Below are positions 1 through 64,000 of a DNA stretch of 64,000 nucleotides, one piece after another. Numbering within the stretch: the stretch's first letter is position 1; every line of letters starts with the position of its first letter. Under the pieces are notes generated by a model. That model saw only the letters and a program-made list of their open reading frames with translations. It made no database searches and was not told where the DNA came from. The translations under genes and the position numbers were made by a program. Source of the stretch: Rhizobium lusitanum (GTDB lineage Bacteria; Pseudomonadota; Alphaproteobacteria; Rhizobiales; Rhizobiaceae). Location: positions 1-64,000 of the forward strand of contig NZ_CP050305.1 of assembly GCF_014189535.1 (NCBI RefSeq), in the 5' to 3' direction.

Positions 1-988
1 GGCTCTCGTCCATTGCGTATGTTTTCGACAGATAGGGGATGCCGAGATGGCCATACGCGATGGAAAGCTGCTGTGCGGCCGCCTTCGCATCCATGCCGGC
101 AATTCTCTGGCTGTAGATGACCGCGACAAGCCCGCTTCTGTCTGCGCCTGCCTGACAGTGGATAAGGATGGGCTTCGGGGCCGCGCGCAGGATATCGACT
201 AGTTGATCGGCCCTCTCGGGCGTCATGATTTTCCGCGCCGACATTTTGAAGTCGATGTGTTCGATGCCCAGGCGTTGAGCCGTATCGACTTCCTGATTGT
301 ACCAGTCTGATTTCCCGTTCTCGCCGCGCAAATTGACGATCGTGCGAATGCCGTTCTCGCGCACGTAAGTCTCGATCTGCGTCGGCGAAAGTTGCGCGGA
401 GCGATAAAGCTCGCCGGGGATGACGGCATGAAAATTGCCATCCCAGTGCAGCACGGCGAGATAGATGCCGAATGCCGCGGCCGGTGCGGCCAGCATTGCG
501 GTCAGCAGGCCGGCTAGTTTCGCTTTGCGTGATCGCGGCCAATGCCATCTTGTGTTCGCCTTCGCCGTCGGCGTAACAACGGGATCTTCCGTTCGACGGA
601 GAGCAGTGCCGACCGCTGCGGATGATCGACAGTCGATGCCAAGCACGGTCCTGATGCGGGAGGTCAGTTCGCCAAGGCCGAACGGCTTGACCAGATAATA
701 GACCGCGCCGAGCTGATGGCTCTTCTGCCTGTCGGCGACGTGATCGCCGGCGGAGATAATGATCGCGGATGTCGCGGGTGAGCGTGTCCGTAAACGCTCC
801 AGCAGTTCCAGCCCGCATCCGTCAGGCAAGCCAGGGTCGAGAAGGATCAAGGAATAGGAGGTCGTATCCATCGTACGCGTTGCCGCCTGGATATCGCCCA
901 CCCAGTCGATATCCCAGCCTTGGGCGGCGACGTGATCGCGCAAGGCATTCCCCAAGATCGCATCATCCTCGACCAATAGTATTCGCAC
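1..988 (-). CDS. Receiver domain fused to membrane-anchored dual-specificity phosphatase (3' end cut by window edge)
   Basis: I translated this by hand: one reading frame stays open from GTG 988 (GGGGA ribosome site upstream) to base 1, 329 residues. Residues 1-118 are a CheY-like receiver with the acidic pair D8/D9, phospho-acceptor D51 in LLDPGLPDG, S79 and K101 in LVKPF. A basic linker (RSRKAK, 152-157) and one hydrophobic helix (158-180) follow. Next comes a phosphatase domain with YRSAQ, INLRG-like and HCQAGADRSG motifs, catalytic C278 and R284. The usual DNA-binding output domain is absent. By the positive-inside rule the receiver would be cytoplasmic and the phosphatase outside the inner membrane; this is inference. 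A homologous locus at 13877-14971 carries the same parts as two genes. The substrate is unknown. Confidence 0.8.
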   Translation of the reverse strand, partial: MRILLVEDDAILGNALRDHVAAQGWDIDWVGDIQAATRTMDTTSYSLILLDPGLPDGCGLELLERLRTRSPATSAIIISAGDHVADRQKSHQLGAVYYLVKPFGLGELTSRIRTVLGIDCRSSAAVGTALRRTEDPVVTPTAKANTRWHWPRSRKAKLAGLLTAMLAAPAAAFGIYLAVLHWDGNFHAVIPGELYRSAQLSPTQIETYVRENGIRTIVNLRGENGKSDWYNQEVDTAQRLGIEHIDFKMSARKIMTPERADQLVDILRAAPKPILIHCQAGADRSGLVAVIYSQRIAGMDAKAAAQQLSIAYGHLGIPYLSKTYAMDES

Positions 989-1230
989 GTCTATCCCCAG
1001 CTCGCAGACCTGCGTGATCCATGTCGTTCTTTGCTGACATGCACCTGAATTAATTTTTTGAATTATATTATACTAAAGTAACTAAAGGCTTATCTTTGTG
1101 ATGTTGCGCGCAACCGGAGGACGGCTCACGAAAGATGCCGGGCATCAAGACAGCAGCGATCATCCGGGATCAGCAAAGCCCCCTCAGCTTATTGCGGCTC
1201 AAGAGACGATGCTGATCAAGGTAGGCTGTC

Positions 1231-1488
1231 CTACATCTGGGTATGGATGCTTGATACCGTCGCTCTGCCGGTTTTCGAGGTGAAGTAGTGGACCTTGACC
1301 TTCTCGCCAGCCCTGAAGCGTTCCACTTCGATCTGCTCCGGCAGTCTGAGCACTTTCCCGCTCATCAGCGTGATCGTGTCGGCTTTCCTGTCGACACTCT
1401 TGATCGTACCGGTAAGGCCCTGAGCAAGGGCCCCCGTCGACGATGCGACCGCAACGATGACTGCGGCGATGATGACTGATCTTTTCAT
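1231..1488 (-). CDS. Small secreted DUF1344-like protein
   Basis: This is an 85-residue protein starting MKRSVIIAAVIVAVASS with a clear signal peptide ending near ALAQ. The mature part (GTIKSVDRKADTITLMSGKVLRLPEQ) matches the rhizobial DUF1344 pattern: a short beta-rich periplasmic domain of unknown function. The start at 1488 is preferred over an in-frame start at 1569 because the signal peptide begins there and an AGGA lies 8 bases upstream. It reads in the same direction as the receiver-phosphatase gene but is separated from it by about 240 bases. Confidence 0.7.
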   Translation of the reverse strand: MKRSVIIAAVIVAVASSTGALAQGLTGTIKSVDRKADTITLMSGKVLRLPEQIEVERFRAGEKVKVHYFTSKTGRATVSSIHTQM

Positions 1489-1627
1489 CTTCTTGATCCT
1501 GTTCGAGTTGATGGTTTCAACAAGGACCTCACCGGTGTCAACGGCAAAGCCGGCACCTCGCGCGCTCAATCTTGATGGGCATGCCGAGGTGACCAGCCCA
1601 AGCTAAACGAGCTAATTCTCTGGCAGA

Positions 1628-1760
1628 TTGCCTGGATCATACGGATGCGTAACCCCGTAAGACCGGACGCGCGTCGTACAGCCGTCGACGACAGACAGCG
1701 GTCCGTTCTTCACCGTAATTCTGCATCGGTCGGATCAGAAATCTTGCTGTGAAGGAACAA
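1628..1760. repeat. Dispersed intergenic repeat, copy 1
   Basis: About 133 bases align with 29954-30088 in the same orientation. By eye about three quarters of positions are identical, with near-perfect blocks such as ATACGGATGCGTAACCCC and CAGCCGTCGACGACAG. Neither strand keeps a common reading frame in both copies, so it looks non-coding. It contains the palindrome GTCGAC inside a possible hairpin. The rest of the 1489-1947 gap shows nothing I recognise. Confidence 0.6.
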
Positions 1761-1947
1761 TAGCGACCCTCGCTCGCATAGGCCCGACCTTCGACATCTC
1801 CAACCTTACGAAATCGTATCCTGGCGGCAAGACCGTTGTAGGGGCACTGCGCTAGATCGCTAGCCCACCGGCAAGAACATATTGCCGGCTGATCGACCGG
1901 GCCGCCGGCCTCGACGATTGCCCTGCGACAAAACGAAGGAATCTCCG

Positions 1948-2211
1948 ATGAAAAAGCTTATCGCCGCCACGTTTATCACCGCCATCGCAAGCCTTGGATC
2001 CATCGTCCCCCAGGCCCATGCCGCAGCGGCCGCCCCTTGCGAGGATACGCTGAAGACCATGCGTGCCGCCAAGGCAACGGCCAAGCTCAGTGACGCCGAC
2101 ATGGCCAAGGTCAACGACCTCGAAGCCAAGGCGATCGAGCGCTGCAATGCCGACGACGATGCTCGCTCGGACAAGTTTCTGGCCGACGCGATGAAGATCA
2201 TGGGCAAATAA
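1948..2211 (+). CDS. Small secreted protein of unknown function
   Basis: The 87-residue product starts MKKLIAATFITAIASLGS with a signal peptide cleaved around AHA. The mature part is mostly helical and charged, with two cysteines (PCEDTL and ERCNADDD) that could form one disulfide in the periplasm. The start at 1948 has AAGGAA seven bases upstream; an earlier in-frame start at 1882 would bury the signal peptide. The next gene begins about 25 bases after its stop, so the two are probably cotranscribed. I do not recognise the family. Confidence 0.7.
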   Translation: MKKLIAATFITAIASLGSIVPQAHAAAAAPCEDTLKTMRAAKATAKLSDADMAKVNDLEAKAIERCNADDDARSDKFLADAMKIMGK

Positions 2212-2235
2212 ACCCCAGCGAACGGGAGACATCCT

Positions 2236-3024
2236 ATGACCCATATTCAAATGGACCCAGTTCAACGGAACCGGGTACCCGAGGTCACCGTCGAATTCTG
2301 GTTGATCAAGCTTATGGCCGTGACCATGGGTGAGACGGCGGCGGACTATCTTGCGGTCAATCTCGGTCTCGGCCTGACCGCCACATCCCTGCTGATGACC
2401 GCGATACTGGTCGTTGCCCTGGTGCTTCAGTTCGCGCAAAGGCGCTATGTTCCACCTTATTATTGGGCCGCCGTGGTTCTGATCAGCATTGTCGGCACGC
2501 TGGTGACCGACAATCTTGTCGATAATTTCGGCGTCGCGCTCCAGACAACGGCCATCGGTTTCACCATCGCGCTCGCCGTGACTTTCGCGGTCTGGTACGC
2601 GGCCGAGACGACGCTGTCGATCCACTCCATCTTCACGACACCCAGGGAAGCCTTCTACTGGCTGACCATCCTTTTCACCTTCGCTCTCGGAACGGCGGTG
2701 GGTGACCTCGTGGCGGAAGTCTTCGCGCTCGGCTATCTCACCACCGGTCTCCTTTTCGGAGGCATCATCATCGTGATCGCGGTCGCCTATTATGTCTTCA
2801 AGCTGAACGCCATCCTGGCCTTCTGGCTTGCGTATATCTTGACCCGGCCACTCGGTGCCTCCTTCGGCGATCTGCTATCGCAGCCGCGGGAATATGGCGG
2901 ACTCGGTTTCGGCACGATCGTTACCAGCCTGCTCTTCCTGTCTACTATCATCTGTCTGGTGATCTACATGATCGCTGCTCAAGAACCTGATGATGAGGAA
3001 CTCGACGCGCACGGGGAGATCTGA
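2236..3024 (+). CDS. Multi-spanning membrane protein, COG4705 type
   Basis: This 262-residue, very hydrophobic protein has about eight predicted membrane segments. It has an internal repeat: each half carries an acidic membrane motif (GETAADYL near residue 34, GTAVGDLVAEV near 155, and GASFGDLL near 210). That layout is typical of the uncharacterised COG4705 membrane-protein family of proteobacteria. The C-terminal tail is acidic and cytoplasmic-looking. An ACGGGAGA ribosome site precedes the ATG. It follows the small secreted gene closely. Substrate and role are unknown; conserved membrane acids suggest transport, which is inference. Confidence 0.7.
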   Translation: MTHIQMDPVQRNRVPEVTVEFWLIKLMAVTMGETAADYLAVNLGLGLTATSLLMTAILVVALVLQFAQRRYVPPYYWAAVVLISIVGTLVTDNLVDNFGVALQTTAIGFTIALAVTFAVWYAAETTLSIHSIFTTPREAFYWLTILFTFALGTAVGDLVAEVFALGYLTTGLLFGGIIIVIAVAYYVFKLNAILAFWLAYILTRPLGASFGDLLSQPREYGGLGFGTIVTSLLFLSTIICLVIYMIAAQEPDDEELDAHGEI

Positions 3025-3411
3025 CGAGTCGCTCGGTTGTACGCTGTTGTCCCCTCGTAGCCCTGACAGCGTAAACGGGCATCCGTCACCCCCGCGAATT
3101 TATTCGCCGCGGTTTCAACGTAACTCAAGAGATGGATCAGACGCGTCAGCGCCTGTCTGGGTACCGGAAAAACGACCATGACCCGAAAGCCGGGCCTATC
3201 CGTTCCGTTCGAGCCGGGATGCCCCAGCGGGTAAAGTGGCTCGGCAACGGCAAAAAACGCGGCTTACGAAACCGTAAAGTTCCGGAAAAAAGCCGGCGAT
3301 GTTCACCCCATAAAAGCACGAGGCCCTGCCGCCGCCTTCATCGCCGCATCCGAGATGAGGAGGAAGCCGAGCCTGTGTAAGGAAAAATCGAGTGGTCGCG
3401 GAAAGTATATC
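3025..3411. other. Intergenic region, nothing recognised
   Basis: About 390 bases separate the COG4705-type gene from the glycosyltransferase. Short open frames on both strands overlap each other and show no ribosome sites or domain signatures. No convincing terminator or repeat was seen. Confidence 0.4.
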
Positions 3412-4257
3412 ATGAACGCTGACAGCCTTCGTCTGAACAGATCCGCCACCCTCGAAAACATTGCCCTCGAAAACCCTCCTAAAGAGATCCAGCTGGATTC
3501 AACCGGCCTTCGGCTGAAGATCTATCTCATCAATCTCGACCGCGCCGAGGATCGTCTCGCGTTTATGAGCGAGGAATTGTCCCGCGCAGGGCTGCTGTTC
3601 GAGCGGGTATCGGCGATAGACGGTCGTAATATCGCTTTCCCGATTCCAGAATTTGACGCGCAGGCATATCGCAGATGCCATGGAAGGCAGGCAAATCCAT
3701 CCGAAGTGGGTTGCTATCTCAGCCATATCGAGTGCGCGAGACGTTTCCTCGCCTCGGGCGAACCACATGCCCTCATTCTTGAAGACGACCTGACCTTTCC
3801 GGAGGATTTCGGCGATCTGCTGCGTGCCTCGCTGAACGCGGCGGCGACATGGGACATCCTGCGTCTCTCGACGGTCAACACCGGCCGAAAATATCCCTTT
3901 GTGGACATTACGCCGAGGCGGTCGCTTGCCGTCGCGCTGACACGGGAGAAGGGGTCCGGTGCCTACATCATCAACAGGCGTGCAGCCAGATGGATGGTCG
4001 AAAAACTGGTGCCGATGAGGCTGCCCTACGATATCGCCTATGACCTTGAGCATTTCGCCGGATTGCGAGCGGTTTTCGTCGTCCCGGCCCCGGTCGACCA
4101 GATGACCAATTTTCCAACGCAGATCCAGCAAGGGCGCCGGCAATATCGGCTGCCATGGTGGCGTCGCCTCAGTATCTATCCCTACCGTGCCTGGTTTGAG
4201 GCATCACGCTTTCTGTTTCGGGCAGGAATGCTGCTGCGCTTCAGGTTGGTGAAATGA
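3412..4257 (+). CDS. Glycosyltransferase family 25 (LPS-type)
   Basis: The 281-residue protein has the family-25 signature. It starts with LKIYLINLDRAEDRL, has the SEVGCYLSHIECAR block (S-E-x-G-C-x-x-S-H) and the acidic motif LILEDDLTFP, which binds metal and nucleotide sugar. These enzymes add sugars such as galactose to lipopolysaccharide cores. The start at 3412 has GGAAAG seven bases upstream. No other LPS gene is adjacent, but envelope glycosyltransferases occur 11 kb downstream. Donor and acceptor sugars cannot be read from sequence. Confidence 0.8.
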   Translation: MNADSLRLNRSATLENIALENPPKEIQLDSTGLRLKIYLINLDRAEDRLAFMSEELSRAGLLFERVSAIDGRNIAFPIPEFDAQAYRRCHGRQANPSEVGCYLSHIECARRFLASGEPHALILEDDLTFPEDFGDLLRASLNAAATWDILRLSTVNTGRKYPFVDITPRRSLAVALTREKGSGAYIINRRAARWMVEKLVPMRLPYDIAYDLEHFAGLRAVFVVPAPVDQMTNFPTQIQQGRRQYRLPWWRRLSIYPYRAWFEASRFLFRAGMLLRFRLVK

Positions 4258-4442
4258 CATTGCGATATTTACTCTTCTCGCAGTCGCCTGTCGCAATCAG
4301 AGGCCATGATGATTGGAGGAGCATCAAACCCTCTTGAATGCCGCAAGCCATGTTCGGCAACATCTCAACGCGATGCCGCAACATGAAAGACGTTTTGAAA
4401 TCATAACGATGGCCCTCATCGGTCAGGCAATGGAGAATGAAC

Positions 4443-5645
4443 ATGGACGGCCCGGATCCTGTAAAAACCGACACGACATCAGGTGGCGGTAAGAGTGCGT
4501 TGGGAGCCGTTGCCTGCATCGCGGTTGCCGGAGCAGCTGTCTTCTTCGCATTGCCCGCAAACAAAGGCCAATCCGCGCCGCAGGCTGCCTCGTCCGCTCC
4601 CGCATCGGTGCCGGTCGAAGCTGCATCCGTTTCGACACAGGATGTTCCGATCGAACGGTCCGGCCTCGGATATGTCACGCCGCTCACGGCGGTGGACGTG
4701 AAAGTCAGGGTCGATGGGCAATTGCAGAAGGTGCTTTTCACCGAAGGACAGAATGTCACGGCGGGCGACGTCATTGCCGAAATCGATCCCCGGCCCTATG
4801 AGGCAGCCATCGACCAGGCGCAGGCCGCCTATCAGAAGGATATCGCTCAGCTCAATGCCGCCAAGATCGACGAGGCGCGCGCCAAGAAGCTGACGACCAC
4901 GGGAAGCGGCACGACGCAAACCGCCGATACCGCCACGGCGCAAGTCGCTGTTATGGAGGCGACGGCCGCCGGAGAGCAGGCTGCGATTGAGACCGCCAAG
5001 CTGAACCTCAGCTTTGCCTCCGTCACCGCTCCGATCAGCGGCCGCGCAGGTCTGCGTCAGGCGGAGCAGGGCGCGATCGTCCACGCCAATGACGCCACCG
5101 GGATTGTTACCATCACGCAGATGCAGCCGATCGCGGTTCTTTTCTCCCTGCCGCAGGACGAGTTGCCCGATCTGGTTTCCGGGCAGGCTCAGAGCGCTCT
5201 TTCCGTTGCGGTGGACAGCCGGGACGGCGTCCGCCATCTGGCCGACGGCAAATTGTCCGTCATCGACAGCCAGGTCGATACGAGCACCGGCATGGTCAAG
5301 CTCAAGGCTGTCTTTTCCAATGACGACCTGGCGCTCTGGCCCGGAGAGCTGGTGAGCGCCCGTATTATTCTAAGGACCGATCGAGGCTCGACGGTCGTGC
5401 CATCCGCCGCCATCCAGAATGGCCAGACAGGTCCCTATGTCTTCATAGTGAAGCCGGACAGCACGGTCGCTACGGTCTCGGTGAACACCGGCCCAGTTGC
5501 CGCCGGCGTGACGACTCTTCTATCCGGCCCGAAGCCGGGAGATAACGTGGTGATCTCGGGCCAGTCGAGATTGACGGACGGCACGCTGGTCAAGGCGCGA
5601 CCTTCTACGCCGCATGTGGCTGCCGCTGGAGATCAGGGCCAATGA
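4443..5645 (+). CDS. RND efflux periplasmic adaptor (MdtA/AcrA-like)
   Basis: This membrane-fusion protein has an N-terminal anchor (ALGAVACIAVAGAAVFFAL), a lipoyl half-motif (VDVKVRVDGQLQKVLFTEGQNV), an alpha-hairpin region (residues ~110-170), a second lipoyl half (APISGRAGLRQAE) and beta-barrel and membrane-proximal domains. It would bridge the inner-membrane pump to an outer-membrane channel; no TolC-like gene is in the window. ATGs occur at 4437 and 4443; GGAG lies seven bases before 4443. Its stop overlaps the permease start by four bases, so the two are translationally coupled. Confidence 0.88.
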   Translation: MDGPDPVKTDTTSGGGKSALGAVACIAVAGAAVFFALPANKGQSAPQAASSAPASVPVEAASVSTQDVPIERSGLGYVTPLTAVDVKVRVDGQLQKVLFTEGQNVTAGDVIAEIDPRPYEAAIDQAQAAYQKDIAQLNAAKIDEARAKKLTTTGSGTTQTADTATAQVAVMEATAAGEQAAIETAKLNLSFASVTAPISGRAGLRQAEQGAIVHANDATGIVTITQMQPIAVLFSLPQDELPDLVSGQAQSALSVAVDSRDGVRHLADGKLSVIDSQVDTSTGMVKLKAVFSNDDLALWPGELVSARIILRTDRGSTVVPSAAIQNGQTGPYVFIVKPDSTVATVSVNTGPVAAGVTTLLSGPKPGDNVVISGQSRLTDGTLVKARPSTPHVAAAGDQGQ

Positions 5646-8600
5646 GCCTTTCAGAGATCTTCATCCGGCGTAGGATCGGAACCTGCCTGCTTGCGCTCGG
5701 GGTTCTGCTTCTTGGCACCGTCGCCTATATGATGCTGCCGGTCGCATCGTTGCCGCAGGTCGATTTCCCGACGATCCAGATCGAGACCACGCTTCCCGGC
5801 GCCAGCGCCGTCACCATGGCGACATCGGTCGCAACGCCACTGGAAAATCAGCTTTCGACAATTGCCGGCGTGTCGCAGATGACCTCGGTTAGTTCCTCCA
5901 GCCGCACCAACGTCACCATGCAGTTCGACTTGAACCGCAACATAGACAGCGCTGCGCAGGATGTGCAGGCAGCAATCAGCGCGGCCAGCGGCCAGCTTCC
6001 AAAGGATCTCCCAAGCGCGCCAGCCTTTCATAAGGCCAATCCGGCGGAGGCGACGGTCCTAACCCTGGCCTTGACCTCGGACAGATTACCACTGACCGAA
6101 CTCGATCATTATGCCGAAGACATCATCGCGCAGCAGATCTCCCAGATGGACGGTGTCGGGCTGGTGGATTTCCATGGGCCGGAACGCCCGGCGATCCGGG
6201 TGCGCCTCGACCCCGACAAAGTGGCCTCGCGTGACCTTACCATGGAAGACGTCCGCACGGCGATCGGACAGCAGACCTTGAATGCGCCGAAAGGATCGGT
6301 CACCGGTGACGGGCGGACGATGGTGCTCGACGCCACGGATCAGATCGTTGACGTGCCAGCCTACAAGTCGATGGTCGTCGCCTATCGCAACGGCGCGCCG
6401 ATCTTTGTGCAGGATATCGGCACCGTACTGACGGCGGCGCTGGACTCGAACCAGGCCGCCTGGCTGCAGATGAACCGATCCGTGATGATCGACGTCCACA
6501 AGATGGCGGGTTCAAACGTCCTGGATACGATCCGGACCATCAAGGATCGGCTTCCCATGCTGCAAGCCTCTCTTCCGGCCGGCATCAAGCTCTCGGTCGT
6601 GGGGGATCGCACGCAGATCATCGATGCCTCTATCCGCGACGTCCAGATCACCATGCTGATCACGATCACGCTGGTCGTCATGGTCATTTTCTGCTTCTTG
6701 CGAAACCTGTGGGCCACACTCATTCCGGCCGTCACCATTCCGCTTTCCCTGGTCGGAACCTTCGCCGTCATGTACCTGCTGGGCTATAGCCTGGATAACC
6801 TGTCGTTGATGGGGTTGACCATCGCCGTCGGCTTCGTCGTGGACGATGCGATCGTCGTGATCGAAAATATCGTCCGCCACATCGAAGAGGGAAAGCCCAA
6901 ACTGCAGGCCGCCATCGAGGGCGCCGGTGAGGTCAGCTTCACCATCGTCTCGATGACGGTGTCGCTGATCGCCGTCTTCATTCCCATTCTGCTGATGGGC
7001 GGCATCGTCGGGCGCCTCTTCCGCGAATTCGCGGTGACGGTAAGCGTCGCCATCCTGATTTCCGGCGTGGTGTCGCTTACCGTCACGCCGATGCTCTGTG
7101 CCTGGCTCATCAAGCATGAGCACGGGCGGCCGCGGGGGCCGCCTTTATCGCTGGTCCGAAGCGTTTTTCGATGCCTGCACGCGAGGCTATGGCTATGGCC
7201 TCGATATCGTCCTGCGTTACCGCCTGATCACACTGGCCATCACCATCGCGACGCTCGGAGCCACATTGTGGCTCTATGTGGTGGTTCCGAAGGGCTTCCT
7301 GCCGCAACAGGATACCGGCTTCATTCAGGGCCAGGCGCAGGCGGCAACGGATATCTCGTTCGACAATATGTCCGAGCGCATGCAGGCACTTGGAAAGATC
7401 GTGATGGCCGACCCCGCCGTCGACAATACCGCCTATTGGATCAACCCCAGCCCGTCGGCCAGCGTCGGCCAGGTGCAGATCAATCTCAAGCCGTTCGGCG
7501 AGAGAAGCCCGGCGCCTGAGGTGATGGCACGATTGAAGAAGGCGGTCTCCGGTCTCGAAGGCCTGACATTCGGCATGCAGGTCCGCCAGGACATTCAGGT
7601 CGGCGGGCGATCCGCCGCCTCTCAGTATCAGTACACGCTGCAGGGGCCAGACCCCGCCGAACTCGACAAATGGGCAGCGGTGATGACGAAGGCGCTGGCG
7701 GCCCTGCCGCAGCTCCAGGATGTCATATCGGACAAGCAGAAGGCTGCAAGCAGCCTCACACTGGACATCGATCGCGCGACGGCGGCGCGACTGGGCATCA
7801 GCATCGAAGCGATCGACGAAACGCTCTACGACGCCTTCGGGCAGAGGCAGGTGGCAACGCTGTTTACGCAGGTCAGCCAATATCATGTGGTGATGGAGCT
7901 CGACCCGCGGTTTGCACTGTCGCCGGAGGCGCTCGGCCATCTCTACGTCAGGTCGGCCACCACACAGAAGCTGGTGCCCCTCAGCCTGCTGGGTTCGCTG
8001 AAGACCGGCGTCATGCCCGTCTCGATCAACCATCAGGGCTCGATGCCCGCAACGACGCTGTCGTTCAACCTGAAACCGGGCATTGCCCTCAGCGACGCGG
8101 TAACGGCCATCCATGGCGCCGAGCAGACCGCCGGCATGCCGATCACGATCATTGGCTCCTTCCAGGGGACGGCGCAGGCCTTCCAGGATTCGCTGAGCAG
8201 CCAGCCGTGGCTCATTCTGGCCGCCGTGATCGCCGTCTACATCGTTCTCGGCGTACTCTATGAGAGCGCGATTCATCCGTTGACGATCATATCGACACTG
8301 CCGTCCGCCGGTCTCGGCGCACTTGTGGCGCTGAGACTATGCGGTCAGGATCTTTCGATCATGGGCATGATCGGCATCATTCTATTGATCGGCATCGTCA
8401 AGAAGAATGCGATCATGATGATCGACTTCGCGCTGGAGGCGGAACGGAACCAGGGATTGCCGCCGGTGGAAGCCATCCGCCAGGCCTGTCTGCTTCGTTT
8501 CCGGCCGATCATGATGACGACCCTTGCAGCGCTTCTCGGCGCCTTGCCGCTGGCGCTTGGGACGGGAGCGGGTGCCGAGCTTCGGGTTCCGCTCGGGATC

Positions 8601-8768
8601 GCGATCGTCGGTGGATTGATCGTGTCGCAGGTCCTTACCCTCTTTACCACCCCCGTCGTCTATCTGGCGCTCAACAGTCTGACGCGCTCGCGCACCTACG
8701 CCGTTTCGCATGCTTATGAGCTGGTTCGTCGTGCCAACATGGGCCGTGAGGCGGCAAATTCGAGATAG
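5642..8768 (+). pseudogene. RND multidrug efflux permease (HAE1/MdtB-like), interrupted by a +1 frameshift
   Basis: Two overlapping frames together make one RND permease of about 1,040 residues. The first (from 5642) covers the N-terminal membrane helix, the porter domain, and the helices with VGFVVDDAIVVIENI and TPMLCAWL. The second (through 8768) resumes at GRLYRWSEAFFDA and covers the second porter half and helices with MGIIGIILLIGIVKKNAIM-like sequence. The shift lies at a run of five G at 7134-7138: removing one G restores HGRPRGRLYRW, matching the family. Either the pump is inactivated, or this is a sequencing indel. The adaptor lies upstream and a two-component pair downstream. Confidence 0.85.
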
Positions 8769-9038
8769 ATTGGCCATTTGCCGAGGGAATAGCGGGACTT
8801 TACAGATGGGTAAGGTTCCGGCAAGGTTGTGGCAAAGGCTTGATCTTAAACCTCAAATCGCACCCGGCCGCCGAAGCTAGGGTATCGGAGGCCGGCTGGA
8901 ATATGTTGAATATCAAGAGCATATCGTCGGTTGCGTCTTCTATCCTGAATTACCAGGACTTGCTAAACTGGATGGTGACGGACGGGCTCGCGTCAAAGCG
9001 ATGTCATTTCACTGCCGGCATGGGGAATGGATTATTTC

Positions 9039-9716
9039 ATGCGCATATTGCTCATAGAGGACGACATCAAAACGGCGGATTTCATCGCGCGCGGCCTGCG
9101 TGAAGCGGGTCATGTATGTGATGTATTGCCGGACGGGCAGGACGGACTTTTCCATGCCATCCGCGAGACCTATGATGTTTATGTCGTCGACCGGATGCTG
9201 CCGGGTCTCGACGGCCTGTCGATCGTGCGCTCGATGCGTGCGGCTGGCGTCAAGACGCCGACGCTTTTCCTGAGCGCGATTGCCGGCATCGATGACCGGG
9301 TGGAGGGCCTTGAGGCAGGAGCCGACGACTACCTCGTCAAGCCGTTCGCGTTCTCCGAACTTCTGGCGCGCGTCAACGCGCTTGCCCGCCGCCCGCCCGC
9401 GGTCGCCGAGAAGACCGTGCTGCAGGTCGCCGACCTGACGATGGACATGATGAAACGCCGCGTCACCAGGGCAGGGGTGGAGATCGAACTGCAACCGCGC
9501 GAATTTACGCTTCTGGAGGTTCTCGCCCGCAACGAGGGCAGGGTTCTCACCCGCACGATGCTCCTTGAGCGCGTCTGGGATTTCCATTTCGATCCGAAGA
9601 CCAGCGTGGTCGAAACGCATATCAGCCGGCTGCGCGGAAAGATCGACAGGCCCTTTGACGTTCAGCTCCTTCATACGATCAGAAACACCGGTTATTCGTT
9701 GCATGCGCCGCGATAA
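9039..9716 (+). CDS. OmpR/PhoB-family response regulator
   Basis: The protein has 225 residues: a receiver domain (MRILLIEDD, phospho-acceptor D51 in VVDRMLPG, K in YLVKPFAF) and a C-terminal winged helix (ELQPREFTLLEVLARNEGRVLTR ... VETHISRLRGKID ... TIRNTGYSL). It is closest in style to metal and envelope-stress regulators such as CusR. I chose ATG 9039 because it gives the canonical receiver start; ATG 9027 is possible. The kinase gene overlaps its 3' end by 14 bases. It probably controls the upstream pump or the downstream OmpV-like gene. Confidence 0.88.
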   Translation: MRILLIEDDIKTADFIARGLREAGHVCDVLPDGQDGLFHAIRETYDVYVVDRMLPGLDGLSIVRSMRAAGVKTPTLFLSAIAGIDDRVEGLEAGADDYLVKPFAFSELLARVNALARRPPAVAEKTVLQVADLTMDMMKRRVTRAGVEIELQPREFTLLEVLARNEGRVLTRTMLLERVWDFHFDPKTSVVETHISRLRGKIDRPFDVQLLHTIRNTGYSLHAPR

Positions 9717-11064
9717 CATTCTGCGCAGCTCATCGTTTCGCCTGGCGCTGATCTTCTCGCTGATGTTCATCAGCGCCTTCATCATCACGGGCATGATCGT
9801 CTATCAGCTTGTTCGATGGGAACTCCAGCAGCGCCAGGACCAGACCATTCAGGAGACCTTTGCGGTGATCGCCGCGGCCTATGGCGATCAGGACATCACG
9901 GACCTGCTTGATACGGTGCAGACCTATATCAAGGCAGCCGGCGATCGCCAGCGCGTGTTCTCACTCGTCAATCCCTCGGGAAAGGTTCTTGCCGGCAATA
10001 TCCCTGATCTCAAGTTTCCACAGGGTTGGAGCAACATCGATGGCGAAGAGATGCAACTGCCCGACGACCTGCAATACCGGATTTTCTCAGGCGCCGTTGA
10101 CGGAAATCGCCTGACTGTCGGTCTCAGTCGACGGGAAACCGAGAACATCGAAGCAATCATGCTGCAAAGCTTTGGCTGGGCCTCCATCATCGTTTTGCTG
10201 CTGGCGATTTCCGGCGGCGGATTGATTGCGCTGCGCGTGCAACGGCGTTTCGGCGCCGTGCGAAGCACGATGGAGCATGTGGCGCGAGGAAACCTGAATG
10301 CCCGGATTCCGATTGTCGGACGTGGCGATGACGTCGATCTGCTGTCCCACGACATCAACGACGCGCTTGCGCGCCTCGCCGCCACGGTCGAAGGCATGCG
10401 GCAGGTCAGCGCCGATATAGCCCACGACCTGAAATCCCCACTCAACCGCCTCAAAATGACCATCGACGAGGCGCTGGCCAAGCAGGAGAGCGGCCAGGCG
10501 GTCATCGCTGAGCTCGAGGCCGCAAGCGCCGAGGCGGACCGCATCAACGAAACTTTCGAGGCGCTGTTGCGGATTGCCCAGATCGAGGCCGGGGCCCGCA
10601 AATCCAGGTTCGACAGCCTCGACCTCGGCAATATCTTGCAATCCCTTGCCGACATCTATTCCAGTGTCGCCGAGGATAACGGCCAGCAACTCAAAAGCAG
10701 CCTGGACCAGCCCGGCGCGATTATTTTGGGCGACCGCGAACTGCTGACCCAGATGTATGCCAACCTCATAGAGAACGCGATTCGACACTGTCCGGAAGGA
10801 ACCGATATCGTGATCCGGAGCGAGACGAATGCCGAAATGATCACGACATATGTGGAGGACAACGGTCCCGGCATCCCCGAACAGGAGCACGGCAATGTCT
10901 TCCGGCGTCTCTACAGGCTGGAGAAAAGCCGCACTTCTCCCGGCAGCGGGCTTGGGCTCAGCCTGGTAAAGGCTATCGCCGACCTTCATAGCGCGAGCAT
11001 TTTCATGGCGAACGTCGAACCTGGGCTGCAGGTCAAGATCGTATTTGCGAGGGTTGATCGATGA
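9703..11064 (+). CDS. Sensor histidine kinase paired with the upstream regulator
   Basis: This inner-membrane kinase has 453 residues: a first membrane helix (residues ~11-33), a periplasmic sensor of about 115 residues, a second helix (~148-170), a HAMP linker, and a dimerisation domain with phospho-acceptor H241 in SADIAHDLKSPLNRL. The ATPase domain has the N box (ANLIENAIRHC), G1 box (VEDNGPGIP) and G2 box (SPGSGLGLSLVKAI). The start at 9703 overlaps the regulator, and its stop overlaps the next gene by ATGA, so regulator, kinase and outer-membrane protein form an operon. The signal is unknown. Confidence 0.88.
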   Translation: MRRDNILRSSSFRLALIFSLMFISAFIITGMIVYQLVRWELQQRQDQTIQETFAVIAAAYGDQDITDLLDTVQTYIKAAGDRQRVFSLVNPSGKVLAGNIPDLKFPQGWSNIDGEEMQLPDDLQYRIFSGAVDGNRLTVGLSRRETENIEAIMLQSFGWASIIVLLLAISGGGLIALRVQRRFGAVRSTMEHVARGNLNARIPIVGRGDDVDLLSHDINDALARLAATVEGMRQVSADIAHDLKSPLNRLKMTIDEALAKQESGQAVIAELEAASAEADRINETFEALLRIAQIEAGARKSRFDSLDLGNILQSLADIYSSVAEDNGQQLKSSLDQPGAIILGDRELLTQMYANLIENAIRHCPEGTDIVIRSETNAEMITTYVEDNGPGIPEQEHGNVFRRLYRLEKSRTSPGSGLGLSLVKAIADLHSASIFMANVEPGLQVKIVFARVDR

Positions 11065-11927
11065 AGGCTGACATGCGCTGCAACGTATTCTCCATAAGCC
11101 GACCCATGTGTCTAAACCTGCACTTGGACGCGACGGTCTTCTTGCTGGCATTTACCGCCCTGCCGACGACACCCGTCATGGCGCAGCAGGCGGCTAAATC
11201 TCCTTCGGGCACCTGGGTCGTGACGCTGGGCACTACGGTGGAGTATGGGCCGAGCTACGAAGGCTCGAAGCGCTATACCTTCGGTGCCCTTCCGTCTTTC
11301 GACTTTTATCGCCTCGGTGAGGCCCCTGAATACAGCGCTCCGGACGACAATTTCGACTATACGCTCTTCGACCTCGGCGGCGTCGAAATCGGTCCCGTCG
11401 TCGGCTTGAGGGACGATCGCCTGGACCTCAACAATCTGCATATACAGAGCCAGCGCAGGGTGCGCTGGAATTTCGATGCCGGCGGCTTCGCACAATATTG
11501 GCTGATGGAAAATCAGCTTCGGTTGCGGACGGAAGTACGCCAGTCCCTTTGGGGCGGCGACGGTCTGGTCGCCGATCTGGCGCTTGATTGGTTTCAACCC
11601 GTTGGCGACAAATTGGTCCTGTCGGCGGGGCCACGCATGTCACTGGCAGACACCACCTACATGCGCAGCAATTTTGGAATCTCGGCGGGTCAAGCCGCAA
11701 GAAACGATCATGTCAGCGCCTTCGACGCAGCCGGCGGCCTGAAATCGGTCGGCTTCACGGTGGCGGCGACCTACACGATCACGCCCCAATGGAGCGTGCA
11801 GGTCTATGAGAAATATAACCGTCTGGTGGGCGACGCCGCCGACAGCCCGATCACGTCGCGGTTCGGCTCACCCGACCAGAATATGATCGGCTTTACCCTC
11901 AACAGAACCTTCAACGTCGATTTTTGA
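11061..11927 (+). CDS. MipA/OmpV-family outer-membrane protein
   Basis: This 288-residue beta-barrel has an N-terminal export signal (LDATVFLLAFTALPTTPVMA), then alternating amphipathic strands including VTLGTTVEYGPSYEGSKRY, a pattern typical of MipA/OmpV proteins, and ends in an aromatic residue (TFNVDF) as outer-membrane barrels do. The ATG overlaps the kinase stop by four bases. The real signal peptide may begin at a downstream ATG (11070 or 11106). Family members are often regulated by the two-component system beside them, which suggests this is a target of the adjacent pair. Confidence 0.8.
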   Translation: MKADMRCNVFSISRPMCLNLHLDATVFLLAFTALPTTPVMAQQAAKSPSGTWVVTLGTTVEYGPSYEGSKRYTFGALPSFDFYRLGEAPEYSAPDDNFDYTLFDLGGVEIGPVVGLRDDRLDLNNLHIQSQRRVRWNFDAGGFAQYWLMENQLRLRTEVRQSLWGGDGLVADLALDWFQPVGDKLVLSAGPRMSLADTTYMRSNFGISAGQAARNDHVSAFDAAGGLKSVGFTVAATYTITPQWSVQVYEKYNRLVGDAADSPITSRFGSPDQNMIGFTLNRTFNVDF

Positions 11928-12396
11928 GGCACTGCGCGCTTCATGATCGGCGATGTCGTCATGTGGAATACAGGAATAGCGATAATGGCGCTGGCCGAGT
12001 CTGCCGGTGAAGAGTGTGATGCACCGGCGACCCTTCGCGGCGTCGAAGGCATTGAGTTATTGCAGGTCGCATCGCCTGTATCTGAAACGACCTGCAGGAC
12101 TGCAATGGCATCGATCCCGACCGCAATCGACGTCGTCGGACATCATCGATGTCTCTGGAAAGTAAACCGAGGTCATGTCGAATGAGAAGCTGTCAGCTGG
12201 TGCGGAAAGGAGCCAGGTTGGCATATTCGAACGAACTGCGCCCTTTGGCGGTGGCGAAACGAAATATCGCACCGTTGGATGTACCATTGAAAGCTGACTG
12301 AAAGGTTGTCCGCGCTAGCCTCGCCAAGCTTCGAGGAGGAAGCTCATGCCGATGTGGCGAACAGCCGCCACCGGCATATAACGGGAGGAGACATCA
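11928..12396. other. Intergenic region upstream of the binding-protein gene
   Basis: About 470 bases without a credible gene; the short open frames lack ribosome sites. The strong GGAGGAG site at its right end belongs to the next gene. No clear promoter or operator was identified. Confidence 0.4.
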
Positions 12397-13410
12397 ATGC
12401 GTTCGACAAACACTCTATTTTATTCTGCGGCCCTTTCCCTTGCGATGACAGCGGTCTCGCTCGGGGCCGCGGCGGCGCAAGCGGCCGACAAGATTTCCAT
12501 CATGGTCGGCGGCTATGAAAAGCAGATCTATCTGCCGGCCAAGCTTGCTGAATCACTTGGCTACTTCAAGGATGAGGGGCTCACCGTCGAGCTTCTCAAC
12601 GAGCCCGCCGGCGTGGACGCGGAAAACGAAATGCTTGCCGGTGCGGTTCAGGGTGTCGTCGGTTTTTACGATCATTGCATCGATCTCCAAGGCAAGGGTA
12701 AATTCGTCGAGTCCGTCGTGCAGTTCAGCCAGGCGCCGGGCGAAGTCGAGCTGGTGTCCAGCAAGCATCCCGAGATTAAGTCGCCCGCCGATTTCAAGGG
12801 TAAGAGCCTTGGCGTTACCGGTCTCGGTTCGTCGACCAACTTCCTGACGCAATATCTGGCGGTCAAAGACGGCTTGAAGCTAAGCGATTTCACTTCGGTT
12901 CCGGTCGGCGCCGGCCAGACTTTCATCGCCGCCTTGCAGCAGGATGCAATCCAGGCCGGGATGACCACCGAACCGACCATCTCGCACCTGCTGAAAACCG
13001 GCGAAGCCAAGGTTCTTATCGATATGCGTACGATGGCCGGCACCAAGGCCGTCCTTGGCGGCACCTATCCGGCCGCCTCTCTCTATATGCAGACCTCGTG
13101 GATCAATGATCACAAGGCGGAGACCCAGAAGCTTGCCAACGCCTTCGTCAAGACGCTGCATTTCATCAACACCCATTCTGCCGCCGAAATCGCCGACAAG
13201 ATGCCGAAGGATTTCTACATCGGCGACAAGGAAGGCTACGTGAAAGCGCTCGAAAACGGCAAGGCGATGTTCACGCCCGATGGCGTCATGCCAGAAGACG
13301 GTCCGAAGACCGTTCTTGCGGTTCTTTCGGCGTTTTCGAAGAACGTTCAGGGTAAGTCGATTGACCTGTCGAAAACCTACACGACGGCGTTCGTCAAGGC
13401 CGCCAAATAA
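12397..13410 (+). CDS. ABC transporter substrate-binding protein, NitT/TauT (NMT1-like) family
   Basis: The protein has 337 residues: a signal peptide ending near AQAAD, then a type-2 periplasmic binding fold. Conserved blocks are YLPAKLAESLGYFKDEGL, the central KGKSLGVTGLGSSTNF and the AGMTTEPT region. Such proteins capture nitrate, taurine, sulfonates, pyrimidine precursors or other small organics for an ABC importer. No permease or ATPase gene lies nearby, so it is an orphan here and the ligand cannot be inferred. GGAGGAG stands seven bases before the ATG, and a hairpin terminator follows. Confidence 0.85.
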   Translation: MRSTNTLFYSAALSLAMTAVSLGAAAAQAADKISIMVGGYEKQIYLPAKLAESLGYFKDEGLTVELLNEPAGVDAENEMLAGAVQGVVGFYDHCIDLQGKGKFVESVVQFSQAPGEVELVSSKHPEIKSPADFKGKSLGVTGLGSSTNFLTQYLAVKDGLKLSDFTSVPVGAGQTFIAALQQDAIQAGMTTEPTISHLLKTGEAKVLIDMRTMAGTKAVLGGTYPAASLYMQTSWINDHKAETQKLANAFVKTLHFINTHSAAEIADKMPKDFYIGDKEGYVKALENGKAMFTPDGVMPEDGPKTVLAVLSAFSKNVQGKSIDLSKTYTTAFVKAAK

Positions 13411-13424
13411 GCCGGCTGTGCAAA

Positions 13425-13452
13425 GCCGCTTCCGGCAAAGACCGGAGGCGGC
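13425..13452 (+). terminator. Hairpin terminator after the binding-protein gene
   Basis: An 11-bp stem (GCCGCTTCCGG pairing with CCGGAGGCGGC, one T-G wobble) with a six-base loop starts 15 bases after the stop codon. The T tract is weak (CTTCTT). Confidence 0.6.
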
Positions 13453-13876
13453 CTTCTTGGCAAATTGTCCGCCTTAACTGCACCGGCAAAGTCCTGGCCC
13501 ATTGTAGTAAGCTTTGGCCCGCGAAATTCCCAATCTCGCGAAAATAATTTCTTTATACGGTCATTTGTTCGGGTCGGCGTTTCGAGCCGTTCTATAGGTG
13601 CGGCTGGCGAGCCCTCCAGATTTTTTGGACGGCGCCTTTACTCGTCCTCGAGTGCTGAGACGACCTGCCGCAACCCATTCGCGGTGGCAATGAAGCAGGG
13701 ATGGACCTGGCTTTCTCGTGACCGTCGGATTTCCTGTCTGGTAAATCCAGAAAATGTTCCAATCGATCGGTGGAAGGAGCGCGCGCTAGGAACAATCAAG
13801 GGCGCTTGCGCTCAGCCAAGTTCATGTGCCTGTCAGTAAACTGGCGCATTGGTGTCCGCATGAATGGAGAACTAGG
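13453..13876. other. Intergenic region upstream of the receiver gene
   Basis: About 420 bases with overlapping short frames on both strands, none with a ribosome site or a recognisable domain. It must contain the promoter for the receiver/phosphatase locus; I could not place it with confidence. Confidence 0.35.
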
Positions 13877-14263
13877 TTGCGGATACTGCTCGTGGAAGAC
13901 AATATTCTGTTAGGTGATGCTCTTCAGGAGCATCTGTCGCTGATGGGATGGGATGTGACTTGGGTCACCGGTTATCGGCTTGGGGCGGATACTTTATGCC
14001 GGGTGTCTTTCGATGTCGTTTGCCTTGACCGGCGGCTTCCGGACGGCGATGGCTTCGACCTGCTGCGCGGCGGACTGATCGCGTGTCCAACCATCATTAT
14101 GTCGGCCTTCGACCAACTGTCCGATCGGGTCGAGGCGAAACGATTGGGGGCCGCTGACTATCTGACAAAGCCCTTTCGTCTGGAGGAGTTGACGCATCGG
14201 ATCAGTCTGTTGACGGGCGCAAATATCGACAGTGCGCGCAATCAACATACGTCTCGTCCGTAG
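13877..14263 (+). CDS. Stand-alone receiver domain protein, first half of a split receiver-phosphatase locus
   Basis: This 128-residue CheY-like receiver starts at TTG 13877 (GGAGA six bases upstream). Its first residues LRILLVEDNILLGDAL align with VRILLVEDDAILGNAL of the protein at 1-988. The acceptor is D51 in CLDRRLPDGDG, with the conserved S in IIMSAF and K in YLTKPF. No output domain is present. The frame ends at an amber codon (14261-14263), and the phosphatase gene continues in the same frame from the very next base. It has no kinase neighbour. Confidence 0.78.
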   Translation: MRILLVEDNILLGDALQEHLSLMGWDVTWVTGYRLGADTLCRVSFDVVCLDRRLPDGDGFDLLRGGLIACPTIIMSAFDQLSDRVEAKRLGAADYLTKPFRLEELTHRISLLTGANIDSARNQHTSRP

Positions 14264-14971
14264 ATGCTGACAAACATTTTGCATTTTTCCGCAACCATTG
14301 TTCAGGCGCTTGTCAGGCACTTCCTGCATGTGATGGAAACATCACAAAGGAACGGCTCTCGACCAATGACTGTATTTCGAAAAGTGGTTCTCGCTACAAT
14401 CGGCGGCATCGGAGTTTTAGGCGCGAGTTGCGCAGCCTATGCTGGCTTTTTGCAGGTCACCGGTAACTTTCATTCGGTGATCGATGGCCAGTTTTACCGC
14501 TCGGCTCAACCAACATCCGAGGAACTCGCCTCTTATGTACGGACACACGGAATCAAGACCGTCATCAATCTGCGAGGAACATATCCAGGTACTGCGTGGT
14601 ATGACGATGAAGTCACAACGGCTCGGAGCCTCGGCATAACGCATATCGATTTTGGCATGTCCGCCTCGAAAGCTATTTCGCCTGAACAGGCGGAGCGACT
14701 CGTCGAGTTGATGGCCTCCGTACCGAAGCCCATCCTTATTCACTGCCTCTCGGGTGCTGACCGTAGCGGTTTGGCCGCCGCGTTGTATGTCAGGAAAATT
14801 GCGGGGCTGGATGAAGCTCGGGCCGAAGGCCAACTATCCTTCTATTATGGGCATGTGGGCATACCCGTGGTTTCAACTGCCTACGCCATGGATAGGAGTT
14901 GGGAGGATATCGAGGCACAGGACAGAAAACAGGCGCAGGCTGAGCTCGTAAACGGTGCCACCGTGCGATAG
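14264..14971 (+). CDS. Membrane-anchored dual-specificity phosphatase, second half of the split locus
   Basis: The conserved part starts near residue 35 (MTVFRKVV): one hydrophobic helix (LATIGGIGVLGASCAAYAGFL), then a phosphatase domain with YRSAQ, VINLRGTYPG, WYDDEV, and the active site HCLSGADRSG with nucleophile C161. ATG 14264 directly follows the receiver's amber stop in the same frame, but alternative starts at 14333 and 14366 are possible and none has a good ribosome site, which suggests translational coupling. The catalytic domain is probably periplasmic. The substrate could be protein, lipid or sugar phosphate. The next gene is an ArnT-like transferase. Confidence 0.75.
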   Translation: MLTNILHFSATIVQALVRHFLHVMETSQRNGSRPMTVFRKVVLATIGGIGVLGASCAAYAGFLQVTGNFHSVIDGQFYRSAQPTSEELASYVRTHGIKTVINLRGTYPGTAWYDDEVTTARSLGITHIDFGMSASKAISPEQAERLVELMASVPKPILIHCLSGADRSGLAAALYVRKIAGLDEARAEGQLSFYYGHVGIPVVSTAYAMDRSWEDIEAQDRKQAQAELVNGATVR

Positions 14972-14994
14972 CGGCGGCAGCCGAGCGGCCGCGT

Positions 14995-17061
14995 ATGTCA
15001 AGTGAATGCGTCCTATTGGACGATATCGCTGGCTTGAGATACCCCCCGCGCACGCTGGATCATAGACAACAAGATAAATTGAGATCGGACAATATCGTGC
15101 CGCAGGTTCAGGCTCTTGGGGCTACACATAAGCACGCTTTCATGCGCCTTTTTGTCGTTGGCGCGATCTGTGCGCTTCTTGATTTTGTGGCTTTCGTCGG
15201 GCTGGTCCGAGTTGGTATCGACCCGATGAAAGCTCACGTTTTGAGCTTCGCCTGTAGTGTTTCCCTATATTTTGTCTGTATCGCAACCGGGATCTTGGTG
15301 CGGATCGATACCACTGTGGACAGTGGTTCTCGTTTGCAGCAGTTGGTAATTTTCTTTTTCCTGAGGCTTTTGACGCTCGGTCTGAGAGGCGGCATTTTCA
15401 TTGTCGCGCTGACAGCTTTCAATCTTCCTGTCCTTCTTTCCGGCGCCTCCGTCGTGTTTGCAACTGCTGCCATTGGTTTGTTGGGTGATACGCTTTTCTT
15501 GTGGCCGACCATATCTATGGAAAGGCGAAAGCTATTCGCAGCGGTTGGCATGATTATCTATCTTCTTTCACTTCGCCTCGTATTTCTTGGGTTCGCCAAC
15601 CTTCTGCCGGAAGAAGCCTACTACTGGAATTATTCGCAGCATCTCGACATCGGCTATCTTGATCATCCGCCCATGGTTGCATGGTTGATCTGGCTGGGAA
15701 CCACTCTCTTCGGAGATAATGAGTTCGGCGTTCGCATTGGCGCATATATCTGCTGGCTATTGACCGCCGGTTTTTCCTTTTACCTCGCGCGGAATCTTTT
15801 TGATAACGCGACGGCAATAGCTAGCGCTCTGTTGGTCGCCGTGCTCCCGTTTTATTTCTCGACCGGCTTTCTGATGATGCCGGACGCGCCGCTGACCGCA
15901 GCCTGGGCAGCCACGCTGTTTTTTCTGGAGCGCGCGCTCCTTGGCGAGAAGCGTCTTGCCTGGCTCGGGGTCGGCCTGTCGTTCGGCATGGGCCTGCTGT
16001 CGAAGTATACGATACTGCTGTTGGGGCCAGCAGCGTTGCTATTTGTTCTTATCGACCCAAGATCTCGGCGGTGGCTTGGTCGAAAAGAGCCATACCTTGC
16101 CGCTGCGGTCGCGGCCTTGTTATTTTCGCCGGTCGTGTACTGGAATGCCAATCACCAATGGATGTCCTTCGCGTTCCAGGGTTCGAAGCGCATGGGTGAG
16201 GCATTTCAATTTACTTTGCCGTCTCTCATCGTCAGTGTCGCTGTTCTCTTGACCCCCACCGGCTTCATTGCCGCCGCCGCCAGCCTGAAGACAAGTATCT
16301 CTGCAGTCCGATCACGACGACCGGGCATGGCGAGGGCGCTTTTCATATTCCTCTTCACGCTTGTCCCCCTTAGCGTCTTTGTTCTCTTCAGCCTTCTCCA
16401 CGAGAATAAACCAAATTGGACCGGTCCTCTGTGGCTAGCGGTCCTGCCCTCGATCGCATCCATGCTTGTCGGAGCAGAGGGAAAAGAGCAGTGGCCGGGA
16501 AGGCGCTTGCGACGCGCCTGGATACCAACGATCGGGATTGTAACGGCGGTCTATGCGGCGCTTTTTCATTACGTGGTTCTGGGTTTTCCCGGGGTCGGCT
16601 ACATTCATAACATCCGCACATTGCCGGTCGCGTGGAGCGAATTCGGCCAAGCGGTTGGTGTTGTTGAGGCAGCGGTAGCCAAAGAGAGCGCGGCTCCCGT
16701 CGTGCTGATCGGTACGGACAAGTATTTCCTTGCCAGCGAAATGGCCTTCTACACGCGCCAAGCGCAGCGCGTTCAGCACAATTCAATAGGGCAGAGCGCA
16801 ATCGGTGGCGACAGTCTGATGTACGACGTCTGGTATCCCGCCGAAACGGTGCAAGGAAGTACAGCAGTGCTCGTTTCTGTAAAAAGAAACGAGTTGCAGC
16901 AAGATGACATCCCTCAATACTTCTCACGCCTGACCGACATTCAAGAGCAGGTCGTACGCAAAAATGGCGCCGTCGTCGGGAGCTTTTATTATCGCGTTGG
17001 TTATAATCTTGGTGGTTGCGAGAGTGCTGGCATGCACTGTGCATCGCCTTCTGGAAGCTAG
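14995..17061 (+). CDS. GtrA-like domain fused to ArnT-like (GT83/PMT_2) glycosyltransferase
   Basis: The 688-residue membrane protein has two modules. Residues ~48-170 resemble GtrA, the four-helix family linked to flipping of undecaprenyl-phosphate sugars. Residues ~180-650 are an ArnT/PMT_2 transferase with the motif LLPEEAYYWNYSQHLDIGYLDHPPM; the paired acidic residues and DHPP are typical of lipid-phosphate-sugar dependent enzymes. These transfer a sugar or aminosugar from undecaprenyl phosphate to lipid A or another outer-membrane acceptor. The start is uncertain; the GtrA part begins around MRLFVVGAICALL. A polyprenyl-phosphate transferase gene follows, which would supply the donor. Confidence 0.82.
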   Translation: MSSECVLLDDIAGLRYPPRTLDHRQQDKLRSDNIVPQVQALGATHKHAFMRLFVVGAICALLDFVAFVGLVRVGIDPMKAHVLSFACSVSLYFVCIATGILVRIDTTVDSGSRLQQLVIFFFLRLLTLGLRGGIFIVALTAFNLPVLLSGASVVFATAAIGLLGDTLFLWPTISMERRKLFAAVGMIIYLLSLRLVFLGFANLLPEEAYYWNYSQHLDIGYLDHPPMVAWLIWLGTTLFGDNEFGVRIGAYICWLLTAGFSFYLARNLFDNATAIASALLVAVLPFYFSTGFLMMPDAPLTAAWAATLFFLERALLGEKRLAWLGVGLSFGMGLLSKYTILLLGPAALLFVLIDPRSRRWLGRKEPYLAAAVAALLFSPVVYWNANHQWMSFAFQGSKRMGEAFQFTLPSLIVSVAVLLTPTGFIAAAASLKTSISAVRSRRPGMARALFIFLFTLVPLSVFVLFSLLHENKPNWTGPLWLAVLPSIASMLVGAEGKEQWPGRRLRRAWIPTIGIVTAVYAALFHYVVLGFPGVGYIHNIRTLPVAWSEFGQAVGVVEAAVAKESAAPVVLIGTDKYFLASEMAFYTRQAQRVQHNSIGQSAIGGDSLMYDVWYPAETVQGSTAVLVSVKRNELQQDDIPQYFSRLTDIQEQVVRKNGAVVGSFYYRVGYNLGGCESAGMHCASPSGS

Positions 17062-17303
17062 GCATTTCCTGCGCCGGCTACATGTTCGGCGAACGGAGAG
17101 ATATCGAATTTGCGCGCAAATTCAGCGTATTGTCAGGTGATCGTGGCATATTCGTCAGATCGACGTCGCTCGGGCGTTATGGCGGACCAATGAGCGACGA
17201 AGGTTCGTAGAAGGAAGCTGGATTCATGAGCCGCTCAAGCGGTTGCATGTGTTCTGCTTGAACCTTCCGCGAACCTTCGTCGACATCACTCGCCCTTCCT
17301 TCC

Positions 17304-18488
17304 ATGGAATATCAGACGAATATGACTTCATCTCATGTGGCTCCCTTCGGCGTATGGCCTGAGGCTTTGGCGCTCGCACAGAGCGAAATCCCGCGGCAAG
17401 ACGGCGTTGAGCTCTCCATCGTCATTCCGACTTTCAACGAGCGCGAAAACATTATCCCGTTGGTTGAACGTCTTCGGACGGCGCTTGTCGGCGTCGCATG
17501 GGAAGTGATTTTCGTTGACGACGATTCGAGCGACAAGACCGTCGATGTCGTGCGAAGCCTTTCCCTTGGCGATCGGCGCATCCGAGGGATACGGCGGATC
17601 CATCGGCGCGGACTTGCCGGTGCATGCCTGGAGGGTATTCTCTCGACGTCGGCGCCGATCGTTGCTGTTATGGATGCTGATCTACAGCACGACGAAACAC
17701 GGCTGGTGGCAATGCTTGCCATGATACGTAGCAATCGGACCGATCTGGTTGTCGCAACGAGATATGGCGGCCAAGGTTCATCGGAGCAGGGGTTCAATCG
17801 CATTCGCCAAGCAGGAAGCCAGATGGCCATCCGGATTGCAAAGCGTTTGTTGAAGATCGAGACGTCAGATCCGATGAGCGGGTTTTTCATGGTCAAACGC
17901 GCGCTGATCGAGGAGCTTGCTCCGAAGCTCTCGCAGCAAGGCTTCAAGATCCTGCTCGATATTATCGCCTCATCGCCGGCTCCTCTGAAACTAGGGGAGA
18001 TTTCATATGTGTTTCGGCCAAGGATTCACGGCGAGAGCAAACTGGATGCATCGGTGGTAGTCGAGTATCTCGGGCTCCTCATCGCAAAATGGTCCGGCGA
18101 CATTGTTTCTTCCAGGATGCTATTGTTCGGCATGGTCGGCCTGAGCGGCGTTGTCGTTCACCTAACCACGTTGCGGCTGTTCCTGCTTGGGGGACTGGCG
18201 TTTCCCGTCAGTCAGGCGATCGCCATGCTGATCGCGGTCATCTCGAATTACACGCTCAACAATGCCCTCACATATAGAGATCGACGCCGCCGAGGCGTGC
18301 GGTTCCTAACAGGCTTGATGTTGTTTTCGGCATTGTGCAGCATTGGGGTTCTCGCAGGTACCGGCGTGTCGTCCCTTTTTTACAGCCGGGAGCCGCAATG
18401 GTGGCTTGCCGGCCTGGCGGGAGCCGTCATTGGCGCGGGCTGGAACTACATCACCAGTTCCATGATTACTTGGCGGCGTGCAGGTTGA
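17304..18488 (+). CDS. Polyprenyl-phosphate glycosyltransferase (GT2, DPM1-like) fused to GtrA domain
   Basis: In this 394-residue protein, residues ~38-260 form a GT2 domain (LSIVIPTFNERENI, FVDDDSSDKT, AVMDADLQHDE, DPMSGFFMVKR) like dolichol/undecaprenyl-phosphate mannosyl or glucosyl transferases. Residues ~270-390 are a GtrA-type four-helix module ending SSMITWRRAG. The expected reaction is loading a nucleotide-sugar onto undecaprenyl phosphate and flipping it for the neighbouring ArnT-like enzymes. The start is uncertain (ATG 17304 or 17322). A second ArnT-like gene lies on the opposite strand just downstream, converging on it. Confidence 0.85.
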   Translation: MEYQTNMTSSHVAPFGVWPEALALAQSEIPRQDGVELSIVIPTFNERENIIPLVERLRTALVGVAWEVIFVDDDSSDKTVDVVRSLSLGDRRIRGIRRIHRRGLAGACLEGILSTSAPIVAVMDADLQHDETRLVAMLAMIRSNRTDLVVATRYGGQGSSEQGFNRIRQAGSQMAIRIAKRLLKIETSDPMSGFFMVKRALIEELAPKLSQQGFKILLDIIASSPAPLKLGEISYVFRPRIHGESKLDASVVVEYLGLLIAKWSGDIVSSRMLLFGMVGLSGVVVHLTTLRLFLLGGLAFPVSQAIAMLIAVISNYTLNNALTYRDRRRRGVRFLTGLMLFSALCSIGVLAGTGVSSLFYSREPQWWLAGLAGAVIGAGWNYITSSMITWRRAG

Positions 18489-18632
18489 TACACCCTGTGC
18501 GATGATAAGAAGGCTTCTGTCGAGGAAGCTACCAGCCCGGAGCGGTCGGACCGAGAGAAGCGACACGCTTGGCCGCGCGAGGTGAGTGACGCTCATGCTT
18601 TCCGATCCGTCGGCATTGTCTCGACGCTGTGG

Positions 18633-20126
18633 CTAGGTGGGATTGCAGCCGTTCGACAGGATGTCCTTTCGGGCGCCATCCACTTTCAGCACGACATAAG
18701 ACTCGATGACGCGTTTGCCGGCCTGGCGATTCAAAATGCCGAGGGGAGCCGACGACTGAAAGCAATTCATATAATGTCCCAGTCTGTTTTCGCTTATCCG
18801 CACCACGAGCAGGCCCGGCTTCTCGATCAGAGAAGCATCGGGCGTTTCAAAGAAGAAGCGTTGCCTGTCGACGATTTGTTGGACAAGCCGTGATCCCTTG
18901 ATCTCGAAGGCAAGCTCGCCCGTTAGCCCGTAGTCGGTCGTTGCGATCCAGCCAGCCCCTGATCGCTGGCGCATGTCCTCGACTTGCGTAGAAAACTCAC
19001 GCCAGCCCAACACATTGTCCGCGGGGCTGCCCCACGGAAAATGCCTGCCGAACGGCGTCGCGAAACAGAGCAATACCAGGGATGACAGGCCAATGCCCAC
19101 CGGCGTGACCCAATATGAGAGCCGCCTGAGATGCGTCACGCCGGATGCACGGTTAGCAGCGACCGCAGCAAGTATTGCCAGTGCCGGATAAGCTGGAGCA
19201 AGCCAGTTCGCGTGAACACGATCATGCAGCGCGTGAATTGTCATATACGCGACAATCGGCCCGTTGAGTAAAATCAGAAAGGTAAGAGGGCTGGATATAA
19301 TCTTTCGAGGCTCCCGCGATAAATGCCAGATCGCAACCCCGACGAATATCGCGATTACCGGATTGAGCAGGCCGAGCTGACCGGCCAGGAATTCGGCAAA
19401 GAAGGAAAGGCCCACATGCTGATCCGCAAGACGGCCAAACTGCTTGGCAAAGGAGATCCAGCCGTGCTCGGCATTCCAGATCAGGACCGGGCTGAAGGCG
19501 AGAATTGCCACACCACCGCCGAGCAAGGTCCACGGGCTCGACCGCCACGGTCGTGCCTTGGGGTCTATGACCAACCAGAGCAGAATTCCCGGCCCCAGGA
19601 AAAGATTGGTGTATTTCGAAACGCAGCCCAACCCCGCCAACAGGCCAATCAGGAGCCATAATCGAGGATTTCCCGTACGCCGAAGTCGCGCAAGGACCCA
19701 CAGTGTGAGAGCCCAAAACATGGTAGAGGGTGCATCCGGTGTCGCGAATATCACTGCGAGACCGATGAGAAGCATCGCGTTCAGCCATATGGCTGCCATC
19801 CGCGCAATTCTGTTGTCGTCAAAGAGCTCGTCCGCAATGCCGTAGACGGCCATCGACGTGACGAAGACCGAAACGACCGCAAGGGCGCGAACTCCGAGAA
19901 GGGTATCTCCGAAAATATGGGTCGATATCCATATCCACCAAGCGATCATCGGTGGATGGTCGTAGTAGCCTGCCGACGGTACGCGCGACCAGAGCCAATA
20001 ATAGGCCTCGTCCGGAACAAGGTCGAATTGGGCCGTTGCCCATAGTCGGAAGAGCGTGAGTGCCGCAATGGCAAACATTGCGCTCAACCATGGCGGCCAC
20101 TTTCGAACGCGGCGATTATCGTCCAC
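18633..20126 (-). CDS. ArnT-like glycosyltransferase (GT83/PMT_2)
   Basis: The protein has 497 residues and about 10-12 membrane segments. Near the N terminus it has FDLVPDEAYYWLWSRVPSAGYYDHPPM, the same catalytic block as the larger protein at 14995-17061, then LGCVSKYTNLFLGPG. The soluble C-terminal part (from about residue 390) is periplasmic in this family. It would use a polyprenyl-linked sugar donor to decorate lipid A, LPS or another envelope component. It lacks the GtrA module of its paralogue. It converges with the GT2-GtrA gene. Confidence 0.82.
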   Translation of the reverse strand: MDDNRRVRKWPPWLSAMFAIAALTLFRLWATAQFDLVPDEAYYWLWSRVPSAGYYDHPPMIAWWIWISTHIFGDTLLGVRALAVVSVFVTSMAVYGIADELFDDNRIARMAAIWLNAMLLIGLAVIFATPDAPSTMFWALTLWVLARLRRTGNPRLWLLIGLLAGLGCVSKYTNLFLGPGILLWLVIDPKARPWRSSPWTLLGGGVAILAFSPVLIWNAEHGWISFAKQFGRLADQHVGLSFFAEFLAGQLGLLNPVIAIFVGVAIWHLSREPRKIISSPLTFLILLNGPIVAYMTIHALHDRVHANWLAPAYPALAILAAVAANRASGVTHLRRLSYWVTPVGIGLSSLVLLCFATPFGRHFPWGSPADNVLGWREFSTQVEDMRQRSGAGWIATTDYGLTGELAFEIKGSRLVQQIVDRQRFFFETPDASLIEKPGLLVVRISENRLGHYMNCFQSSAPLGILNRQAGKRVIESYVVLKVDGARKDILSNGCNPT

Positions 20127-20275
20127 GATAGGTAACTGCGGAGCTTGTTATCCCTGACCACATGAGCGCAACGATAGAGGGTTTAACTTACAGCACGCTT
20201 AAAAAGTAACGTCCAAAGCGTGTTTTGATTTCGTTTAGAAGAAGGCGGCTCGCTTTCCAGGCTGAAGGCTGTTGC

Positions 20276-21615
20276 TCATTGAACTGGCGCCGCCTGTTTT
20301 CTTTCTAGCAAGCGAATTTTCAGCTGGCATGCCAAAGCGAAAGCCGCAGTCAGAATCGACAGGCTTTCGCCGCTTGCGAGGCGGTTGTTTGAGTTGCTTA
20401 AAATCGTAAGGCTAAAGAAAATCAGGATGATGAAGAAGGCGTGCATCGCATGTTTGGGAATGATCGCCAGATATGCCGCCCGATAGACGCTGCAACAGAA
20501 GCACGCCAGCATGGCGGCAAAAATCGCCGCCCCGAAGAGACCGTATCGGATAAGGATCTCAAGATAGCCGTTGTGCATGAAGGTATATTGGACATGGGAA
20601 TAATGGGTGTGCGGCCAGAGTTCGAGCCACTCGCTGCCCCAGCCGAAGACGGGAGCGGCGGAAAACAATTCCCAAGCGTTCGACCAGAGTTGAAGGCGCT
20701 CGTTCATCGAGATTGGCGTAATGGCGCTGTCGATCGTTTGTGCAACGGCGCCACCTACCTGCTCCCTCGTGCTGGCGTCTTTCAGCATCGAGATGGTGGA
20801 GGTGATCGTCGGTCCTGCAGTCCGATAGAGGTTGTCCCGCACGGTATAAATGCCAAGGGCAAGCAGGGCTGCGATACAGATGATCGCCGGAGCCGCTATC
20901 CGCAGTTTCAAGTTGCGCATAACGAAGAACCCGAGCACGGGCAATACCGGAACGAGCGAAAGCCAGACACCCTTCGATTTTGCCCCGTATATGCCGATGA
21001 GGCAGAGCGCCCCGATTAAGGGGGCTACGATAGAGGCGTAGAACCGTATTGGGCATTTGTCGGCGCCTTCCGTGAGGTAGTAAAGCAGCCAGAATACCGC
21101 GCCGATGAATAGCATGCCGCAACAGACGGCCCCATGGATCTGATTATGCTGGATAAGCGGGGTGACGGTCTCTCCCGCAAATATTGCGCCAAGGCGCAAA
21201 TGCAGCACGAGGATCGCTAAAGCCAACCCGAAATGGATCGCGATGAGCCGTTCCAAGTGCGGCCAGCACTGGAACAAGATAAATGCCAGGGGGGAAATGT
21301 AAGGGGCATCAGGAAAAGCACCTCGTGATCGCCTATCGGGTGATCCGCCTGAAGCACAAACTGCAAAACATATCTCAGAAGCGCGTAGACACCCCATGCT
21401 ATGCACAGCCAGCCCCGCCAGTCTATCGACGGTCTCGGGGTGGATCGCGCGTATCGAAAGAGCGACAAAAATACGAGCAGCGCGCCGGCGTAGCGGTAGG
21501 CATAGCTTTCGACCAACGACGCAGACATGACGACCAGCCAAAGTGCCGCTGCGAGAGGAACCCATATTCTTTCTGAATGTCGGGCGAAATTGAAGGCACG
21601 GACTTGGACATTCAT
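20276..21615 (-). pseudogene. O-antigen ligase family (WaaL-like) protein, frameshifted
   Basis: Two frames on this strand together give a protein of about 446 residues. The first (from ATG 21615, preceded by AAGGCGAAG) runs through LLRYVLQFVLQADHPIGDHEVLFLMPLTFP. The second continues LAFILFQCWPHLERLIAIHFG to 20276 and contains the ligase signature region: NERLQLWSNAWELFSAAPVFGWGSEW and the loop histidine block HNGYLEILIRYGLFG. The switch lies at six G on the plus strand (21289-21294); one more base would restore one frame. The family joins O-antigen or other polymer to lipid A core in the periplasm. Whether the break is real or a base-calling error is open. Confidence 0.75.
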
Positions 21616-22132
21616 GTTCTTCGCCTTTGTGAGTTCAGCCGCTCACTATTGTGTTCACCGCCGTGCGCGGTGCTATGTCCTACCATCCGGAAATGCCACG
21701 GCACGCGATATCGCGACCTGCGTTATCGGCGATCGAAACTGCCGCTCGAGCGCTCGTTTCGCACATTCCCATCCGTAGCCGGCCCATGGATAGCGGCCCG
21801 TAACATGGAGAAATGAAGCCGAAATTAGTCGCGAAAAGGAAGTTGGAATGCCAGCGAAGATTTTGCCGCGAAGAAACCGGTGATAAGGTTGGCCAAGGAG
21901 ACGGATATCGCGGCAACGCGTAGCGAGGCCGACCGATTGCCCGGATCGAATCGCTTTTTGTATCGGAATCGGCAATCATTGCGCCAAAGATGGCCACACC
22001 AACCACGCCTAACGACTGCTTCGCTCAGGACATCGGTCCGGAGGCAATTCCAGCGTCTTGTTGTACAGCCGACGATAGCCGCGCCCCAATCAGGCTGACT
22101 TCGTCGTCGACCTCTAGCCGTCAAACCGCCTC
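21616..22132. other. Gene-poor region between ligase and acvB
   Basis: About 520 bases in which open frames on both strands overlap and drift between frames. The minus strand has short hydrophobic stretches such as VGVAIFGAMIAD, but no family is recognisable; it may be a decayed membrane-protein gene. Confidence 0.35.
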
Positions 22133-23542
22133 CTAGTAACGCTCCGCGGCTACATTGCCGTCTCGATTTTCCGCAATAGCAAGCCGTCGCCTTGCGCCAT
22201 CGACAATCTGATGTGCCAGCACGTTGTAATGCCCATCGAAATGATGACCTCCGGAGGTTTTGATGAGCTCGCTTCCCGTACCCTGGAGCTTTAGGCAGGC
22301 GCTGTCCGTTTCCAGTGCTCCGTAAAAGCATTGTATCATCGGCGCCTGCATTTTCCCTATGTCCGGCAAGGTTGGGCCGTCGCCAGAGCTGCTGCCAAGA
22401 AATGCGCCCACGGAGATCTGATAGCTTACCGTATTTGAGATACCAAGAAGCGATACCTCCACGATCTTTTTCTTGTCGCTGACCGGCAACAGATCGTAGG
22501 CGCTCGGCAAAATATCGGCACCAAAAGAATAGCCCACCAAGATGACATGATCGACACCCCAGATCTTCGCATAGGTGTCGATGATGCGCGCCATGTCCCT
22601 CGCTGTTTCATCAGGTTTCTTTCTCGACCAAAAATACCGAAGTGAATCGACACCAACGGTGGGAACGCCTTCCTTCTGAAAGACATCACCTATTGATTTA
22701 TCGATGTCTCTCCACCCGCCATCCCCCGAATAAATAATCGCCATCGTTCCAAAGCCGGGAGCTGTGGGCAATTGTACCAGCGGCAGATCGCCGACAGAAT
22801 GATCGCTCGGGACCGTCACGCTCAGCGCTCGGTCGATAGCGGACAATACCGCCTGGTGAGGGGCTTCGGTGACATCCTTGGTCTGGACCGCGAAGCCTTG
22901 CTTTTTCAATTTTAGCGTATGGGCACGACCATCATCCGGCGCTGCTTCCGTGTAGATGACATCAACCGGGTTTTTGAGGCCGTGTGGTGACAAACCATAA
23001 ATCGCACCGCCACTAACCGAGAGGCGTGGCGCATCCGTGCAAAGCGGCTTGAGCAAGGGAAGCGTTATCGTCGGATCGATAGCCACCGTCCGCTTGATGG
23101 TGGCATCGGGAGTTTGAGCGGCGATGGCGAGAGCGAGAGCCCCGCTCGTTCCCATGCCGGCGATGATTGGGGACTGATACTGGCTGTCGCCGATGGCCCG
23201 CTGTATCCGGCGGCTCAAAGCCTCGATATCGGAAATAAGATATATGCAGTCATTGGCTGGGCGTGCATTGAGCGCACCAAGGAGTACCTTTGTATCGATG
23301 CCGACGACGATCACTTGCTTGCTTTGCAAATTTGCGGCGAGAATATCCTCGTCGGCTCCCCAACCCGCCTTATCGGAGAACAGGAATACTTCGCCGCGGA
23401 CGGGGCCGGTCGGCAAAATAATTCGCGGTTTGCCCAAAATGCCTGCATCTATCGGGACGTTCGATAAAGCGGGATTGCTGTCTGTAAACACAGCCGCCGC
23501 GCATGAGAAAAGCGCCAGAAAAACCAAGATATACCGTCTCAC
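22133..23542 (-). CDS. acvB: AcvB/VirJ-family periplasmic protein, lysyl-phosphatidylglycerol hydrolase type
   Basis: The protein has 469 residues: a signal peptide (ILVFLALFSCAAAVF), an N-terminal alpha/beta domain (PIIAGMGTSGALALAIAAQ) and a C-terminal VirJ-like hydrolase domain (IIYSGDGGWRDIDKSIG, the nucleophile motif VGYSFGADILP, and a terminal GGHHFDG histidine). AcvB of Agrobacterium and Rhizobium was first described as a virulence and acid-tolerance factor and later shown to hydrolyse lysyl-phosphatidylglycerol. Its GTG start overlaps the stop of the upstream synthase gene by four bases, the known lpiA-acvB operon order. It therefore probably trims the lipid that its neighbour makes. 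Confidence 0.88.
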   Translation of the reverse strand: MRRYILVFLALFSCAAAVFTDSNPALSNVPIDAGILGKPRIILPTGPVRGEVFLFSDKAGWGADEDILAANLQSKQVIVVGIDTKVLLGALNARPANDCIYLISDIEALSRRIQRAIGDSQYQSPIIAGMGTSGALALAIAAQTPDATIKRTVAIDPTITLPLLKPLCTDAPRLSVSGGAIYGLSPHGLKNPVDVIYTEAAPDDGRAHTLKLKKQGFAVQTKDVTEAPHQAVLSAIDRALSVTVPSDHSVGDLPLVQLPTAPGFGTMAIIYSGDGGWRDIDKSIGDVFQKEGVPTVGVDSLRYFWSRKKPDETARDMARIIDTYAKIWGVDHVILVGYSFGADILPSAYDLLPVSDKKKIVEVSLLGISNTVSYQISVGAFLGSSSGDGPTLPDIGKMQAPMIQCFYGALETDSACLKLQGTGSELIKTSGGHHFDGHYNVLAHQIVDGARRRLAIAENRDGNVAAERY

Positions 23543-26175
23543 TTGCGCACCATACCCTTAAAGCCACCACTCACTAATGCTGTGATGTCGGCGAGTGCGA
23601 GGGCTGGGTTGGTTCCGTTTGAAACCGCGAGGTATCGCGACTGCCATTGCGGCTGAAATTTTGCCTTGAAGGCCCTTAGGCCGGTAAAATGATAGAAGCG
23701 CTCTCCATGCTTATAGACGACGCGCGCGATGCGATGCCAAAATGGTGCGGCAGGACTGTTCGACAGTCCGGAAAGAGGGGCCATGCCGATATCGAACGAA
23801 AGATAGCCCCGGCTTTGCAGGCAAAGCATCAGGCAGACGATGAGATATTCCATCGTTCCAGGCGGAGCGTCTGACATCGAGCGCATCAAGTCTATGGTCA
23901 CCTGTTCTTTAAGCGATGTACGCAAGATCGTTGCAAAGGCGATGATCCTGCCATCGCGTCTAACGACAGCGACTGGTTGTGCACAGACGTAATCGGCGTC
24001 AAAGGCGCCAAGAGAGAAACGCTTCTCGCGTGATCTCTGTGCTGCAAGCCAGCAATCGGAAATTTCCCGTAAACTGTCGATTTCTTCCGCTGCCTCATGA
24101 GGTTCCAAGAAGACGAATGACAATCCATCTCGCTGCGCGCGATTGATTGCATGCCGTAGGCTTGCACGTTTTGCTCCCTCCAGATCAAATGTTTGCAAAT
24201 CGATATGGGCCGATTCACCGATCTTGTAGGCTCTCAGGCCGGCGTCGGCATACAGGGAGAGATTCTGCGGTTGGACCTGATAAAACACGGCTCTTCCGCC
24301 TGCGCGCTGCGCCATCTCGACGAACTGCCAAATGAGACTCGCAGACGCGTCCTGCGGTCCGACGGGATCGAAGAGAGCGACCCAGGAAAGGCCACGACGG
24401 CTGAACATGATGAAAGCCCGCCGATCGTCTGAGAATAAGACCATCTTGTCGCCCATCCGTACGAGATTAGCATCCGGATAAGACTGGCTCGCGACGATCG
24501 CCGTTGCCTCATCTATCTCTGCCTTGGTGGGGTAAGGCGCCTTGCCCTTCGCCGGCCGCAGCAGCGACCAGCCCGCCAAGGCTCCAGCTCCGATGATCAG
24601 GCCAAGCAATGCGCGAAGGCTCCGAGGTGCCTCGTCGGTGAACTCGAAATCCCACCACAATCCATTCTGGTAGTCGACGTCGCTGTAAACAAGGAAAAGC
24701 ACAACAGCGGCACTCATCAGCACTGTCGCGATCGCCCCCAGCCAGGATGCGGAAAGGGGCTGATGCAGTAACGATGCGGGGCGGGAAAACTGGTGTCGCG
24801 AAGCGAGCAAGGCACCGAGCAAGACGAGCAAGACGGCCGATTCACTTAACGCAATCGCCTTTAGCAGCGAAAGCATAATCGCCGCGCCGACACTTATGGT
24901 CGCCGCCCACCAGGCGCCATCCAACCGATGTGCCAATCCGCGCGCTATCACGATCAAGCCGAGGCCAAGGACACTCTCGAGGAAATGGGCACTTTCGACA
25001 ATCGACAGCGGAAGGTATTCGGCAAGCAGGTCGAGCCTCGCGATCGAAGCTGGCGTTACGCCGGAAAGGATCAGAGCAACACCCATTGCAAAGGTCAGTA
25101 CGGAAAGAACATTGGGTGATAGACGCACCCCGACTTTGGCCAACCATGAGGCCCGCTTCGCCATTTTGCTGCGTTGGAACTCGGCAGCCCCCATCAATCC
25201 AACCGCCAGGAGCATGGGAAGGCCGTAATATATCAACCGGTATAAAAGCAGAGCGGAGAACACCTCGCCCATTGGGGACGTCCGCCCTAACACGGCGACG
25301 ATCACAGCTTCGAATGCGCCCAAGCCAGCCGGGACATGGCTTGCGACGCCAAGCGCAATCGCGACGGCGAAAACGGCTATGAATGCCGGAAAGCCGACGT
25401 CCGTATGAGGCATGAGGACCCAGAGGGTAGCCGCGGCACTGGCAACGTCGGCAACCGTGGCGGCGAACTGAACGAGCATGATTCTGGGCTGTGGAAGCGC
25501 TACAGAACGGCCGCGCCATAGGGGCACTGAGCGGCCGGAGGCGGACAACGTGAACACGGCCGCCAAGCCGATCAGAAGGCCGCCGCCCATCATCGTGAGT
25601 GCTTGGGGAGAAATGCCAATCGATCCGGCGATATCCGCCGGATCCGACACAAGTCCAACTGCCATCACTCCGGCGAGGCCAAGGCCAAAAGCCAGCGTAA
25701 TATAGGCTATGATATTTCCGATATCGGCGGGCTTGAGGCCAAGCCTCCGATAGTAGTGATATCGGATCGCGCCGCCTGACAACGGACCGTAGCCAACAAA
25801 GTTGCCCACGGCGTATGCGCAAAATGATGTGCGAAAGACGTCGGCAGCTGGGAGCCGAAGCCGTAGGTGCCAGAGAGCCGAAAAATCATAAATGCTCAGG
25901 CAAACAAAGCTTAGCAGAGTCAAGCCCATTGCTGCTGCGATATAGTATGGCTGCGTCCTGAAAAGACTGACGGCTATATCCTCGAAACTGACGTTTCGGA
26001 TCGATCCCGAGAAGGACACCCATAAAACGACAAGAATGGCGATGCCGACGGCCAGGGGAACAATTGGCTTCAAGGCGTATATCAGCTTTCCAGTTAAAGC
26101 TGGCGTCGCGATGTCATGGTTTATCGTGGAAGGACGTTCGGGGATGGCCAATGTGGTTTCCACTACCTTATTCAT
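23539..26175 (-). CDS. lpiA: Lysylphosphatidylglycerol synthase/flippase (LpiA/MprF)
   Basis: The 878-residue protein has an N-terminal flippase region with about 14 membrane helices (residues ~30-570), including the GPLSGGAIRYHYYRR block, and a C-terminal cytoplasmic GNAT-like synthase (DUF2156; YPTKAEIDEATAIV, GDKMVLFSDDRRAFIMF, GDKFYHFTGLR-like GERFYHFTGLRAFKAKF). It transfers lysine from Lys-tRNA to phosphatidylglycerol and flips the product, lowering surface negative charge. In rhizobia it is induced by low pH and protects from cationic peptides. I chose ATG 26175; a GTG at 26253 would add 26 residues. acvB is translationally coupled downstream. Confidence 0.9.
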   Translation of the reverse strand: MNKVVETTLAIPERPSTINHDIATPALTGKLIYALKPIVPLAVGIAILVVLWVSFSGSIRNVSFEDIAVSLFRTQPYYIAAAMGLTLLSFVCLSIYDFSALWHLRLRLPAADVFRTSFCAYAVGNFVGYGPLSGGAIRYHYYRRLGLKPADIGNIIAYITLAFGLGLAGVMAVGLVSDPADIAGSIGISPQALTMMGGGLLIGLAAVFTLSASGRSVPLWRGRSVALPQPRIMLVQFAATVADVASAAATLWVLMPHTDVGFPAFIAVFAVAIALGVASHVPAGLGAFEAVIVAVLGRTSPMGEVFSALLLYRLIYYGLPMLLAVGLMGAAEFQRSKMAKRASWLAKVGVRLSPNVLSVLTFAMGVALILSGVTPASIARLDLLAEYLPLSIVESAHFLESVLGLGLIVIARGLAHRLDGAWWAATISVGAAIMLSLLKAIALSESAVLLVLLGALLASRHQFSRPASLLHQPLSASWLGAIATVLMSAAVVLFLVYSDVDYQNGLWWDFEFTDEAPRSLRALLGLIIGAGALAGWSLLRPAKGKAPYPTKAEIDEATAIVASQSYPDANLVRMGDKMVLFSDDRRAFIMFSRRGLSWVALFDPVGPQDASASLIWQFVEMAQRAGGRAVFYQVQPQNLSLYADAGLRAYKIGESAHIDLQTFDLEGAKRASLRHAINRAQRDGLSFVFLEPHEAAEEIDSLREISDCWLAAQRSREKRFSLGAFDADYVCAQPVAVVRRDGRIIAFATILRTSLKEQVTIDLMRSMSDAPPGTMEYLIVCLMLCLQSRGYLSFDIGMAPLSGLSNSPAAPFWHRIARVVYKHGERFYHFTGLRAFKAKFQPQWQSRYLAVSNGTNPALALADITALVSGGFKGMVRK

Positions 26176-26643
26176 TGATTCGACACTTCTTTTTCGATTG
26201 CCTCCGTCTGTTGGCCGTAGCCGTTCGAAACGGGCAAGCGCGATCAGAGCCACCTGAGTTGTGAGCGATTTCTCTCTTTCAGGAGGCTTGAAACTTAAAT
26301 GGCAAAGCTTTCGGCGTAGTGGCTGGTTTTATACCGATCCGTAAGGTCTGGGCCGGATGAATATTCAATGGCAGATCAATCGTCCGAAATCGAATAGCGG
26401 CTCGGCGGTTCGAATCTACTCAAGAGCACGGGCGTTCTTGTTACCTGCCAAGCATGAACGGGAAAAGCGGGACGCGGATCTGCTGCGTCAACTCGACGAG
26501 ATTAGGCAGACGCAGGGATTGTCACGGCGCGCGCGTAGCGCGATTCTGGATCTCCGCGAGCAGCCTGATCGAGTTGGTAGCTTTCTGGGCGCTATGGTCC
26601 AAACACCATGTTCTGGAATGGTGATTTTTCGCTTTTCTCCTGC
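26176..26643. other. Intergenic region upstream of lpiA
   Basis: About 470 bases. A 96-codon frame on the plus strand at 26357 has a charged helical stretch but no ribosome site and no recognised family, so I do not call it. The lpiA promoter must lie at the left end; no -35/-10 pair was convincing. Confidence 0.35.
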
Positions 26644-26820
26644 CTAGCCCTGTGACGCGTCCCGCCTCGGCAGAGATTTCGCGTGGGCTGCCGCTTCACC
26701 GGAATAGGGGAAGTCTTCCCCGAGTTGACGGTCGCCCTCGTAGACCTTGAAGATGGTGCCATCGACTTCAACAATCTTATAACCGTTCACGTATTCGATC
26801 TTCGGCGTTTTCCAACTCAT
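26644..26820 (-). CDS. Small 58-residue protein of unknown function
   Basis: I found this by hand translation of the minus strand: ATG 26820, stop 26644. The product starts MSWKTPKIEYVNGYKIVEVD and continues GTIFKVYEGDRQLGEDFPYS, ending in a basic helix. A near-consensus AAGGAGAG lies seven bases before the ATG, one of the best ribosome sites in the window. The alternating hydrophobic pattern suggests a small beta-sheet. It stands alone between lpiA and the Hint genes. I do not recognise the family. Confidence 0.6.
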   Translation of the reverse strand: MSWKTPKIEYVNGYKIVEVDGTIFKVYEGDRQLGEDFPYSGEAAAHAKSLPRRDASQG

Positions 26821-27026
26821 TGCGAGCTCTCCTTCTTGATGGCCGGCATTTCACTGCCCGGGTAGGTGATGACGGACACCCCATACTCACCCGTTTAACA
26901 GGTACTTAGACAAAGGCCTATTTCTCTGAAGCCGGGCCTGCGGGTCGTTTCCGTTCAAGACCGCCATTTCCTGCTTTCGTCGGAACGACGTGATCGGAAA
27001 TTCAAATACGCTCAAGGTGAATTACA

Positions 27027-28163
27027 TCATTTCGGCTGGATCCGCAGCGCGCATCGCATCGAACACTTTTGCATATAGGCACACAGCTCGCCAGGTGCGG
27101 GCGAGAAACTGGGGAATATGCGAAGCGAGTTTTTTCTAGGTCTTAGGCCCGCCGTTGGGGGAGCCCAGGACCTGCCGGCCTTGGGATCAAAGGCAAGGCG
27201 TAGGATGACGTGGCCGCGACAGTCTGCCCAGAGGCCAGAGGGGAGGGAAAGCCGACCGTTCGTCCAGCGCCAAGCGCAGTGCTCAGCCTCCTCCTCAGGG
27301 TAAAAGCCCGCAATCTCGTCGAGCGAGACCCGGCGGTCGACGCGGAGGCCGTCGAAGATGGTGAGGCCATGGACCGAAAGACCGAGTGCCCGTCCGTCAT
27401 GGCTTACGCCGTCATCGGCCGGGACCCAGGTGCGCGAGGCAAGTATGGCCTCCTCGGCATCGGCGGGGAAGATGAACACGGCCAGATGGTCATCGAGCGT
27501 CGGCTCTACGCGCCGGCCGTCCACGATGAGGTGCGGGACCATCCCCGTATCGCGGCGCCAGCCCATTGATTCAGCGCGGGCGTTTAGACGCTGACGGATT
27601 ACCGCCACCACCGCGCCGCCTTTCACGAGCGGCCTGGCGTATTGGTCGACGATGGCCGGCGTCCGTTCCCCGACCGGAACACGGGCAAACCAGAGGGTGC
27701 CGCCATCCAGGCAGCTTTCGCAGCCGAGCCCCTCGACCAGGAGCACCTCGTGGCTTTCCAGCTCGAGATGCCAATAAGTGACTTCATCGACCTCAACTAT
27801 TTCAACCGTGGCATCATTGATCAATTGGCTGATCGGGATCAACACCTCGTCCAGCGCCCGCACGCAAACCGCATGGCCCGGTGACAGCTGCAGGTCCCGT
27901 CGGGGAACGTCGCCCGGAAAGGCTCCCGCCTTAATGTGAACTGGGCAGTGCTCGCGGGCTGGCTTGCGGATCGTCTGCGACTCGATCCTGACGACAAGTC
28001 GTGCGTTTCCGGCGGCGGTCATCACCATGTCACCCACCGCCAAGTCCTCCACAGCGATTTCGCCGCGCGGGGTGCGGATGCGCGTTCCAGAAACGAAGCC
28101 GGCCGGCACCTCGGACATGAGCGCCATGACGACTTCGCCATTGCCGATCTCGTAGGCCATCAT
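27027..28163 (-). CDS. Hint-domain (Hint_2) protein lacking the N-terminal cysteine
   Basis: The 378-residue protein has a Hedgehog/intein-type domain at residues ~20-170: FVSGTRIRTPRGEIAVEDLAVGD, then LSPGHAVCV with its conserved histidine, then VTYWHLELESHEVLL. In the paralogue just upstream the domain begins PCFVSGTRIRT; here it begins AGFVSGTRIRT, so the nucleophilic cysteine is glycine and self-cleavage should not work. The C-terminal 200 residues are a separate beta-rich domain of unknown role. No signal peptide is evident. It probably arose by duplication with the neighbour at 28314-29540 and is read in the same direction 150 bases downstream. Confidence 0.75.
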   Translation of the reverse strand: MMAYEIGNGEVVMALMSEVPAGFVSGTRIRTPRGEIAVEDLAVGDMVMTAAGNARLVVRIESQTIRKPAREHCPVHIKAGAFPGDVPRRDLQLSPGHAVCVRALDEVLIPISQLINDATVEIVEVDEVTYWHLELESHEVLLVEGLGCESCLDGGTLWFARVPVGERTPAIVDQYARPLVKGGAVVAVIRQRLNARAESMGWRRDTGMVPHLIVDGRRVEPTLDDHLAVFIFPADAEEAILASRTWVPADDGVSHDGRALGLSVHGLTIFDGLRVDRRVSLDEIAGFYPEEEAEHCAWRWTNGRLSLPSGLWADCRGHVILRLAFDPKAGRSWAPPTAGLRPRKNSLRIFPSFSPAPGELCAYMQKCSMRCALRIQPK

Positions 28164-28313
28164 CGGACAACCCCTGACAAACTGCTAGGCCGTTGAGACC
28201 AGCGTGTGGCGGATTCCAGTATCCCCTAGTGGTCCAGTTCGTGGACTAAGAGCTGGAACCCTGCCTCATAAGGCTGCGATACTCACCGACTGAGGACGGC
28301 AGGGCACGTGGGG

Positions 28314-29540
28314 TCATGCGGCTTTACTGGCTTGTTTCGGGGCGATCGCCTCGGCGCGGCAGGCGAGGCGTTCCCTGATGGCTTCGACGATCAGGCCGCC
28401 ATCAACGAACGGCCGGGCGTATTGGGTCAAGCTCTCGGCGACGCGCTGAGGATCGACTTTACCGAAGCGGCCATGCGCACGGCCGAAAAAGGCGCGGTTG
28501 TCGGCGTCCATGTAGCTCTCACAAGGCATTGCTTCGGCGAGCAACACGTCGTGGCTTTCAAGCTCCACATGCCAATAGGTCACCTCCGGAACCTCGATCC
28601 AGTCGATCGTCGATCCGTTGACCAGCTGGCCGACGGGCACGAATACCTCGCCAGCCATGTCGACGCAGACCGCGTGGCCGGAGGAGAGGAAGAGGTCACG
28701 AACGGGAAGGTTGTTGCCGAACGCGCCGGCCATAACCCGCACCGGCCAGGCTGCTGGCGCCGGGCGCTCGATCCGGCGGTGGCCGATCCAGACGATGGGT
28801 CGTGCCTTGCCCGAGGATGTCACGGCCAGGCCACCGACGCGAAGCTCCTCCACCGCTATCTCGCCGCGCGTCGTGCGGATGCGTGTGCCGGAGACAAAGC
28901 AGGGCACTTGGTTAGTGGTGATGGTGTTGCCAGAGATCACGAAGTCGGCGGTATTCACGCTCGGATCGAAGTTGATCGTGAATGTTCCCGCACTTGTGTT
29001 GAATATGGCGGCGTTGCCGACGATATCGACCGAATTCACCGTGCCGGTGCCGCTATAGGAGATGATGTCGCCGGCATTGAAGTCCGTGATAGTGCCGTTG
29101 AAGGGCTGCGAGAACTGGAACGTGCCGTTATTGGTCGTACCTAGATCGACGGTCAGGCCCGAGGCGTCGGCGCCTCCCACGAACTGGCCACCATTCCACT
29201 GGAATGTTCCATAGTTGGAGAGGATGATGGTCCCGCTGGCCGAGGTAAGGAAACCGCCGGCGATCAGCGCGCCACCGTTGACGGTGATGGGACCGATCGC
29301 CGAGAGCGTATTGGGGACCAAATTGAGGTGGGCTCCGCCGATTTCGAGCACGCCCTCGATCGTCATGCTGCCCCCGGCGTTCACCGTAAGGGCGGAAGCT
29401 CCCACAAAGTCTATCGAGCTGACGTCGACCGAGCCGCCGTTGACCGTGGCCGTATCTACCGCCCCAGGCGTCCCATTGGGCGACCAGACGCCGGCGCCAC
29501 TCCAGTCGCTGTTGGTCCCATTCCAGGTATAATTCGTCAT
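28314..29540 (-). CDS. Beta-repeat protein with C-terminal Hint domain
   Basis: The 408-residue protein has an N-terminal region (residues ~1-210) built of short beta-strand repeats rich in G, N, T and S (YTWNGTNSDWSGAGVW ... LTVNAGGSMTIEG ... YGTFQWNGGQF), typical of autotransporter-like or type I-secreted adhesin passengers. From about residue 213 a Hint_2 domain starts at PCFVSGTRIRTTRGEIAVEEL, with C as nucleophile, the LSSGHAVCV histidine block and VTYWHVELESHDVLL. Such domains can self-cleave or transfer the upstream part. No N-terminal signal peptide is seen, so secretion would need a C-terminal or type I route. Confidence 0.78.
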   Translation of the reverse strand: MTNYTWNGTNSDWSGAGVWSPNGTPGAVDTATVNGGSVDVSSIDFVGASALTVNAGGSMTIEGVLEIGGAHLNLVPNTLSAIGPITVNGGALIAGGFLTSASGTIILSNYGTFQWNGGQFVGGADASGLTVDLGTTNNGTFQFSQPFNGTITDFNAGDIISYSGTGTVNSVDIVGNAAIFNTSAGTFTINFDPSVNTADFVISGNTITTNQVPCFVSGTRIRTTRGEIAVEELRVGGLAVTSSGKARPIVWIGHRRIERPAPAAWPVRVMAGAFGNNLPVRDLFLSSGHAVCVDMAGEVFVPVGQLVNGSTIDWIEVPEVTYWHVELESHDVLLAEAMPCESYMDADNRAFFGRAHGRFGKVDPQRVAESLTQYARPFVDGGLIVEAIRERLACRAEAIAPKQASKAA

Positions 29541-29953
29541 TCACCCCTCCTGAGTGGCTCCATCGCCTTTGTAGCCCTTGGTGGTATTAACTTCACACAC
29601 AGTACTTTCAGTTTAAACTGCGCAATCAAAAGTAATATTTCCACAAAATACGCCTATGCAAGCAACTGCCTCGAAGGTGGTGGCTTGGCGGGGAGGACTT
29701 GTATGTCGCCTCCCGGAATTGTGTCCGATCTGCCGGCTTCAGTCCGTGGGTTAGGGTCGCCGGGGAAAGTATAGATGGCCATGATTGCACTTTGTTCCGT
29801 TACAAAGTTACTTGCCTTCGGCTACGCGTAACCTAACCCACCCCCTTGTTCAAGTGAATATATATTGTAGGTCTAAAATAACGTTCATTTAATAAACATG
29901 ACGTGTCGGTTGAAGGGTACGTCCTAGTGTCCACACGCGTTCCGGCTACCGCT
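29541..29953. other. AT-richer intergenic region upstream of the Hint gene
   Basis: This stretch holds the promoter region of the Hint-domain gene and a short inverted pair (GTGGGTTAGG near 29748 and CCTAACCCAC near 29831). No gene is supported. The 29850-29910 segment is notably AT-rich. Confidence 0.4.
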
Positions 29954-30088
29954 TGCTTGGATAATACGGATGCGTAACCCCGCGAAACCGGACACGCTGT
30001 CATACAGCCGTCGACGACAGGTAATGGTCTGTTTTTTCGCGGTAATCCTGCATTTTGCGGGTCAGAGATCTCGCTGCGAAGGACAATT
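29954..30088. repeat. Dispersed intergenic repeat, copy 2
   Basis: This is the partner of 1628-1760, same orientation, about 135 bases, with conserved blocks ATACGGATGCGTAACCCC and CAGCCGTCGACGACAG. On the minus strand this copy is open but copy 1 is not, so coding is unlikely. Confidence 0.6.
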
Positions 30089-30802
30089 GTGAAGCGGCTC
30101 CGAACGTTCACCCCTTGAGATCGTCACTCAAAGTGCTGATCTTATTTCGCACGAGAGTGGGGTAGCGATCGGCGCGAAAACAACCCCAACTACTTTCTCA
30201 ATTTTCTGTGCATTTCCAGACGATTGTCGCAGATATCAATAGGCTGAACGTTCGGAGCCGATTCAGATGGTGTGTTCTCCAACAATTGGCTGGGCGTGTT
30301 GATGAGCGCCAAGGCAGGCGCCGTCGTCTCAGAAATGCGCCCGTTGATCTGCGTGCCGGGTGAAGTGACATCGTTAAAACGTCAAGAGGGATTGAAGAGG
30401 AGGCCTTGTGGCAGTCTGTGAGACCGTAGCAAGACACGGATCCCGCGAACCCCTGTCAACCCGGAATGACGCGTGCTAGATCACGTGCGATGGGTTGGAG
30501 AGGGAGATCCCAAAGGCCTGTTTGATGCATGCAGAGCCTAGTTCGGCGGTTGCAGCGACTAGCGAACGGCTGCGTTCGTGATCCCGGCCTCAAGTGATCA
30601 GCTCAAACTGCTTCAGCTATCCGTTAGTATTGTTTATCCAAGGTAAGCGCTGTTGCGATCAGTGAAGCAGCCGTTTTGGAATTGACAAAATCAAGACCGA
30701 AAAGTTCAGGCTCCACTGTCCGAAAAGTGAACGAAGAAAAGGCGGCAGACATCCAAAAGCGTTTTTTATGTCATCAATTTCAGAAAGTCATCACGGCCGG
30801 AC
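30089..30802. other. Non-coding stretch before the accessory membrane-protein genes
   Basis: About 700 bases without a supported gene on either strand. Short frames lack ribosome sites and resemble nothing known to me. It marks the boundary between the Hint locus and a patchwork of accessory genes. Confidence 0.35.
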
Positions 30803-31834
30803 ATGATACCAATTGCCCCCATCTCCATCTTCTTCTACCTCTTACTTCTGGTCTCGACTATCTCGGCGCTCGTCCTCGTGTCATGGCTCGCGATGCTCAG
30901 TGTCCGGCGCGGCGCGCGAAAAACGTTTCGGGCATGGTTGTGGTTCACCCTGCCCATCATGATGCTGCTCGCGCTGTCGTCGACATTCGTCCTATCTTTC
31001 GGCTATCAAGGCTACCTCGTGGATGCGGATATCAAACGGGACGAAGCGGCGCGGAATATCACCCTTGAAAACCCGACTGTGGTGGCGGGCATCGCCATGC
31101 CGGCGGGAACGCAGTTGCACAGCATGATGCCGGGCGACCGCGAAGCCTTCGACGCCGCCCATTTTCCTGTTCCGATTTTGATCAACGGCCTTGCTGCCAC
31201 GAGCCTCAGCCGTAACCTCTATCCAGATCTCGATAAAGATACTTATGCGGCTACCTCGATGGAGGTGACATTGGCCTCCGACCAGCGCGTCGATGGCTGG
31301 CTCTGTGGGGCAGGGGAGCCGGTGGCCTTCAAAATCGACGCTGACGAGATCGTCTTCGATTCCTGCGTGCTTGCCGCCGCCAATCGCCTGGAAAGCTGGG
31401 AAATCCCAGCCGGTGCGAAACTGCTGGCCCATGCAGGCTCCTCCCGTGGCTGGACCATTTTTCTTGCGCCTGAGACGATAACGACAATACGTGGTCTGCC
31501 TCTGCAGGGCGCCCGGATAGCCGTGGATCTCGACCGCCATTTCGCGGGTTTCAGCGAAGCCGTGCTCGCAACCGATCTGCGCCTGGGCGTGGTCACATAC
31601 CCTGCCGGTACGCGCATCCGCTCGAAGGAGTGGACCTCACCAGGCCGGGATTCCGATAGTTTGATCCTGAGCCCAGTGCGAGGCCAGCTCGCAAAGTCAG
31701 ACGGTCAGCCCGACGTTCTGTTCGGAAACTCGATCGTGCAAACAGTGGCTGGCGAGGTGCTGGCCATCATGCCCAACCCAAAAGCAGGCATCGTGGATTT
31801 CGAAGAGATCACCGTCGACGATCCGGCAAACTGA
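30803..31834 (+). CDS. Membrane protein of unknown function
   Basis: The protein has 343 residues, with two N-terminal membrane helices (residues ~7-30 and ~45-67) followed by a soluble beta-rich domain, probably outside the cytoplasm. The soluble part repeats a hairpin-like motif with PAG: AMPAGTQLH, EIPAGAKLLAH, TYPAGTRIR, each after a hydrophobic strand, which suggests a small beta-helix or stacked repeats. The ATG at 30803 has no strong ribosome site; an upstream in-frame start is possible. A small membrane protein and an ankyrin-like membrane protein follow on the same strand. I do not recognise the family. Confidence 0.6.
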   Translation: MIPIAPISIFFYLLLLVSTISALVLVSWLAMLSVRRGARKTFRAWLWFTLPIMMLLALSSTFVLSFGYQGYLVDADIKRDEAARNITLENPTVVAGIAMPAGTQLHSMMPGDREAFDAAHFPVPILINGLAATSLSRNLYPDLDKDTYAATSMEVTLASDQRVDGWLCGAGEPVAFKIDADEIVFDSCVLAAANRLESWEIPAGAKLLAHAGSSRGWTIFLAPETITTIRGLPLQGARIAVDLDRHFAGFSEAVLATDLRLGVVTYPAGTRIRSKEWTSPGRDSDSLILSPVRGQLAKSDGQPDVLFGNSIVQTVAGEVLAIMPNPKAGIVDFEEITVDDPAN

Positions 31835-31969
31835 CAATGCGCGGAACACACCATCCCGATTGCTCGGTTATCCATCATGATCTGCTTCCAGAACCGTTGC
31901 CATAAGCTTCGAAGCCCTATCAAACAGCACATAATACCGACACCTCCTGTGCAAGTCGAAAGGCACACC

Positions 31970-32266
31970 ATGCGCATTCTTCTCATTCTTGGTTCTTTAA
32001 TCGTGGGAACGATTGCCGGTATTTTCCTGTGCGGGATGATCTGGCGAACTTCCGCCCAAGAAGGAACAATGGCGATGATGATTGGGGGAACCACGCCGGT
32101 TGTCCTCGGGGCCTGTGCGTATCTCATCACCAGGATGGCTGACGGTCAGCGGCCAAGCTTTCGCAATGCGCCGACATGGCTGGCTCTCTGTTGTATAGCA
32201 GCGGCCGGGGCAGGACTTTTCCTGTTGACGATTATCGCTGTTTTCTTGTTGCTCCAGCGCGGTTAG
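31970..32266 (+). CDS. Small three-helix membrane protein of unknown function
   Basis: The product has 98 residues and three predicted membrane helices (MRILLILGSLIVGTIAGIFLCG, MMIGGTTPVVLGACAYLI and LALCCIAAAGAGLFLLTIIAVFLLL), with only short loops. The start at 31970 has GAAAGG a few bases upstream; an in-frame start at 31877 would add 31 non-hydrophobic residues. It lies 135 bases after the previous membrane protein on the same strand and 360 bases before the ankyrin-like gene. Function is unknown. Confidence 0.55.
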   Translation: MRILLILGSLIVGTIAGIFLCGMIWRTSAQEGTMAMMIGGTTPVVLGACAYLITRMADGQRPSFRNAPTWLALCCIAAAGAGLFLLTIIAVFLLLQRG

Positions 32267-32626
32267 AGATCGCTACCTGTGAATCAGCGCCGAAGATTTC
32301 CCCGAGCTAGAAGGAAACAAGTGCATGACTTTGCAAGCAAATTTGTAACCTGTTTAGGGTCATGATCGGCGCCGATCATGACCCCGGACGAGCGGTTTGA
32401 AACCTTCGGTTCATTCGCGGATATGCTGGCGACGGTGCTGCGAGAGCAGTGTGGATGAGCTTAGAAGCCTGTCCGTCTTACGGTCCCATCAATGTCGTCG
32501 TCTGGAGCCGGGTCGCTGGGAGCGGGCTGATGGGGTCGGTCACTTGATTGCCAATGGATTGATCGATTTAAGCTCGTTGCTAGGCGCACTGGACAACCGA
32601 AGCGTAAGTCATCCTTAAGACAAAGC
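32267..32626. other. Intergenic region
   Basis: About 360 bases with a short imperfect palindrome around GGGTCATGATCGGCGCCGATCATGACCC (32359-32386), in two blocks. It could be a bidirectional terminator or operator. No gene is supported. Confidence 0.4.
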
Positions 32627-33868
32627 ATGGATAGCGAAGCAATGAGTTCAAAACCGATGCATCCGCTGCTGGCCCTCTTGCTCACGGCTGCCGCCATCTG
32701 CCTGTTCGGGCCGTTGCTGCTTCTTGCGCTTGTTAGCGGCCAGGGCGGCTACTCGGCCGCAGTCGCGGTCGTGGAACTGGCCATGGTCGCCTGTCCCATG
32801 GGCGCGATTATGCTTATCGTCTATGACGTGCTGGACAAACCATGGAAGCGCCCGTTCCCGCGTTCTTGGTTCTTCTGGCTGCAAGTGCTGGCGATAGGGA
32901 TGATCGGCATGAGTGTCGCCTCGGGCTTTCTCGAAGATTGGCAGCGCGAGCGCCAGCAGGCTTGGGATTACGAAGAAGAGCAACGTGCCAAGGAGCCCCG
33001 GGGCGTCATGCAGGCCGCATTATCACATGACGACGACGCAAGCTTCGCCAAGGCATACAAAATCTGCGGGAAATCCTGCCTGCGTGGGGAATGGCTACCT
33101 AAGGCCATCGTCGCGCAGGCACCACGCATCCTCGGCGTGCTGCTGGAGGGTGCGACCAAGCGAACCTACGAGAAAGAGTTTCTGAACACAGCTTACCTCA
33201 TGGGTATCTGCAAGGAAGGTGCTTATTACGAAGGCTACTTCGCCCTGCCAGGGCGGGCCGGTGCCAGCGGCAACATGGCCGTGATCGAGCGGTTTCTGCC
33301 GCAATGGGACCGGGATCAGGTGCAGGAAGCCTTCGCCGGCGCCGCCTTCGGCAACCACATAGACACCATGCGCGCGTTGATCGCACATGGCGCAAACCCG
33401 CACCAACCAATGAACGAGAACCCGCCTCCACAGGTCGCATACGACAGTGTCACCAGTGCGGCGGTGCGCTCAGGAGCCATCGACGCGTTGCGTTGGCTCG
33501 GCGAGCAAGGCGTCAGGGTCGGCAGTGACAATGAGCAGGACCAGATCTGGACATCCTTCGACGAGTGGATCGAACACAGCCCGAGCGCCGTCTGGATCGG
33601 ACAACTCGAAGCCATGCTGGATGCGCTGGCGAGACTCGGTGCTGTGCCCGCGCATAACAGTCATGGCGGGTCGCTAGGGCGCGCCGCAGGGGCCGGCGAC
33701 GCTTTGCTTGCCCATGCGTTGCTGCGTCATGGCGCCGTGGTTGAGAGCATTGATGATGACGACTTGCGGGCGGCACTGCAGGCGTTGCTGAAGAGGCCAC
33801 CGGATCAACTAGGCTGGGACGACGGCACGCGCATACTTTTGTGCCACGATGACTCGGCACCTGATTGA
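32627..33868 (+). CDS. Membrane protein with ankyrin-like repeats
   Basis: The 413-residue protein has three N-terminal helices (residues ~12-38, ~45-65 and ~83-100), a charged coiled stretch (EDWQRERQQAWDYEEEQRAKE), and then helical pairs that read as degenerate ankyrin repeats (AAFGNHIDTMRALIAHGANPHQ, AVRSGAIDALRWLGEQGVRV, AAGAGDALLAHALLRHGAVVES). Ankyrin domains bind proteins, and membrane-anchored forms are often found as immunity or effector-partner proteins in Proteobacteria; that role here is inference only. Four cysteines sit in the linker. The start could be 32627 or 32642. Confidence 0.65.
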   Translation: MDSEAMSSKPMHPLLALLLTAAAICLFGPLLLLALVSGQGGYSAAVAVVELAMVACPMGAIMLIVYDVLDKPWKRPFPRSWFFWLQVLAIGMIGMSVASGFLEDWQRERQQAWDYEEEQRAKEPRGVMQAALSHDDDASFAKAYKICGKSCLRGEWLPKAIVAQAPRILGVLLEGATKRTYEKEFLNTAYLMGICKEGAYYEGYFALPGRAGASGNMAVIERFLPQWDRDQVQEAFAGAAFGNHIDTMRALIAHGANPHQPMNENPPPQVAYDSVTSAAVRSGAIDALRWLGEQGVRVGSDNEQDQIWTSFDEWIEHSPSAVWIGQLEAMLDALARLGAVPAHNSHGGSLGRAAGAGDALLAHALLRHGAVVESIDDDDLRAALQALLKRPPDQLGWDDGTRILLCHDDSAPD

Positions 33869-33990
33869 AGCTCACAGACCAAGCCTATTCCATCCGGTAG
33901 GACGACCACCCACCCAATGCCTCGTGGATATCCAGAGGTCCAGTTCGAGCCCGCGTGAAAATCGACACCGTCGGGTAGCGGGTGCCCGAG

Positions 33991-34476
33991 CTAGGTACCT
34001 GAGGAACCGGTTGATGAGACAGCCGAGGCCGCAGCCTGTGCTGCAACCGCAAGCTGTGACATGGCAACACTCGCAACACGCGATGCCTCCTCGCCAAGAG
34101 CCTCGGCCAACTGAGCCCGTGCGTGCTCCCAGGTGACCATGGCCTCGTCCATCAGTCGTCGGCCTCCCTCGGTAAGCACCAGACGTTTGCCGGCTCGGCC
34201 CCGACCCCCATCGTTGCGCACGAGATCCCTTTGCACGAGGCTCTTTATGCTGCGGCTGAGAGTGGTGGCGTCGACACCGGCGCGCGCCGCTAGCTCAGCG
34301 AGCGTTGGCTCGTGGCTGCCGCCAATCCCCACCAGAAGGCTGAACTGCTCTGCGGTGATCCCCAGGGGCCGAAAGCAGGCATTGTAGTAGCGCGTGAGCG
34401 CCCGCGCGGTGACCCGGGCCTGGAAGGCCGGGCACTCGGTTTCGACGCGGCGATAAAGGTCAGAAGCCTCTGTCAT
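33991..34476 (-). CDS. MarR-family transcriptional regulator
   Basis: The 161-residue product is a winged-helix dimer of the MarR type: an N-terminal helix pair, PLGITAEQFSLLVGIGG, the recognition region TLAELAARAGVDATTLSRSIKSLVQRDLVRNDGG, and the wing RAGKRLVLTEGGRRLMDEA. The C terminus is unusually rich in A and S. It is divergent from a DUF1330-type gene 66 bases away, and the shared promoter holds a clean inverted repeat, so it most likely represses itself and that gene in response to a small organic ligand. The start at 34476 is preferred to 34506. Confidence 0.82.
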   Translation of the reverse strand: MTEASDLYRRVETECPAFQARVTARALTRYYNACFRPLGITAEQFSLLVGIGGSHEPTLAELAARAGVDATTLSRSIKSLVQRDLVRNDGGRGRAGKRLVLTEGGRRLMDEAMVTWEHARAQLAEALGEEASRVASVAMSQLAVAAQAAASAVSSTGSSGT

Positions 34477-34506
34477 TTGCAGGTCTCGACAAACTGGGAT
34501 TCGCAC

Positions 34507-34529
34507 AATAATGTATATGCAGCATTATT
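34507..34529. promoter_or_regulatory. Inverted-repeat operator between the MarR gene and its divergent neighbour
   Basis: AATAATG, nine bases, then CATTATT is a perfect 7-bp inverted repeat in the 66-base divergent promoter. Size and position fit a MarR-dimer site. Confidence 0.6.
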
Positions 34530-34542
34530 AGGGAGCAACGTA

Positions 34543-34833
34543 ATGACGGCCTATGTCCACGTCAATCTGCGTATAAAAGATCCGGCCAGGCAAGCCGCAC
34601 TGGCGCCGCACTTTCAGGCGGCCCTACAGGCAGCAGGAGGCCGCATTCTCCACTTTGGGCCGGTGGTCCAGATGCTGGAAGGGGACGTGGCGCCATTGCC
34701 CATGGCGGGCATCTTCGAATTCGCGACCCTGGCCGATGCGCTGGCGTTTTATCAGTCACCGGAGTACGCGCCGATCAAGGTTGAGCGCGACGCGGCGCAG
34801 GAAGCACGCATGTTTGTCGTCGACGCGGGCTGA
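34543..34833 (+). CDS. DUF1330-like small protein
   Basis: The 96-residue product starts MTAYVHVNLRIKDPARQAALAPHF and contains FEFATLADALAFYQSPEYAPIK, the signature of the DUF1330 ferredoxin-like alpha/beta fold. In that family a strand-helix module of about 95 residues forms dimers; the biochemical role is unknown, though members sit with aromatic-compound genes. GGGAGC lies about eight bases upstream of the ATG. It is divergent from the MarR gene across the AATAATG/CATTATT repeat and is its likely target. Confidence 0.75.
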   Translation: MTAYVHVNLRIKDPARQAALAPHFQAALQAAGGRILHFGPVVQMLEGDVAPLPMAGIFEFATLADALAFYQSPEYAPIKVERDAAQEARMFVVDAG

Positions 34834-34905
34834 AGGGTGTTGATTTTCACGGAGAAGTGACCCTTGGGGATGCGGACAAAAACTTCGACTACCGGGAGAT
34901 AGTTC

Positions 34906-35043
34906 ATGTATTCGTACGAAGATATGGTTCGAGCGGTCGGGCGCTTCATCAAGCTCGGCAAACGCGTCAAGGCAACCATTCGTCAACTGGGTTATCTTCT
35001 GGACACCATTCGGGGGAATAAGAACCTTCTTGATCCCGGCTAG
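34906..35043 (+). pseudogene. IS3-family transposase OrfA remnant
   Basis: I translated this by hand: a 45-codon frame reading MYSYEDMVRAVGRFIKLGKR and then a short KATIRQLGY stretch. It matches the N terminus of IS3-group OrfA proteins (MYSYEDRxRAVxLYIKLGKR) and then diverges into an unrelated tail ending at TAG 35041. The catalytic OrfB is absent. It is a leftover of an insertion sequence between the DUF1330 gene and the unknown gene at 35211, and evidence that this region has been reshuffled. Confidence 0.6.
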
Positions 35044-35210
35044 TCAGCCGGGCGGCGCCCGCACGACCTGACTAACATCGGGAGGTAGGATTTCCTGCCA
35101 CGCCCCTAAATACGGCCGGAAGTTCAAATTGCGTTCGACCTTAGCGTGTCTGGGGGAGCAGATCTTGTTTCGACCCCTTATCAAGAAGCGCTAACATCGC
35201 TTCCCGATCT

Positions 35211-36119
35211 TCAGTTCTTAGGCGGTGCGGCGTCGGCCGCTGCTATCGGCGTACCGTTCTTGGCGACGATATCGGCTGCAAGCTCGAAGCCGGTGATGAT
35301 CTCCTCCGGCAGGCTTCCCGCCTCGAGTATGAATTTACCTTCCTGCGAACGCCAAATGGCGACGCTGGATTGGTTGTTGGCTCCGCCGGCGCTTCTCGTA
35401 TAGGTGACGCGCACGCGGTCGGGTTGAGGCAAGCCGGTTTCTACCGTGCCGGTAATAGTCACAGCTTTACTGTTGTCTTCCTCGGCGCCGCTATTGCTCC
35501 AGCCGGTGGGAACCATGCCGAGGGAGACGATACCGGCGTCACGGAATGCATAGAAGTCAGTCAAATCGTTGGAATAGCCTTGCTGAGATGTTCCTCCATT
35601 CACCATCATACCGTCATCGGTTCCGAAATGGGCGGCATCGATATCTCCGGCATTGCCCCAGGAGCGATTGCCATCAGCGAAATCGCGCTTGACCGTGACG
35701 AGCCGCAACGCATTTCCCGACTCTCGAAAGAAATAGGCAGACAGATGGGCGCCCTGATCGAATCCGCTTTCAGCCGGATCCGTCGTCGCGGTGATCAGGA
35801 CTCGGCTGCCAGTGAACTTCATGAGAGCAGCAAGCGAGGTGCATTCTTCGGAAGAGCCCGACGCGCGAAAGTGTGCGTTGTTCCCGAATGCAAGGGTCTT
35901 GGCCACGCGCATGTCGGCGTTGTCTACGAGCGCATGGCGGACGTCGTCACACAGCAGAACATGAGCTTGGCTCAGGTGATCGCCGTTCGTCGCGCCAAGA
36001 GCCGTCGGTCCCCACAGAATGACCGTGGCGGAAAGAATTTGACAGAAGCCGGCGGTGATGGACAGTGACGCTGAGGGATGCCATCTGCCTATGTTCGCAT
36101 TCGATATTGTTCCAAGCAT
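35211..36119 (-). CDS. Putative exported protein of unknown function
   Basis: The protein is about 302 residues from ATG 36119 (a TTG at 36170 would add 17). A hydrophobic stretch near residues 15-43 (SLSITAGFCQILSATVILWG ... GA) could be a signal peptide. The rest is a soluble, beta-rich domain with three cysteines. The C-terminal half has lipid- or sugar-binding-like strands (KAVTITGTVETGLPQPDRVRVTYTRS) and ends in an A/P-rich tail. It begins within a few bases of the end of the truncated oxidoreductase on the same strand. I do not recognise the family. Confidence 0.5.
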   Translation of the reverse strand: MLGTISNANIGRWHPSASLSITAGFCQILSATVILWGPTALGATNGDHLSQAHVLLCDDVRHALVDNADMRVAKTLAFGNNAHFRASGSSEECTSLAALMKFTGSRVLITATTDPAESGFDQGAHLSAYFFRESGNALRLVTVKRDFADGNRSWGNAGDIDAAHFGTDDGMMVNGGTSQQGYSNDLTDFYAFRDAGIVSLGMVPTGWSNSGAEEDNSKAVTITGTVETGLPQPDRVRVTYTRSAGGANNQSSVAIWRSQEGKFILEAGSLPEEIITGFELAADIVAKNGTPIAAADAAPPKN

Positions 36120-36166
36120 CCTGATCCAACGCCCCAATCCCGAAGGTATAGCCTTGTCGGCGCGCT

Positions 36167-36781
36167 TCAAGCAACCATTCTGTCAGTGTGGTTGATCTGG
36201 ACATCGAAAAGCGTATCCATCCACCCGTTAACGGTCGCCAGCCCCGAAATGAATTGTTCAGGCCGGGCAAGCCTTGGGAAATACGGCAAGTCGCTCTCTT
36301 CAAAGATACTTGGGGGAGATGATCGACCAAGAATGTGTTTAGCAGCTATTTCGCCAAGGAAGGGCGGCATGGCATTGCCAGAGAAGCAGTAACCTAAAGC
36401 AAAATGAATGCCATTCCTTACGCCGACGCGTGGCAGCAAATCCCGGGGCGCTGCACAGACACCGTGCCAGAAGTGAGAAATTCGAACCCCGTCAAGGTCG
36501 GGAAGGAGCGAGGTCATCTGCTTGACGAGAGCGGCACAGACCTTCTGGGGGGCGCCCGACATGTGACCAGTCTGGCCGCCAAAGAGCAATCGCGTCGTGG
36601 AAAGTCGTATGTAGTTCGGCGAACGTCGCGCTTCGATATAGGTGCGGTTGTCCGGAAGCAACGACTTCGTCAGACCCGTGGGCAAGGGCTCGGTTGCGAG
36701 TATGTAAGCGTTGATGGGTGCTACTCTTTTTCCGAATTGGGCCGCAAGCGTGCCGTCGGAACCAAAAGGTCTCCAGCCCAC
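36167..36781 (-). pseudogene. C-terminal fragment of an FAD-dependent oxidoreductase (DAO/PuuB-like)
   Basis: The frame encodes about 205 residues matching the C-terminal half of D-amino-acid-oxidase-type flavoproteins: ILATEPLPTGL, RRSPNYIRLSTTRLLFGGQTG, and the C-terminal flavin-contact block GVRNGIHFALGYCFSGNAMPPFLG. The N-terminal GxGxxG dinucleotide fold is missing; a TAG codon lies immediately upstream of the frame. It is therefore a truncated, probably non-functional copy of a gene that would oxidise an amine or amino acid. Confidence 0.7.
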
Positions 36782-36902
36782 GCACTAGATCTTGGTGTCG
36801 CTTGGCAGATAAATGGAAAGTGACATTGCCTGTCAGCATGGAGACGGAACAAACCTCGTTCGCTTCGGGTTACCTCTCCTCAGGACACAAGGAGGATCAC
36901 CA

Positions 36903-37199
36903 ATGGATCATACAAATCATGTTCGCCTATCCACGATCGAACTGACGCCTGCCGTGCTTGAAGGCGCGACCATTTATGGCGCCGACGACCACAAGGTCGG
37001 CAAGCTGGATCACATCCACGGCTCCGGCGCAGGCGGCACCGCGATCATCGACGTAGGCGGCTTTCTTGGCATCGGAGCAAAGCCTGTCAGCGTCGCGCTG
37101 ACCGATCTGGAATTCATGCGCGACGGGGATGGCGACATCCATGCCGTCACAAACTGGACGAAGGATGAGCTCAAGGAAATGCCCGAGCACAAAGACTAG
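36903..37199 (+). CDS. PRC-barrel domain protein
   Basis: The 98-residue product starts at ATG 36903 with AAGGAGG eight bases upstream. The sequence (LEGATIYGADDHKVGKLDHIHG, GGTAIIDVGGFLGIGAKPVSVALTDLEF) is a single PRC barrel with the usual conserved G and F/L positions. These small proteins occur as stress-induced soluble proteins in rhizobia and may bind protein or RNA partners; the specific role is unknown. A strong hairpin terminator follows 24 bases after the stop. It is a stand-alone transcription unit. Confidence 0.82.
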   Translation: MDHTNHVRLSTIELTPAVLEGATIYGADDHKVGKLDHIHGSGAGGTAIIDVGGFLGIGAKPVSVALTDLEFMRDGDGDIHAVTNWTKDELKEMPEHKD

Positions 37200-37222
37200 C
37201 CGTCCAAGCCCACGAGCATCGA

Positions 37223-37247
37223 AGCCCGGCCATCGTGCCGGGCTTTT
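37223..37247 (+). terminator. Rho-independent terminator after the PRC-barrel gene
   Basis: A 7-bp GC-rich stem (AGCCCGG with CCGGGCT), eight-base loop, then TTTT. Spacing and form are canonical. Confidence 0.75.
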
Positions 37248-37319
37248 CCGTATCTGGACGACCTTGCAAAGCTCGGCGAGATGCTGCTGAGGATCGCAAC
37301 GATGCCCGCGATCTCCCTG

Positions 37320-37655
37320 TCACCAGCCATAGCTGAAGGTGGCGCCGCTACCGCCATCGCCGTTCTGCTCGACATTGGCGCTGGTATCTCTACCGAACTG
37401 GAAAACGCCGTAAGCATTGTCGTTGCCATTCTGCCGAAGGATGGCGGAATGGCCGTTACCATGCTGCTCGCTGATACCGAGATCGCCGTGACTGTTCTGG
37501 CTTATGCCGGCGGTATTGCCGTGCCCCGACTGGCGAATGCCGGCGCCCCGAATGTTGCGATACAGCGAATAGAAGCGCAGGCCGGTCGCAAGCGCACCTG
37601 TATCTTCGGCACCACTGGGAGCAAAGGTTATTCGAACCAATGCTGAAGACGCCAT
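37320..37655 (-). pseudogene. Curlin-like (CsgA-type) protein lacking a signal peptide
   Basis: The 111-residue frame carries the rhizobial curlin layout: ITFAPSGAEDTGALATGLRF, then amyloid repeats with N-x-x-x-I-x-Q/E-x-G character (GIRQSGHGNTAGISQNSHG, GISEQHGNGHSAILRQNGN, AYGVFQFG, NVEQNGDG) and the terminal YGW. Family members begin with a signal peptide for CsgG-type export; here the frame starts at MASSALVRITF directly after a TGA codon, so the signal is lost. Either the export signal was removed by mutation or an upstream frameshift separates it. Not likely to form extracellular amyloid as it stands. Confidence 0.6.
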
Positions 37656-37805
37656 TCAGTTGGCGTTCACGCGGGCCTGCGCAACTCGGGATATCGCAGC
37701 CAATTACTGCATCTAGATGTGAAATCCAATAATCCGCGATTGTTCTTCATCCTCCCTTAGGCCAGCCCTGTCATTTTCGAACGGGAAAAGGCGAGGTACA
37801 AACGA

Positions 37806-38900
37806 ATGGATGAAAGCACGCTGCTGATAGGGCTATGTCGAAGCTTGGCCATGTCAGCTCTCGTGATCCTTGGATATTCCCGGGTGATCCAGGCCACCAC
37901 GGGGGCCGTCGCCGGCAATATCGGCGTTGGATTCCTTTTCGCGGCTGCCGGTATCCTTTCCATGAATGACCCGGTCATTTTTGCGCCAGGTGTGTTTTAC
38001 GATGGGCGCGTTCCGATCCTTGCGCTCGCCTACACCTTCTCTGGGCTAGCCGGTGCAATGATCACAGCCATCGTACTCGGTGGTTACAGGATTTGGCTTG
38101 GAGGAGCAGGGGTTTATGCGGGCCTCATCAGCATCTCTGTGACCGCTGCTGCCGGAATTGCTGTCGGTATGATTCCCAATCGCTTTTTCAGGCAGCGGCT
38201 CGGACGCCCTGCCGCTCTCAGTGCCGCCGCCACAATGTCGACCGTTTCCGTACTGGCGCTGCCCCATCTTTCGGTGGCGTCCTTCAACTATCATGCGGTT
38301 ATGCTGATAATGATCGCCAATCCGATTGGAATTTTTCTGCTGCATGATTTCCTCTCGAATGAAGGAAAGCGTATGAGGCTGTTCCGAGCGCTTGAGCATG
38401 ATGCTGCAGTCGATCCATTGACCAAGTTGGTCAATAGACGCGCATTTGATGCCAAAGCTGCGTTAGCTCTTTCTCTGGGACACAACCCGAACGGCGAATA
38501 CTCCGTCATTATGATCGACATCGATCATTTCAAAGCGGTGAATGATACATTCGGCCATGATACGGGTGACACCGTGTTGATGAACGTTGCCTCCATCATC
38601 GCGGCGTCAGTCCGCAAGGCGGACATCGTCGCTCGATTTGGCGGCGAGGAGATTGCAGTTCTGTTGCCCGGTTTGGGAAGTCAGAAAGCTGCAGCCGTCG
38701 CAGAAAAAATACGGTTGCGTGTAGAGGCAAATATCGTCACGAGCCAAGCAGGCGGGGTATCCGTGACAATAAGTGCTGGCGCGAGCGCAACCAATATTCA
38801 TCGGACGGAGGTGGCTGAGGCGCTGAAGGCCGCCGATGCCGCTCTTTACACCGCGAAGCGGTCTGGCCGCAACAGAGTTGAGATGGCGTTTGCCGCATAA
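37806..38900 (+). CDS. Membrane-bound diguanylate cyclase (GGDEF)
   Basis: The protein has 364 residues: an N-terminal membrane region with about six helices resembling the 5TM-5TMR-LYT sensor (residues ~5-185), then a GGDEF domain (DPLTKLVNRRAFD, MIDIDHFKAVNDTFGHDTGDTVL, active site RFGGEEIAVLLPG). The signature is GGEEI, an accepted variant of GGEEF, and the upstream D/N residues for GTP and metal are present, so it probably makes cyclic di-GMP. No RxxD inhibitory site is seen before the active loop. It ends at a strong hairpin shared with the convergent porin-like gene. Confidence 0.85.
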   Translation: MDESTLLIGLCRSLAMSALVILGYSRVIQATTGAVAGNIGVGFLFAAAGILSMNDPVIFAPGVFYDGRVPILALAYTFSGLAGAMITAIVLGGYRIWLGGAGVYAGLISISVTAAAGIAVGMIPNRFFRQRLGRPAALSAAATMSTVSVLALPHLSVASFNYHAVMLIMIANPIGIFLLHDFLSNEGKRMRLFRALEHDAAVDPLTKLVNRRAFDAKAALALSLGHNPNGEYSVIMIDIDHFKAVNDTFGHDTGDTVLMNVASIIAASVRKADIVARFGGEEIAVLLPGLGSQKAAAVAEKIRLRVEANIVTSQAGGVSVTISAGASATNIHRTEVAEALKAADAALYTAKRSGRNRVEMAFAA

Positions 38901-38916
38901 GCTTATAGGTGTGTTT

Positions 38917-38949
38917 CGAAGGTCTCCGCAAAACCTGCGGAGACCTTCG
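38917..38949. terminator. Bidirectional terminator between convergent genes
   Basis: A perfect 14-bp inverted repeat (CGAAGGTCTCCGCA with TGCGGAGACCTTCG), five-base loop, lies between the cyclase gene and the convergent outer-membrane gene. Confidence 0.75.
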
Positions 38950-38971
38950 ATGGTTTCAAAGTGTCAACCGA

Positions 38972-39718
38972 TCAGAACTGCTTGCGGAAGCCAACGGTGA
39001 CAGCGTTGCTGCTGAAGTCCGTGCTCGAGGACGTGCCGTCGCGCGCTGTGAAGTCGAAGTTGTCAGCGGCGGTATAGCGGTAGCCGATGTCCAGCGACGT
39101 CTTCTCGAACAGCGTCGAGCCAGAAAATACGCTCTGGAGATTGATGCCGACGCCCGCGTCGAGATGGTAGGCGAACGCGGTGTCATCGTCGTCGATCAGC
39201 GTTCCAACCGATCCGACGCCCTGCTTGCGGAGCTTCAGGTTGATCGCGCCGACGCCACCGCCGACGTAAGGCGTGAAGACCGACAGAAAGCCTGTGTCGC
39301 CGGCCGGGGCGAGCGGGATGTCGAGGTAGCCGTTGACGAAGCCCTGGATCGTGTTTGCGTCGCCATAGGAGTTGATCGATCCAACGCTGCCAAAACCGGT
39401 CACGCGGTGCTCATCGACCGAGGCGCTGCCGTAGCCGACTTCCAGTTCGACGCGTGGCGTCACGTAGCCCATGGAACCGAAGTTGTAGCCACCGCGGATA
39501 GCACTGTAGAAGCCCGTGTCATACTTGGTGTTGATGTTGAAGCCGCCTACGTCAAAGTCGGTGTGCTTCAGGAAGGATACCGAACTCAGCGAACCGAGGT
39601 AAAAGCCCATGCCGTTATCGACTGCCGAAGGCGGCTGCATTGGCGTGACCATGTCGGCAGCGGCGGCAGCGGAGAACAGCGAGGTTGAGATCAGGGCGGC
39701 GAGAATAAGCTTTTTCAT
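38972..39718 (-). CDS. Outer-membrane beta-barrel protein (OmpA-like barrel, Omp25/Omp31 type)
   Basis: The protein has 248 residues: a signal peptide MKKLILAALISTSLFSAAAA, then an eight-strand porin-like barrel (GMGFYLGSLSSVSFL, GFYSAIRGGYNFG, YVTPRVELEVGYGSA, FTPYVGGGVGAINLKL, LDIGYRYTAADNFDF) ending in AVTVGFRKQF with the terminal phenylalanine needed for BAM assembly. It is typical of the Omp25/31 and opacity-type proteins of Rhizobiales. AAGGAAC lies six bases before the ATG. A hairpin terminator follows. Confidence 0.85.
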   Translation of the reverse strand: MKKLILAALISTSLFSAAAAADMVTPMQPPSAVDNGMGFYLGSLSSVSFLKHTDFDVGGFNINTKYDTGFYSAIRGGYNFGSMGYVTPRVELEVGYGSASVDEHRVTGFGSVGSINSYGDANTIQGFVNGYLDIPLAPAGDTGFLSVFTPYVGGGVGAINLKLRKQGVGSVGTLIDDDDTAFAYHLDAGVGINLQSVFSGSTLFEKTSLDIGYRYTAADNFDFTARDGTSSSTDFSSNAVTVGFRKQF

Positions 39719-40026
39719 AATAGTTCCTTGGGCGTAGCCGAAAGTTCGTTTTCAATTCTTGTGATGCTCAAGGTCGATATAGGCCGTGGAATTCTGCCTC
39801 CTCGAATTAAGGCAGGCTTTTGAGTGCTAACTGCGACCGGTACTGGCGCGCCGTTACATTCCTGCCACAGTTGGTCGGTGCGCCATGCACGGACTGTATG
39901 ATCATACGCAGACGCGACCGAACAGGTCACAGATCTCGTCTCGCGAACGTTTCGGTGCAGCGCGCGCGCAGCTGCCGCCCGAAACGTCGAGCAAGGAGAT
40001 TGTGCGCGATCGTGAACTCGAATCGG
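39719..40026. other. Intergenic region, promoter of the barrel gene
   Basis: About 310 bases. It includes the promoter of the outer-membrane barrel gene on the left and the 3' end of the leftward secreted-protein operon on the right. No additional gene is supported. Confidence 0.4.
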
Positions 40027-40503
40027 TCAAAACGCACACCAAGATCGCTGCTTCGGTTCCCACGGTATAGCTACCCGTTGGCGGATGAGCTCATGGCCGA
40101 GATCTCGGCGATCGACTGAGACGAATGAGAGCGAATTGCCGCGACGATCGGTGCCTACACGGGCCATCGTGAAGGTCGACCCGTTCATCAACTGACCAAG
40201 CCTATCCGCCGCCAGCATCGCGCGTTCCTTCTCGCCCATACATCGGGCACGACCGTCTGGCGCATCGATATTGGCGATACGAATCGGCTCGCGATGATTG
40301 CCCCATCGATAGATGACGAAGCTGTCGCCACCTGCAATCTGGAGGGTAACCGGCTCACATGCGCTGTTCTCGCAATAGGTCGCATGAACGCTGAACCGGA
40401 TGATGGCCGACCGTGCACCTGCATCGGCCGGTGTGGCGACAGCGATCGGGATAAGCGCTGCGATTGCGGCAATTACCAGGTTGCAAAAAGATCTCCCCAT
40501 CAT
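40027..40503 (-). CDS. Secreted staphylococcal-nuclease-like protein, catalytic residues altered
   Basis: The 158-residue protein has a signal peptide (MMGRSFCNLVIAAIAALIPIAVATPADA) and an SNase/OB-fold domain (GGDSFVIYRWGNHREPIRIANIDAPDG, CMGEKERAMLAADRLGQLM, VGTDRRGNSLSFVSVDRRDLGHELIRQRVAIPW). Against staphylococcal nuclease, R35 is kept (IRI), D40 is kept, E43 is aspartate and R87 is replaced (DRRGNSL instead of DxYGR), so activity is doubtful. It is the last gene of the leftward operon opposite virB. Periplasmic nuclease-fold proteins recur beside rhizobial conjugation genes; role unknown. Confidence 0.7.
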   Translation of the reverse strand: MMGRSFCNLVIAAIAALIPIAVATPADAGARSAIIRFSVHATYCENSACEPVTLQIAGGDSFVIYRWGNHREPIRIANIDAPDGRARCMGEKERAMLAADRLGQLMNGSTFTMARVGTDRRGNSLSFVSVDRRDLGHELIRQRVAIPWEPKQRSWCAF

Positions 40504-40505
40504 GA

Positions 40506-40841
40506 TTAGTCCCAGGGAATGACAGCCATGAGTTCATGGTCGTCCCGGCCTGAATAACGGCCAAGGTTGGCATTAAGCTTTCCGTATCCGGTGTTGATGG
40601 TAAGGGTGAAATACTCCCCGCCGCTCTGGTTCTGCTTCTTCCAGATGCCACCGATTTCGACCTGGCTGCCGCGAGGACTTTTGGCGAAGAGGCGGAAGGC
40701 TGGCGCTTTGGGATTATCGCTGGTGTAGGCCTCTCCATTGATGTCGATGTCGTAAGAGATCGACGCGATATTCCCTTTCAAGGTTTTCCCATCTTCCGCA
40801 AACTGTACATAGTTTGTCAGTTCGGTTGGCTTTGCAGTCAT
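40506..40841 (-). CDS. DUF736-family protein
   Basis: The 111-residue cytoplasmic protein has the DUF736 pattern: NYVQFAEDGKTLKGNIASISYDIDI at the start, PAFRLFA, VEIGGIWKKQNQSGGEYFTLTI, and LNANLG near the end. DUF736 genes are a hallmark of rhizobial conjugative plasmids and integrated elements and are usually close to tra/trb or virB genes. The fold is a small beta-sheet, possibly nucleic-acid binding; unproven. It precedes the nuclease-like gene by two bases. Confidence 0.82.
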   Translation of the reverse strand: MTAKPTELTNYVQFAEDGKTLKGNIASISYDIDINGEAYTSDNPKAPAFRLFAKSPRGSQVEIGGIWKKQNQSGGEYFTLTINTGYGKLNANLGRYSGRDDHELMAVIPWD

Positions 40842-40953
40842 GGAGGTCGTCTCCTTTGCTTCGGTTTGAGTTGATTCTGCCGGGTGGGTTACCTTGGCCC
40901 GGGCGCCGAGCTTTGGGCGTTGTGCCTATACCCCGGCGAAACAATGCGGCGCC

Positions 40954-41538
40954 TCATTCTCGCTTGGCCGAGTGCGAAAACAGCACCCGATTGGGATGCG
41001 GCATGTCAGCATAGGCCCAAAGGCCGACACGTGACTGCTGGGCGATCGATTCCTCAAGGCTATAGGGCAGGTAGACCGGCTTGCCGGTGTTGGCCAGGGC
41101 GGCGAAGGCAAACCCCTGCGTGACCAGCAGAGTGCCGACGTCGAGGGCATTATTGCCGATATGGGCCGAGCAGATCACGAGGATGGTGGAGGGCTCGCCA
41201 GCGGCTGGGGCCATCAATTGAGCGACCGGCGCACAGGTGGGTTTGGTATCCTTGACGATCGCAGCCAGTATGGCGAGGGAGACCGCCCCACAGTCCTGCT
41301 TCTGGCCGGACTTGTCGGTGTAGGTCGTGCCACGAATGCAGGCCTGGACACCGTAGAGGCGCATGGTTTGACCTGCCTGTTGCCAGCTGTCCCCGGTCAG
41401 AAAGGTCACGCCCATCTGCGGAACAGCAAATACGTGGGATGGCTGTGCGGACTGGGCGTTGGCCAGGGTATGGGATGCCAGTGCTGCCAAGACGCTTGCG
41501 GCGAAGACCAGGATAGCCCCAATGTTCGCCGGCTTCAT
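40954..41538 (-). CDS. Secreted SNase-like (thermonuclease-fold) protein, divergent
   Basis: The 194-residue product has a signal peptide (IGAILVFAASVLAALASHTLANA) and a fold like the nuclease-like protein at 40027 (GDSWQQAGQTMRLYGVQAC, KQDCGAVSLAILAAIV, DVGTLLVTQGFAFAALANTGKPVYLPYSLEESIA, GLWAYAD). Conserved cysteines suggest a periplasmic protein. Only the arginine of the R35 position is recognisable (MRLYG); the acidic residues around it are not, so it is probably not a nuclease. Its ATG overlaps the stop of the upstream lysozyme-like gene by four bases. Confidence 0.6.
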   Translation of the reverse strand: MKPANIGAILVFAASVLAALASHTLANAQSAQPSHVFAVPQMGVTFLTGDSWQQAGQTMRLYGVQACIRGTTYTDKSGQKQDCGAVSLAILAAIVKDTKPTCAPVAQLMAPAAGEPSTILVICSAHIGNNALDVGTLLVTQGFAFAALANTGKPVYLPYSLEESIAQQSRVGLWAYADMPHPNRVLFSHSAKRE

Positions 41539-42203
41539 TGCTGTACCTCTTTCGCAGCAACGGGCGTGCAGTCGACGCCGTCATTGGAATTGGTGATGCA
41601 GCCGACATTATAGCCGGCGCCAGAGATGAGGTAGGAGCAGACGCTGGTGCCGGCGCCATCGCGCGTGCCGGCTGTGTTGCAGTCAAGGCCTGACTTTGCG
41701 AGGTTATAGAGCTTTCCTCCAACCCCGCATCCGAACTGGCATGCCTTCAGGATCGACGATTGCGAAACCGTGGCACATGTCCCCTGGTAGCAGACCTGCT
41801 GCCCGATCAGGCTCGTCATGCCGTTTTTCTGGGCCGCGGACCATTGGCCACGCTCATAGCGCTGCCAGGCCGTCACCTGTGCTGAAGGGCTGTTCAAAAA
41901 CTCCTCACGCGACCCGTCCCAGTAGGCTTGCAGCGTTCCGCTATCGCAGAATTGGAACGCGCCATAACAGCGGGTTCCGTTGACGACAGGGGAAACGCTG
42001 CCAAAATTTCCTTCGCTTTGGCTGACATTGGAGGCGTATTCGGCACATTCGGCCGGCAGTCCAGCGTTCAAAAGGCTGACGGCACTTTCACCGGCGAACG
42101 CCACCGATGCGACAAAACCCAATGCCAGGCCGAGATTTGCGAAGAGATCCCTTTTGCTGGGCAACCATAGAGAGGGAGATGCGGTTAGAGCGACAGATAT
42201 CAT
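41535..42203 (-). CDS. Lysozyme-like exported protein (putative peptidoglycan hydrolase)
   Basis: The 222-residue protein has an N-terminal membrane/signal segment (FANLGLALGFVASVAFAGES) and then a lysozyme/SLT-like core: AEYASNVSQSEGNFGSV with a candidate catalytic glutamate, NGTRCYGAFQFCDSGTLQAYW and VTAWQRYERGQW. The C-terminal half has eight cysteines, suggesting disulfides. A second muramidase is encoded by virB1 on the opposite strand, so this one may open the wall for another step. It overlaps both neighbours by four bases, within one operon. Enzymatic activity is inferred only from the motif. Confidence 0.6.
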   Translation of the reverse strand: MISVALTASPSLWLPSKRDLFANLGLALGFVASVAFAGESAVSLLNAGLPAECAEYASNVSQSEGNFGSVSPVVNGTRCYGAFQFCDSGTLQAYWDGSREEFLNSPSAQVTAWQRYERGQWSAAQKNGMTSLIGQQVCYQGTCATVSQSSILKACQFGCGVGGKLYNLAKSGLDCNTAGTRDGAGTSVCSYLISGAGYNVGCITNSNDGVDCTPVAAKEVQQ

Positions 42204-42649
42204 CGAATGGGCTCCACCTCATAGGAGCCGGTAAAGGCTTTGCCGTTCTCGCCGATCTCGGAGGTGGTGAGTGTCTTGGCGTCAGGCGACAGGACGGCCG
42301 TGCCACCGAGCGGCATCTGCGGATTGGCCATTCGAACCGGCGGTGTGTTAGGCCTCATCAGTACGAGTAAGGCCGTACACATCCCCTGCAAATTGCAATC
42401 GCCATTCGTCTGGGACAGCAACCACGTGCCCGATGGCGTTGCAATACGCGCCGTATAGATTTTGGCCGTCCCCACGGCCTGACGAATGCCGGCGAGATCG
42501 TCGTCGGCCCAAACGCCATCAGGATCGTGCGTGGCATCCTTGGTGGTGAGTTTGAGCGCAAGCTTATAGCCATCCTGGGCAGCAGCACGGTCAGTCGAGG
42601 TTAGCCCAAGGATCAGGCTCGTGGCCAAAACGGCGAGGATTGGTTTCAT
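42200..42649 (-). CDS. Secreted protein of unknown function in the virB-divergent operon
   Basis: The 149-residue product has a signal peptide (MKPILAVLATSLILGLTSTDRAAA) and a mature domain with one disulfide candidate (NGDCNLQGMC). It is beta-rich with short repeats of polar strands (TARIATPSGTWLLSQTN, GGTAVLSPDAKTLTTSEIG). It overlaps the lysozyme-like gene by four bases. I do not recognise the family. Its position suggests a periplasmic accessory of the conjugation channel. Confidence 0.6.
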   Translation of the reverse strand: MKPILAVLATSLILGLTSTDRAAAQDGYKLALKLTTKDATHDPDGVWADDDLAGIRQAVGTAKIYTARIATPSGTWLLSQTNGDCNLQGMCTALLVLMRPNTPPVRMANPQMPLGGTAVLSPDAKTLTTSEIGENGKAFTGSYEVEPIR

Positions 42650-42666
42650 GAGAACCTCCAGAAAGG

Positions 42667-43053
42667 TTAGCGCGAGAGACGGCGCCGGATTGCGCGAGCC
42701 TTATCGATCAGCGCGGTAAAACTCGCCGTGATGAGGCGCGCAAGATGGATTGGCTGGGTCAGCAATGTGCGGAAAAGTCGATAAAACGCACCGAGGGCGA
42801 CGTATAGGAATTTCAGGATGCATATTGCCGCCGCGCAGCAAAGTCCGATGAGCAATCCGTTGAAGAGCAGATAGAGCGCCAACACCAGAACAGTGTAGGG
42901 GAGGTTGCCCATTGGATTGGCGTAGACGGATTTCGCCGCGGTTGTGACCCAAATGCCGCCGATCGTCGTGATCCCGCTGATTGCAATCGCGGCAATGACG
43001 ATCTCTATCAAACCCAGGCGATGGAAGAACCAGATCTCCTTACGCATCAGCAT
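42667..43053 (-). CDS. Membrane protein of unknown function in the virB-divergent operon
   Basis: The 128-residue product has two strong membrane helices (LIEIVIAAIAISGITTIGGIWV and YTVLVLALYLLFNGLLIGLCCAAAICIL) and a basic C-terminal tail (KARAIRRRLSR) that should be cytoplasmic. It lies 17 bases upstream of the next gene of the leftward operon. No family is recognised. It could be an entry-exclusion or channel-accessory protein, but nothing in the sequence proves it. Confidence 0.55.
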   Translation of the reverse strand: MLMRKEIWFFHRLGLIEIVIAAIAISGITTIGGIWVTTAAKSVYANPMGNLPYTVLVLALYLLFNGLLIGLCCAAAICILKFLYVALGAFYRLFRTLLTQPIHLARLITASFTALIDKARAIRRRLSR

Positions 43054-43096
43054 ATTCCTTTGAACCCGCGTTTCGCTAAGCAGACGCTCCCGCCTG

Positions 43097-43570
43097 CTAT
43101 TTCTTCAAATCGAACCATGCACGGGTGCTTGAGCCGCCGTTTTGCCTGATGTCGAAATACCAGGGCCTCTCCCGTCGCGTTCGCGGTTGACGGTCCAGCT
43201 CGATCCGCTCGCCGCGCTCGGTCGTGTACCGGGCGCAATAGCTCTCCGAGCTACCCCCATGCCCGGATTGGGCTTCTGCTTCCACATAACCGGTCGGGCA
43301 ATCCTCAAACGCTTCATAGCCGGGCGCACCGGTGCCGGCAGCAGTACAGACCGGCCAGGAAAAGCCCGGCAAGACCATTGCGGCAATCAGCTTTTGCATC
43401 GGCGGAACACAGTAGGGAATGCCGTGCCAGCTCGGGGTTTGGGCTGCGACGCAAAGGACAATCTGGCACCCCCAATCCGCGTCCGCCGCGCGAGCAGCCG
43501 CGTGTTGGGAGGCCCAGAGCGCAAGCGCGGACGAGGCAAAAATCCCGCATCTGGTGATCAGCGACATACG
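43097..43570 (-). CDS. Secreted cysteine-rich protein, first gene of the virB-divergent operon
   Basis: The 157-residue product has a signal peptide (MSLITRCGIFASSALALWAS, cleavage near AARAADA) and a mature domain with six further cysteines (WGCQIVLCVAAQ, IPYCVPPM, PVCTAAG, EDCPTG, SYCARY), probably disulfide-bonded in the periplasm. The pattern resembles a small protein commonly found next to rhizobial virB clusters, but I know no function. It starts 89 bases from virB1 on the other strand, so both operons share one promoter region. Confidence 0.55.
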   Translation of the reverse strand, partial: RMSLITRCGIFASSALALWASQHAAARAADADWGCQIVLCVAAQTPSWHGIPYCVPPMQKLIAAMVLPGFSWPVCTAAGTGAPGYEAFEDCPTGYVEAEAQSGHGGSSESYCARYTTERGERIELDRQPRTRRERPWYFDIRQNGGSSTRAWFDLKK

Positions 43571-43604
43571 GATACCCACCATTTACAAACCGTTACAAAG
43601 CCAC

Positions 43605-43632
43605 TTGCTTATGGATCATGATTTTATATATA
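43605..43632 (+). promoter_or_regulatory. virB1: Candidate virB promoter
   Basis: TTGCTT (43605-43610) and TATATA (43627-43632), 16 bases apart, lie 27 bases before the virB1 start in an AT-rich tract. The same 89-base interval must also drive the divergent operon. Confidence 0.45.
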
Positions 43633-43658
43633 TGAACTATATAAGTCAGGAGACGCAA

Positions 43659-44363
43659 ATGTCCATAGCCTCCATTCGCGCCGCGATGCTCGTCGCAACC
43701 CTTGTTTACCCGTCGCTCGTTTTGGCAAATGACGCGTCGCCAATGTCGACCGCGGCCACCGTTGCAGCCTCGTCTTACTGCCCCGATGGCGTGGTGGATG
43801 GGGAGACTATTCGGCAGTTGATCGCCAAAGAAGCGGAGCGCCAGGACGCTGACGTCAGGCTGGCGCTTGCAATTGCCGATCAGGAGTCCGGTTTCGGTAC
43901 CCACGTCAATTCGCCGGCGGGTGCGCGCGGTCCCATGCAGCTCATGCCGGCAACCGCCGCTCGCTACAAGGTGGCGGACATTTGCGATGCGGCTCAGAAT
44001 ATTCGCGGTGGCGTCAGCTACCTCAAGGATCTCTCCGCCATGTTCGGCGGCAACATCATGCTTGTGGTTGCGGCCTACAATGCAGGAGAGGGCCGTGTGG
44101 TTGCAGCACGTGGCGTGCCGGCGATTGCCGAGACCGTTTCCTACACAGCACTCGTCACCAACGCCTATTTTGGCTTCGACAATATTTTGAAGGGCGGGAA
44201 ACGACCTGGCCAGACAGTCAAATTGGACACTCGAGCAGCTGTAGCCGGTGCCGACCTGCTGGCACAAACACCATCACCCGACAAACCCATCCCCATCAAC
44301 CAAAACAGAACTGAAGCCGGCGATCGCGATTGGATCGGCGGCTCGGTTCTTTACGTGCAGTAG
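43659..44363 (+). CDS. virB1: VirB1 lytic transglycosylase
   Basis: The 234-residue product starts at ATG 43659 (AGGAGA six bases upstream), with a signal peptide (MLVATLVYPSLVLAND) and a soluble lytic transglycosylase domain: catalytic E76 in AIADQESGFG, GARGPMQLMPATAARY and VAAYNAGEGRVVAARGVP. It cleaves peptidoglycan locally so that the type IV channel can assemble. It is the first gene of the virB operon; virB2 follows 17 bases downstream. Confidence 0.9.
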   Translation: MSIASIRAAMLVATLVYPSLVLANDASPMSTAATVAASSYCPDGVVDGETIRQLIAKEAERQDADVRLALAIADQESGFGTHVNSPAGARGPMQLMPATAARYKVADICDAAQNIRGGVSYLKDLSAMFGGNIMLVVAAYNAGEGRVVAARGVPAIAETVSYTALVTNAYFGFDNILKGGKRPGQTVKLDTRAAVAGADLLAQTPSPDKPIPINQNRTEAGDRDWIGGSVLYVQ

Positions 44364-44380
44364 TCCAGAAGGAGCCCCAG

Positions 44381-44734
44381 ATGAAGGCAAACTTGTATAA
44401 TCTCGCCCGGTCCACGATGTCCTCGCGACCGATCAGTGGAAACAGCCTTGTCCTCGTGGCCATTGCCGGCGCTGTGGCGATCGGCAATGCCGATTTGGCT
44501 TATGCCGCCGGCGACATTTTCCAGCCGATCAATTCGGTGTTCACGACGCTCCTGAACTTCATGACCGGAACCTTCGCCACGACAGCGGCGACCATCGCAT
44601 GTGCTGCGGTCGGCTATATGGCGCTGACGAGCCGTATCCCGTGGAGCTGGTGCTTCTCCATCATCGTCGGTATCGCCTTCATCTTTGGCGGCGCGCAGCT
44701 GGTGTCCTCCATGTCTTCGGGATTAGGCGGTTGA
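44381..44734 (+). CDS. virB2: VirB2-like pilin
   Basis: The 117-residue product starts at ATG 44381 with AAGGAG upstream. It has a long signal (residues 1-43, ending YAAG), then the mature pilin: FTTLLNFMTGTFATTAATIACAAVGYMALTSRIPWSWCFSIIVGIAFIFGGAQLVS, with two helices and the short basic loop between them. This is the conjugative pilus subunit. Its stop overlaps the virB3 start by one base. Confidence 0.87.
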   Translation: MKANLYNLARSTMSSRPISGNSLVLVAIAGAVAIGNADLAYAAGDIFQPINSVFTTLLNFMTGTFATTAATIACAAVGYMALTSRIPWSWCFSIIVGIAFIFGGAQLVSSMSSGLGG

Positions 44735-45024
44735 TGAGCGAGAGCCAGCCAAAGGCGGAGGTCGCGCCTCTCGTTCTCGGCCTTACCCGGCCACGAATGT
44801 TCTGGGGCGTGCCGATCGGTCTGTTCGTCGGCGAGCTGATGATCGTCGTCATGACGTTCCTCAACACCAAGAACCTGGCAATGTTCCTCCTCTTCCTGCC
44901 TCTGCATGCCGCGGCTTACGTGATCACGGTGCGCGATCCGCATCTGCCGAACGTCGTTCGGGTACGGATCGCCAAATGCCCCCTGGACGAAGAACCGTCA
45001 CTTCTGGGGCGGCAATTCCTATGA
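44734..45024 (+). CDS. virB3: VirB3-like inner-membrane protein
   Basis: The 96-residue product has the family opening (PLVLGLTRPRMFWGVPIGLFVGELMI) and two membrane helices, the second MFLLFLPLHAAAYVITVRDP. VirB3 works with VirB4 in pilus assembly at the inner membrane. The start at 44734 shares one base with the virB2 stop; virB4 begins 33 bases after its end. Confidence 0.87.
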   Translation: MSESQPKAEVAPLVLGLTRPRMFWGVPIGLFVGELMIVVMTFLNTKNLAMFLLFLPLHAAAYVITVRDPHLPNVVRVRIAKCPLDEEPSLLGRQFL

Positions 45025-45057
45025 ACCGTAACTCTTCAGAATCGCAAAGGGACGGCG

Positions 45058-47502
45058 ATGCAAAAGGCAATTCGTAGGGACCTTCGCTTCGGCGCCGAGA
45101 TCGCCCGCGAAAAACCGATCTCGGCCCATGTTCCCTACCTCCGACATGTCGACGAGGAAACGCTGCGGACGAAGGACGGGATGCTGCTGACGATCATCAA
45201 GATCGAAGGTTTTTGTCATCAGACCGCCGATCAACAGATCATCGATGTCGAGGCGACGGCGCGCAACACGTTGGTCCGAGCCCTCGCTGACAGCCGGTTT
45301 GCAGTCTACTCCCATATCGTCCGGCGTCGTATTCCACCTGATATCGGTGGCACGTTCGACATTCCGTTCTGCCGGGATCTCAATGAGCGTTATATGTCGA
45401 GCCTGGCTGACAGCCGCATGTATACCAACGAACTCTACCTGACGATCATCCGGCGCGGTTTTCAGGGGAGGGTGGGCCTTGCCGATGCGCTGATGTCGCA
45501 TTTCCGCAAGGCCGCCGGCCTATCCGAGCAGGCGCTCGATCGGGAAGCACGCCAGGAGCTTCGCCAGCATGTCGCCAATATCGTCAAGGGCATGGAGCAT
45601 TATGGCGCCCGGATCCTGAAGGCGGTGCTGCGCGAGTACAGTGTTGCCTCTGAGCCGCTGGAGTTTCTGGCCACGCTTTTGAATGGCGGCCAACAGGTCA
45701 ACATGCTGCTGCCGCGCATGCCGCTCGACCAATATCTGCCGACACGCCGTATCACATTCGGGCGGCGTCTGTTCGAGATGCGAGGTGGCAGCGACGATGA
45801 CACCCGGTTCGGTGCGATGCTGTCGATCCGCGAATACCCACCCTACACCGCAGCCGGAATGATCGATGGGCTGTTAAAAATCCCCGGCGAATTCATCGTG
45901 TCGCAAAGCTTTGCACTGCAGGATCGTGCGCCAATCCTGTCCGAGATGGATCGGATCGAACGTCAGATCAGCGTTTCAGACGAGCGTGGCACCAGCCTTG
46001 AAAGCGCGATCTCGATTGCCAAGGATGAGCTGGTCAATGGCCGCAGTGTCATGGGCTATCACCATCTGACGGTCATGGCGCTCGGCAACACCATCAAGGA
46101 AACCGAGGCAAGCGCCCAGGCTATCACCAAGGAACTGCAAAATGCGGGCATGGTGGTCGTGCGCGAGGATCTGAATGCCGAACCGGCCTTCTATGCGCAG
46201 CTTCCGGGCAATTTTGCCTACATTGCGCGACGTGCGCTGATCTCGTCACGGAATTTCTGCGGCCTGGCGTCCTTCCATAATTTTGCACTCGGTAAGCCCG
46301 CTGGTAATCATTGGGGGCCGGCGGTGTCCCTGCTGCAGACAACGTCGATGACGCCCTACTTCTTCAACTTTCATAAGGGCGAAGTCGGCAATTTCATTGT
46401 CACCGGCCCGACAGGGTCGGGCAAGACGGTGGCGCTGTTGTTTCTCTTGTCGCAGGCGATGCGGGCAAGGCCGCAGCCGCGCTGCGCCTTCTTCGACAAG
46501 GACCGCGGCGGCGAGATCTTCATTCGTGCCTGTGGTGGCCAATATGAGGTGCTGCAGCCCGGCATGCCCTCGGGGTTCAACCCATTGCAGCTCGAAGACA
46601 GCCCTGACAAGAGAGCGTTCGTCTACGATCTCTTGAGCTATCTGGTCCGACCGAGAGACGATGCCGAAAAGCTGTCGGCCGAACAGGAAAAGATTCTCGC
46701 CCGTGCTGTCGACCAGATTTTCAACGTGCCGATTCGGGAGCGGTTGTTCTCCGATGTCATCCACCTTTTGCGGGGTGGCGAGACCGCCGGGCGCGACGAT
46801 CTGGCATCGCGCTTTGAGGCGTGGTGCGACACGCGTGGATGGCTGTTCAACAATCCGGTCGATCTCTGGGATTCGGATCGTGGCGTCTTCGGTTTTGACC
46901 TGACGGCGATCCTCGACGATCCGGAAATCCGAACGGCAGCCCTTGGCTACATCTTCTTCCGGATCGGTCAGATGCTGGATGGGGAGCGGCCAATGATGCT
47001 CTTCGTCGACGAGGGCTGGAAACTTCTCGGCGACGACAAGGCCGGCGCCTTCATCAACGATCAGCTCAAAACCATCCGCAAGAAGAACGGCATTGTCGGG
47101 ATCGGCACGCAATCGGCTCGCGACATCACGACGTCGCGGATCGCGCATACGCTGCTTGAGCAGAGCCCAACAAACATCTTCTTCCCGAATCCGAAGGCAG
47201 ACCGCGAAAGCTATGTGACGGGCTTTGGGCTCTCCGAGGTCGAGTTCGAATGGGTGAAATCCACCTCTTCGACGAGCCGTCAGTTCCTGGTCAAGCATGA
47301 CCATGACTGCGTGATTGCACGTCTGGACCTCTCAGGCCTTCCGGACTTCATCAAGGTCCTGTCCGGCCGTGCGGAAACGGTCGCGGAGTGTGAGCGGTTA
47401 CGTCATCGCTATGGCGACGCCCCTGAACACTGGCTTCCATACTTTTGCGGATGGGTGGAAGAGCCCTCCAATCCCTCGGACAAGGAGGGGAAAGCGCAAT
47501 GA
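45058..47502 (+). CDS. virB4: VirB4 secretion ATPase
   Basis: The 814-residue CagE/TrbE/VirB4 ATPase has a conserved N-terminal domain (residues ~1-430) and the motor domain with Walker A GPTGSGKTV (from ~450), Walker B LFVDEGWKLL (~646) and the FFPNPKADRESY motif typical of VirB4. It powers pilus assembly and substrate transfer at the cytoplasmic face. Its stop overlaps the next gene by ATGA. Confidence 0.92.
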   Translation: MQKAIRRDLRFGAEIAREKPISAHVPYLRHVDEETLRTKDGMLLTIIKIEGFCHQTADQQIIDVEATARNTLVRALADSRFAVYSHIVRRRIPPDIGGTFDIPFCRDLNERYMSSLADSRMYTNELYLTIIRRGFQGRVGLADALMSHFRKAAGLSEQALDREARQELRQHVANIVKGMEHYGARILKAVLREYSVASEPLEFLATLLNGGQQVNMLLPRMPLDQYLPTRRITFGRRLFEMRGGSDDDTRFGAMLSIREYPPYTAAGMIDGLLKIPGEFIVSQSFALQDRAPILSEMDRIERQISVSDERGTSLESAISIAKDELVNGRSVMGYHHLTVMALGNTIKETEASAQAITKELQNAGMVVVREDLNAEPAFYAQLPGNFAYIARRALISSRNFCGLASFHNFALGKPAGNHWGPAVSLLQTTSMTPYFFNFHKGEVGNFIVTGPTGSGKTVALLFLLSQAMRARPQPRCAFFDKDRGGEIFIRACGGQYEVLQPGMPSGFNPLQLEDSPDKRAFVYDLLSYLVRPRDDAEKLSAEQEKILARAVDQIFNVPIRERLFSDVIHLLRGGETAGRDDLASRFEAWCDTRGWLFNNPVDLWDSDRGVFGFDLTAILDDPEIRTAALGYIFFRIGQMLDGERPMMLFVDEGWKLLGDDKAGAFINDQLKTIRKKNGIVGIGTQSARDITTSRIAHTLLEQSPTNIFFPNPKADRESYVTGFGLSEVEFEWVKSTSSTSRQFLVKHDHDCVIARLDLSGLPDFIKVLSGRAETVAECERLRHRYGDAPEHWLPYFCGWVEEPSNPSDKEGKAQ

Positions 47503-48146
47503 GCCTGCGCGATCGGAACATTCCTTTGTACTTGGCGCTATTGGCGGCAACAACGGCTATCACGCCGGCACTGGCGCAGGTGCCGGTCAATGACGCGGCG
47601 CGCACCACGCAGGAGACGAATGCAGCCGCGTGCATGCAACGAGCGCGTACCTTCAAGCAGTCCTCCGTGACCCCCTCGCGCGGTGTCACGACAAGTGTCA
47701 CGGCGAAAGGTGATCTTGCCGGCATGCAGCAGGTCAACGGGGTTGTCATCTCCGGGTCGGCGTTTTCCGGAACCTCGGTTGCCAATAGCGACCTGTCGAT
47801 CCTTCTGGCCGTCGGTCAGAGCGTCCAGGCGTTGAAGACAAAAAATGTCGGCCAGGTGGTGAATGCACTGGCGGCAGTCGCGGCCGCGATTAGCGCCGAT
47901 ACGTCGACGCTCAAGAACCAGGCCAACGCGATTGGCACTGCCAATTCCCTGCAGGGCGCCTTTGACCAGAACACGACCGCTCGACTGTCCGGCGCCCAGA
48001 TCTGGAACCAGACGATCCAGGCGGTGACAACAACGGTCCAGATGCGAAACCAGCAGCTTGTCGATCAAGCGGCAGCGGAAAGCGCTGCAACAAAAGTCAT
48101 GACCTACGATCCGAGCTCGGTCTCGTTCGTCGGCGGCAATGAATAG
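47499..48146 (+). CDS. VirB5-like minor pilin, first of two tandem copies
   Basis: The 215-residue product has a signal peptide (IPLYLALLAATTAITPALA) and a helical, alanine-, serine- and glutamine-rich mature part. It ends with TYDPSSVSFVGGNE, a tail shared with the next gene's TYDAGQVSFVGQ, so the two are paralogues. VirB5 proteins sit at the pilus tip and help contact recipient cells. The start at 47499 overlaps the virB4 stop by four bases. Confidence 0.75.
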   Translation: MSLRDRNIPLYLALLAATTAITPALAQVPVNDAARTTQETNAAACMQRARTFKQSSVTPSRGVTTSVTAKGDLAGMQQVNGVVISGSAFSGTSVANSDLSILLAVGQSVQALKTKNVGQVVNALAAVAAAISADTSTLKNQANAIGTANSLQGAFDQNTTARLSGAQIWNQTIQAVTTTVQMRNQQLVDQAAAESAATKVMTYDPSSVSFVGGNE

Positions 48147-48159
48147 GAGAGTTTTCCAG

Positions 48160-48897
48160 ATGAAGATATTCGAGATATCGTCCAAAGCTGCCTTGGTCAT
48201 AGTCTTGGCAGCAGTTCCTTGCAGCAGTGTTTTTGCCCAGGTTCCGGTCATCGACGACGCGACGCTGTCACAAGCCACCAAGACCGCGTCGAATACCGCT
48301 CAGATCATGTCGTCGAATAGCGATATCCTGCAAACGGTGAACAGGACGCTTTCCGCAGTCACCGGCAATCGCTCCACCAGTGAGATCGCGGGTGCGGCCC
48401 TCGGCTCAGGCTTTTCGATCGGGAACGCACCCGATTTCTCATCGTTGCTCAGTGGTCAGATGTCCTGGGGCAATCTCGGTTCGTTCGGCAATACGGCTGC
48501 CACGATCCTGAACGGTCTGAACCTGGTTAAAACCTTATCCGGCCAGACCGGCAGTGCGAATCTAACGCGGGGCGACAAAGCCTATCAGGGCCTGGTGAAC
48601 ACGGCGACGGCGCTGACTGCCTCCATCGCGGGTACTCAAAACAGCACCCAGCAGCGCTCGACCGCCTTTCAGGCTGTCCAGGGGCAGATCGGGACGGCAA
48701 CCGATATCAAGGGCTCGATCGATCAGAATTCGCAAGTACAGACGCAGACCGCACAGACGGTCAACGAACTCGTCGGTGCTGTGAATGCCGGAAACGCGGC
48801 CCTCAATGCCGAACAGGTACGGCAACTGGCGGCGGAGGCGGCGACGGCTGCGTTCATGACCTATGACGCGGGCCAGGTCTCCTTCGTGGGGCAGTGA
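48160..48897 (+). CDS. virB5: VirB5-like minor pilin, second of two tandem copies
   Basis: The 245-residue product has a signal peptide (ALVIVLAAVPCSSVFA) and a mature part with helical repeats of T, S, A and Q, and the shared tail TYDAGQVSFVGQ. AGGAG lies eight bases before ATG 48160; a start at 48139 is possible but would add seven residues before the signal. Two VirB5-like genes side by side suggest either a heteromeric pilus tip or one copy that has taken another job such as recipient specificity. Confidence 0.75.
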   Translation: MKIFEISSKAALVIVLAAVPCSSVFAQVPVIDDATLSQATKTASNTAQIMSSNSDILQTVNRTLSAVTGNRSTSEIAGAALGSGFSIGNAPDFSSLLSGQMSWGNLGSFGNTAATILNGLNLVKTLSGQTGSANLTRGDKAYQGLVNTATALTASIAGTQNSTQQRSTAFQAVQGQIGTATDIKGSIDQNSQVQTQTAQTVNELVGAVNAGNAALNAEQVRQLAAEAATAAFMTYDAGQVSFVGQ

Positions 48898-48908
48898 AAG
48901 GGCTGATA

Positions 48909-49106
48909 ATGCGAATATTTAGAGTACCGTTCCTCGCACTGGTGGTCGCCGCCTTTGCGGCCTTGCCGGGATGCGCTGGCCATAAGGAGCTCAAGGCTCC
49001 GTGCTCGGCCGGGCTAGGCTCCGTCTTCTCCTCGCAAGCCTATGCCAGCGGCGTCAACGATCGCTGTGGGCCGATGGTCCGCCAAGAGGCTGTGACCATT
49101 TTCTAA
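48909..49106 (+). CDS. Small lipoprotein in the virB operon (VirB7- or EexN-like)
   Basis: The 65-residue lipoprotein starts MRIFRVPFLALVVAAFAALPGC with lipobox ALPGC, then a short mature part with two more cysteines (KAPCSAG and NDRCGPM). VirB7 in Agrobacterium is a lipoprotein that binds VirB9, but it usually lies after virB6; here the gene stands between virB5 and virB6, a place taken by EexN exclusion lipoproteins in some systems. The sequence alone does not decide between them. An upstream GTG at 48894 overlapping the virB5 stop is an alternative start. Confidence 0.65.
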   Translation: MRIFRVPFLALVVAAFAALPGCAGHKELKAPCSAGLGSVFSSQAYASGVNDRCGPMVRQEAVTIF

Positions 49107-49119
49107 AGCGCGAGGCAGC

Positions 49120-50145
49120 ATGAACCCGTTCGATATTCTGTTTGGCAAGATCGACAGCATGGGCGTCAGCGCGGTGCAGACGATGTATACGACGCTTGCC
49201 AGCTATCTGGGCCCACTATTCCTGGCGGGGCTCACCGTCTATGTGGTCTGGTGGGGATACGAGATGCTGTTCGGGCGCGCCCAGATGACAGCGGGCACAT
49301 TCGTCTGGCGGTTTGGCCGTGCCTTCATCTGCTACACGCTGATCGTCTCATGGGCCACCTATCAGCCATTGATCGTAAAGCCCCTCTTGGAGGCGCCCGA
49401 TGGCATGGCGACCATTGTTTGCCAGTCGACCGGCGGCAGCAATTGCGGCGGGGACGGCAGTTCCGGATCGTCCGTCACCCAAGGCCTGACCGATATCTGG
49501 AATAGCGGCCTTGCCGTGGTCAAGGCGATGGCGGATGCCGGTGGGATCACGGCCGTCGGCATGTACATCCTTGCGATCGTCGTGCTGGCGGTTGTCTGCA
49601 TTCTCTGTGCCATCGCCGTCACGCTGCTGATGATCGGCAAGATGACGATGTTCATTCTGCTGGCGATCGGGCCGATCGTCTTGTGTTGCGCGCTCTTCAA
49701 TGTGACGTCACGGGTCGTGGACGGCTGGATCTCCAGTCTCGCAGGCTACGCGCTGTTGCCGATTATCGTCTATGTCATCCTGGGCTTTATGCTGACCCTG
49801 CTGAAGGGCAGGGTCGATGCGCTGACCGCCGATGCCAGCGCTGCGAACATGACGACATTGGCGCCGTTCATGCTGATGTCGATCGTCACAGCCTTCCTCT
49901 TGACCCACTCGATCTCGATCGCACTGGCGATCGCCGGTGGGGGGCCAAGAATTGACGCACTCGGTGCAGCGGCAGGCTTGATGACGGCGAGGCTTGCCTG
50001 GAGAGCTGCCGCCGGTTCCGGGCGAGGCGTCGCCCAGGCTGGCGGATATCTGTTCAATCAAAGGCCCGGCGGCTCGGCGACGATCGGTGACGGCGATCCA
50101 GCGGCAGCGCAAGTACGGGCCGCCGCCGCAAATGCTCGCAAATGA
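49120..50145 (+). CDS. virB6: VirB6-like polytopic membrane protein
   Basis: The 341-residue TrbL/VirB6 protein has about six helices: GPLFLAGLTVYVVWWGYEMLF with the conserved tryptophan pair, a central periplasmic loop with two cysteines (residues ~90-115), then ILAIVVLAVVCILCAIAVTLLMIG, FILLAIGPIVLCCALF and others. The C-terminal 60 residues are cytoplasmic and basic. VirB6 forms part of the inner-membrane channel. Its stop overlaps the virB8 start by four bases. Confidence 0.87.
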   Translation: MNPFDILFGKIDSMGVSAVQTMYTTLASYLGPLFLAGLTVYVVWWGYEMLFGRAQMTAGTFVWRFGRAFICYTLIVSWATYQPLIVKPLLEAPDGMATIVCQSTGGSNCGGDGSSGSSVTQGLTDIWNSGLAVVKAMADAGGITAVGMYILAIVVLAVVCILCAIAVTLLMIGKMTMFILLAIGPIVLCCALFNVTSRVVDGWISSLAGYALLPIIVYVILGFMLTLLKGRVDALTADASAANMTTLAPFMLMSIVTAFLLTHSISIALAIAGGGPRIDALGAAAGLMTARLAWRAAAGSGRGVAQAGGYLFNQRPGGSATIGDGDPAAAQVRAAAANARK

Positions 50146-50924
50146 GCCTGTCGAATAATACCCTTGGAGATCTGGGAATGGTGAAGACTGACAACGGGGC
50201 GGCGGAGCTCGGCGCGCCTGCCCGAGTGGCGAATTCTGGCGTGATCGATTCCCGCTACTACAGCGAGGGCGAGCGGTGGGAGCACTCAGTCTACCGATCT
50301 GTGGCCATGTCTCGCGGCGTATGGAGAACAGTCGCGGTGCTGCTGGGCATTGCCTTGGCGGCGTCGATCGGCCTTCTCTGGATGCTCCTGCCGCTCAAAT
50401 CCTTTGATGTCGTTGTGCTCGAGGTCGACAAGACGACGGGCTATGTCGAGGCAAGCCGGCCACTGCAGGAGCGCGGCGACCTCACCCAGAACGAAGCGGT
50501 GACACGGGCAAATATCGTTCGCTTCATCCGTGCTCGCGAAACCTATGACCCGAAGGGGCTACGCGACAATTTCGATCTGGCATCGCTTTACTCGACCGGA
50601 AAAGCCGCCGCCGATCTGGCCAACGCCTATTCCGGCGCAAACCTGGCCAATCCCGTCAAGGTCTACGGCGCCAACACGACGGTCAGCGTCTTCGTCAAGA
50701 GCGTCATTTTTCTGAACGACAATACGGCGGCTGTTCGCTTTTCGACGACGCGTTCCGGCACATCCGGACCGACGGTCACGGATCATTGGGTTGCCAATGT
50801 TCGTTTCAAATATACCTCGGAGCCGATGCGAAACGACTGGCGCTTCGACAATCCTTTGGGGTTTCAGGTGACCGAATATCGTCGCGATCAGGAAACGGTC
50901 ACCACTGGGGAGGAGGCCCAGTGA
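50142..50924 (+). CDS. virB8: VirB8-like assembly protein
   Basis: The 260-residue bitopic protein has a short cytoplasmic N terminus, one helix (TVAVLLGIALAASIGLLWMLLPL), then the periplasmic VirB8 domain of NTF2-like fold (SFDVVVLEVDKTTGYVEASRPL, VRFIRARETYDP, AAVRFSTTRSG, HWVANVRFKYTSEPMRNDWRFDNPLGFQVTEYRRDQE). VirB8 nucleates the channel and contacts VirB9 and VirB10. Its stop overlaps the virB9 GTG start by four bases. Confidence 0.88.
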   Translation: MSLSNNTLGDLGMVKTDNGAAELGAPARVANSGVIDSRYYSEGERWEHSVYRSVAMSRGVWRTVAVLLGIALAASIGLLWMLLPLKSFDVVVLEVDKTTGYVEASRPLQERGDLTQNEAVTRANIVRFIRARETYDPKGLRDNFDLASLYSTGKAAADLANAYSGANLANPVKVYGANTTVSVFVKSVIFLNDNTAAVRFSTTRSGTSGPTVTDHWVANVRFKYTSEPMRNDWRFDNPLGFQVTEYRRDQETVTTGEEAQ

Positions 50925-51727
50925 GGATAAGGCATTTTCTGACAGTGGGTGTCGCAGCAGCAATCATGCTAGCCCGCCCGCCGATCGCCTTGGCGGAAGT
51001 GCAGCCGCAGTCGGTCAGGGCCGACGCGCGCATTCGCACCGTGCCGTTCCAGAAGGACAATGTCGTCTATCTCGCCGGTATGATGGGGGTGTCGACGATG
51101 ATCGTGTTCAATGAGGACGAACAGATCGCAACGGTTGCCATGGGCGACAGCCTGGCATGGCAGGCCGTGCCCGATCAGTCGAAACGCTTCCTGTTCATCA
51201 AGCCGCTGCAGCCGGATGCACAAACCAATATGAACGTCGTGACCTCGAAGCGGGTCTACACCTTCTTTCTCAATGGGGCGAAACCCGGCAACACGACAAG
51301 CGCCGTTATCAAACTCCGCTTTTCATATCCGGAGGATTCGCTGGATGCCAACCTGCTGGCGGCCGCCCGCCAGAACGCAGCCATGCCCAATGTTCGCGCG
51401 GCTTTGGCGAACCCCGGCCGGATTAACTATGACTATGGCTATAAGGGCGCTGTCGATGTCAGGCCGACATCCATGTTTGACGACGGCACGAAGACCTTCT
51501 TTCAGTTTAGCGGAGAGGTTCCGGCATTCTTCGCCGTCAAATCCGATGGCAGCGAATCTCTGGTCAATTACCGGCGTGAAGGTGACTACATCGTCGTCGA
51601 CAAGGTTGCCCGCCAATGGACCCTGCGGTCCGGCAATGTCGTGGCCTGTGTCTTCAATATGAAGCCCCCGATCGGCACCCCGAAGCCGGCAGAAGGAAAG
51701 CCGGAGGAGATCAGCCATGGCCATTGA
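50921..51727 (+). CDS. virB9: VirB9-like core-complex protein
   Basis: The 268-residue product starts at GTG 50921 within GGGGAGGAG-preceded sequence. It has a signal peptide (FLTVGVAAAIMLARPPIALAE) and the VirB9/TrbG domain: ADARIRTVPFQKDNVVYL, FIKPLQPDAQTNMNVVTSKRVYTF, KLRFSYPEDS, and the C-terminal NYDYGYKGAVDVRPTSMFDDGTKTFFQF region that reaches the outer membrane. No VirB7 disulfide cysteine is obvious in its C terminus apart from VVACVFNMKP. virB10 overlaps by 11 bases. Confidence 0.88.
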   Translation: MRIRHFLTVGVAAAIMLARPPIALAEVQPQSVRADARIRTVPFQKDNVVYLAGMMGVSTMIVFNEDEQIATVAMGDSLAWQAVPDQSKRFLFIKPLQPDAQTNMNVVTSKRVYTFFLNGAKPGNTTSAVIKLRFSYPEDSLDANLLAAARQNAAMPNVRAALANPGRINYDYGYKGAVDVRPTSMFDDGTKTFFQFSGEVPAFFAVKSDGSESLVNYRREGDYIVVDKVARQWTLRSGNVVACVFNMKPPIGTPKPAEGKPEEISHGH

Positions 51728-53006
51728 TTTCGAGGAAGAGGCACGCATTGTCGAAACAGTTGCTAAGCCGGCCGACAACCAGCGCGGCATGCTGATGCCG
51801 GTTCTGTTGGCCTCGGTTGCTCTGGTGGTCCTTGGCTATGCCGGCTATGTCAGTTTCATCAAGCCACCGGCTGCCCGGAAGACGGAGGCAAATGAGGAGT
51901 TCAAGACGGCGAGCCATGCCGCGCACCTGAACTTCGACCCGGAAAATCCGCCTCCACCGTCCTCAGATAACAAACTGGTTCTGGTGCCACCAACACCCAC
52001 GCCGACGGTGGTTCCGCCACCTCAGATCACCGCCCCTGTCGTCTTGCCGCCGGCCGTCGACGAGGAGGCGGCAAGGCGTGCTGCAGAAGAGGCGGAGCGC
52101 GCGAAGAAGGAAGAGGAGCTGCGCCAGGCCCGGCTCCGCTCAAACATGTTGGTCGTCGATCAATCCGTCAGGGGCGAAACTGCTGCTTCCGTTGTTGGCG
52201 CGTCATCTGCGCAAAATGCCGGCTCCGGTGGCAGTGCCAGTGCAAGCGCAAGTGCCGACGATGACCCGAACCGCAGGTTCGTGCAGTCGATAGGGTCTCA
52301 GGACGTCGAAACGGTGACTGCCTCCCGCAACGACCGGATTGACGCCCTCATTCCCCAGGGAGCGTTGATCCGCGGTGTGCTCGAAACGGCGATCCAGTCC
52401 GATCTGCCTGGTATGGTGCGAGCCGTCATCTCGACCGATGTCTATTCCTTCGACGGCCGGCGGATCCTGCTGCCGAAAGGAACCATGCTGACAGGAGAGT
52501 ATAAGAGCGGGATGGCGCGGGGTCAGACACGTATCCTGATCGTCTGGACGCGAGCCCTGCGCAGTGACGGGACATCCATTGCCCTTGGCTCCTACGGAAC
52601 AGACGATCTTGGCCGTTCGGGCTTGGCCGGCTTCGTCGACAAGCACTATCTCGAGCGTTTTGGCGCGGCCGCAGTGCTCAGCATGGTCGGAGGTATCTCC
52701 TCCTTTGTTGCCGGCCTGAACAGTGATGGATCCAGCAGCTCAGGTTCGTCGTCGTCAACGAGCTCGGACGCACAAACCCAGGCACAGCAGACGGTTTCCC
52801 AGACCATGGCTGAGATGGCGAATATCGCGTTGAAGGATTCGATCAATATTCCGCCGACGATCTATGTCGACCAGGGGACTGAGATCATGGTGTTCGTCCG
52901 CAAGGATCTCGATTTCTCCTCATTGTACCCTGACCCGGTGAAGGAAGCCGTCAATGAACTTCGTCGTGCCCGGATCAGGAATGTGCCCAGTACCTCCGGC
53001 CAATGA
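51717..53006 (+). CDS. virB10: VirB10-like core-complex protein
   Basis: The 429-residue product has an N-terminal membrane anchor (MLMPVLLASVALVVLGYAGYVSFI), a proline-rich spacer (PPTPTPTVVPPPQ), a helical stretch, and the C-terminal VirB10/TrbI beta-barrel (IPQGALIRGVLETAIQSDLPGMVRAVISTDVYSFDG, GTMLTGEYKSGMARGQTRILIVWTRA, DQGTEIMVFVRKDLDF). It spans both membranes and senses ATP use by the motor proteins. The GGAGGAG ribosome site overlaps the end of virB9. Its end overlaps virB11 by 53 bases. Confidence 0.88.
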   Translation: MAIDFEEEARIVETVAKPADNQRGMLMPVLLASVALVVLGYAGYVSFIKPPAARKTEANEEFKTASHAAHLNFDPENPPPPSSDNKLVLVPPTPTPTVVPPPQITAPVVLPPAVDEEAARRAAEEAERAKKEEELRQARLRSNMLVVDQSVRGETAASVVGASSAQNAGSGGSASASASADDDPNRRFVQSIGSQDVETVTASRNDRIDALIPQGALIRGVLETAIQSDLPGMVRAVISTDVYSFDGRRILLPKGTMLTGEYKSGMARGQTRILIVWTRALRSDGTSIALGSYGTDDLGRSGLAGFVDKHYLERFGAAAVLSMVGGISSFVAGLNSDGSSSSGSSSSTSSDAQTQAQQTVSQTMAEMANIALKDSINIPPTIYVDQGTEIMVFVRKDLDFSSLYPDPVKEAVNELRRARIRNVPSTSGQ

Positions 53007-54063
53007 CGTGCTGACATCCGAAGAACCAAATTCCCTATGGGACAGCCTGCCCATCTATGTCAGGCAAACTGCCCAGCCGATCCGAAAGTGGTTGGAAGAT
53101 CCAGCCGTGATTGAGATCATGTGCAATCGGCCAGGAGAAATCTGGATCGAGAGCCTCAATAGCCACCATATGATCCGGTACGATGTGCCGGCGCTCGACG
53201 AGCGGGCGATCACGGCGCTGGCGCAAATGATTGCTGGAACGACACAGCAAAGCGTCAACGAGGAGACACCGCTTCTGTCCGCCGCCATGCCGCATGGCGA
53301 GCGGTTTCAGGCGGTGCTGTCTCCGGTCGCGGTTTTGGGCGGCGCCTTCGCAATCCGCAAACAGGTGATCCGCGACATGACGCTGGATGACTATGTCGCG
53401 CTCGGCGGTCTCGATGGCGTGCGAGTAAGCGGTGCTGGTCTAACGGCTGGCGAGGAGTTGAGCGACCTCGACCAGGAGCTGATTGCGCGCTTAGCGGACC
53501 CATCGCCGGCCGCGCGTCGCAAATGGCTGCGCTTTGCCGTCGAGAACCGCATCACCATGCTGATCTCAGGGGGAACATCGAGCGGCAAGACCACCTTTTT
53601 CAACGGCCTCCTGAAGGACGTGCCCGAATGGGAGCGCCTGGTGTCGATCGAAGACACGCGGGAATTAAAACCCTCACAGCCGAACTATCTGGCGCTTGTT
53701 ACCTCAAAAGGCGGGCAGGGCAGGGCACGGACGACGATGCAGGAATGCCTCGAGGCCGCGCTTCGTCTCCGTCCGGACCGCATCTTCATGGGCGAGATCC
53801 GCGGCGCTGAAGCCTTCAGCTTCCTGCAGGCGGTCAATACCGGCCATCCGGGGTCGCTATCGACCCTTCATGCCGACAACCCGCGCGGCGCCTATGAGCG
53901 GCTGGCCATGGCGACCATGCAAGCCGGCCTTGGCCTTACGAAGGCGGAGTTGATGGAGTTCGTGCGATTTGTCGTGCCCGTGGTCATTCAGGTAGCCCGC
54001 GATCCCGCCACCATGAAGCGCGGCGTGCGCGAGATCTATGTCAGCAAATGGAGCAGTCGATGA
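52954..54063 (+). CDS. virB11: VirB11 secretion ATPase
   Basis: The 369-residue hexameric ATPase has an N-terminal domain (VRQTAQPIRKWLEDPAVIEIMCNRPGEIWIE), Walker A GGTSSGKTT at ~206, the Asp box LVSIEDTREL, Walker B RPDRIFMGEIRGAEA and the His box TGHPGSLSTLHA. It drives pilus assembly and DNA transfer with VirB4 and VirD4. ATG 52954 has AAGGAA seven bases upstream and overlaps virB10; ATG 52981 is an alternative. The virD4 start overlaps its stop. Confidence 0.92.
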   Translation: MNFVVPGSGMCPVPPANDVLTSEEPNSLWDSLPIYVRQTAQPIRKWLEDPAVIEIMCNRPGEIWIESLNSHHMIRYDVPALDERAITALAQMIAGTTQQSVNEETPLLSAAMPHGERFQAVLSPVAVLGGAFAIRKQVIRDMTLDDYVALGGLDGVRVSGAGLTAGEELSDLDQELIARLADPSPAARRKWLRFAVENRITMLISGGTSSGKTTFFNGLLKDVPEWERLVSIEDTRELKPSQPNYLALVTSKGGQGRARTTMQECLEAALRLRPDRIFMGEIRGAEAFSFLQAVNTGHPGSLSTLHADNPRGAYERLAMATMQAGLGLTKAELMEFVRFVVPVVIQVARDPATMKRGVREIYVSKWSSR

Positions 54064-56417
54064 GACGCTTCGAGAAAGTCGTGGCTGTTGTCGCCGGACC
54101 GATCGTCGGCGTTAGCGCGGCCTTCTACGCCTGGTCGGCAAGCTACGCGGCTGCCTCATACGTGATGCTGAAAAGCTCGACCATGTGGAAGAGTTTTGTG
54201 AGCGGCGACGTGCTGATACCGGCAAAGCAAGCCTGGTATTATCTTGGCAATCCGATCGTCACGAAGCTGATTTCGGCTGCGACGATGTCGACGCTGGCAT
54301 TGAGTGCGGTCGTCGCTATTGGGATCACATTGGCGATAAAGCGGCCCTGGCAGGTCCGCCCGCCCGCCGACGGCTCCCGTTTTGCAACGCTTAAGGATCT
54401 CGAAAGTGCAGGCCTATTGTGCGGCACGCCCGGCAAGTCGGTGCTGCTCGGCACCTTCGGCAAGGGCCGCAATGCGGTTGACGTCCGCTATAGCGGTGAC
54501 AGCCACTTCTTCGTCAACGGACCATCCCGCTCAGGCAAAGGGCGAGGATTCGTCATGCCGAACCTTCTCGAATATGAGGGATCGGTCATCGTGCTCGATG
54601 TGAAGCTGGAAAACTACACGCTGACCGGACCCGCACGTATGGCGATGGGACAGCGGTGCTATGTCTTCGCGCCAGGATCTGCGCATTCACATCGTTGGAA
54701 TCCGCTCGACTTCGTGCGCGACTGGCCGGAGCGATCAACGGATCTGATCAATCTGGCCGCAACGCTGTTGCCGATCGGCGAGAAAGAGGAGGCCTATTGG
54801 AAGCAGACCGCCCGGGGGCTACTTGCTGGCGCTCTTGGATATGTGCTGGAGTCGGCGTCCATGGAGGGCAGGCGAAACTTGCGCTCCGTGCTGCGGCTGC
54901 TTTCGACCGGCCGTCCGTTCTCGGCCATGCTGCAAGAGATCATCGACAATGAACCGGAACTCGACCAGTTTATTCTGGGGAGCTTTCGCCAGCACCTCGG
55001 GCGTGACGAGGAACAGCGGCCGTCGTTCGAGGGCCATGTGACGACGGCACTTGCTGCGTTCAACAACCTCCTGATCGCCGAGGCCTGTTCGGCAAGTGAC
55101 TTCGATATCCGCAATCTGCGTCGCAAACCGTTTTCGCTATTCATCGCAGCACCTGTCTCGGACTTCGGGACGGTGGAGCCGATTATCCGGCTTCTGATCC
55201 AGCAGATCCATGATGTGATGCTGCGGTCACTGCCTGGTGCGGAAGAACCGCACAAGATCCTGATGATGCTCGACGAGTTCTACCAGTTCGAGCGGCTGCC
55301 TGAAATCATCAAGCGGGCTCCCCTGGTCGCTGGCTACGGACTGACGATAGCGCTCGTCGCCCAGAACATTCCGCAGATCGACGAACGATATGGCCAGCAA
55401 ACCCGAAATGCGCTTCTTGGCAATATGGACGTCAAGCTCAGTATCGCTGTCGGCGATGACGCCACAGCGAAAATCGTCTCCGATAATCTCGGTCGCAAAT
55501 ATGAGGAGCGAGAGGGCTGGGGGCGGCAGACAGGGCTTCTCTTTGGAAAGCAGGCATCGTCCGGTCGGTTTGAATTAATGCCGCTGATGGACCCGGGTTC
55601 GGTGCAGCGCCTGGATGATGAGAATACGATCCTGCAGGTGCGCAGCGGCTATGGCGCCATCCTGAACAAGCTGAATTTTTATAGCGATGCACGGTTTATA
55701 GCGCGGCGACGGGAGGTTGAGGGGTGGAAGAGCGAGCTTGTCATTCCGGAGGTCAGGATCCGGACCGAATGGCCACTATTCGCGCCTCAGCCACTGGGGT
55801 TGGTCGTGGAATTGCCAGAAATTCGGGCTGAACAGCGCGAATCCTGGGCCGTTGACCACGAGATGATCGTGCTGGAACACGCAGACGCTGTGTTCGTTGA
55901 GCCGGCGCGGCTCATGCATATCTATCGATCGGCGATATCCGCCATAGACGACCAGCCGACTGCCGATCTGCTGTTTCGGCTGAGGACTGCGCCTGGAACG
56001 ATCGGCGATATAAAAGGAGAGAAAAGCCGCTTGGTTCGGCAGAACAGGCGCGCAAGAGAGCAGGCAATGGCGTCGGTCTGGCCGCTGCGCAAGGCGATCT
56101 CTGAAGCGCGTTGGGCTGTCATTGCCGCGCGGCTCTCCGACAGGGCGGAGCGTGAGGAACTGTTCTTCATGCCCGGCGCGAAGTCATCCCCGGTGGATCT
56201 TGATGTCGACGAGGACGAGACGAAACAGCTGGATCTGGGGTTCTTCTCCGCCCAACAGGCCGTAGGCCACGTCGTGGGCATTGCTGAAAACGTGCTTGGC
56301 AATGAGCATGTGAATGATCCAAATGCTCTGACAGGTGCGCTCGCCAGTCTAAGGGCTGCTTTGGACCATTCCATGATGGAATACGAGGAGGAGAACCGTC
56401 TGCCGGTCTCCCCCTGA
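54060..56417 (+). CDS. virD4: VirD4-like coupling protein
   Basis: The 785-residue TraG/VirD4 coupling ATPase has two N-terminal helices (VVAVVAGPIVGVSAAFYAW and TLALSAVVAIGITLAI), Walker A GPSRSGKGRG (~153), Walker B ILMMLDEFYQF (~400) and the VAQNIPQIDERYG motif. It recruits the relaxosome and pumps the DNA into the VirB channel. Its C-terminal tail (from ~600) is longer than in Agrobacterium VirD4, with an acidic stretch (DLDVDEDETKQLDLG). ATG 54060 shares ATGA with the virB11 stop; ATG 54048 is possible. No relaxase gene is in the window. Confidence 0.92.
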   Translation: MRRFEKVVAVVAGPIVGVSAAFYAWSASYAAASYVMLKSSTMWKSFVSGDVLIPAKQAWYYLGNPIVTKLISAATMSTLALSAVVAIGITLAIKRPWQVRPPADGSRFATLKDLESAGLLCGTPGKSVLLGTFGKGRNAVDVRYSGDSHFFVNGPSRSGKGRGFVMPNLLEYEGSVIVLDVKLENYTLTGPARMAMGQRCYVFAPGSAHSHRWNPLDFVRDWPERSTDLINLAATLLPIGEKEEAYWKQTARGLLAGALGYVLESASMEGRRNLRSVLRLLSTGRPFSAMLQEIIDNEPELDQFILGSFRQHLGRDEEQRPSFEGHVTTALAAFNNLLIAEACSASDFDIRNLRRKPFSLFIAAPVSDFGTVEPIIRLLIQQIHDVMLRSLPGAEEPHKILMMLDEFYQFERLPEIIKRAPLVAGYGLTIALVAQNIPQIDERYGQQTRNALLGNMDVKLSIAVGDDATAKIVSDNLGRKYEEREGWGRQTGLLFGKQASSGRFELMPLMDPGSVQRLDDENTILQVRSGYGAILNKLNFYSDARFIARRREVEGWKSELVIPEVRIRTEWPLFAPQPLGLVVELPEIRAEQRESWAVDHEMIVLEHADAVFVEPARLMHIYRSAISAIDDQPTADLLFRLRTAPGTIGDIKGEKSRLVRQNRRAREQAMASVWPLRKAISEARWAVIAARLSDRAEREELFFMPGAKSSPVDLDVDEDETKQLDLGFFSAQQAVGHVVGIAENVLGNEHVNDPNALTGALASLRAALDHSMMEYEEENRLPVSP

Positions 56418-56521
56418 CAAATCGAACAACGACGTGATTGTAAGTACGGCCAGAAAATCGCGATAGAGTTTCATTTTGGCGATCGGAATTTTCGCGCGAT
56501 AGCTGTTACCTTGCGGGCGGC

Positions 56522-57241
56522 GTGTCTGATCTATATGAAGTCGAAGAGCGTTTAGACCCGCTCGGTCCATTTCCACCGACTTGCTTTCCTGGCTTCACGA
56601 TCACCATGACATCACGCGAGAAATACAACGCTTATCGTCGGGCCTGGTGGGCAAAATCGCTCGGTGAGCACCTGACGGAATCTCGTGTGTTTCTCCCGCG
56701 GGACGCTCACGATTGGGTCATGCGCTTTGCAGCAGACGTTGAGGAGCGACTTCCTTTCGTTCTGGGTAAGCTCATTGTTGCACAGATAAAGGGCGTAGAA
56801 GAGAAGGCCGAGACCGAACCCGTCGTCCCGGCTCAGCAGCAAAACCAAGCCGCTGACGAGACGAGCAGCGTCGAGGCTATCTCCGCCGACAATCTTCATA
56901 AGCTGGTCTATGTCGTTCTGGCATCGCGTTTCCCCAATGATACGGGATCCACGCGGTTGAGGCAGGTTGGCTTTCTGGCAGCAGTGGCGGCTGAGATTGC
57001 CGATGGCCGAAAGCCGACGGCGAGCTCCATTGCGAACCACACTGACAATCACGTCTCGCAAATCACCGGGCTGGCGAAGACCATGAAGGACAGGGGGGTC
57101 ATTGATGTTCGCAACGCTTCGTCGGTTCGAAAGGGCAAGGCCGCCAAGATCTTCAGCATTCGCCCGGATGCTCTCAAAGCGATCCATGCCGCTCATCTCG
57201 AGGTAACGGGGCAAGTGATCGACGACATCACGCCCCCCTGA
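56522..57241 (+). CDS. Winged-helix protein between virD4 and repC
   Basis: The 239-residue protein has an N-terminal part (residues 1-120) of charged helices of no known family, and a C-terminal MarR/ROK-type winged helix (residues ~125-235: STRLRQVGFLAAVAAEIADGRKPTASSIANHTDNHVSQITGLAKTMKDRGVIDVR). The start is uncertain: GTG 56522 gives full length, ATG 56606 would remove 28 residues, and neither has a good ribosome site. Position between the transfer operon and repC suggests a plasmid-borne regulator of transfer or copy number; that is inference. Not clearly homologous to RepA or RepB. Confidence 0.6.
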   Translation: MSDLYEVEERLDPLGPFPPTCFPGFTITMTSREKYNAYRRAWWAKSLGEHLTESRVFLPRDAHDWVMRFAADVEERLPFVLGKLIVAQIKGVEEKAETEPVVPAQQQNQAADETSSVEAISADNLHKLVYVVLASRFPNDTGSTRLRQVGFLAAVAAEIADGRKPTASSIANHTDNHVSQITGLAKTMKDRGVIDVRNASSVRKGKAAKIFSIRPDALKAIHAAHLEVTGQVIDDITPP

Positions 57242-57452
57242 AAATATCCTTCCAAGATCGGTCTATGACGACTCGTTCGCAACGGACGAGAGTCATTTCC
57301 TTGTCTTCACCGCATCGTTTGCTATATTGCTCGTTTAAGCGGCTTCTTTGCGCTGCTTGAAAACGAACGGGTTCAATATCAACGGTTTACACCATTGATC
57401 GGTCATTCAGCGATTCGATTGGTGAGGTGAAAGGACAGTACACGGCAAAACG

Positions 57453-57536
57453 AAAAAGACCCTGAAAGTTGGCGCTTTCAAGGTCAATCCGTCAAAGCTC
57501 AAGGCTTGAATAAGGGGTAAGTCACCCACAAGAACT
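57453..57536 (-). ncRNA. Predicted antisense RNA (ctRNA/incA-like) upstream of repC
   Basis: On the minus strand there is a -35 TTGACA (57566-57571), a 17-base spacer and -10 GAAAAT (57543-57548), so transcription should start near 57536. About 80 bases downstream lies a hairpin (57458-57485, 11-bp stem with one mismatch) whose minus-strand 3' side runs into TTTTTCGTTTT. This order (promoter, short RNA, terminator, opposite to repC) matches the ctRNA genes of repABC and repC plasmids, which repress repC and set copy number and incompatibility. The rest of 57242-57630 holds no gene. Confidence 0.7.
57458..57485 (-). terminator. Terminator of the predicted ctRNA
   Basis: GACC plus CTGAAAG pairs with CTTTCA plus AGGTC around the loop TTGGCG; on the minus strand it is followed by five T, CG, four T. 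It resembles the conserved ctRNA terminator of rhizobial rep regions. Confidence 0.65.
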
Positions 57537-57542
57537 ACGGTG

Positions 57543-57571
57543 ATTTTCTCCATAAAACACATCATTGTCAA
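57543..57571 (-). promoter_or_regulatory. Promoter of the predicted ctRNA
   Basis: Minus-strand TTGACA and GAAAAT, exactly 17 bases apart. The -35 is a perfect sigma-70 consensus. Confidence 0.65.
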
Positions 57572-57630
57572 GCAGTGACGCCATTTTGGTGAGCGGTTTT
57601 CTGTTGCCGTGTCCTTGGAAGAGGACGCGA

Positions 57631-58931
57631 ATGACAAGCATGCCAAATTCCCATCGTGTCTATGCTAACCGGCGGGTGACCGCCGCTAGCCTTGACACTC
57701 ACCGCACTGTTGCAAGTTACCAAGCGGATCATCGAACCAGATCCAGTATCAGTCGTCCTTCGCGGACGCAGGCGCTGCAGGTGGCCAAACGTTACGCCTC
57801 AGCAATCGGGCTGAAGGCCGCAAAGATTGCGCTAATCGACCAGCTATTTGCCTTCAGCATGGCCATAGACTGGTCCGACGCTCAGACCGTTCCGGTCGTT
57901 TGGCCATCAAATGAATTGTTGGCCCGGCGCCTGGGCATCAAAATATCGACCCTGAAATATCATCTTGCCGGCTTGGTCGAAGCGGGTCTGATTTGCTACT
58001 CCGACCATCCGACCTATCAGCGTCGTGGCCGGCGCAGTGAGGATGGCCGCATCGCCGAGGCCTACGGCATCAATTTATCGCCAATTGCGGCCCGGTACAG
58101 CGAACTACTCGATCTCGCAGATACAGCGGACTTTGAAGCACGAAAGTGCAAGGGCCTCTCCAATCAGCGCACTCTGCTCAGGAGGGGCATCGCGGCAATC
58201 ATAGAGGCGGCGAGGCTGGAACTGGGATCACTCAGCGATGAGTGGAATTCGGTGCTAGCACGCCTTGATCGACTTCGCGAGCGACGTGGGCGGGGATCGG
58301 TCGAACTGGCTGATGTCGTTGACGCGCTTGAGGCTCTGCGCGCTGAGGCAGCCGAGCTCCTTGAGGTTCTCTATGACAGCCGAGATTTCAACACCGCGGT
58401 AGCGAAAACTCGGCCTCTACAAACTACAGCTGAAACTCGACATTCTGAATCTTGTAATGGAGAGCGGAATTGCGCTGACGCGCAATACATTGGTGAGCCC
58501 AGCGCCATTGGCGCGATGGCTTATGAAAAAAGCCTGCGGATACTCCGGCGCCAAGCAAGCGAAAAACGCAGCCAGCGGTGCCGGATGACGACATTGTCAA
58601 CGTTTCGTTGCCGCTGCTGCGCTCGGCATTGGTCCATTTGTCTCAGATGGTGCCCGAGGTGTTCGATCACTGGGCGGTGTTCCGCTCTTCGGGTGGGCTT
58701 CTTTGCCGACTGTGTTACGTCAATCCCCAAGTCTATCAGGAGGCCGTGGAGGTGCTTGGGCAGGATCTTGCGATTGTCGCCTTGGCGCTGACTGCTGAAC
58801 GCAACGCAGATGGTTCTGTTTTGAACCCGGGCGGATATTTGCGAGAACTGATCAATCGGCGCCGCCAGGGGACTTTGCGATTAAGCCGATCTCTGTTCGG
58901 GATGGCGTCATCAATTCGAAAGGTACATTAG
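57631..58931 (+). pseudogene. repC: Replication initiator RepC, interrupted by a frameshift in its C-terminal half
   Basis: From ATG 57631 (GGAAGAGGA five bases upstream) the protein shows the RepC N-terminal winged helix (KAAKIALIDQLFAFSMAIDWSDAQTVPVVWPSNELLARRLGIKISTLKYHLAGLVEAGLI) and the central helical region. At 58526-58531 a run of six A joins frame 1 to frame 3: one extra A would give YEKKPADTPAPSKRKTQP and continue to the RepC C-terminal domain (LLRSALVHLSQMVPEVFDHWAVF ... NPGGYLRELINRR), ending at 58931. RepC binds the origin inside its own gene. repA and repB are not next to it, so this is a repC-only replicon or a leftover of repABC. Confidence 0.82.
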
Positions 58932-59028
58932 TGATCGCGCGTCACGCGCTCGAGCAGCAAAATGACGAATTACGCTGGAAAAGCCACCGTCGGGATCAGT
59001 TTGAAGGCCTGCTCGCAAAGGTGTTGCG

Positions 59029-59322
59029 TCAGCTATCTGTCTTTTGAAGAAGGAGAACGACCTCGTATCCAAAAGTTTTTAGTAGAAATCCGGCTGGTTC
59101 GGCCTCATCCGTGACGACGTCTATGGAGTCGCTTTCACGAACTTCGCCGGAAATTTGCAGCCCCTGATCGAAGCAATGGACGGTCCATTCAGCAAATGAT
59201 TGATACCCCTGTTGCCGGGCGAGCTGGTCCAGCGCGAAACCCCGCGCACTGTTCTTGCTCAAGCCGATATGGGGGACGTTTACGACAATGGTGTTAGCGG
59301 CATTAGCCATATTCGAACTCAT
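59029..59322 (-). CDS. Small protein of unknown function beside the rcgA-like gene
   Basis: The 97-residue product starts MSSNMANAANTIVVNVPHIGL from ATG 59322. It has no signal peptide. The sequence ARGFALDQLARQQGYQSFAEW looks like a helix-turn-helix-like amphipathic pair, and the C-terminal half has two short beta strands (EVRESDSIDVVTDE, FGYEVVLLLQ). It is divergent from the large membrane protein starting at 59478, with about 155 bases between, and ends just after the repC region. Function is unknown; a small regulator of the neighbouring genes would be reasonable. Confidence 0.5.
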   Translation of the reverse strand: MSSNMANAANTIVVNVPHIGLSKNSARGFALDQLARQQGYQSFAEWTVHCFDQGLQISGEVRESDSIDVVTDEAEPAGFLLKTFGYEVVLLLQKTDS

Positions 59323-59477
59323 TTTCCCAAAGTGATGATTGACAATGCGGAGGCGATCGAGTGTCGAGGCATGCCTTGTCCCTCTGATGGACAATGCAGG
59401 CGGGTTGATATAGCGGTTGATTGGGGAGAAAGGCACGATAGGATACGAAATGCAACGAAATCAAAGCCGGTAAGCTT

Positions 59478-61094
59478 TTGTTAAAAAACGGAAAAGTTTT
59501 TATCCCGCCGCCAGACGACGGGAGTGATTTCAAAGAATTATTCAAACGATTGGCTGCGGCCGGAGCGGGCCGGCCTTTGGGCAGTGACGGTTTCCCTGCA
59601 GGGCCGTGGACGCCGGAGCTTCTTGCGTCGGCGATTTCACAGATTGATTCGAACCGGGTTGGGGTGGATCTGCGAACGGTACAGCTTTGGTTTCAAGAGA
59701 ACGAGAAGGGGATCAGCACTGCCAACATTCGTTGGCTTGCGAGGATTTTTGGGTGCGATGATCCAGTCGCAACCAGTGAATGGCAGATAGAGCTTGGCGA
59801 GGCGCAATCTCGGTTCACGGCAAAGAGACGAGAATCGAAGAATGCGAGAAGCAGCGCCAGCGTTGCGCCCGGGGTTCCGGAAGTGGCATGGACTGCGACT
59901 GTCGCTGATGTAACAGGGGCGCCGGCGGAGTTGGCGCGGCAGACCGATATCAAGCGGTCGGACCAGGGGCTCGGTTTGGCCCTGAGATCGGAAGCGCTTT
60001 TTTCCCGCGGTTCTCCCTTGAATTTACCGGCGTCGGTATTTGCGGGTGCCACAGCTCTTGGTTTCTTGTCTTATATCACAGGCATTCACAGCGCCACTTA
60101 CGTCCGGGCGGACGGCGTCGTGAAGCAGGTTGGGTTTCTTTGGGCGCCGAATTGGACATTCCTCTTCATGGTGCTCCTGCCGCTGTTCTTTTCGCTTGTG
60201 ACAGAGCTGCTCGTCTTTTGGAAAGGTGAAGGGCGTCTGAAGCTGTTAGCGCAGGGCGACAAGATGGAAAGCGACCATCATTGGGGGCGCAATGTAGAGG
60301 CTTCTTCCTATTCATATTGGGCAGTTTTTTTGATTTGCGTATTGTTCGCCGGTCTTTTTCAATGGATCGGCGTGTGTTTGGTCCCACTAATAAAAGGCGG
60401 CGCCGACTATGCGACAAGCTGGGGTACTTTAGCTGTTGTGCGCCCCGAAATCATATCGGTGCCAATGTCGATTGTGTTCACAGCGCTCGCATATCTATAC
60501 ATGTGCCTGTGCTTTTACCTGTTTTTCGTAGGTCTCATTTTGCTTCACACGATGGTCCATGATCTCTCGAGAATTGAAGAGGCATCGAAGACCCGGCCGG
60601 AGGTGGAATATCGACACGAATTCAATGAACTCGGTCTCAGACTGATGCGCGGAATTTTCCGGTGTACGGTTTTGGGTGTTTTGGTTGCCATATGCATGAA
60701 AGCCCAAAGCGCTTACCTGACATCGAACCGAGAGAACATTATCGCTTGGTTTGTCGGCGATATGTCATCAGCTTTGCATCACCACGCAGATGACAGCAAC
60801 AGGTTCAGCTATAGTATGCCGACGCATTACAGCAGCCTTCTTGTCGCTATTTCGACCTGTGTTGTTTTTCTGTATGGCTCCATCCGTTTAGGTGGCGGAA
60901 GTCGATTTCAGGTGCCTTTGTGGAGGATGTCGGCGGTCGTAGCCTTACTCTTTGTTAGCTACTTGCTGATTGATGCATTTGCAGGCTTTTCGCTCGTTCT
61001 GGGCATTGGAGTCCTCCTCGGGATATATGGCCTGTGTGATCCAGGGTTTGGGCATCGCGAACCGAGTGAGGTAGGAAATCAGCGTGTATCATAA
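59478..61094 (+). CDS. rcgA: RcgA-like membrane protein (conjugation regulator family)
   Basis: The 538-residue protein starts at TTG 59478 (MLKNGKVFIPPPDDG). Residues ~1-120 are soluble and include a helix-turn-helix-like part (DLRTVQLWFQENEKGISTANIRWLARIFG). From ~170 there are seven or eight membrane helices (ASVFAGATALGFLSYITGI, FLFMVLLPLFFSLVTELLVF, YWAVFLICVLFAGLFQWIGVC and others). Gene order, size and partner match the rcgA-rcgR pair of rhizobial conjugative plasmids, where RcgA is required for transfer and RcgR represses it; the assignment rests on my memory of that family and was not searched. It overlaps the hydrolase gene by 11 bases. Confidence 0.6.
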   Translation: MLKNGKVFIPPPDDGSDFKELFKRLAAAGAGRPLGSDGFPAGPWTPELLASAISQIDSNRVGVDLRTVQLWFQENEKGISTANIRWLARIFGCDDPVATSEWQIELGEAQSRFTAKRRESKNARSSASVAPGVPEVAWTATVADVTGAPAELARQTDIKRSDQGLGLALRSEALFSRGSPLNLPASVFAGATALGFLSYITGIHSATYVRADGVVKQVGFLWAPNWTFLFMVLLPLFFSLVTELLVFWKGEGRLKLLAQGDKMESDHHWGRNVEASSYSYWAVFLICVLFAGLFQWIGVCLVPLIKGGADYATSWGTLAVVRPEIISVPMSIVFTALAYLYMCLCFYLFFVGLILLHTMVHDLSRIEEASKTRPEVEYRHEFNELGLRLMRGIFRCTVLGVLVAICMKAQSAYLTSNRENIIAWFVGDMSSALHHHADDSNRFSYSMPTHYSSLLVAISTCVVFLYGSIRLGGGSRFQVPLWRMSAVVALLFVSYLLIDAFAGFSLVLGIGVLLGIYGLCDPGFGHREPSEVGNQRVS

Positions 61095-62088
61095 TTGGCT
61101 TGATCGATGGGATGAGCGGCGGGCGCGGCGCGGTGAGGAGGGGAAGAAATCAACGTATTTCGTCCTTGACGCGGAACGCGCCTTTCCTGGCGCGGAGAAG
61201 GCAGCAAGTCTCGAGGAGTTTTGTGTTCTTGCAGACCAGGCCGTGGCTGATCCCGCCTTCTTCGATGAACCGAGTGGGAGCGATCAAGGTTTTCAAAGGC
61301 AAGATGGGTGGCTCAAATTTCCATCGGGCATGTCTACTGACGTTGAAGAGAACAATGTCGTCTGGGCGAAAATCACAGAAAGCGGGTCTTTCGATCAAGC
61401 ATTGGTGATTTTTCATCACTGGAATGCCAGCGCGCGAAATCGTCAGATTGCCAGCTTTTTCTCGAAACGCGGCATCACGGTTGTCGAGATTGCTATGCCT
61501 TATCACTTCGAACGCAGCCGTCCAGGGGCGGTGCATGCCGACTATATGCTGAGCCCTAATCTCGGTCGAACTATCCAGTCTGTAAGGCAGGCAGTACGGG
61601 ACGGGCGAAAACTCATTCGCTGGTTGAAAAGCGAAGGCTATCGAGAGATTTCCGTTCTTGGTATGAGCTTGGGTTCATGGGTCGCAGGGTTGATCGCAGC
61701 ACACGACGCGAGTGTGTCGAAAGCCTCGTTATTTCTGACGGCGGGAAGTCTCGCGGATATGGTTTGGACGGGGCGCGCGACAAGATCGATACGTGAAAGC
61801 CTTGAGCCTGAGATAAAGCTGACTGACCTCCGTAGGGCTTGGGCACCGCTCAACCTGGAGAATTACGCGCAAAATCTCGCACGACCGGATCTCGCTCTTC
61901 ATGTCGTGCTGGCTAAGAGAGACAAGGTGGTTTTGCCAGAACTATCGCAGAGGTTCATGCAAAGCTTGAAAGACGCCGATGCTCAGCCAAATATTCTGGA
62001 ATTAAACTGTGGGCACTATTCGCTCGGCATGCCGCCTTACATTTTGTTGGCGGGTTTGGGCCTGAAACGGTTTCTGTCGTTCCGCTAG
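61084..62088 (+). CDS. rcgR: Alpha/beta hydrolase, RcgR-like
   Basis: The 334-residue hydrolase has the nucleophile elbow VLGMSLGSWVAGLIAAH (S195), an upstream oxyanion-type strand LVIFHHWNASARNRQ and a C-terminal histidine candidate in LELNCGHYSLGMPPY. The N-terminal 90 residues carry charged helices before the hydrolase core. GTG 61084 overlaps the membrane-protein stop. In the published rhizobial pair RcgR inhibits conjugation and is annotated as a possible signal-lactone hydrolase; if so, this could quench a quorum signal that switches on transfer. Substrate is unproven. Confidence 0.6.
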   Translation: MYHNWLDRWDERRARRGEEGKKSTYFVLDAERAFPGAEKAASLEEFCVLADQAVADPAFFDEPSGSDQGFQRQDGWLKFPSGMSTDVEENNVVWAKITESGSFDQALVIFHHWNASARNRQIASFFSKRGITVVEIAMPYHFERSRPGAVHADYMLSPNLGRTIQSVRQAVRDGRKLIRWLKSEGYREISVLGMSLGSWVAGLIAAHDASVSKASLFLTAGSLADMVWTGRATRSIRESLEPEIKLTDLRRAWAPLNLENYAQNLARPDLALHVVLAKRDKVVLPELSQRFMQSLKDADAQPNILELNCGHYSLGMPPYILLAGLGLKRFLSFR

Positions 62089-62927
62089 GCTCAGAGCTCG
62101 TTGATCAAACCCAGAAGGTGACGGTTGCTGCAATGCTGATGGCCGAGAGGAGGTGCGTGCGAAACGGTGCCCATGCGAGGTCCTGCGCGTATCCAGAGTG
62201 CGAGTGGGTTTCGCGCGAGGTCAATGAAGGGGTTGTCAGCAGCGCCTCTTCGAGCCTGGCGATGATCCGCAGATTGAACCGAGTTCGAACAATCTAATAC
62301 CTCTGCAATTACCTGCCGGCTTTCCAGCTCGTCATGCTTGAGACGTTCAACAACTTCAGCAACGAAATGAGGAGGTGTATTCTGATCAACGGCGATAGTC
62401 TGATGTCTCGTCCCGCGCCGCAAATGGCCAGCTCGATCCTTCTGTCGAACATGCTACCACGGCGGGAGCTTGAGGTGACAGTTTGCCAGCCGGGAAGTCG
62501 ATGGTCGGGAAGTGGTCTGTCGGGCACCGTCATGTCTGGATGGCACCCGCTTGGCAAGATGATTTGGGTGATGTTTGAGCTTGGCGGGTCGGGTGCAGTC
62601 ATGTCTCCGGCCTGTAAGCGCGGCTTAATATGACCGCTGGCCCTGGTGTTTTGCGCTCAAATCGTTCCCTATCAAGTTACCGCGCCTAGTCGCGCTATAC
62701 AGTGCCTGACGACTGTCTGTCGCGACCTTTTCAGTGTTGCGCGATCCCGGTATGGGAGCACGCGGATCTATTCCAAATCATTGGAGCGTGTGCTAGCTGC
62801 GTTATGCTTAGTGAAATGCAGCCATCAAGGACCACAAAGGGGCCGCGGTGAGGGTACGCTAATTGGACCATCTCATAATATTGGTTTTGCTCCGCCGCCT
62901 GGCCTGATTTTACTCCGGCGTTGACAG
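62089..62927. other. Decayed DNA downstream of the rcg-like pair
   Basis: About 840 bases without an intact gene. Minus-strand frames at 62309-62602 contain a stretch (RRIELAICGAGRDIRLSP) that weakly recalls IS66-group small transposase proteins, and several frames are broken by stops. I regard it as remnant DNA. Confidence 0.35.
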
Positions 62928-63077
62928 ATGCCGCGGATGCCTCCGCATGTGTACGAGGTCTGGACATTGTGGCCGGATGGCCCCCACCTGCCAACCCGGG
63001 TGCGGGCGGCCATAGATGCACTCGTAACGGAACTGCCGAAGCAAGCGTCATCTTCACGGCGCTCGAACGAGGGCTGA
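62928..63077 (+). pseudogene. LysR-family regulator, C-terminal fragment
   Basis: A 49-residue frame (VYEVWTLWPDGPHLPTRVRAAIDALVTELP) matches the last part of the LysR co-inducer domain, where VW-x-LWP-x-x-x-HLPxRVR-x-x-IDxL is common. The HTH and most of the ligand domain are missing. A remnant. Confidence 0.6.
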
Positions 63078-63155
63078 CACATGCCTGAAATTGAGTGTTC
63101 GCAGACGGTCGAAGATGCCGCGAATGTCTACGTCATCCATATGGTAGGGAATAAG

Positions 63156-63236
63156 ATGGACCGGCTTTCAGAGATCGAGGCGTTCCCTGCTGTTGTCGAG
63201 ACGGGCGGGTTTACGGCCGCTGGATTGAGAATTTAA
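63156..63236 (+). pseudogene. LysR-family regulator, N-terminal fragment
   Basis: 26 codons reading MDRLSEIEAFPAVVETGGFT and then AAGLRI, the typical start of LysR proteins (helix before the HTH), stop at TAA 63234. The break falls within the first helix-turn-helix. It stands just before a LysR gene on the opposite strand. Confidence 0.65.
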
Positions 63237-63249
63237 GGCCCTGCACCTC

Positions 63250-64000
63250 TCAACCCGGCGGTGCGACGAAGGCCTTCTCTGGAAACGCCCTGCCAACCAC
63301 CTCCAGGAATGCGCGCACCTTGGCGCCGACGAGGCGGCGTGAACTTTGCAGCGCCCAGATCTCCACGGGCGGCCCGGCAAGTGTTCCCCAATAGGCCAAC
63401 CGACCAGCCTCGATGTCTTCGGCGACCAGGAGCTTTGGCAGCAAGGCTGCACCGGCACCCGACAGCACCGCATCGCGGACCATCAGCAGAGACGAGAGGC
63501 GGAGAACCGGGTCCGGCCGCAGGACAATGTCCGCCTCCGTTCCGGACTTGATACGCCAGAGAGTCCCGGGCGGTGTTGCGGAGAGCAGAACGGCCTTTAC
63601 CGTCGCTTCCTCGCCATCCAAGCTGGGGGCGGGGCGGGGCATGCCGGGTGGTGCAACGATCAGGCGTTCATCGTTGAGAAAGCGGCGGCCGACGAGGCGT
63701 TCGTCCAGCGACGGGTCGATCCGGATGATCAGGTCATAGCCGTCCTCGACCGGATCGACCTTGCGATCCTCAGCAACGATTTCGAGCTGGACCTCCGGAC
63801 AGGCCAAGGCAAACCGCACGCCGATGCGGGGCAGGGCGACATGCGCGAAGACGACAGGCGCACTGACACGTAACCTGCCTCTCGGCGTGGATGCGCCAAG
63901 CACGACCGCTTCTCCGGCCTCGGCGATTTCGCTCAGCAGCCCGTGCGTGCGCTCATGCAGCGCCCGTCCTTCCTCCGTTAGTCGCAGATTCTGCGCCCCG
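63250..64000 (-). CDS. LysR-family transcriptional regulator (5' end beyond window edge)
   Basis: The reading frame is open from the right edge to 63250, about 249 residues. It begins in the HTH-proximal linker (QNLRLTEEGRALHERTHGLLSEI), then has the co-inducer-binding domain: GRLRVSAPVVFAHVALPRIGVRFALACPEVQLEIVAEDRKVDPVEDGYDLIIRID, and MVRDAVLSGAGAALLPKLLVAEDIEAGRL. That is the CrgA-like group of LysR regulators that often controls a divergent oxidoreductase gene. The DNA-binding domain lies outside the window. Confidence 0.82.
   Translation of the reverse strand, partial: GAQNLRLTEEGRALHERTHGLLSEIAEAGEAVVLGASTPRGRLRVSAPVVFAHVALPRIGVRFALACPEVQLEIVAEDRKVDPVEDGYDLIIRIDPSLDERLVGRRFLNDERLIVAPPGMPRPAPSLDGEEATVKAVLLSATPPGTLWRIKSGTEADIVLRPDPVLRLSSLLMVRDAVLSGAGAALLPKLLVAEDIEAGRLAYWGTLAGPPVEIWALQSSRRLVGAKVRAFLEVVGRAFPEKAFVAPPG

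What the first reader, a model, noticed from the sequence alone, without database searches (positions are those of the whole stretch)
1..988. Receiver domain fused across a membrane helix to a dual-specificity phosphatase
One open frame joins a complete CheY-like receiver (D51, S79, K101) to a signal-anchor helix and a Cys-based phosphatase (C278, R284). I know of no described response regulator with this output. By charge rules the phosphatase would face the periplasm while the receiver is cytoplasmic, which would be phospho-signalling across the inner membrane with a phosphatase as effector.
Basis: partly seen in the sequence, partly recalled or inferred. Interest (0 to 1): 0.75.

Follow-up and report, generated by a model that had tools for sequence, protein, structure and literature searches.

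The report
Receiver-driven phosphatase spanning the membrane
One soil-bacterium gene joins the on/off switch domain of a two-component signalling system to a phosphatase that is predicted to sit on the far side of the inner membrane, which would let a signal inside the cell control an enzyme outside it; in related bacteria the same two parts are separate, often neighbouring, genes.

Summary
Confirmed. Window 988..2 (-) is one open frame: a PmrA-like receiver (1-117), a disordered linker, one predicted anchor helix (154-182) and a Cys-phosphatase (184-) with an intact HCX5R loop. It is no sequencing accident: an uninterrupted 93%-identical copy lies on another contig, and 14 further near-full-length homologues (65-93%) were found. 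Receiver and phosphatase are under purifying selection, the linker much less. No stop, and no in-frame start between codon 115 and ATG165. Charge (5 K+R before, 0 after the helix) and a single cysteine predict a periplasmic phosphatase; the top-ranked solved fold is periplasmic TpbA. The receiver nests among single-domain receivers, most found beside phosphatase or eptA genes: two neighbours probably fused. A second, probably independent fusion occurs in another genus with eptA directly upstream. I propose that an EptA/PmrA-type envelope circuit uses the receiver to recruit or cluster a periplasmic phosphatase; kinase, substrate and coupling are untested. Against: 3 of 19 clade members lost the receiver link but kept the phosphatase; the fused gene's own neighbours in this genome lack eptA; and the window copy stops at the contig edge and may lack its native tail.

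The parts
2..988 (-). fused gene: receiver - linker - anchor helix - dual-specificity phosphatase (329 codons held, 3' end off the contig)
638..988 (-). receiver domain, residues 1-117, PmrA-like
836..838 (-). phospho-acceptor D51
   Evidence: 15 of 15 fused rows
530..637 (-). linker, residues 118-153, variable in length, predicted disordered
443..529 (-). predicted membrane anchor helix, residues 154-182, K+R before it, none in the 15 residues after
2..439 (-). phosphatase domain, residues 184-329, predicted periplasmic
134..160 (-). catalytic loop, residues 277-285 (HCQAGADRS; C278, R284)
   Evidence: C278 and R284 in 15 of 15 fused rows
13826..14263 (+). split relative, part 1: single-domain receiver
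14264..14971 (+). split relative, part 2: phosphatase with its own N-terminal hydrophobic segment
14995..17061 (+). PMT_2 glycosyltransferase beside the split pair
   Evidence: PF13231 160 bits
17304..18488 (+). GT2 glycosyltransferase with GtrA/DPMS membrane domain beside the split pair
   Evidence: PF00535, PF04138
9027..9716 (+). OmpR-type response regulator, candidate partner circuit
9565..11064 (+). histidine kinase ORF (HAMP, HisKA, HATPase_c; true start probably later), candidate kinase

Best explanation
One open frame joins a complete PmrA-like receiver, by a variable linker and a predicted inner-membrane anchor helix, to a Cys-based dual-specificity phosphatase that is predicted to lie in the periplasm; a neighbouring histidine kinase would phosphorylate the receiver, and the phosphorylated receiver would likely recruit or cluster the phosphatase on a phosphorylated envelope target such as lipid A or a periplasmic protein domain. 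Shown by sequence: the joined frame, its conservation, purifying selection on both domains, an intact catalytic loop and phospho-acceptor site. Inferred from trees: this receiver descends from single-domain receivers, most of which here neighbour separate phosphatase or eptA genes, so two neighbours were probably fused. Predicted: cytoplasmic N-terminus, periplasmic C-terminus. Untested: which kinase, which substrate, and coupling by proximity or dimerisation rather than by a stiff rod; the last is inferred from a linker that is predicted disordered, varies in length and is poorly conserved. The phosphatase would then act after translation, as a counterweight to the transcriptional and EptA arms of an envelope-stress circuit.
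For: Uninterrupted fused frames in 4 of 148 genus genomes (5 copies) and 14 database proteins at 65-93% identity. dN/dS over 15 pairs of six genomic copies: receiver 0.08-0.24, phosphatase 0.08-0.23, linker 0.28-0.89 with two pairs undefined. Catalytic and phospho-acceptor residues kept. 3-5 K+R before and 0 after the helix in 18 of 18 fused rows; exactly one Cys in 189 of the 196 domains that matched the motif, of 210 proteins. TpbA top-ranked fold, tied within 1 Z with others. Receiver tree: the fused group lies inside a clade of single-domain receivers and split-pair receivers, 97/94. RR-kinase-receiver-phosphatase-PMT_2-GT2-PMT_2 in G110 and G089:C6. Second fused group: eptA directly upstream on the same strand and an RR/kinase pair next door, in both genomes seen. 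Of 20 phosphatase-only loci against 20 shifted windows: single-domain receiver 11 v 1, EptA 12 v 0, RR plus kinase 7 v 1.
Against: No phosphorylation, activity, topology or substrate data. 3 of 19 clade members lost the link to the receiver but kept the phosphatase. One fused row, P0008, has lost K101 and two acid-pocket residues. In the window's genome the fused gene's neighbours include no eptA, and G111 has neither RR nor eptA in 20 kb. RR genes alone were hardly enriched: 7 of 20 v 4 of 20. A disordered linker gives no obvious path for a signal through one helix. The window copy may be truncated.
Confidence: 0.5

Rival explanations
1. The phosphatase is the working part and the receiver merely tethers it near a kinase or soaks up phosphoryl groups, without controlling it.
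For: Receiver link lost in 3 of 19 clade members with the phosphatase kept; many more phosphatase-only relatives; disordered linker; P0008 lacks K101.
Against: Receiver dN/dS 0.08-0.24, about that of the phosphatase; D51 in 15 of 15 rows; fusion probably arose twice; single-domain receivers lie near the unfused phosphatases in 11 of 20 loci.
Confidence: 0.25
2. Outside-in: the periplasmic phosphatase domain senses or processes a phosphorylated ligand and thereby changes how the receiver competes for kinase phosphoryl groups.
For: Topology would fit the ToxR/CadC pattern of cytoplasmic domain, helix, periplasmic input (recalled, not searched); RR/kinase pairs lie nearby in several loci.
Against: Catalytic residues are invariant in 15 of 15 fused rows, which a pure sensor would not need; no direct evidence.
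Confidence: 0.1
3. Two proteins are made in some lineages: a receiver, and a phosphatase from an internal start, so that the long frame is only partly a fusion protein.
For: G046 and G012 have a Shine-Dalgarno-like stretch before GTG156; G012 has a stop codon in the linker just upstream of it.
Against: The window copy has no in-frame start between GTG115 and ATG165 inside the helix, and the C1 copy none before ATG169.
Confidence: 0.1
4. The C2 copy in this window is a decaying duplicate; only the C1 copy is functional.
For: C2:1-13453 duplicates a C1 segment; 3' end missing or replaced; an RND permease in the segment is broken in C2 and open in C1; Y at residue 97 where 12 of 15 rows have D.
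Against: C2-C1 dN/dS 0.17 (receiver) and 0.10 (phosphatase): no relaxed selection in the part held, averaged over both copies.
Confidence: 0.35

Closest known systems
TpbA (PA3885), periplasmic dual-specificity phosphatase of Pseudomonas aeruginosa (PMC4409338, passages read)
   Different: TpbA is exported with an N-terminal signal peptide and the passages mention no receiver; about 20% identity; here an anchor helix follows a cytoplasmic receiver.
Receiver-PP2C-type regulators, e.g. PA3346 (PMC12189002, passages read) and REC-PP2C proteins (PMC5847659, passages read)
   Same: A receiver joined to a phosphatase as output.
   Different: Ser/Thr (PP2C-type) phosphatase, no membrane helix (recalled for PA3346); unrelated catalytic chemistry.
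Single-domain receivers beside eptA and phosphatase genes in Rhizobium
   Same: Nearest receivers by tree and among the nearest by identity (57% for the L093 receiver).
   Different: Not joined to the phosphatase; no described function was looked up for them.
LapD (PMC3032553, passages read)
   Same: A cytoplasmic input would control a periplasmic domain of the same protein (inside-out).
   Different: c-di-GMP, HAMP, GGDEF-EAL; periplasmic part binds a protease and is not an enzyme.
ToxR/CadC-type membrane regulators (recalled)
   Same: Cytoplasmic N-terminal OmpR-related domain, one helix, periplasmic C-terminal domain.
   Different: Their cytoplasmic part is the DNA-binding half, not the receiver; their periplasmic part senses.

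Membership tests
Response regulator (receiver domain) | PF00072 over its cut-off | tested here: met
   71.3 bits against 30.2
Response regulator (receiver domain) | phospho-acceptor Asp, Ser/Thr and Lys | tested here: met
   D51, S79 in 15 of 15 fused rows, K101 in 14 of 15
Response regulator (receiver domain) | phosphorylation by a histidine kinase | not testable with these tools
   needs biochemistry
OmpR/PhoB-type transcription factor | DNA-binding Trans_reg_C domain | tested here: not met
   not among the families listed at E up to 0.1
Cys-based dual-specificity phosphatase superfamily | HCX5R loop and conserved Asp | tested here: met
   H277, C278, R284, D246 in 15 of 15 fused rows; that D246 is the general acid is inferred
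Cys-based dual-specificity phosphatase superfamily | phosphatase Pfam model over cut-off | tested here: met
   PTP-NADK 43.0/27, Y_phosphatase3 40.7/22.2; but DSPc 30.1/33.5 below
Cys-based dual-specificity phosphatase superfamily | phosphatase activity | not testable with these tools
   needs an assay
TpbA-like periplasmic phosphatase | TpbA fold | tested here: met
TpbA-like periplasmic phosphatase | export by a cleaved signal peptide | tested here: inconclusive
   hydrophobic helix predicted; export side predicted from charge only; no cleavage predictor was run
REC-PP2C regulators | PP2C/SpoIIE domain | tested here: not met
   not among the families listed at E up to 0.1
LapD-type inside-out receptors | HAMP-GGDEF-EAL | tested here: not met
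   not among the families listed at E up to 0.1

The most novel reading that the evidence does not exclude
A transmembrane response regulator whose output is an enzyme outside the cytoplasm: kinase-driven phosphorylation of a cytoplasmic receiver switches a periplasmic Cys-phosphatase by recruitment or clustering, giving an EptA-type envelope circuit a fast, transcription-free arm, invented at least twice by fusing a single-domain receiver to a neighbouring phosphatase.
Probability: 0.38. Interest if true: 0.82.

Novelty: new variant of a known kind. Interest (0 to 1): 0.62.

Why it matters
Response regulators are usually thought of as cytoplasmic proteins acting on DNA, second messengers or cytoplasmic partners (recalled). 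A receiver joined to an exported enzyme would extend two-component output to the periplasm. It also gives a handle on the single-domain receivers found near eptA and phosphatase genes in rhizobia: the fusion suggests that receiver and membrane phosphatase work together. It makes the substrate of this rhizobial phosphatase family, and a post-translational arm of envelope remodelling, directly testable.

Tried and rejected
Sequencing error or two-gene artefact: rejected for the window frame, since C1, G053, G029 and G046 show the same uninterrupted frame. Internal start: none between GTG115 and ATG165 in the window, none before ATG169 in C1; not excluded in G046 and G012. One common receiver-phosphatase ancestor for all fused and split groups: on phosphatase domains (71 rows, five long-branched rows dropped) the AU test gives p 0.017 for fused + second fused + split, 0.35 for fused + second fused, 0.18 for fused + split; on receivers fused + second fused gives p 0.055, and fused + second fused + single-domain + split gives 0.275. 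The groups were named after the trees were seen. Two fusions are likely, not proven. An earlier receiver tree grouped fused, split and second fused rows against nine RRs; it lacked the single-domain receivers and was replaced, for which I left out P0003, P0005 and P0008. The whole-model structure comparison listed only receivers, so the phosphatase was folded alone. Named genome contigs: no relative confirmed. Plasmid records: 6 matched the first 8 kb, none over the gene itself. Order draw: 397 genomes, E <= 1e-50, three other genomes matched, phosphatase only. Papers: 'membrane-bound response regulator' 0, 'membrane-anchored response regulator' 0; the 2006 Galperin classification is not held, so the best published census of receiver outputs was not checked. 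Receiver dimer-face residues (R87, D97, E107, R111; numbering recalled from PhoB) are mostly kept, with exceptions in up to 3 of 15 rows; the argument does not rest on them.

Full report
What is there. The window is bases 1-64000 of contig C2 (203,484 bp) of a 6.9-Mb, five-contig genome; the named close relatives in the protein search are Rhizobium. On the minus strand, 988..2 is one open frame of 329 codons from a GTG, running off the contig edge. Pfam finds a full receiver (71.3 bits, cut-off 30.2) at 3-113 and phosphatase models over their cut-offs from about residue 188 (PTP-NADK 43.0/27, Y_phosphatase3 40.7/22.2); DSPc is just below its cut-off (30.1/33.5). AlphaFold2 on a 64-row alignment (mean pLDDT 83.4) gives a receiver at 1-117, disorder around 122-150, one helix at 154-182 and a phosphatase from 187.

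Is it real. An uninterrupted copy, 93% identical, lies on contig C1 of the same genome; further uninterrupted frames occur in G053, G029 and G046, so in 4 of 148 genus genomes, G000 included. The protein search gave 14 receiver-phosphatase proteins of 65-93% identity and 95-100% coverage; the other 106 of the best 120 listed (of 721 at E up to 1e-5) carry no receiver in their Pfam list, P0015 and P0016 among them. Over the 15 pairs of six genomic copies (G012 among them), dN/dS is 0.08-0.24 in the receiver, 0.08-0.23 in the phosphatase, 0.28-0.89 in the linker (undefined in two pairs) and 0.19-1.05 in the helix segment. In 15 fused rows D51, S79, D246, H277, C278, D283 and R284 are invariant and K101 is in 14.

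Against indispensability. I count 19 members of this clade: the C2 and C1 copies, G053 (=P0007), G029 with the nearly identical P0013, G046 (=P0014), G012, G111 (=P0016), P0001-P0006, P0008-P0012 and P0015 (sequences). Three of 19 no longer join the parts: G012 has a stop codon in the linker, G111 a frame break early in the receiver, P0015 an in-frame loss of most of the receiver; each keeps the phosphatase. A sequencing error in G111 or G012 cannot be excluded. P0008 has the full length but lacks K101 and two acid-pocket residues. G046 and G012 carry a Shine-Dalgarno-like stretch before GTG156; the window and C1 copies have no such start. P0003 and P0005 begin a few residues late in the database rows.

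The window copy itself. C2:1-13453 is a duplicate of a C1 segment (95.8% over 12.2 kb, 92.1% over 1.1 kb) and the homology runs up to base 1. If C2 is circular, the protein ends ...MDESLRLSKLPAAFQ, unlike ...MDESLQNLQKHFSQYD in C1; the C1 3' end matches C2 only at bases 1-108. Whether C2 is circular is not known. The C2 segment also has an RND permease in two overlapping frames that is one 1041-aa frame in C1. The C2 copy may be the decaying one; the C1 copy is complete (345 aa).

Origin. A second fused group sits in another genus of the family (G380, G252; 46 and 43% identity, no stops); its protein search gave three such proteins (P0121-P0123; 100, 83, 74% to the query). The fused phosphatases of the two groups are 56% identical to each other but 66 and 68% to the best of 52 sampled phosphatase-only proteins. 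In the receiver tree the window's group (100/99) lies within a clade of single-domain and split-pair receivers (97/94), with the longer, DNA-binding-length regulators and the second group outside. One clade for both fused groups is not firmly rejected (AU p 0.055 on receivers, 0.35 on phosphatases). Two fusions are likely.

Setting. Split pairs, a receiver gene directly followed by a phosphatase gene, lie in this very window (13826-14971), in G091, in G110 and twice in G089. In G110 and G089:C6 the order is RR-kinase-receiver-phosphatase-PMT_2-GT2-PMT_2; in G091 and G089:C20 no RR/kinase pair was seen in the stretch held. In the second fused group eptA (EptA_B_N and Sulfatase) is directly upstream on the same strand and an RR/kinase pair lies next door. 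In G029, G046 and G012 the gene ends a row of two ABC ATPases and a MacB/FtsX permease, divergent from an RR/kinase pair with DedA-like and PAP2 genes beyond. On two large contigs (G000:C5, G029:C1) a single-domain receiver lies divergent from an eptA homologue; in G000:C5 a PAP2 gene is on its other side, while the matching G029 ORF gave no Pfam hit. I then took 20 phosphatase-only loci (chosen by me, nearly all from the best-scoring hits; two cut by contig ends) and 20 shifted windows, from the same genomes except one: single-domain receiver 11 of 20 against 1 of 20, EptA 12 against 0, RR plus kinase 7 against 1, RR alone 7 against 4, at least one of receiver/RR/kinase/EptA 18 against 4. Fisher p for the first three and the last: 0.001, 0.00005, 0.04, 0.00002; the loci are related, so these are too small. 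In G000 itself the fused gene's neighbours are an RND pump, an RR/kinase pair and MipA, not eptA, and G111 has neither RR nor eptA in 20 kb.

Mechanism. The best reading is that the fusion hard-wires a receiver to a membrane phosphatase with which it already worked. A kinase of such a locus would phosphorylate D51; the receiver would then gather, pair or bring the phosphatase to its partner. A disordered, variable linker makes stiff coupling unlikely. The substrate is open: lipid A or polyprenyl phosphates are suggested by EptA, PAP2, PMT_2 and GT2 neighbours; a periplasmic protein domain is suggested by TpbA, which acts on TpbB (PMC4409338, passages). A Rhizobium tropici study lists eptA among genes reported in acid response elsewhere and describes an acid-sensitive mutant in an RR/kinase operon; the word phosphatase does not occur in its main text (PMC5936775, passages).

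Known or new. A receiver with a Ser/Thr phosphatase output is described (PA3346; PMC12189002, passages), REC-PP2C combinations are listed (PMC5847659, passages), and inside-out control of a periplasmic domain is described for LapD (PMC3032553, passages). A review of rhizobial phosphorylation names tyrosine phosphatases once and dual specificity not at all (PMC7020829, passages). Nine paper searches listed no paper on a receiver joined to a Cys-phosphatase or to an exported enzyme; I saw listings and the six papers' passages only, and most subscription papers are not held, so this is weak. I rate it a new variant of a known kind.

Noticed in passing
window 1-13453 and G000:C1 (L032 2934-16307): A 13.5-kb segment, fused gene included, is present twice in the genome on two contigs at 92-96% DNA identity.
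   Followed up: partly
window 5642-8768: RND permease lies in two overlapping frames in C2 (625 and 556 aa) but is one 1041-aa frame in the C1 duplicate.
   Followed up: no
L001 5489-8657 (G000:C2 near its other end): Three consecutive ORFs that look by eye like tyrosine recombinases (no family search run) lie 1.3 kb from the contig end, not far from where the fused gene would lose its native C-terminus if C2 is circular.
   Followed up: no
L084-L103: Phosphatase-eptA clusters, some with two phosphatase genes flanking eptA plus a single-domain receiver (e.g. L084, L085, L086, L088), recur across Rhizobium.
   Followed up: partly
L035, L036, L037: The fused (or in G012 split) gene ends a row of an ORF without Pfam hit, two ABC ATPases and an FtsX/MacB permease, divergent from an RR/kinase pair.
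   Followed up: partly
L070 / L102 (G252:C9): A phosphatase-only gene diverges from a response regulator of DNA-binding length and a kinase, with eptA and a single-domain receiver nearby.
   Followed up: no
G000:C5:1244097-1244441 (L083 7032-7460): Single-domain receiver between a PAP2 gene and a divergent eptA.
   Followed up: partly
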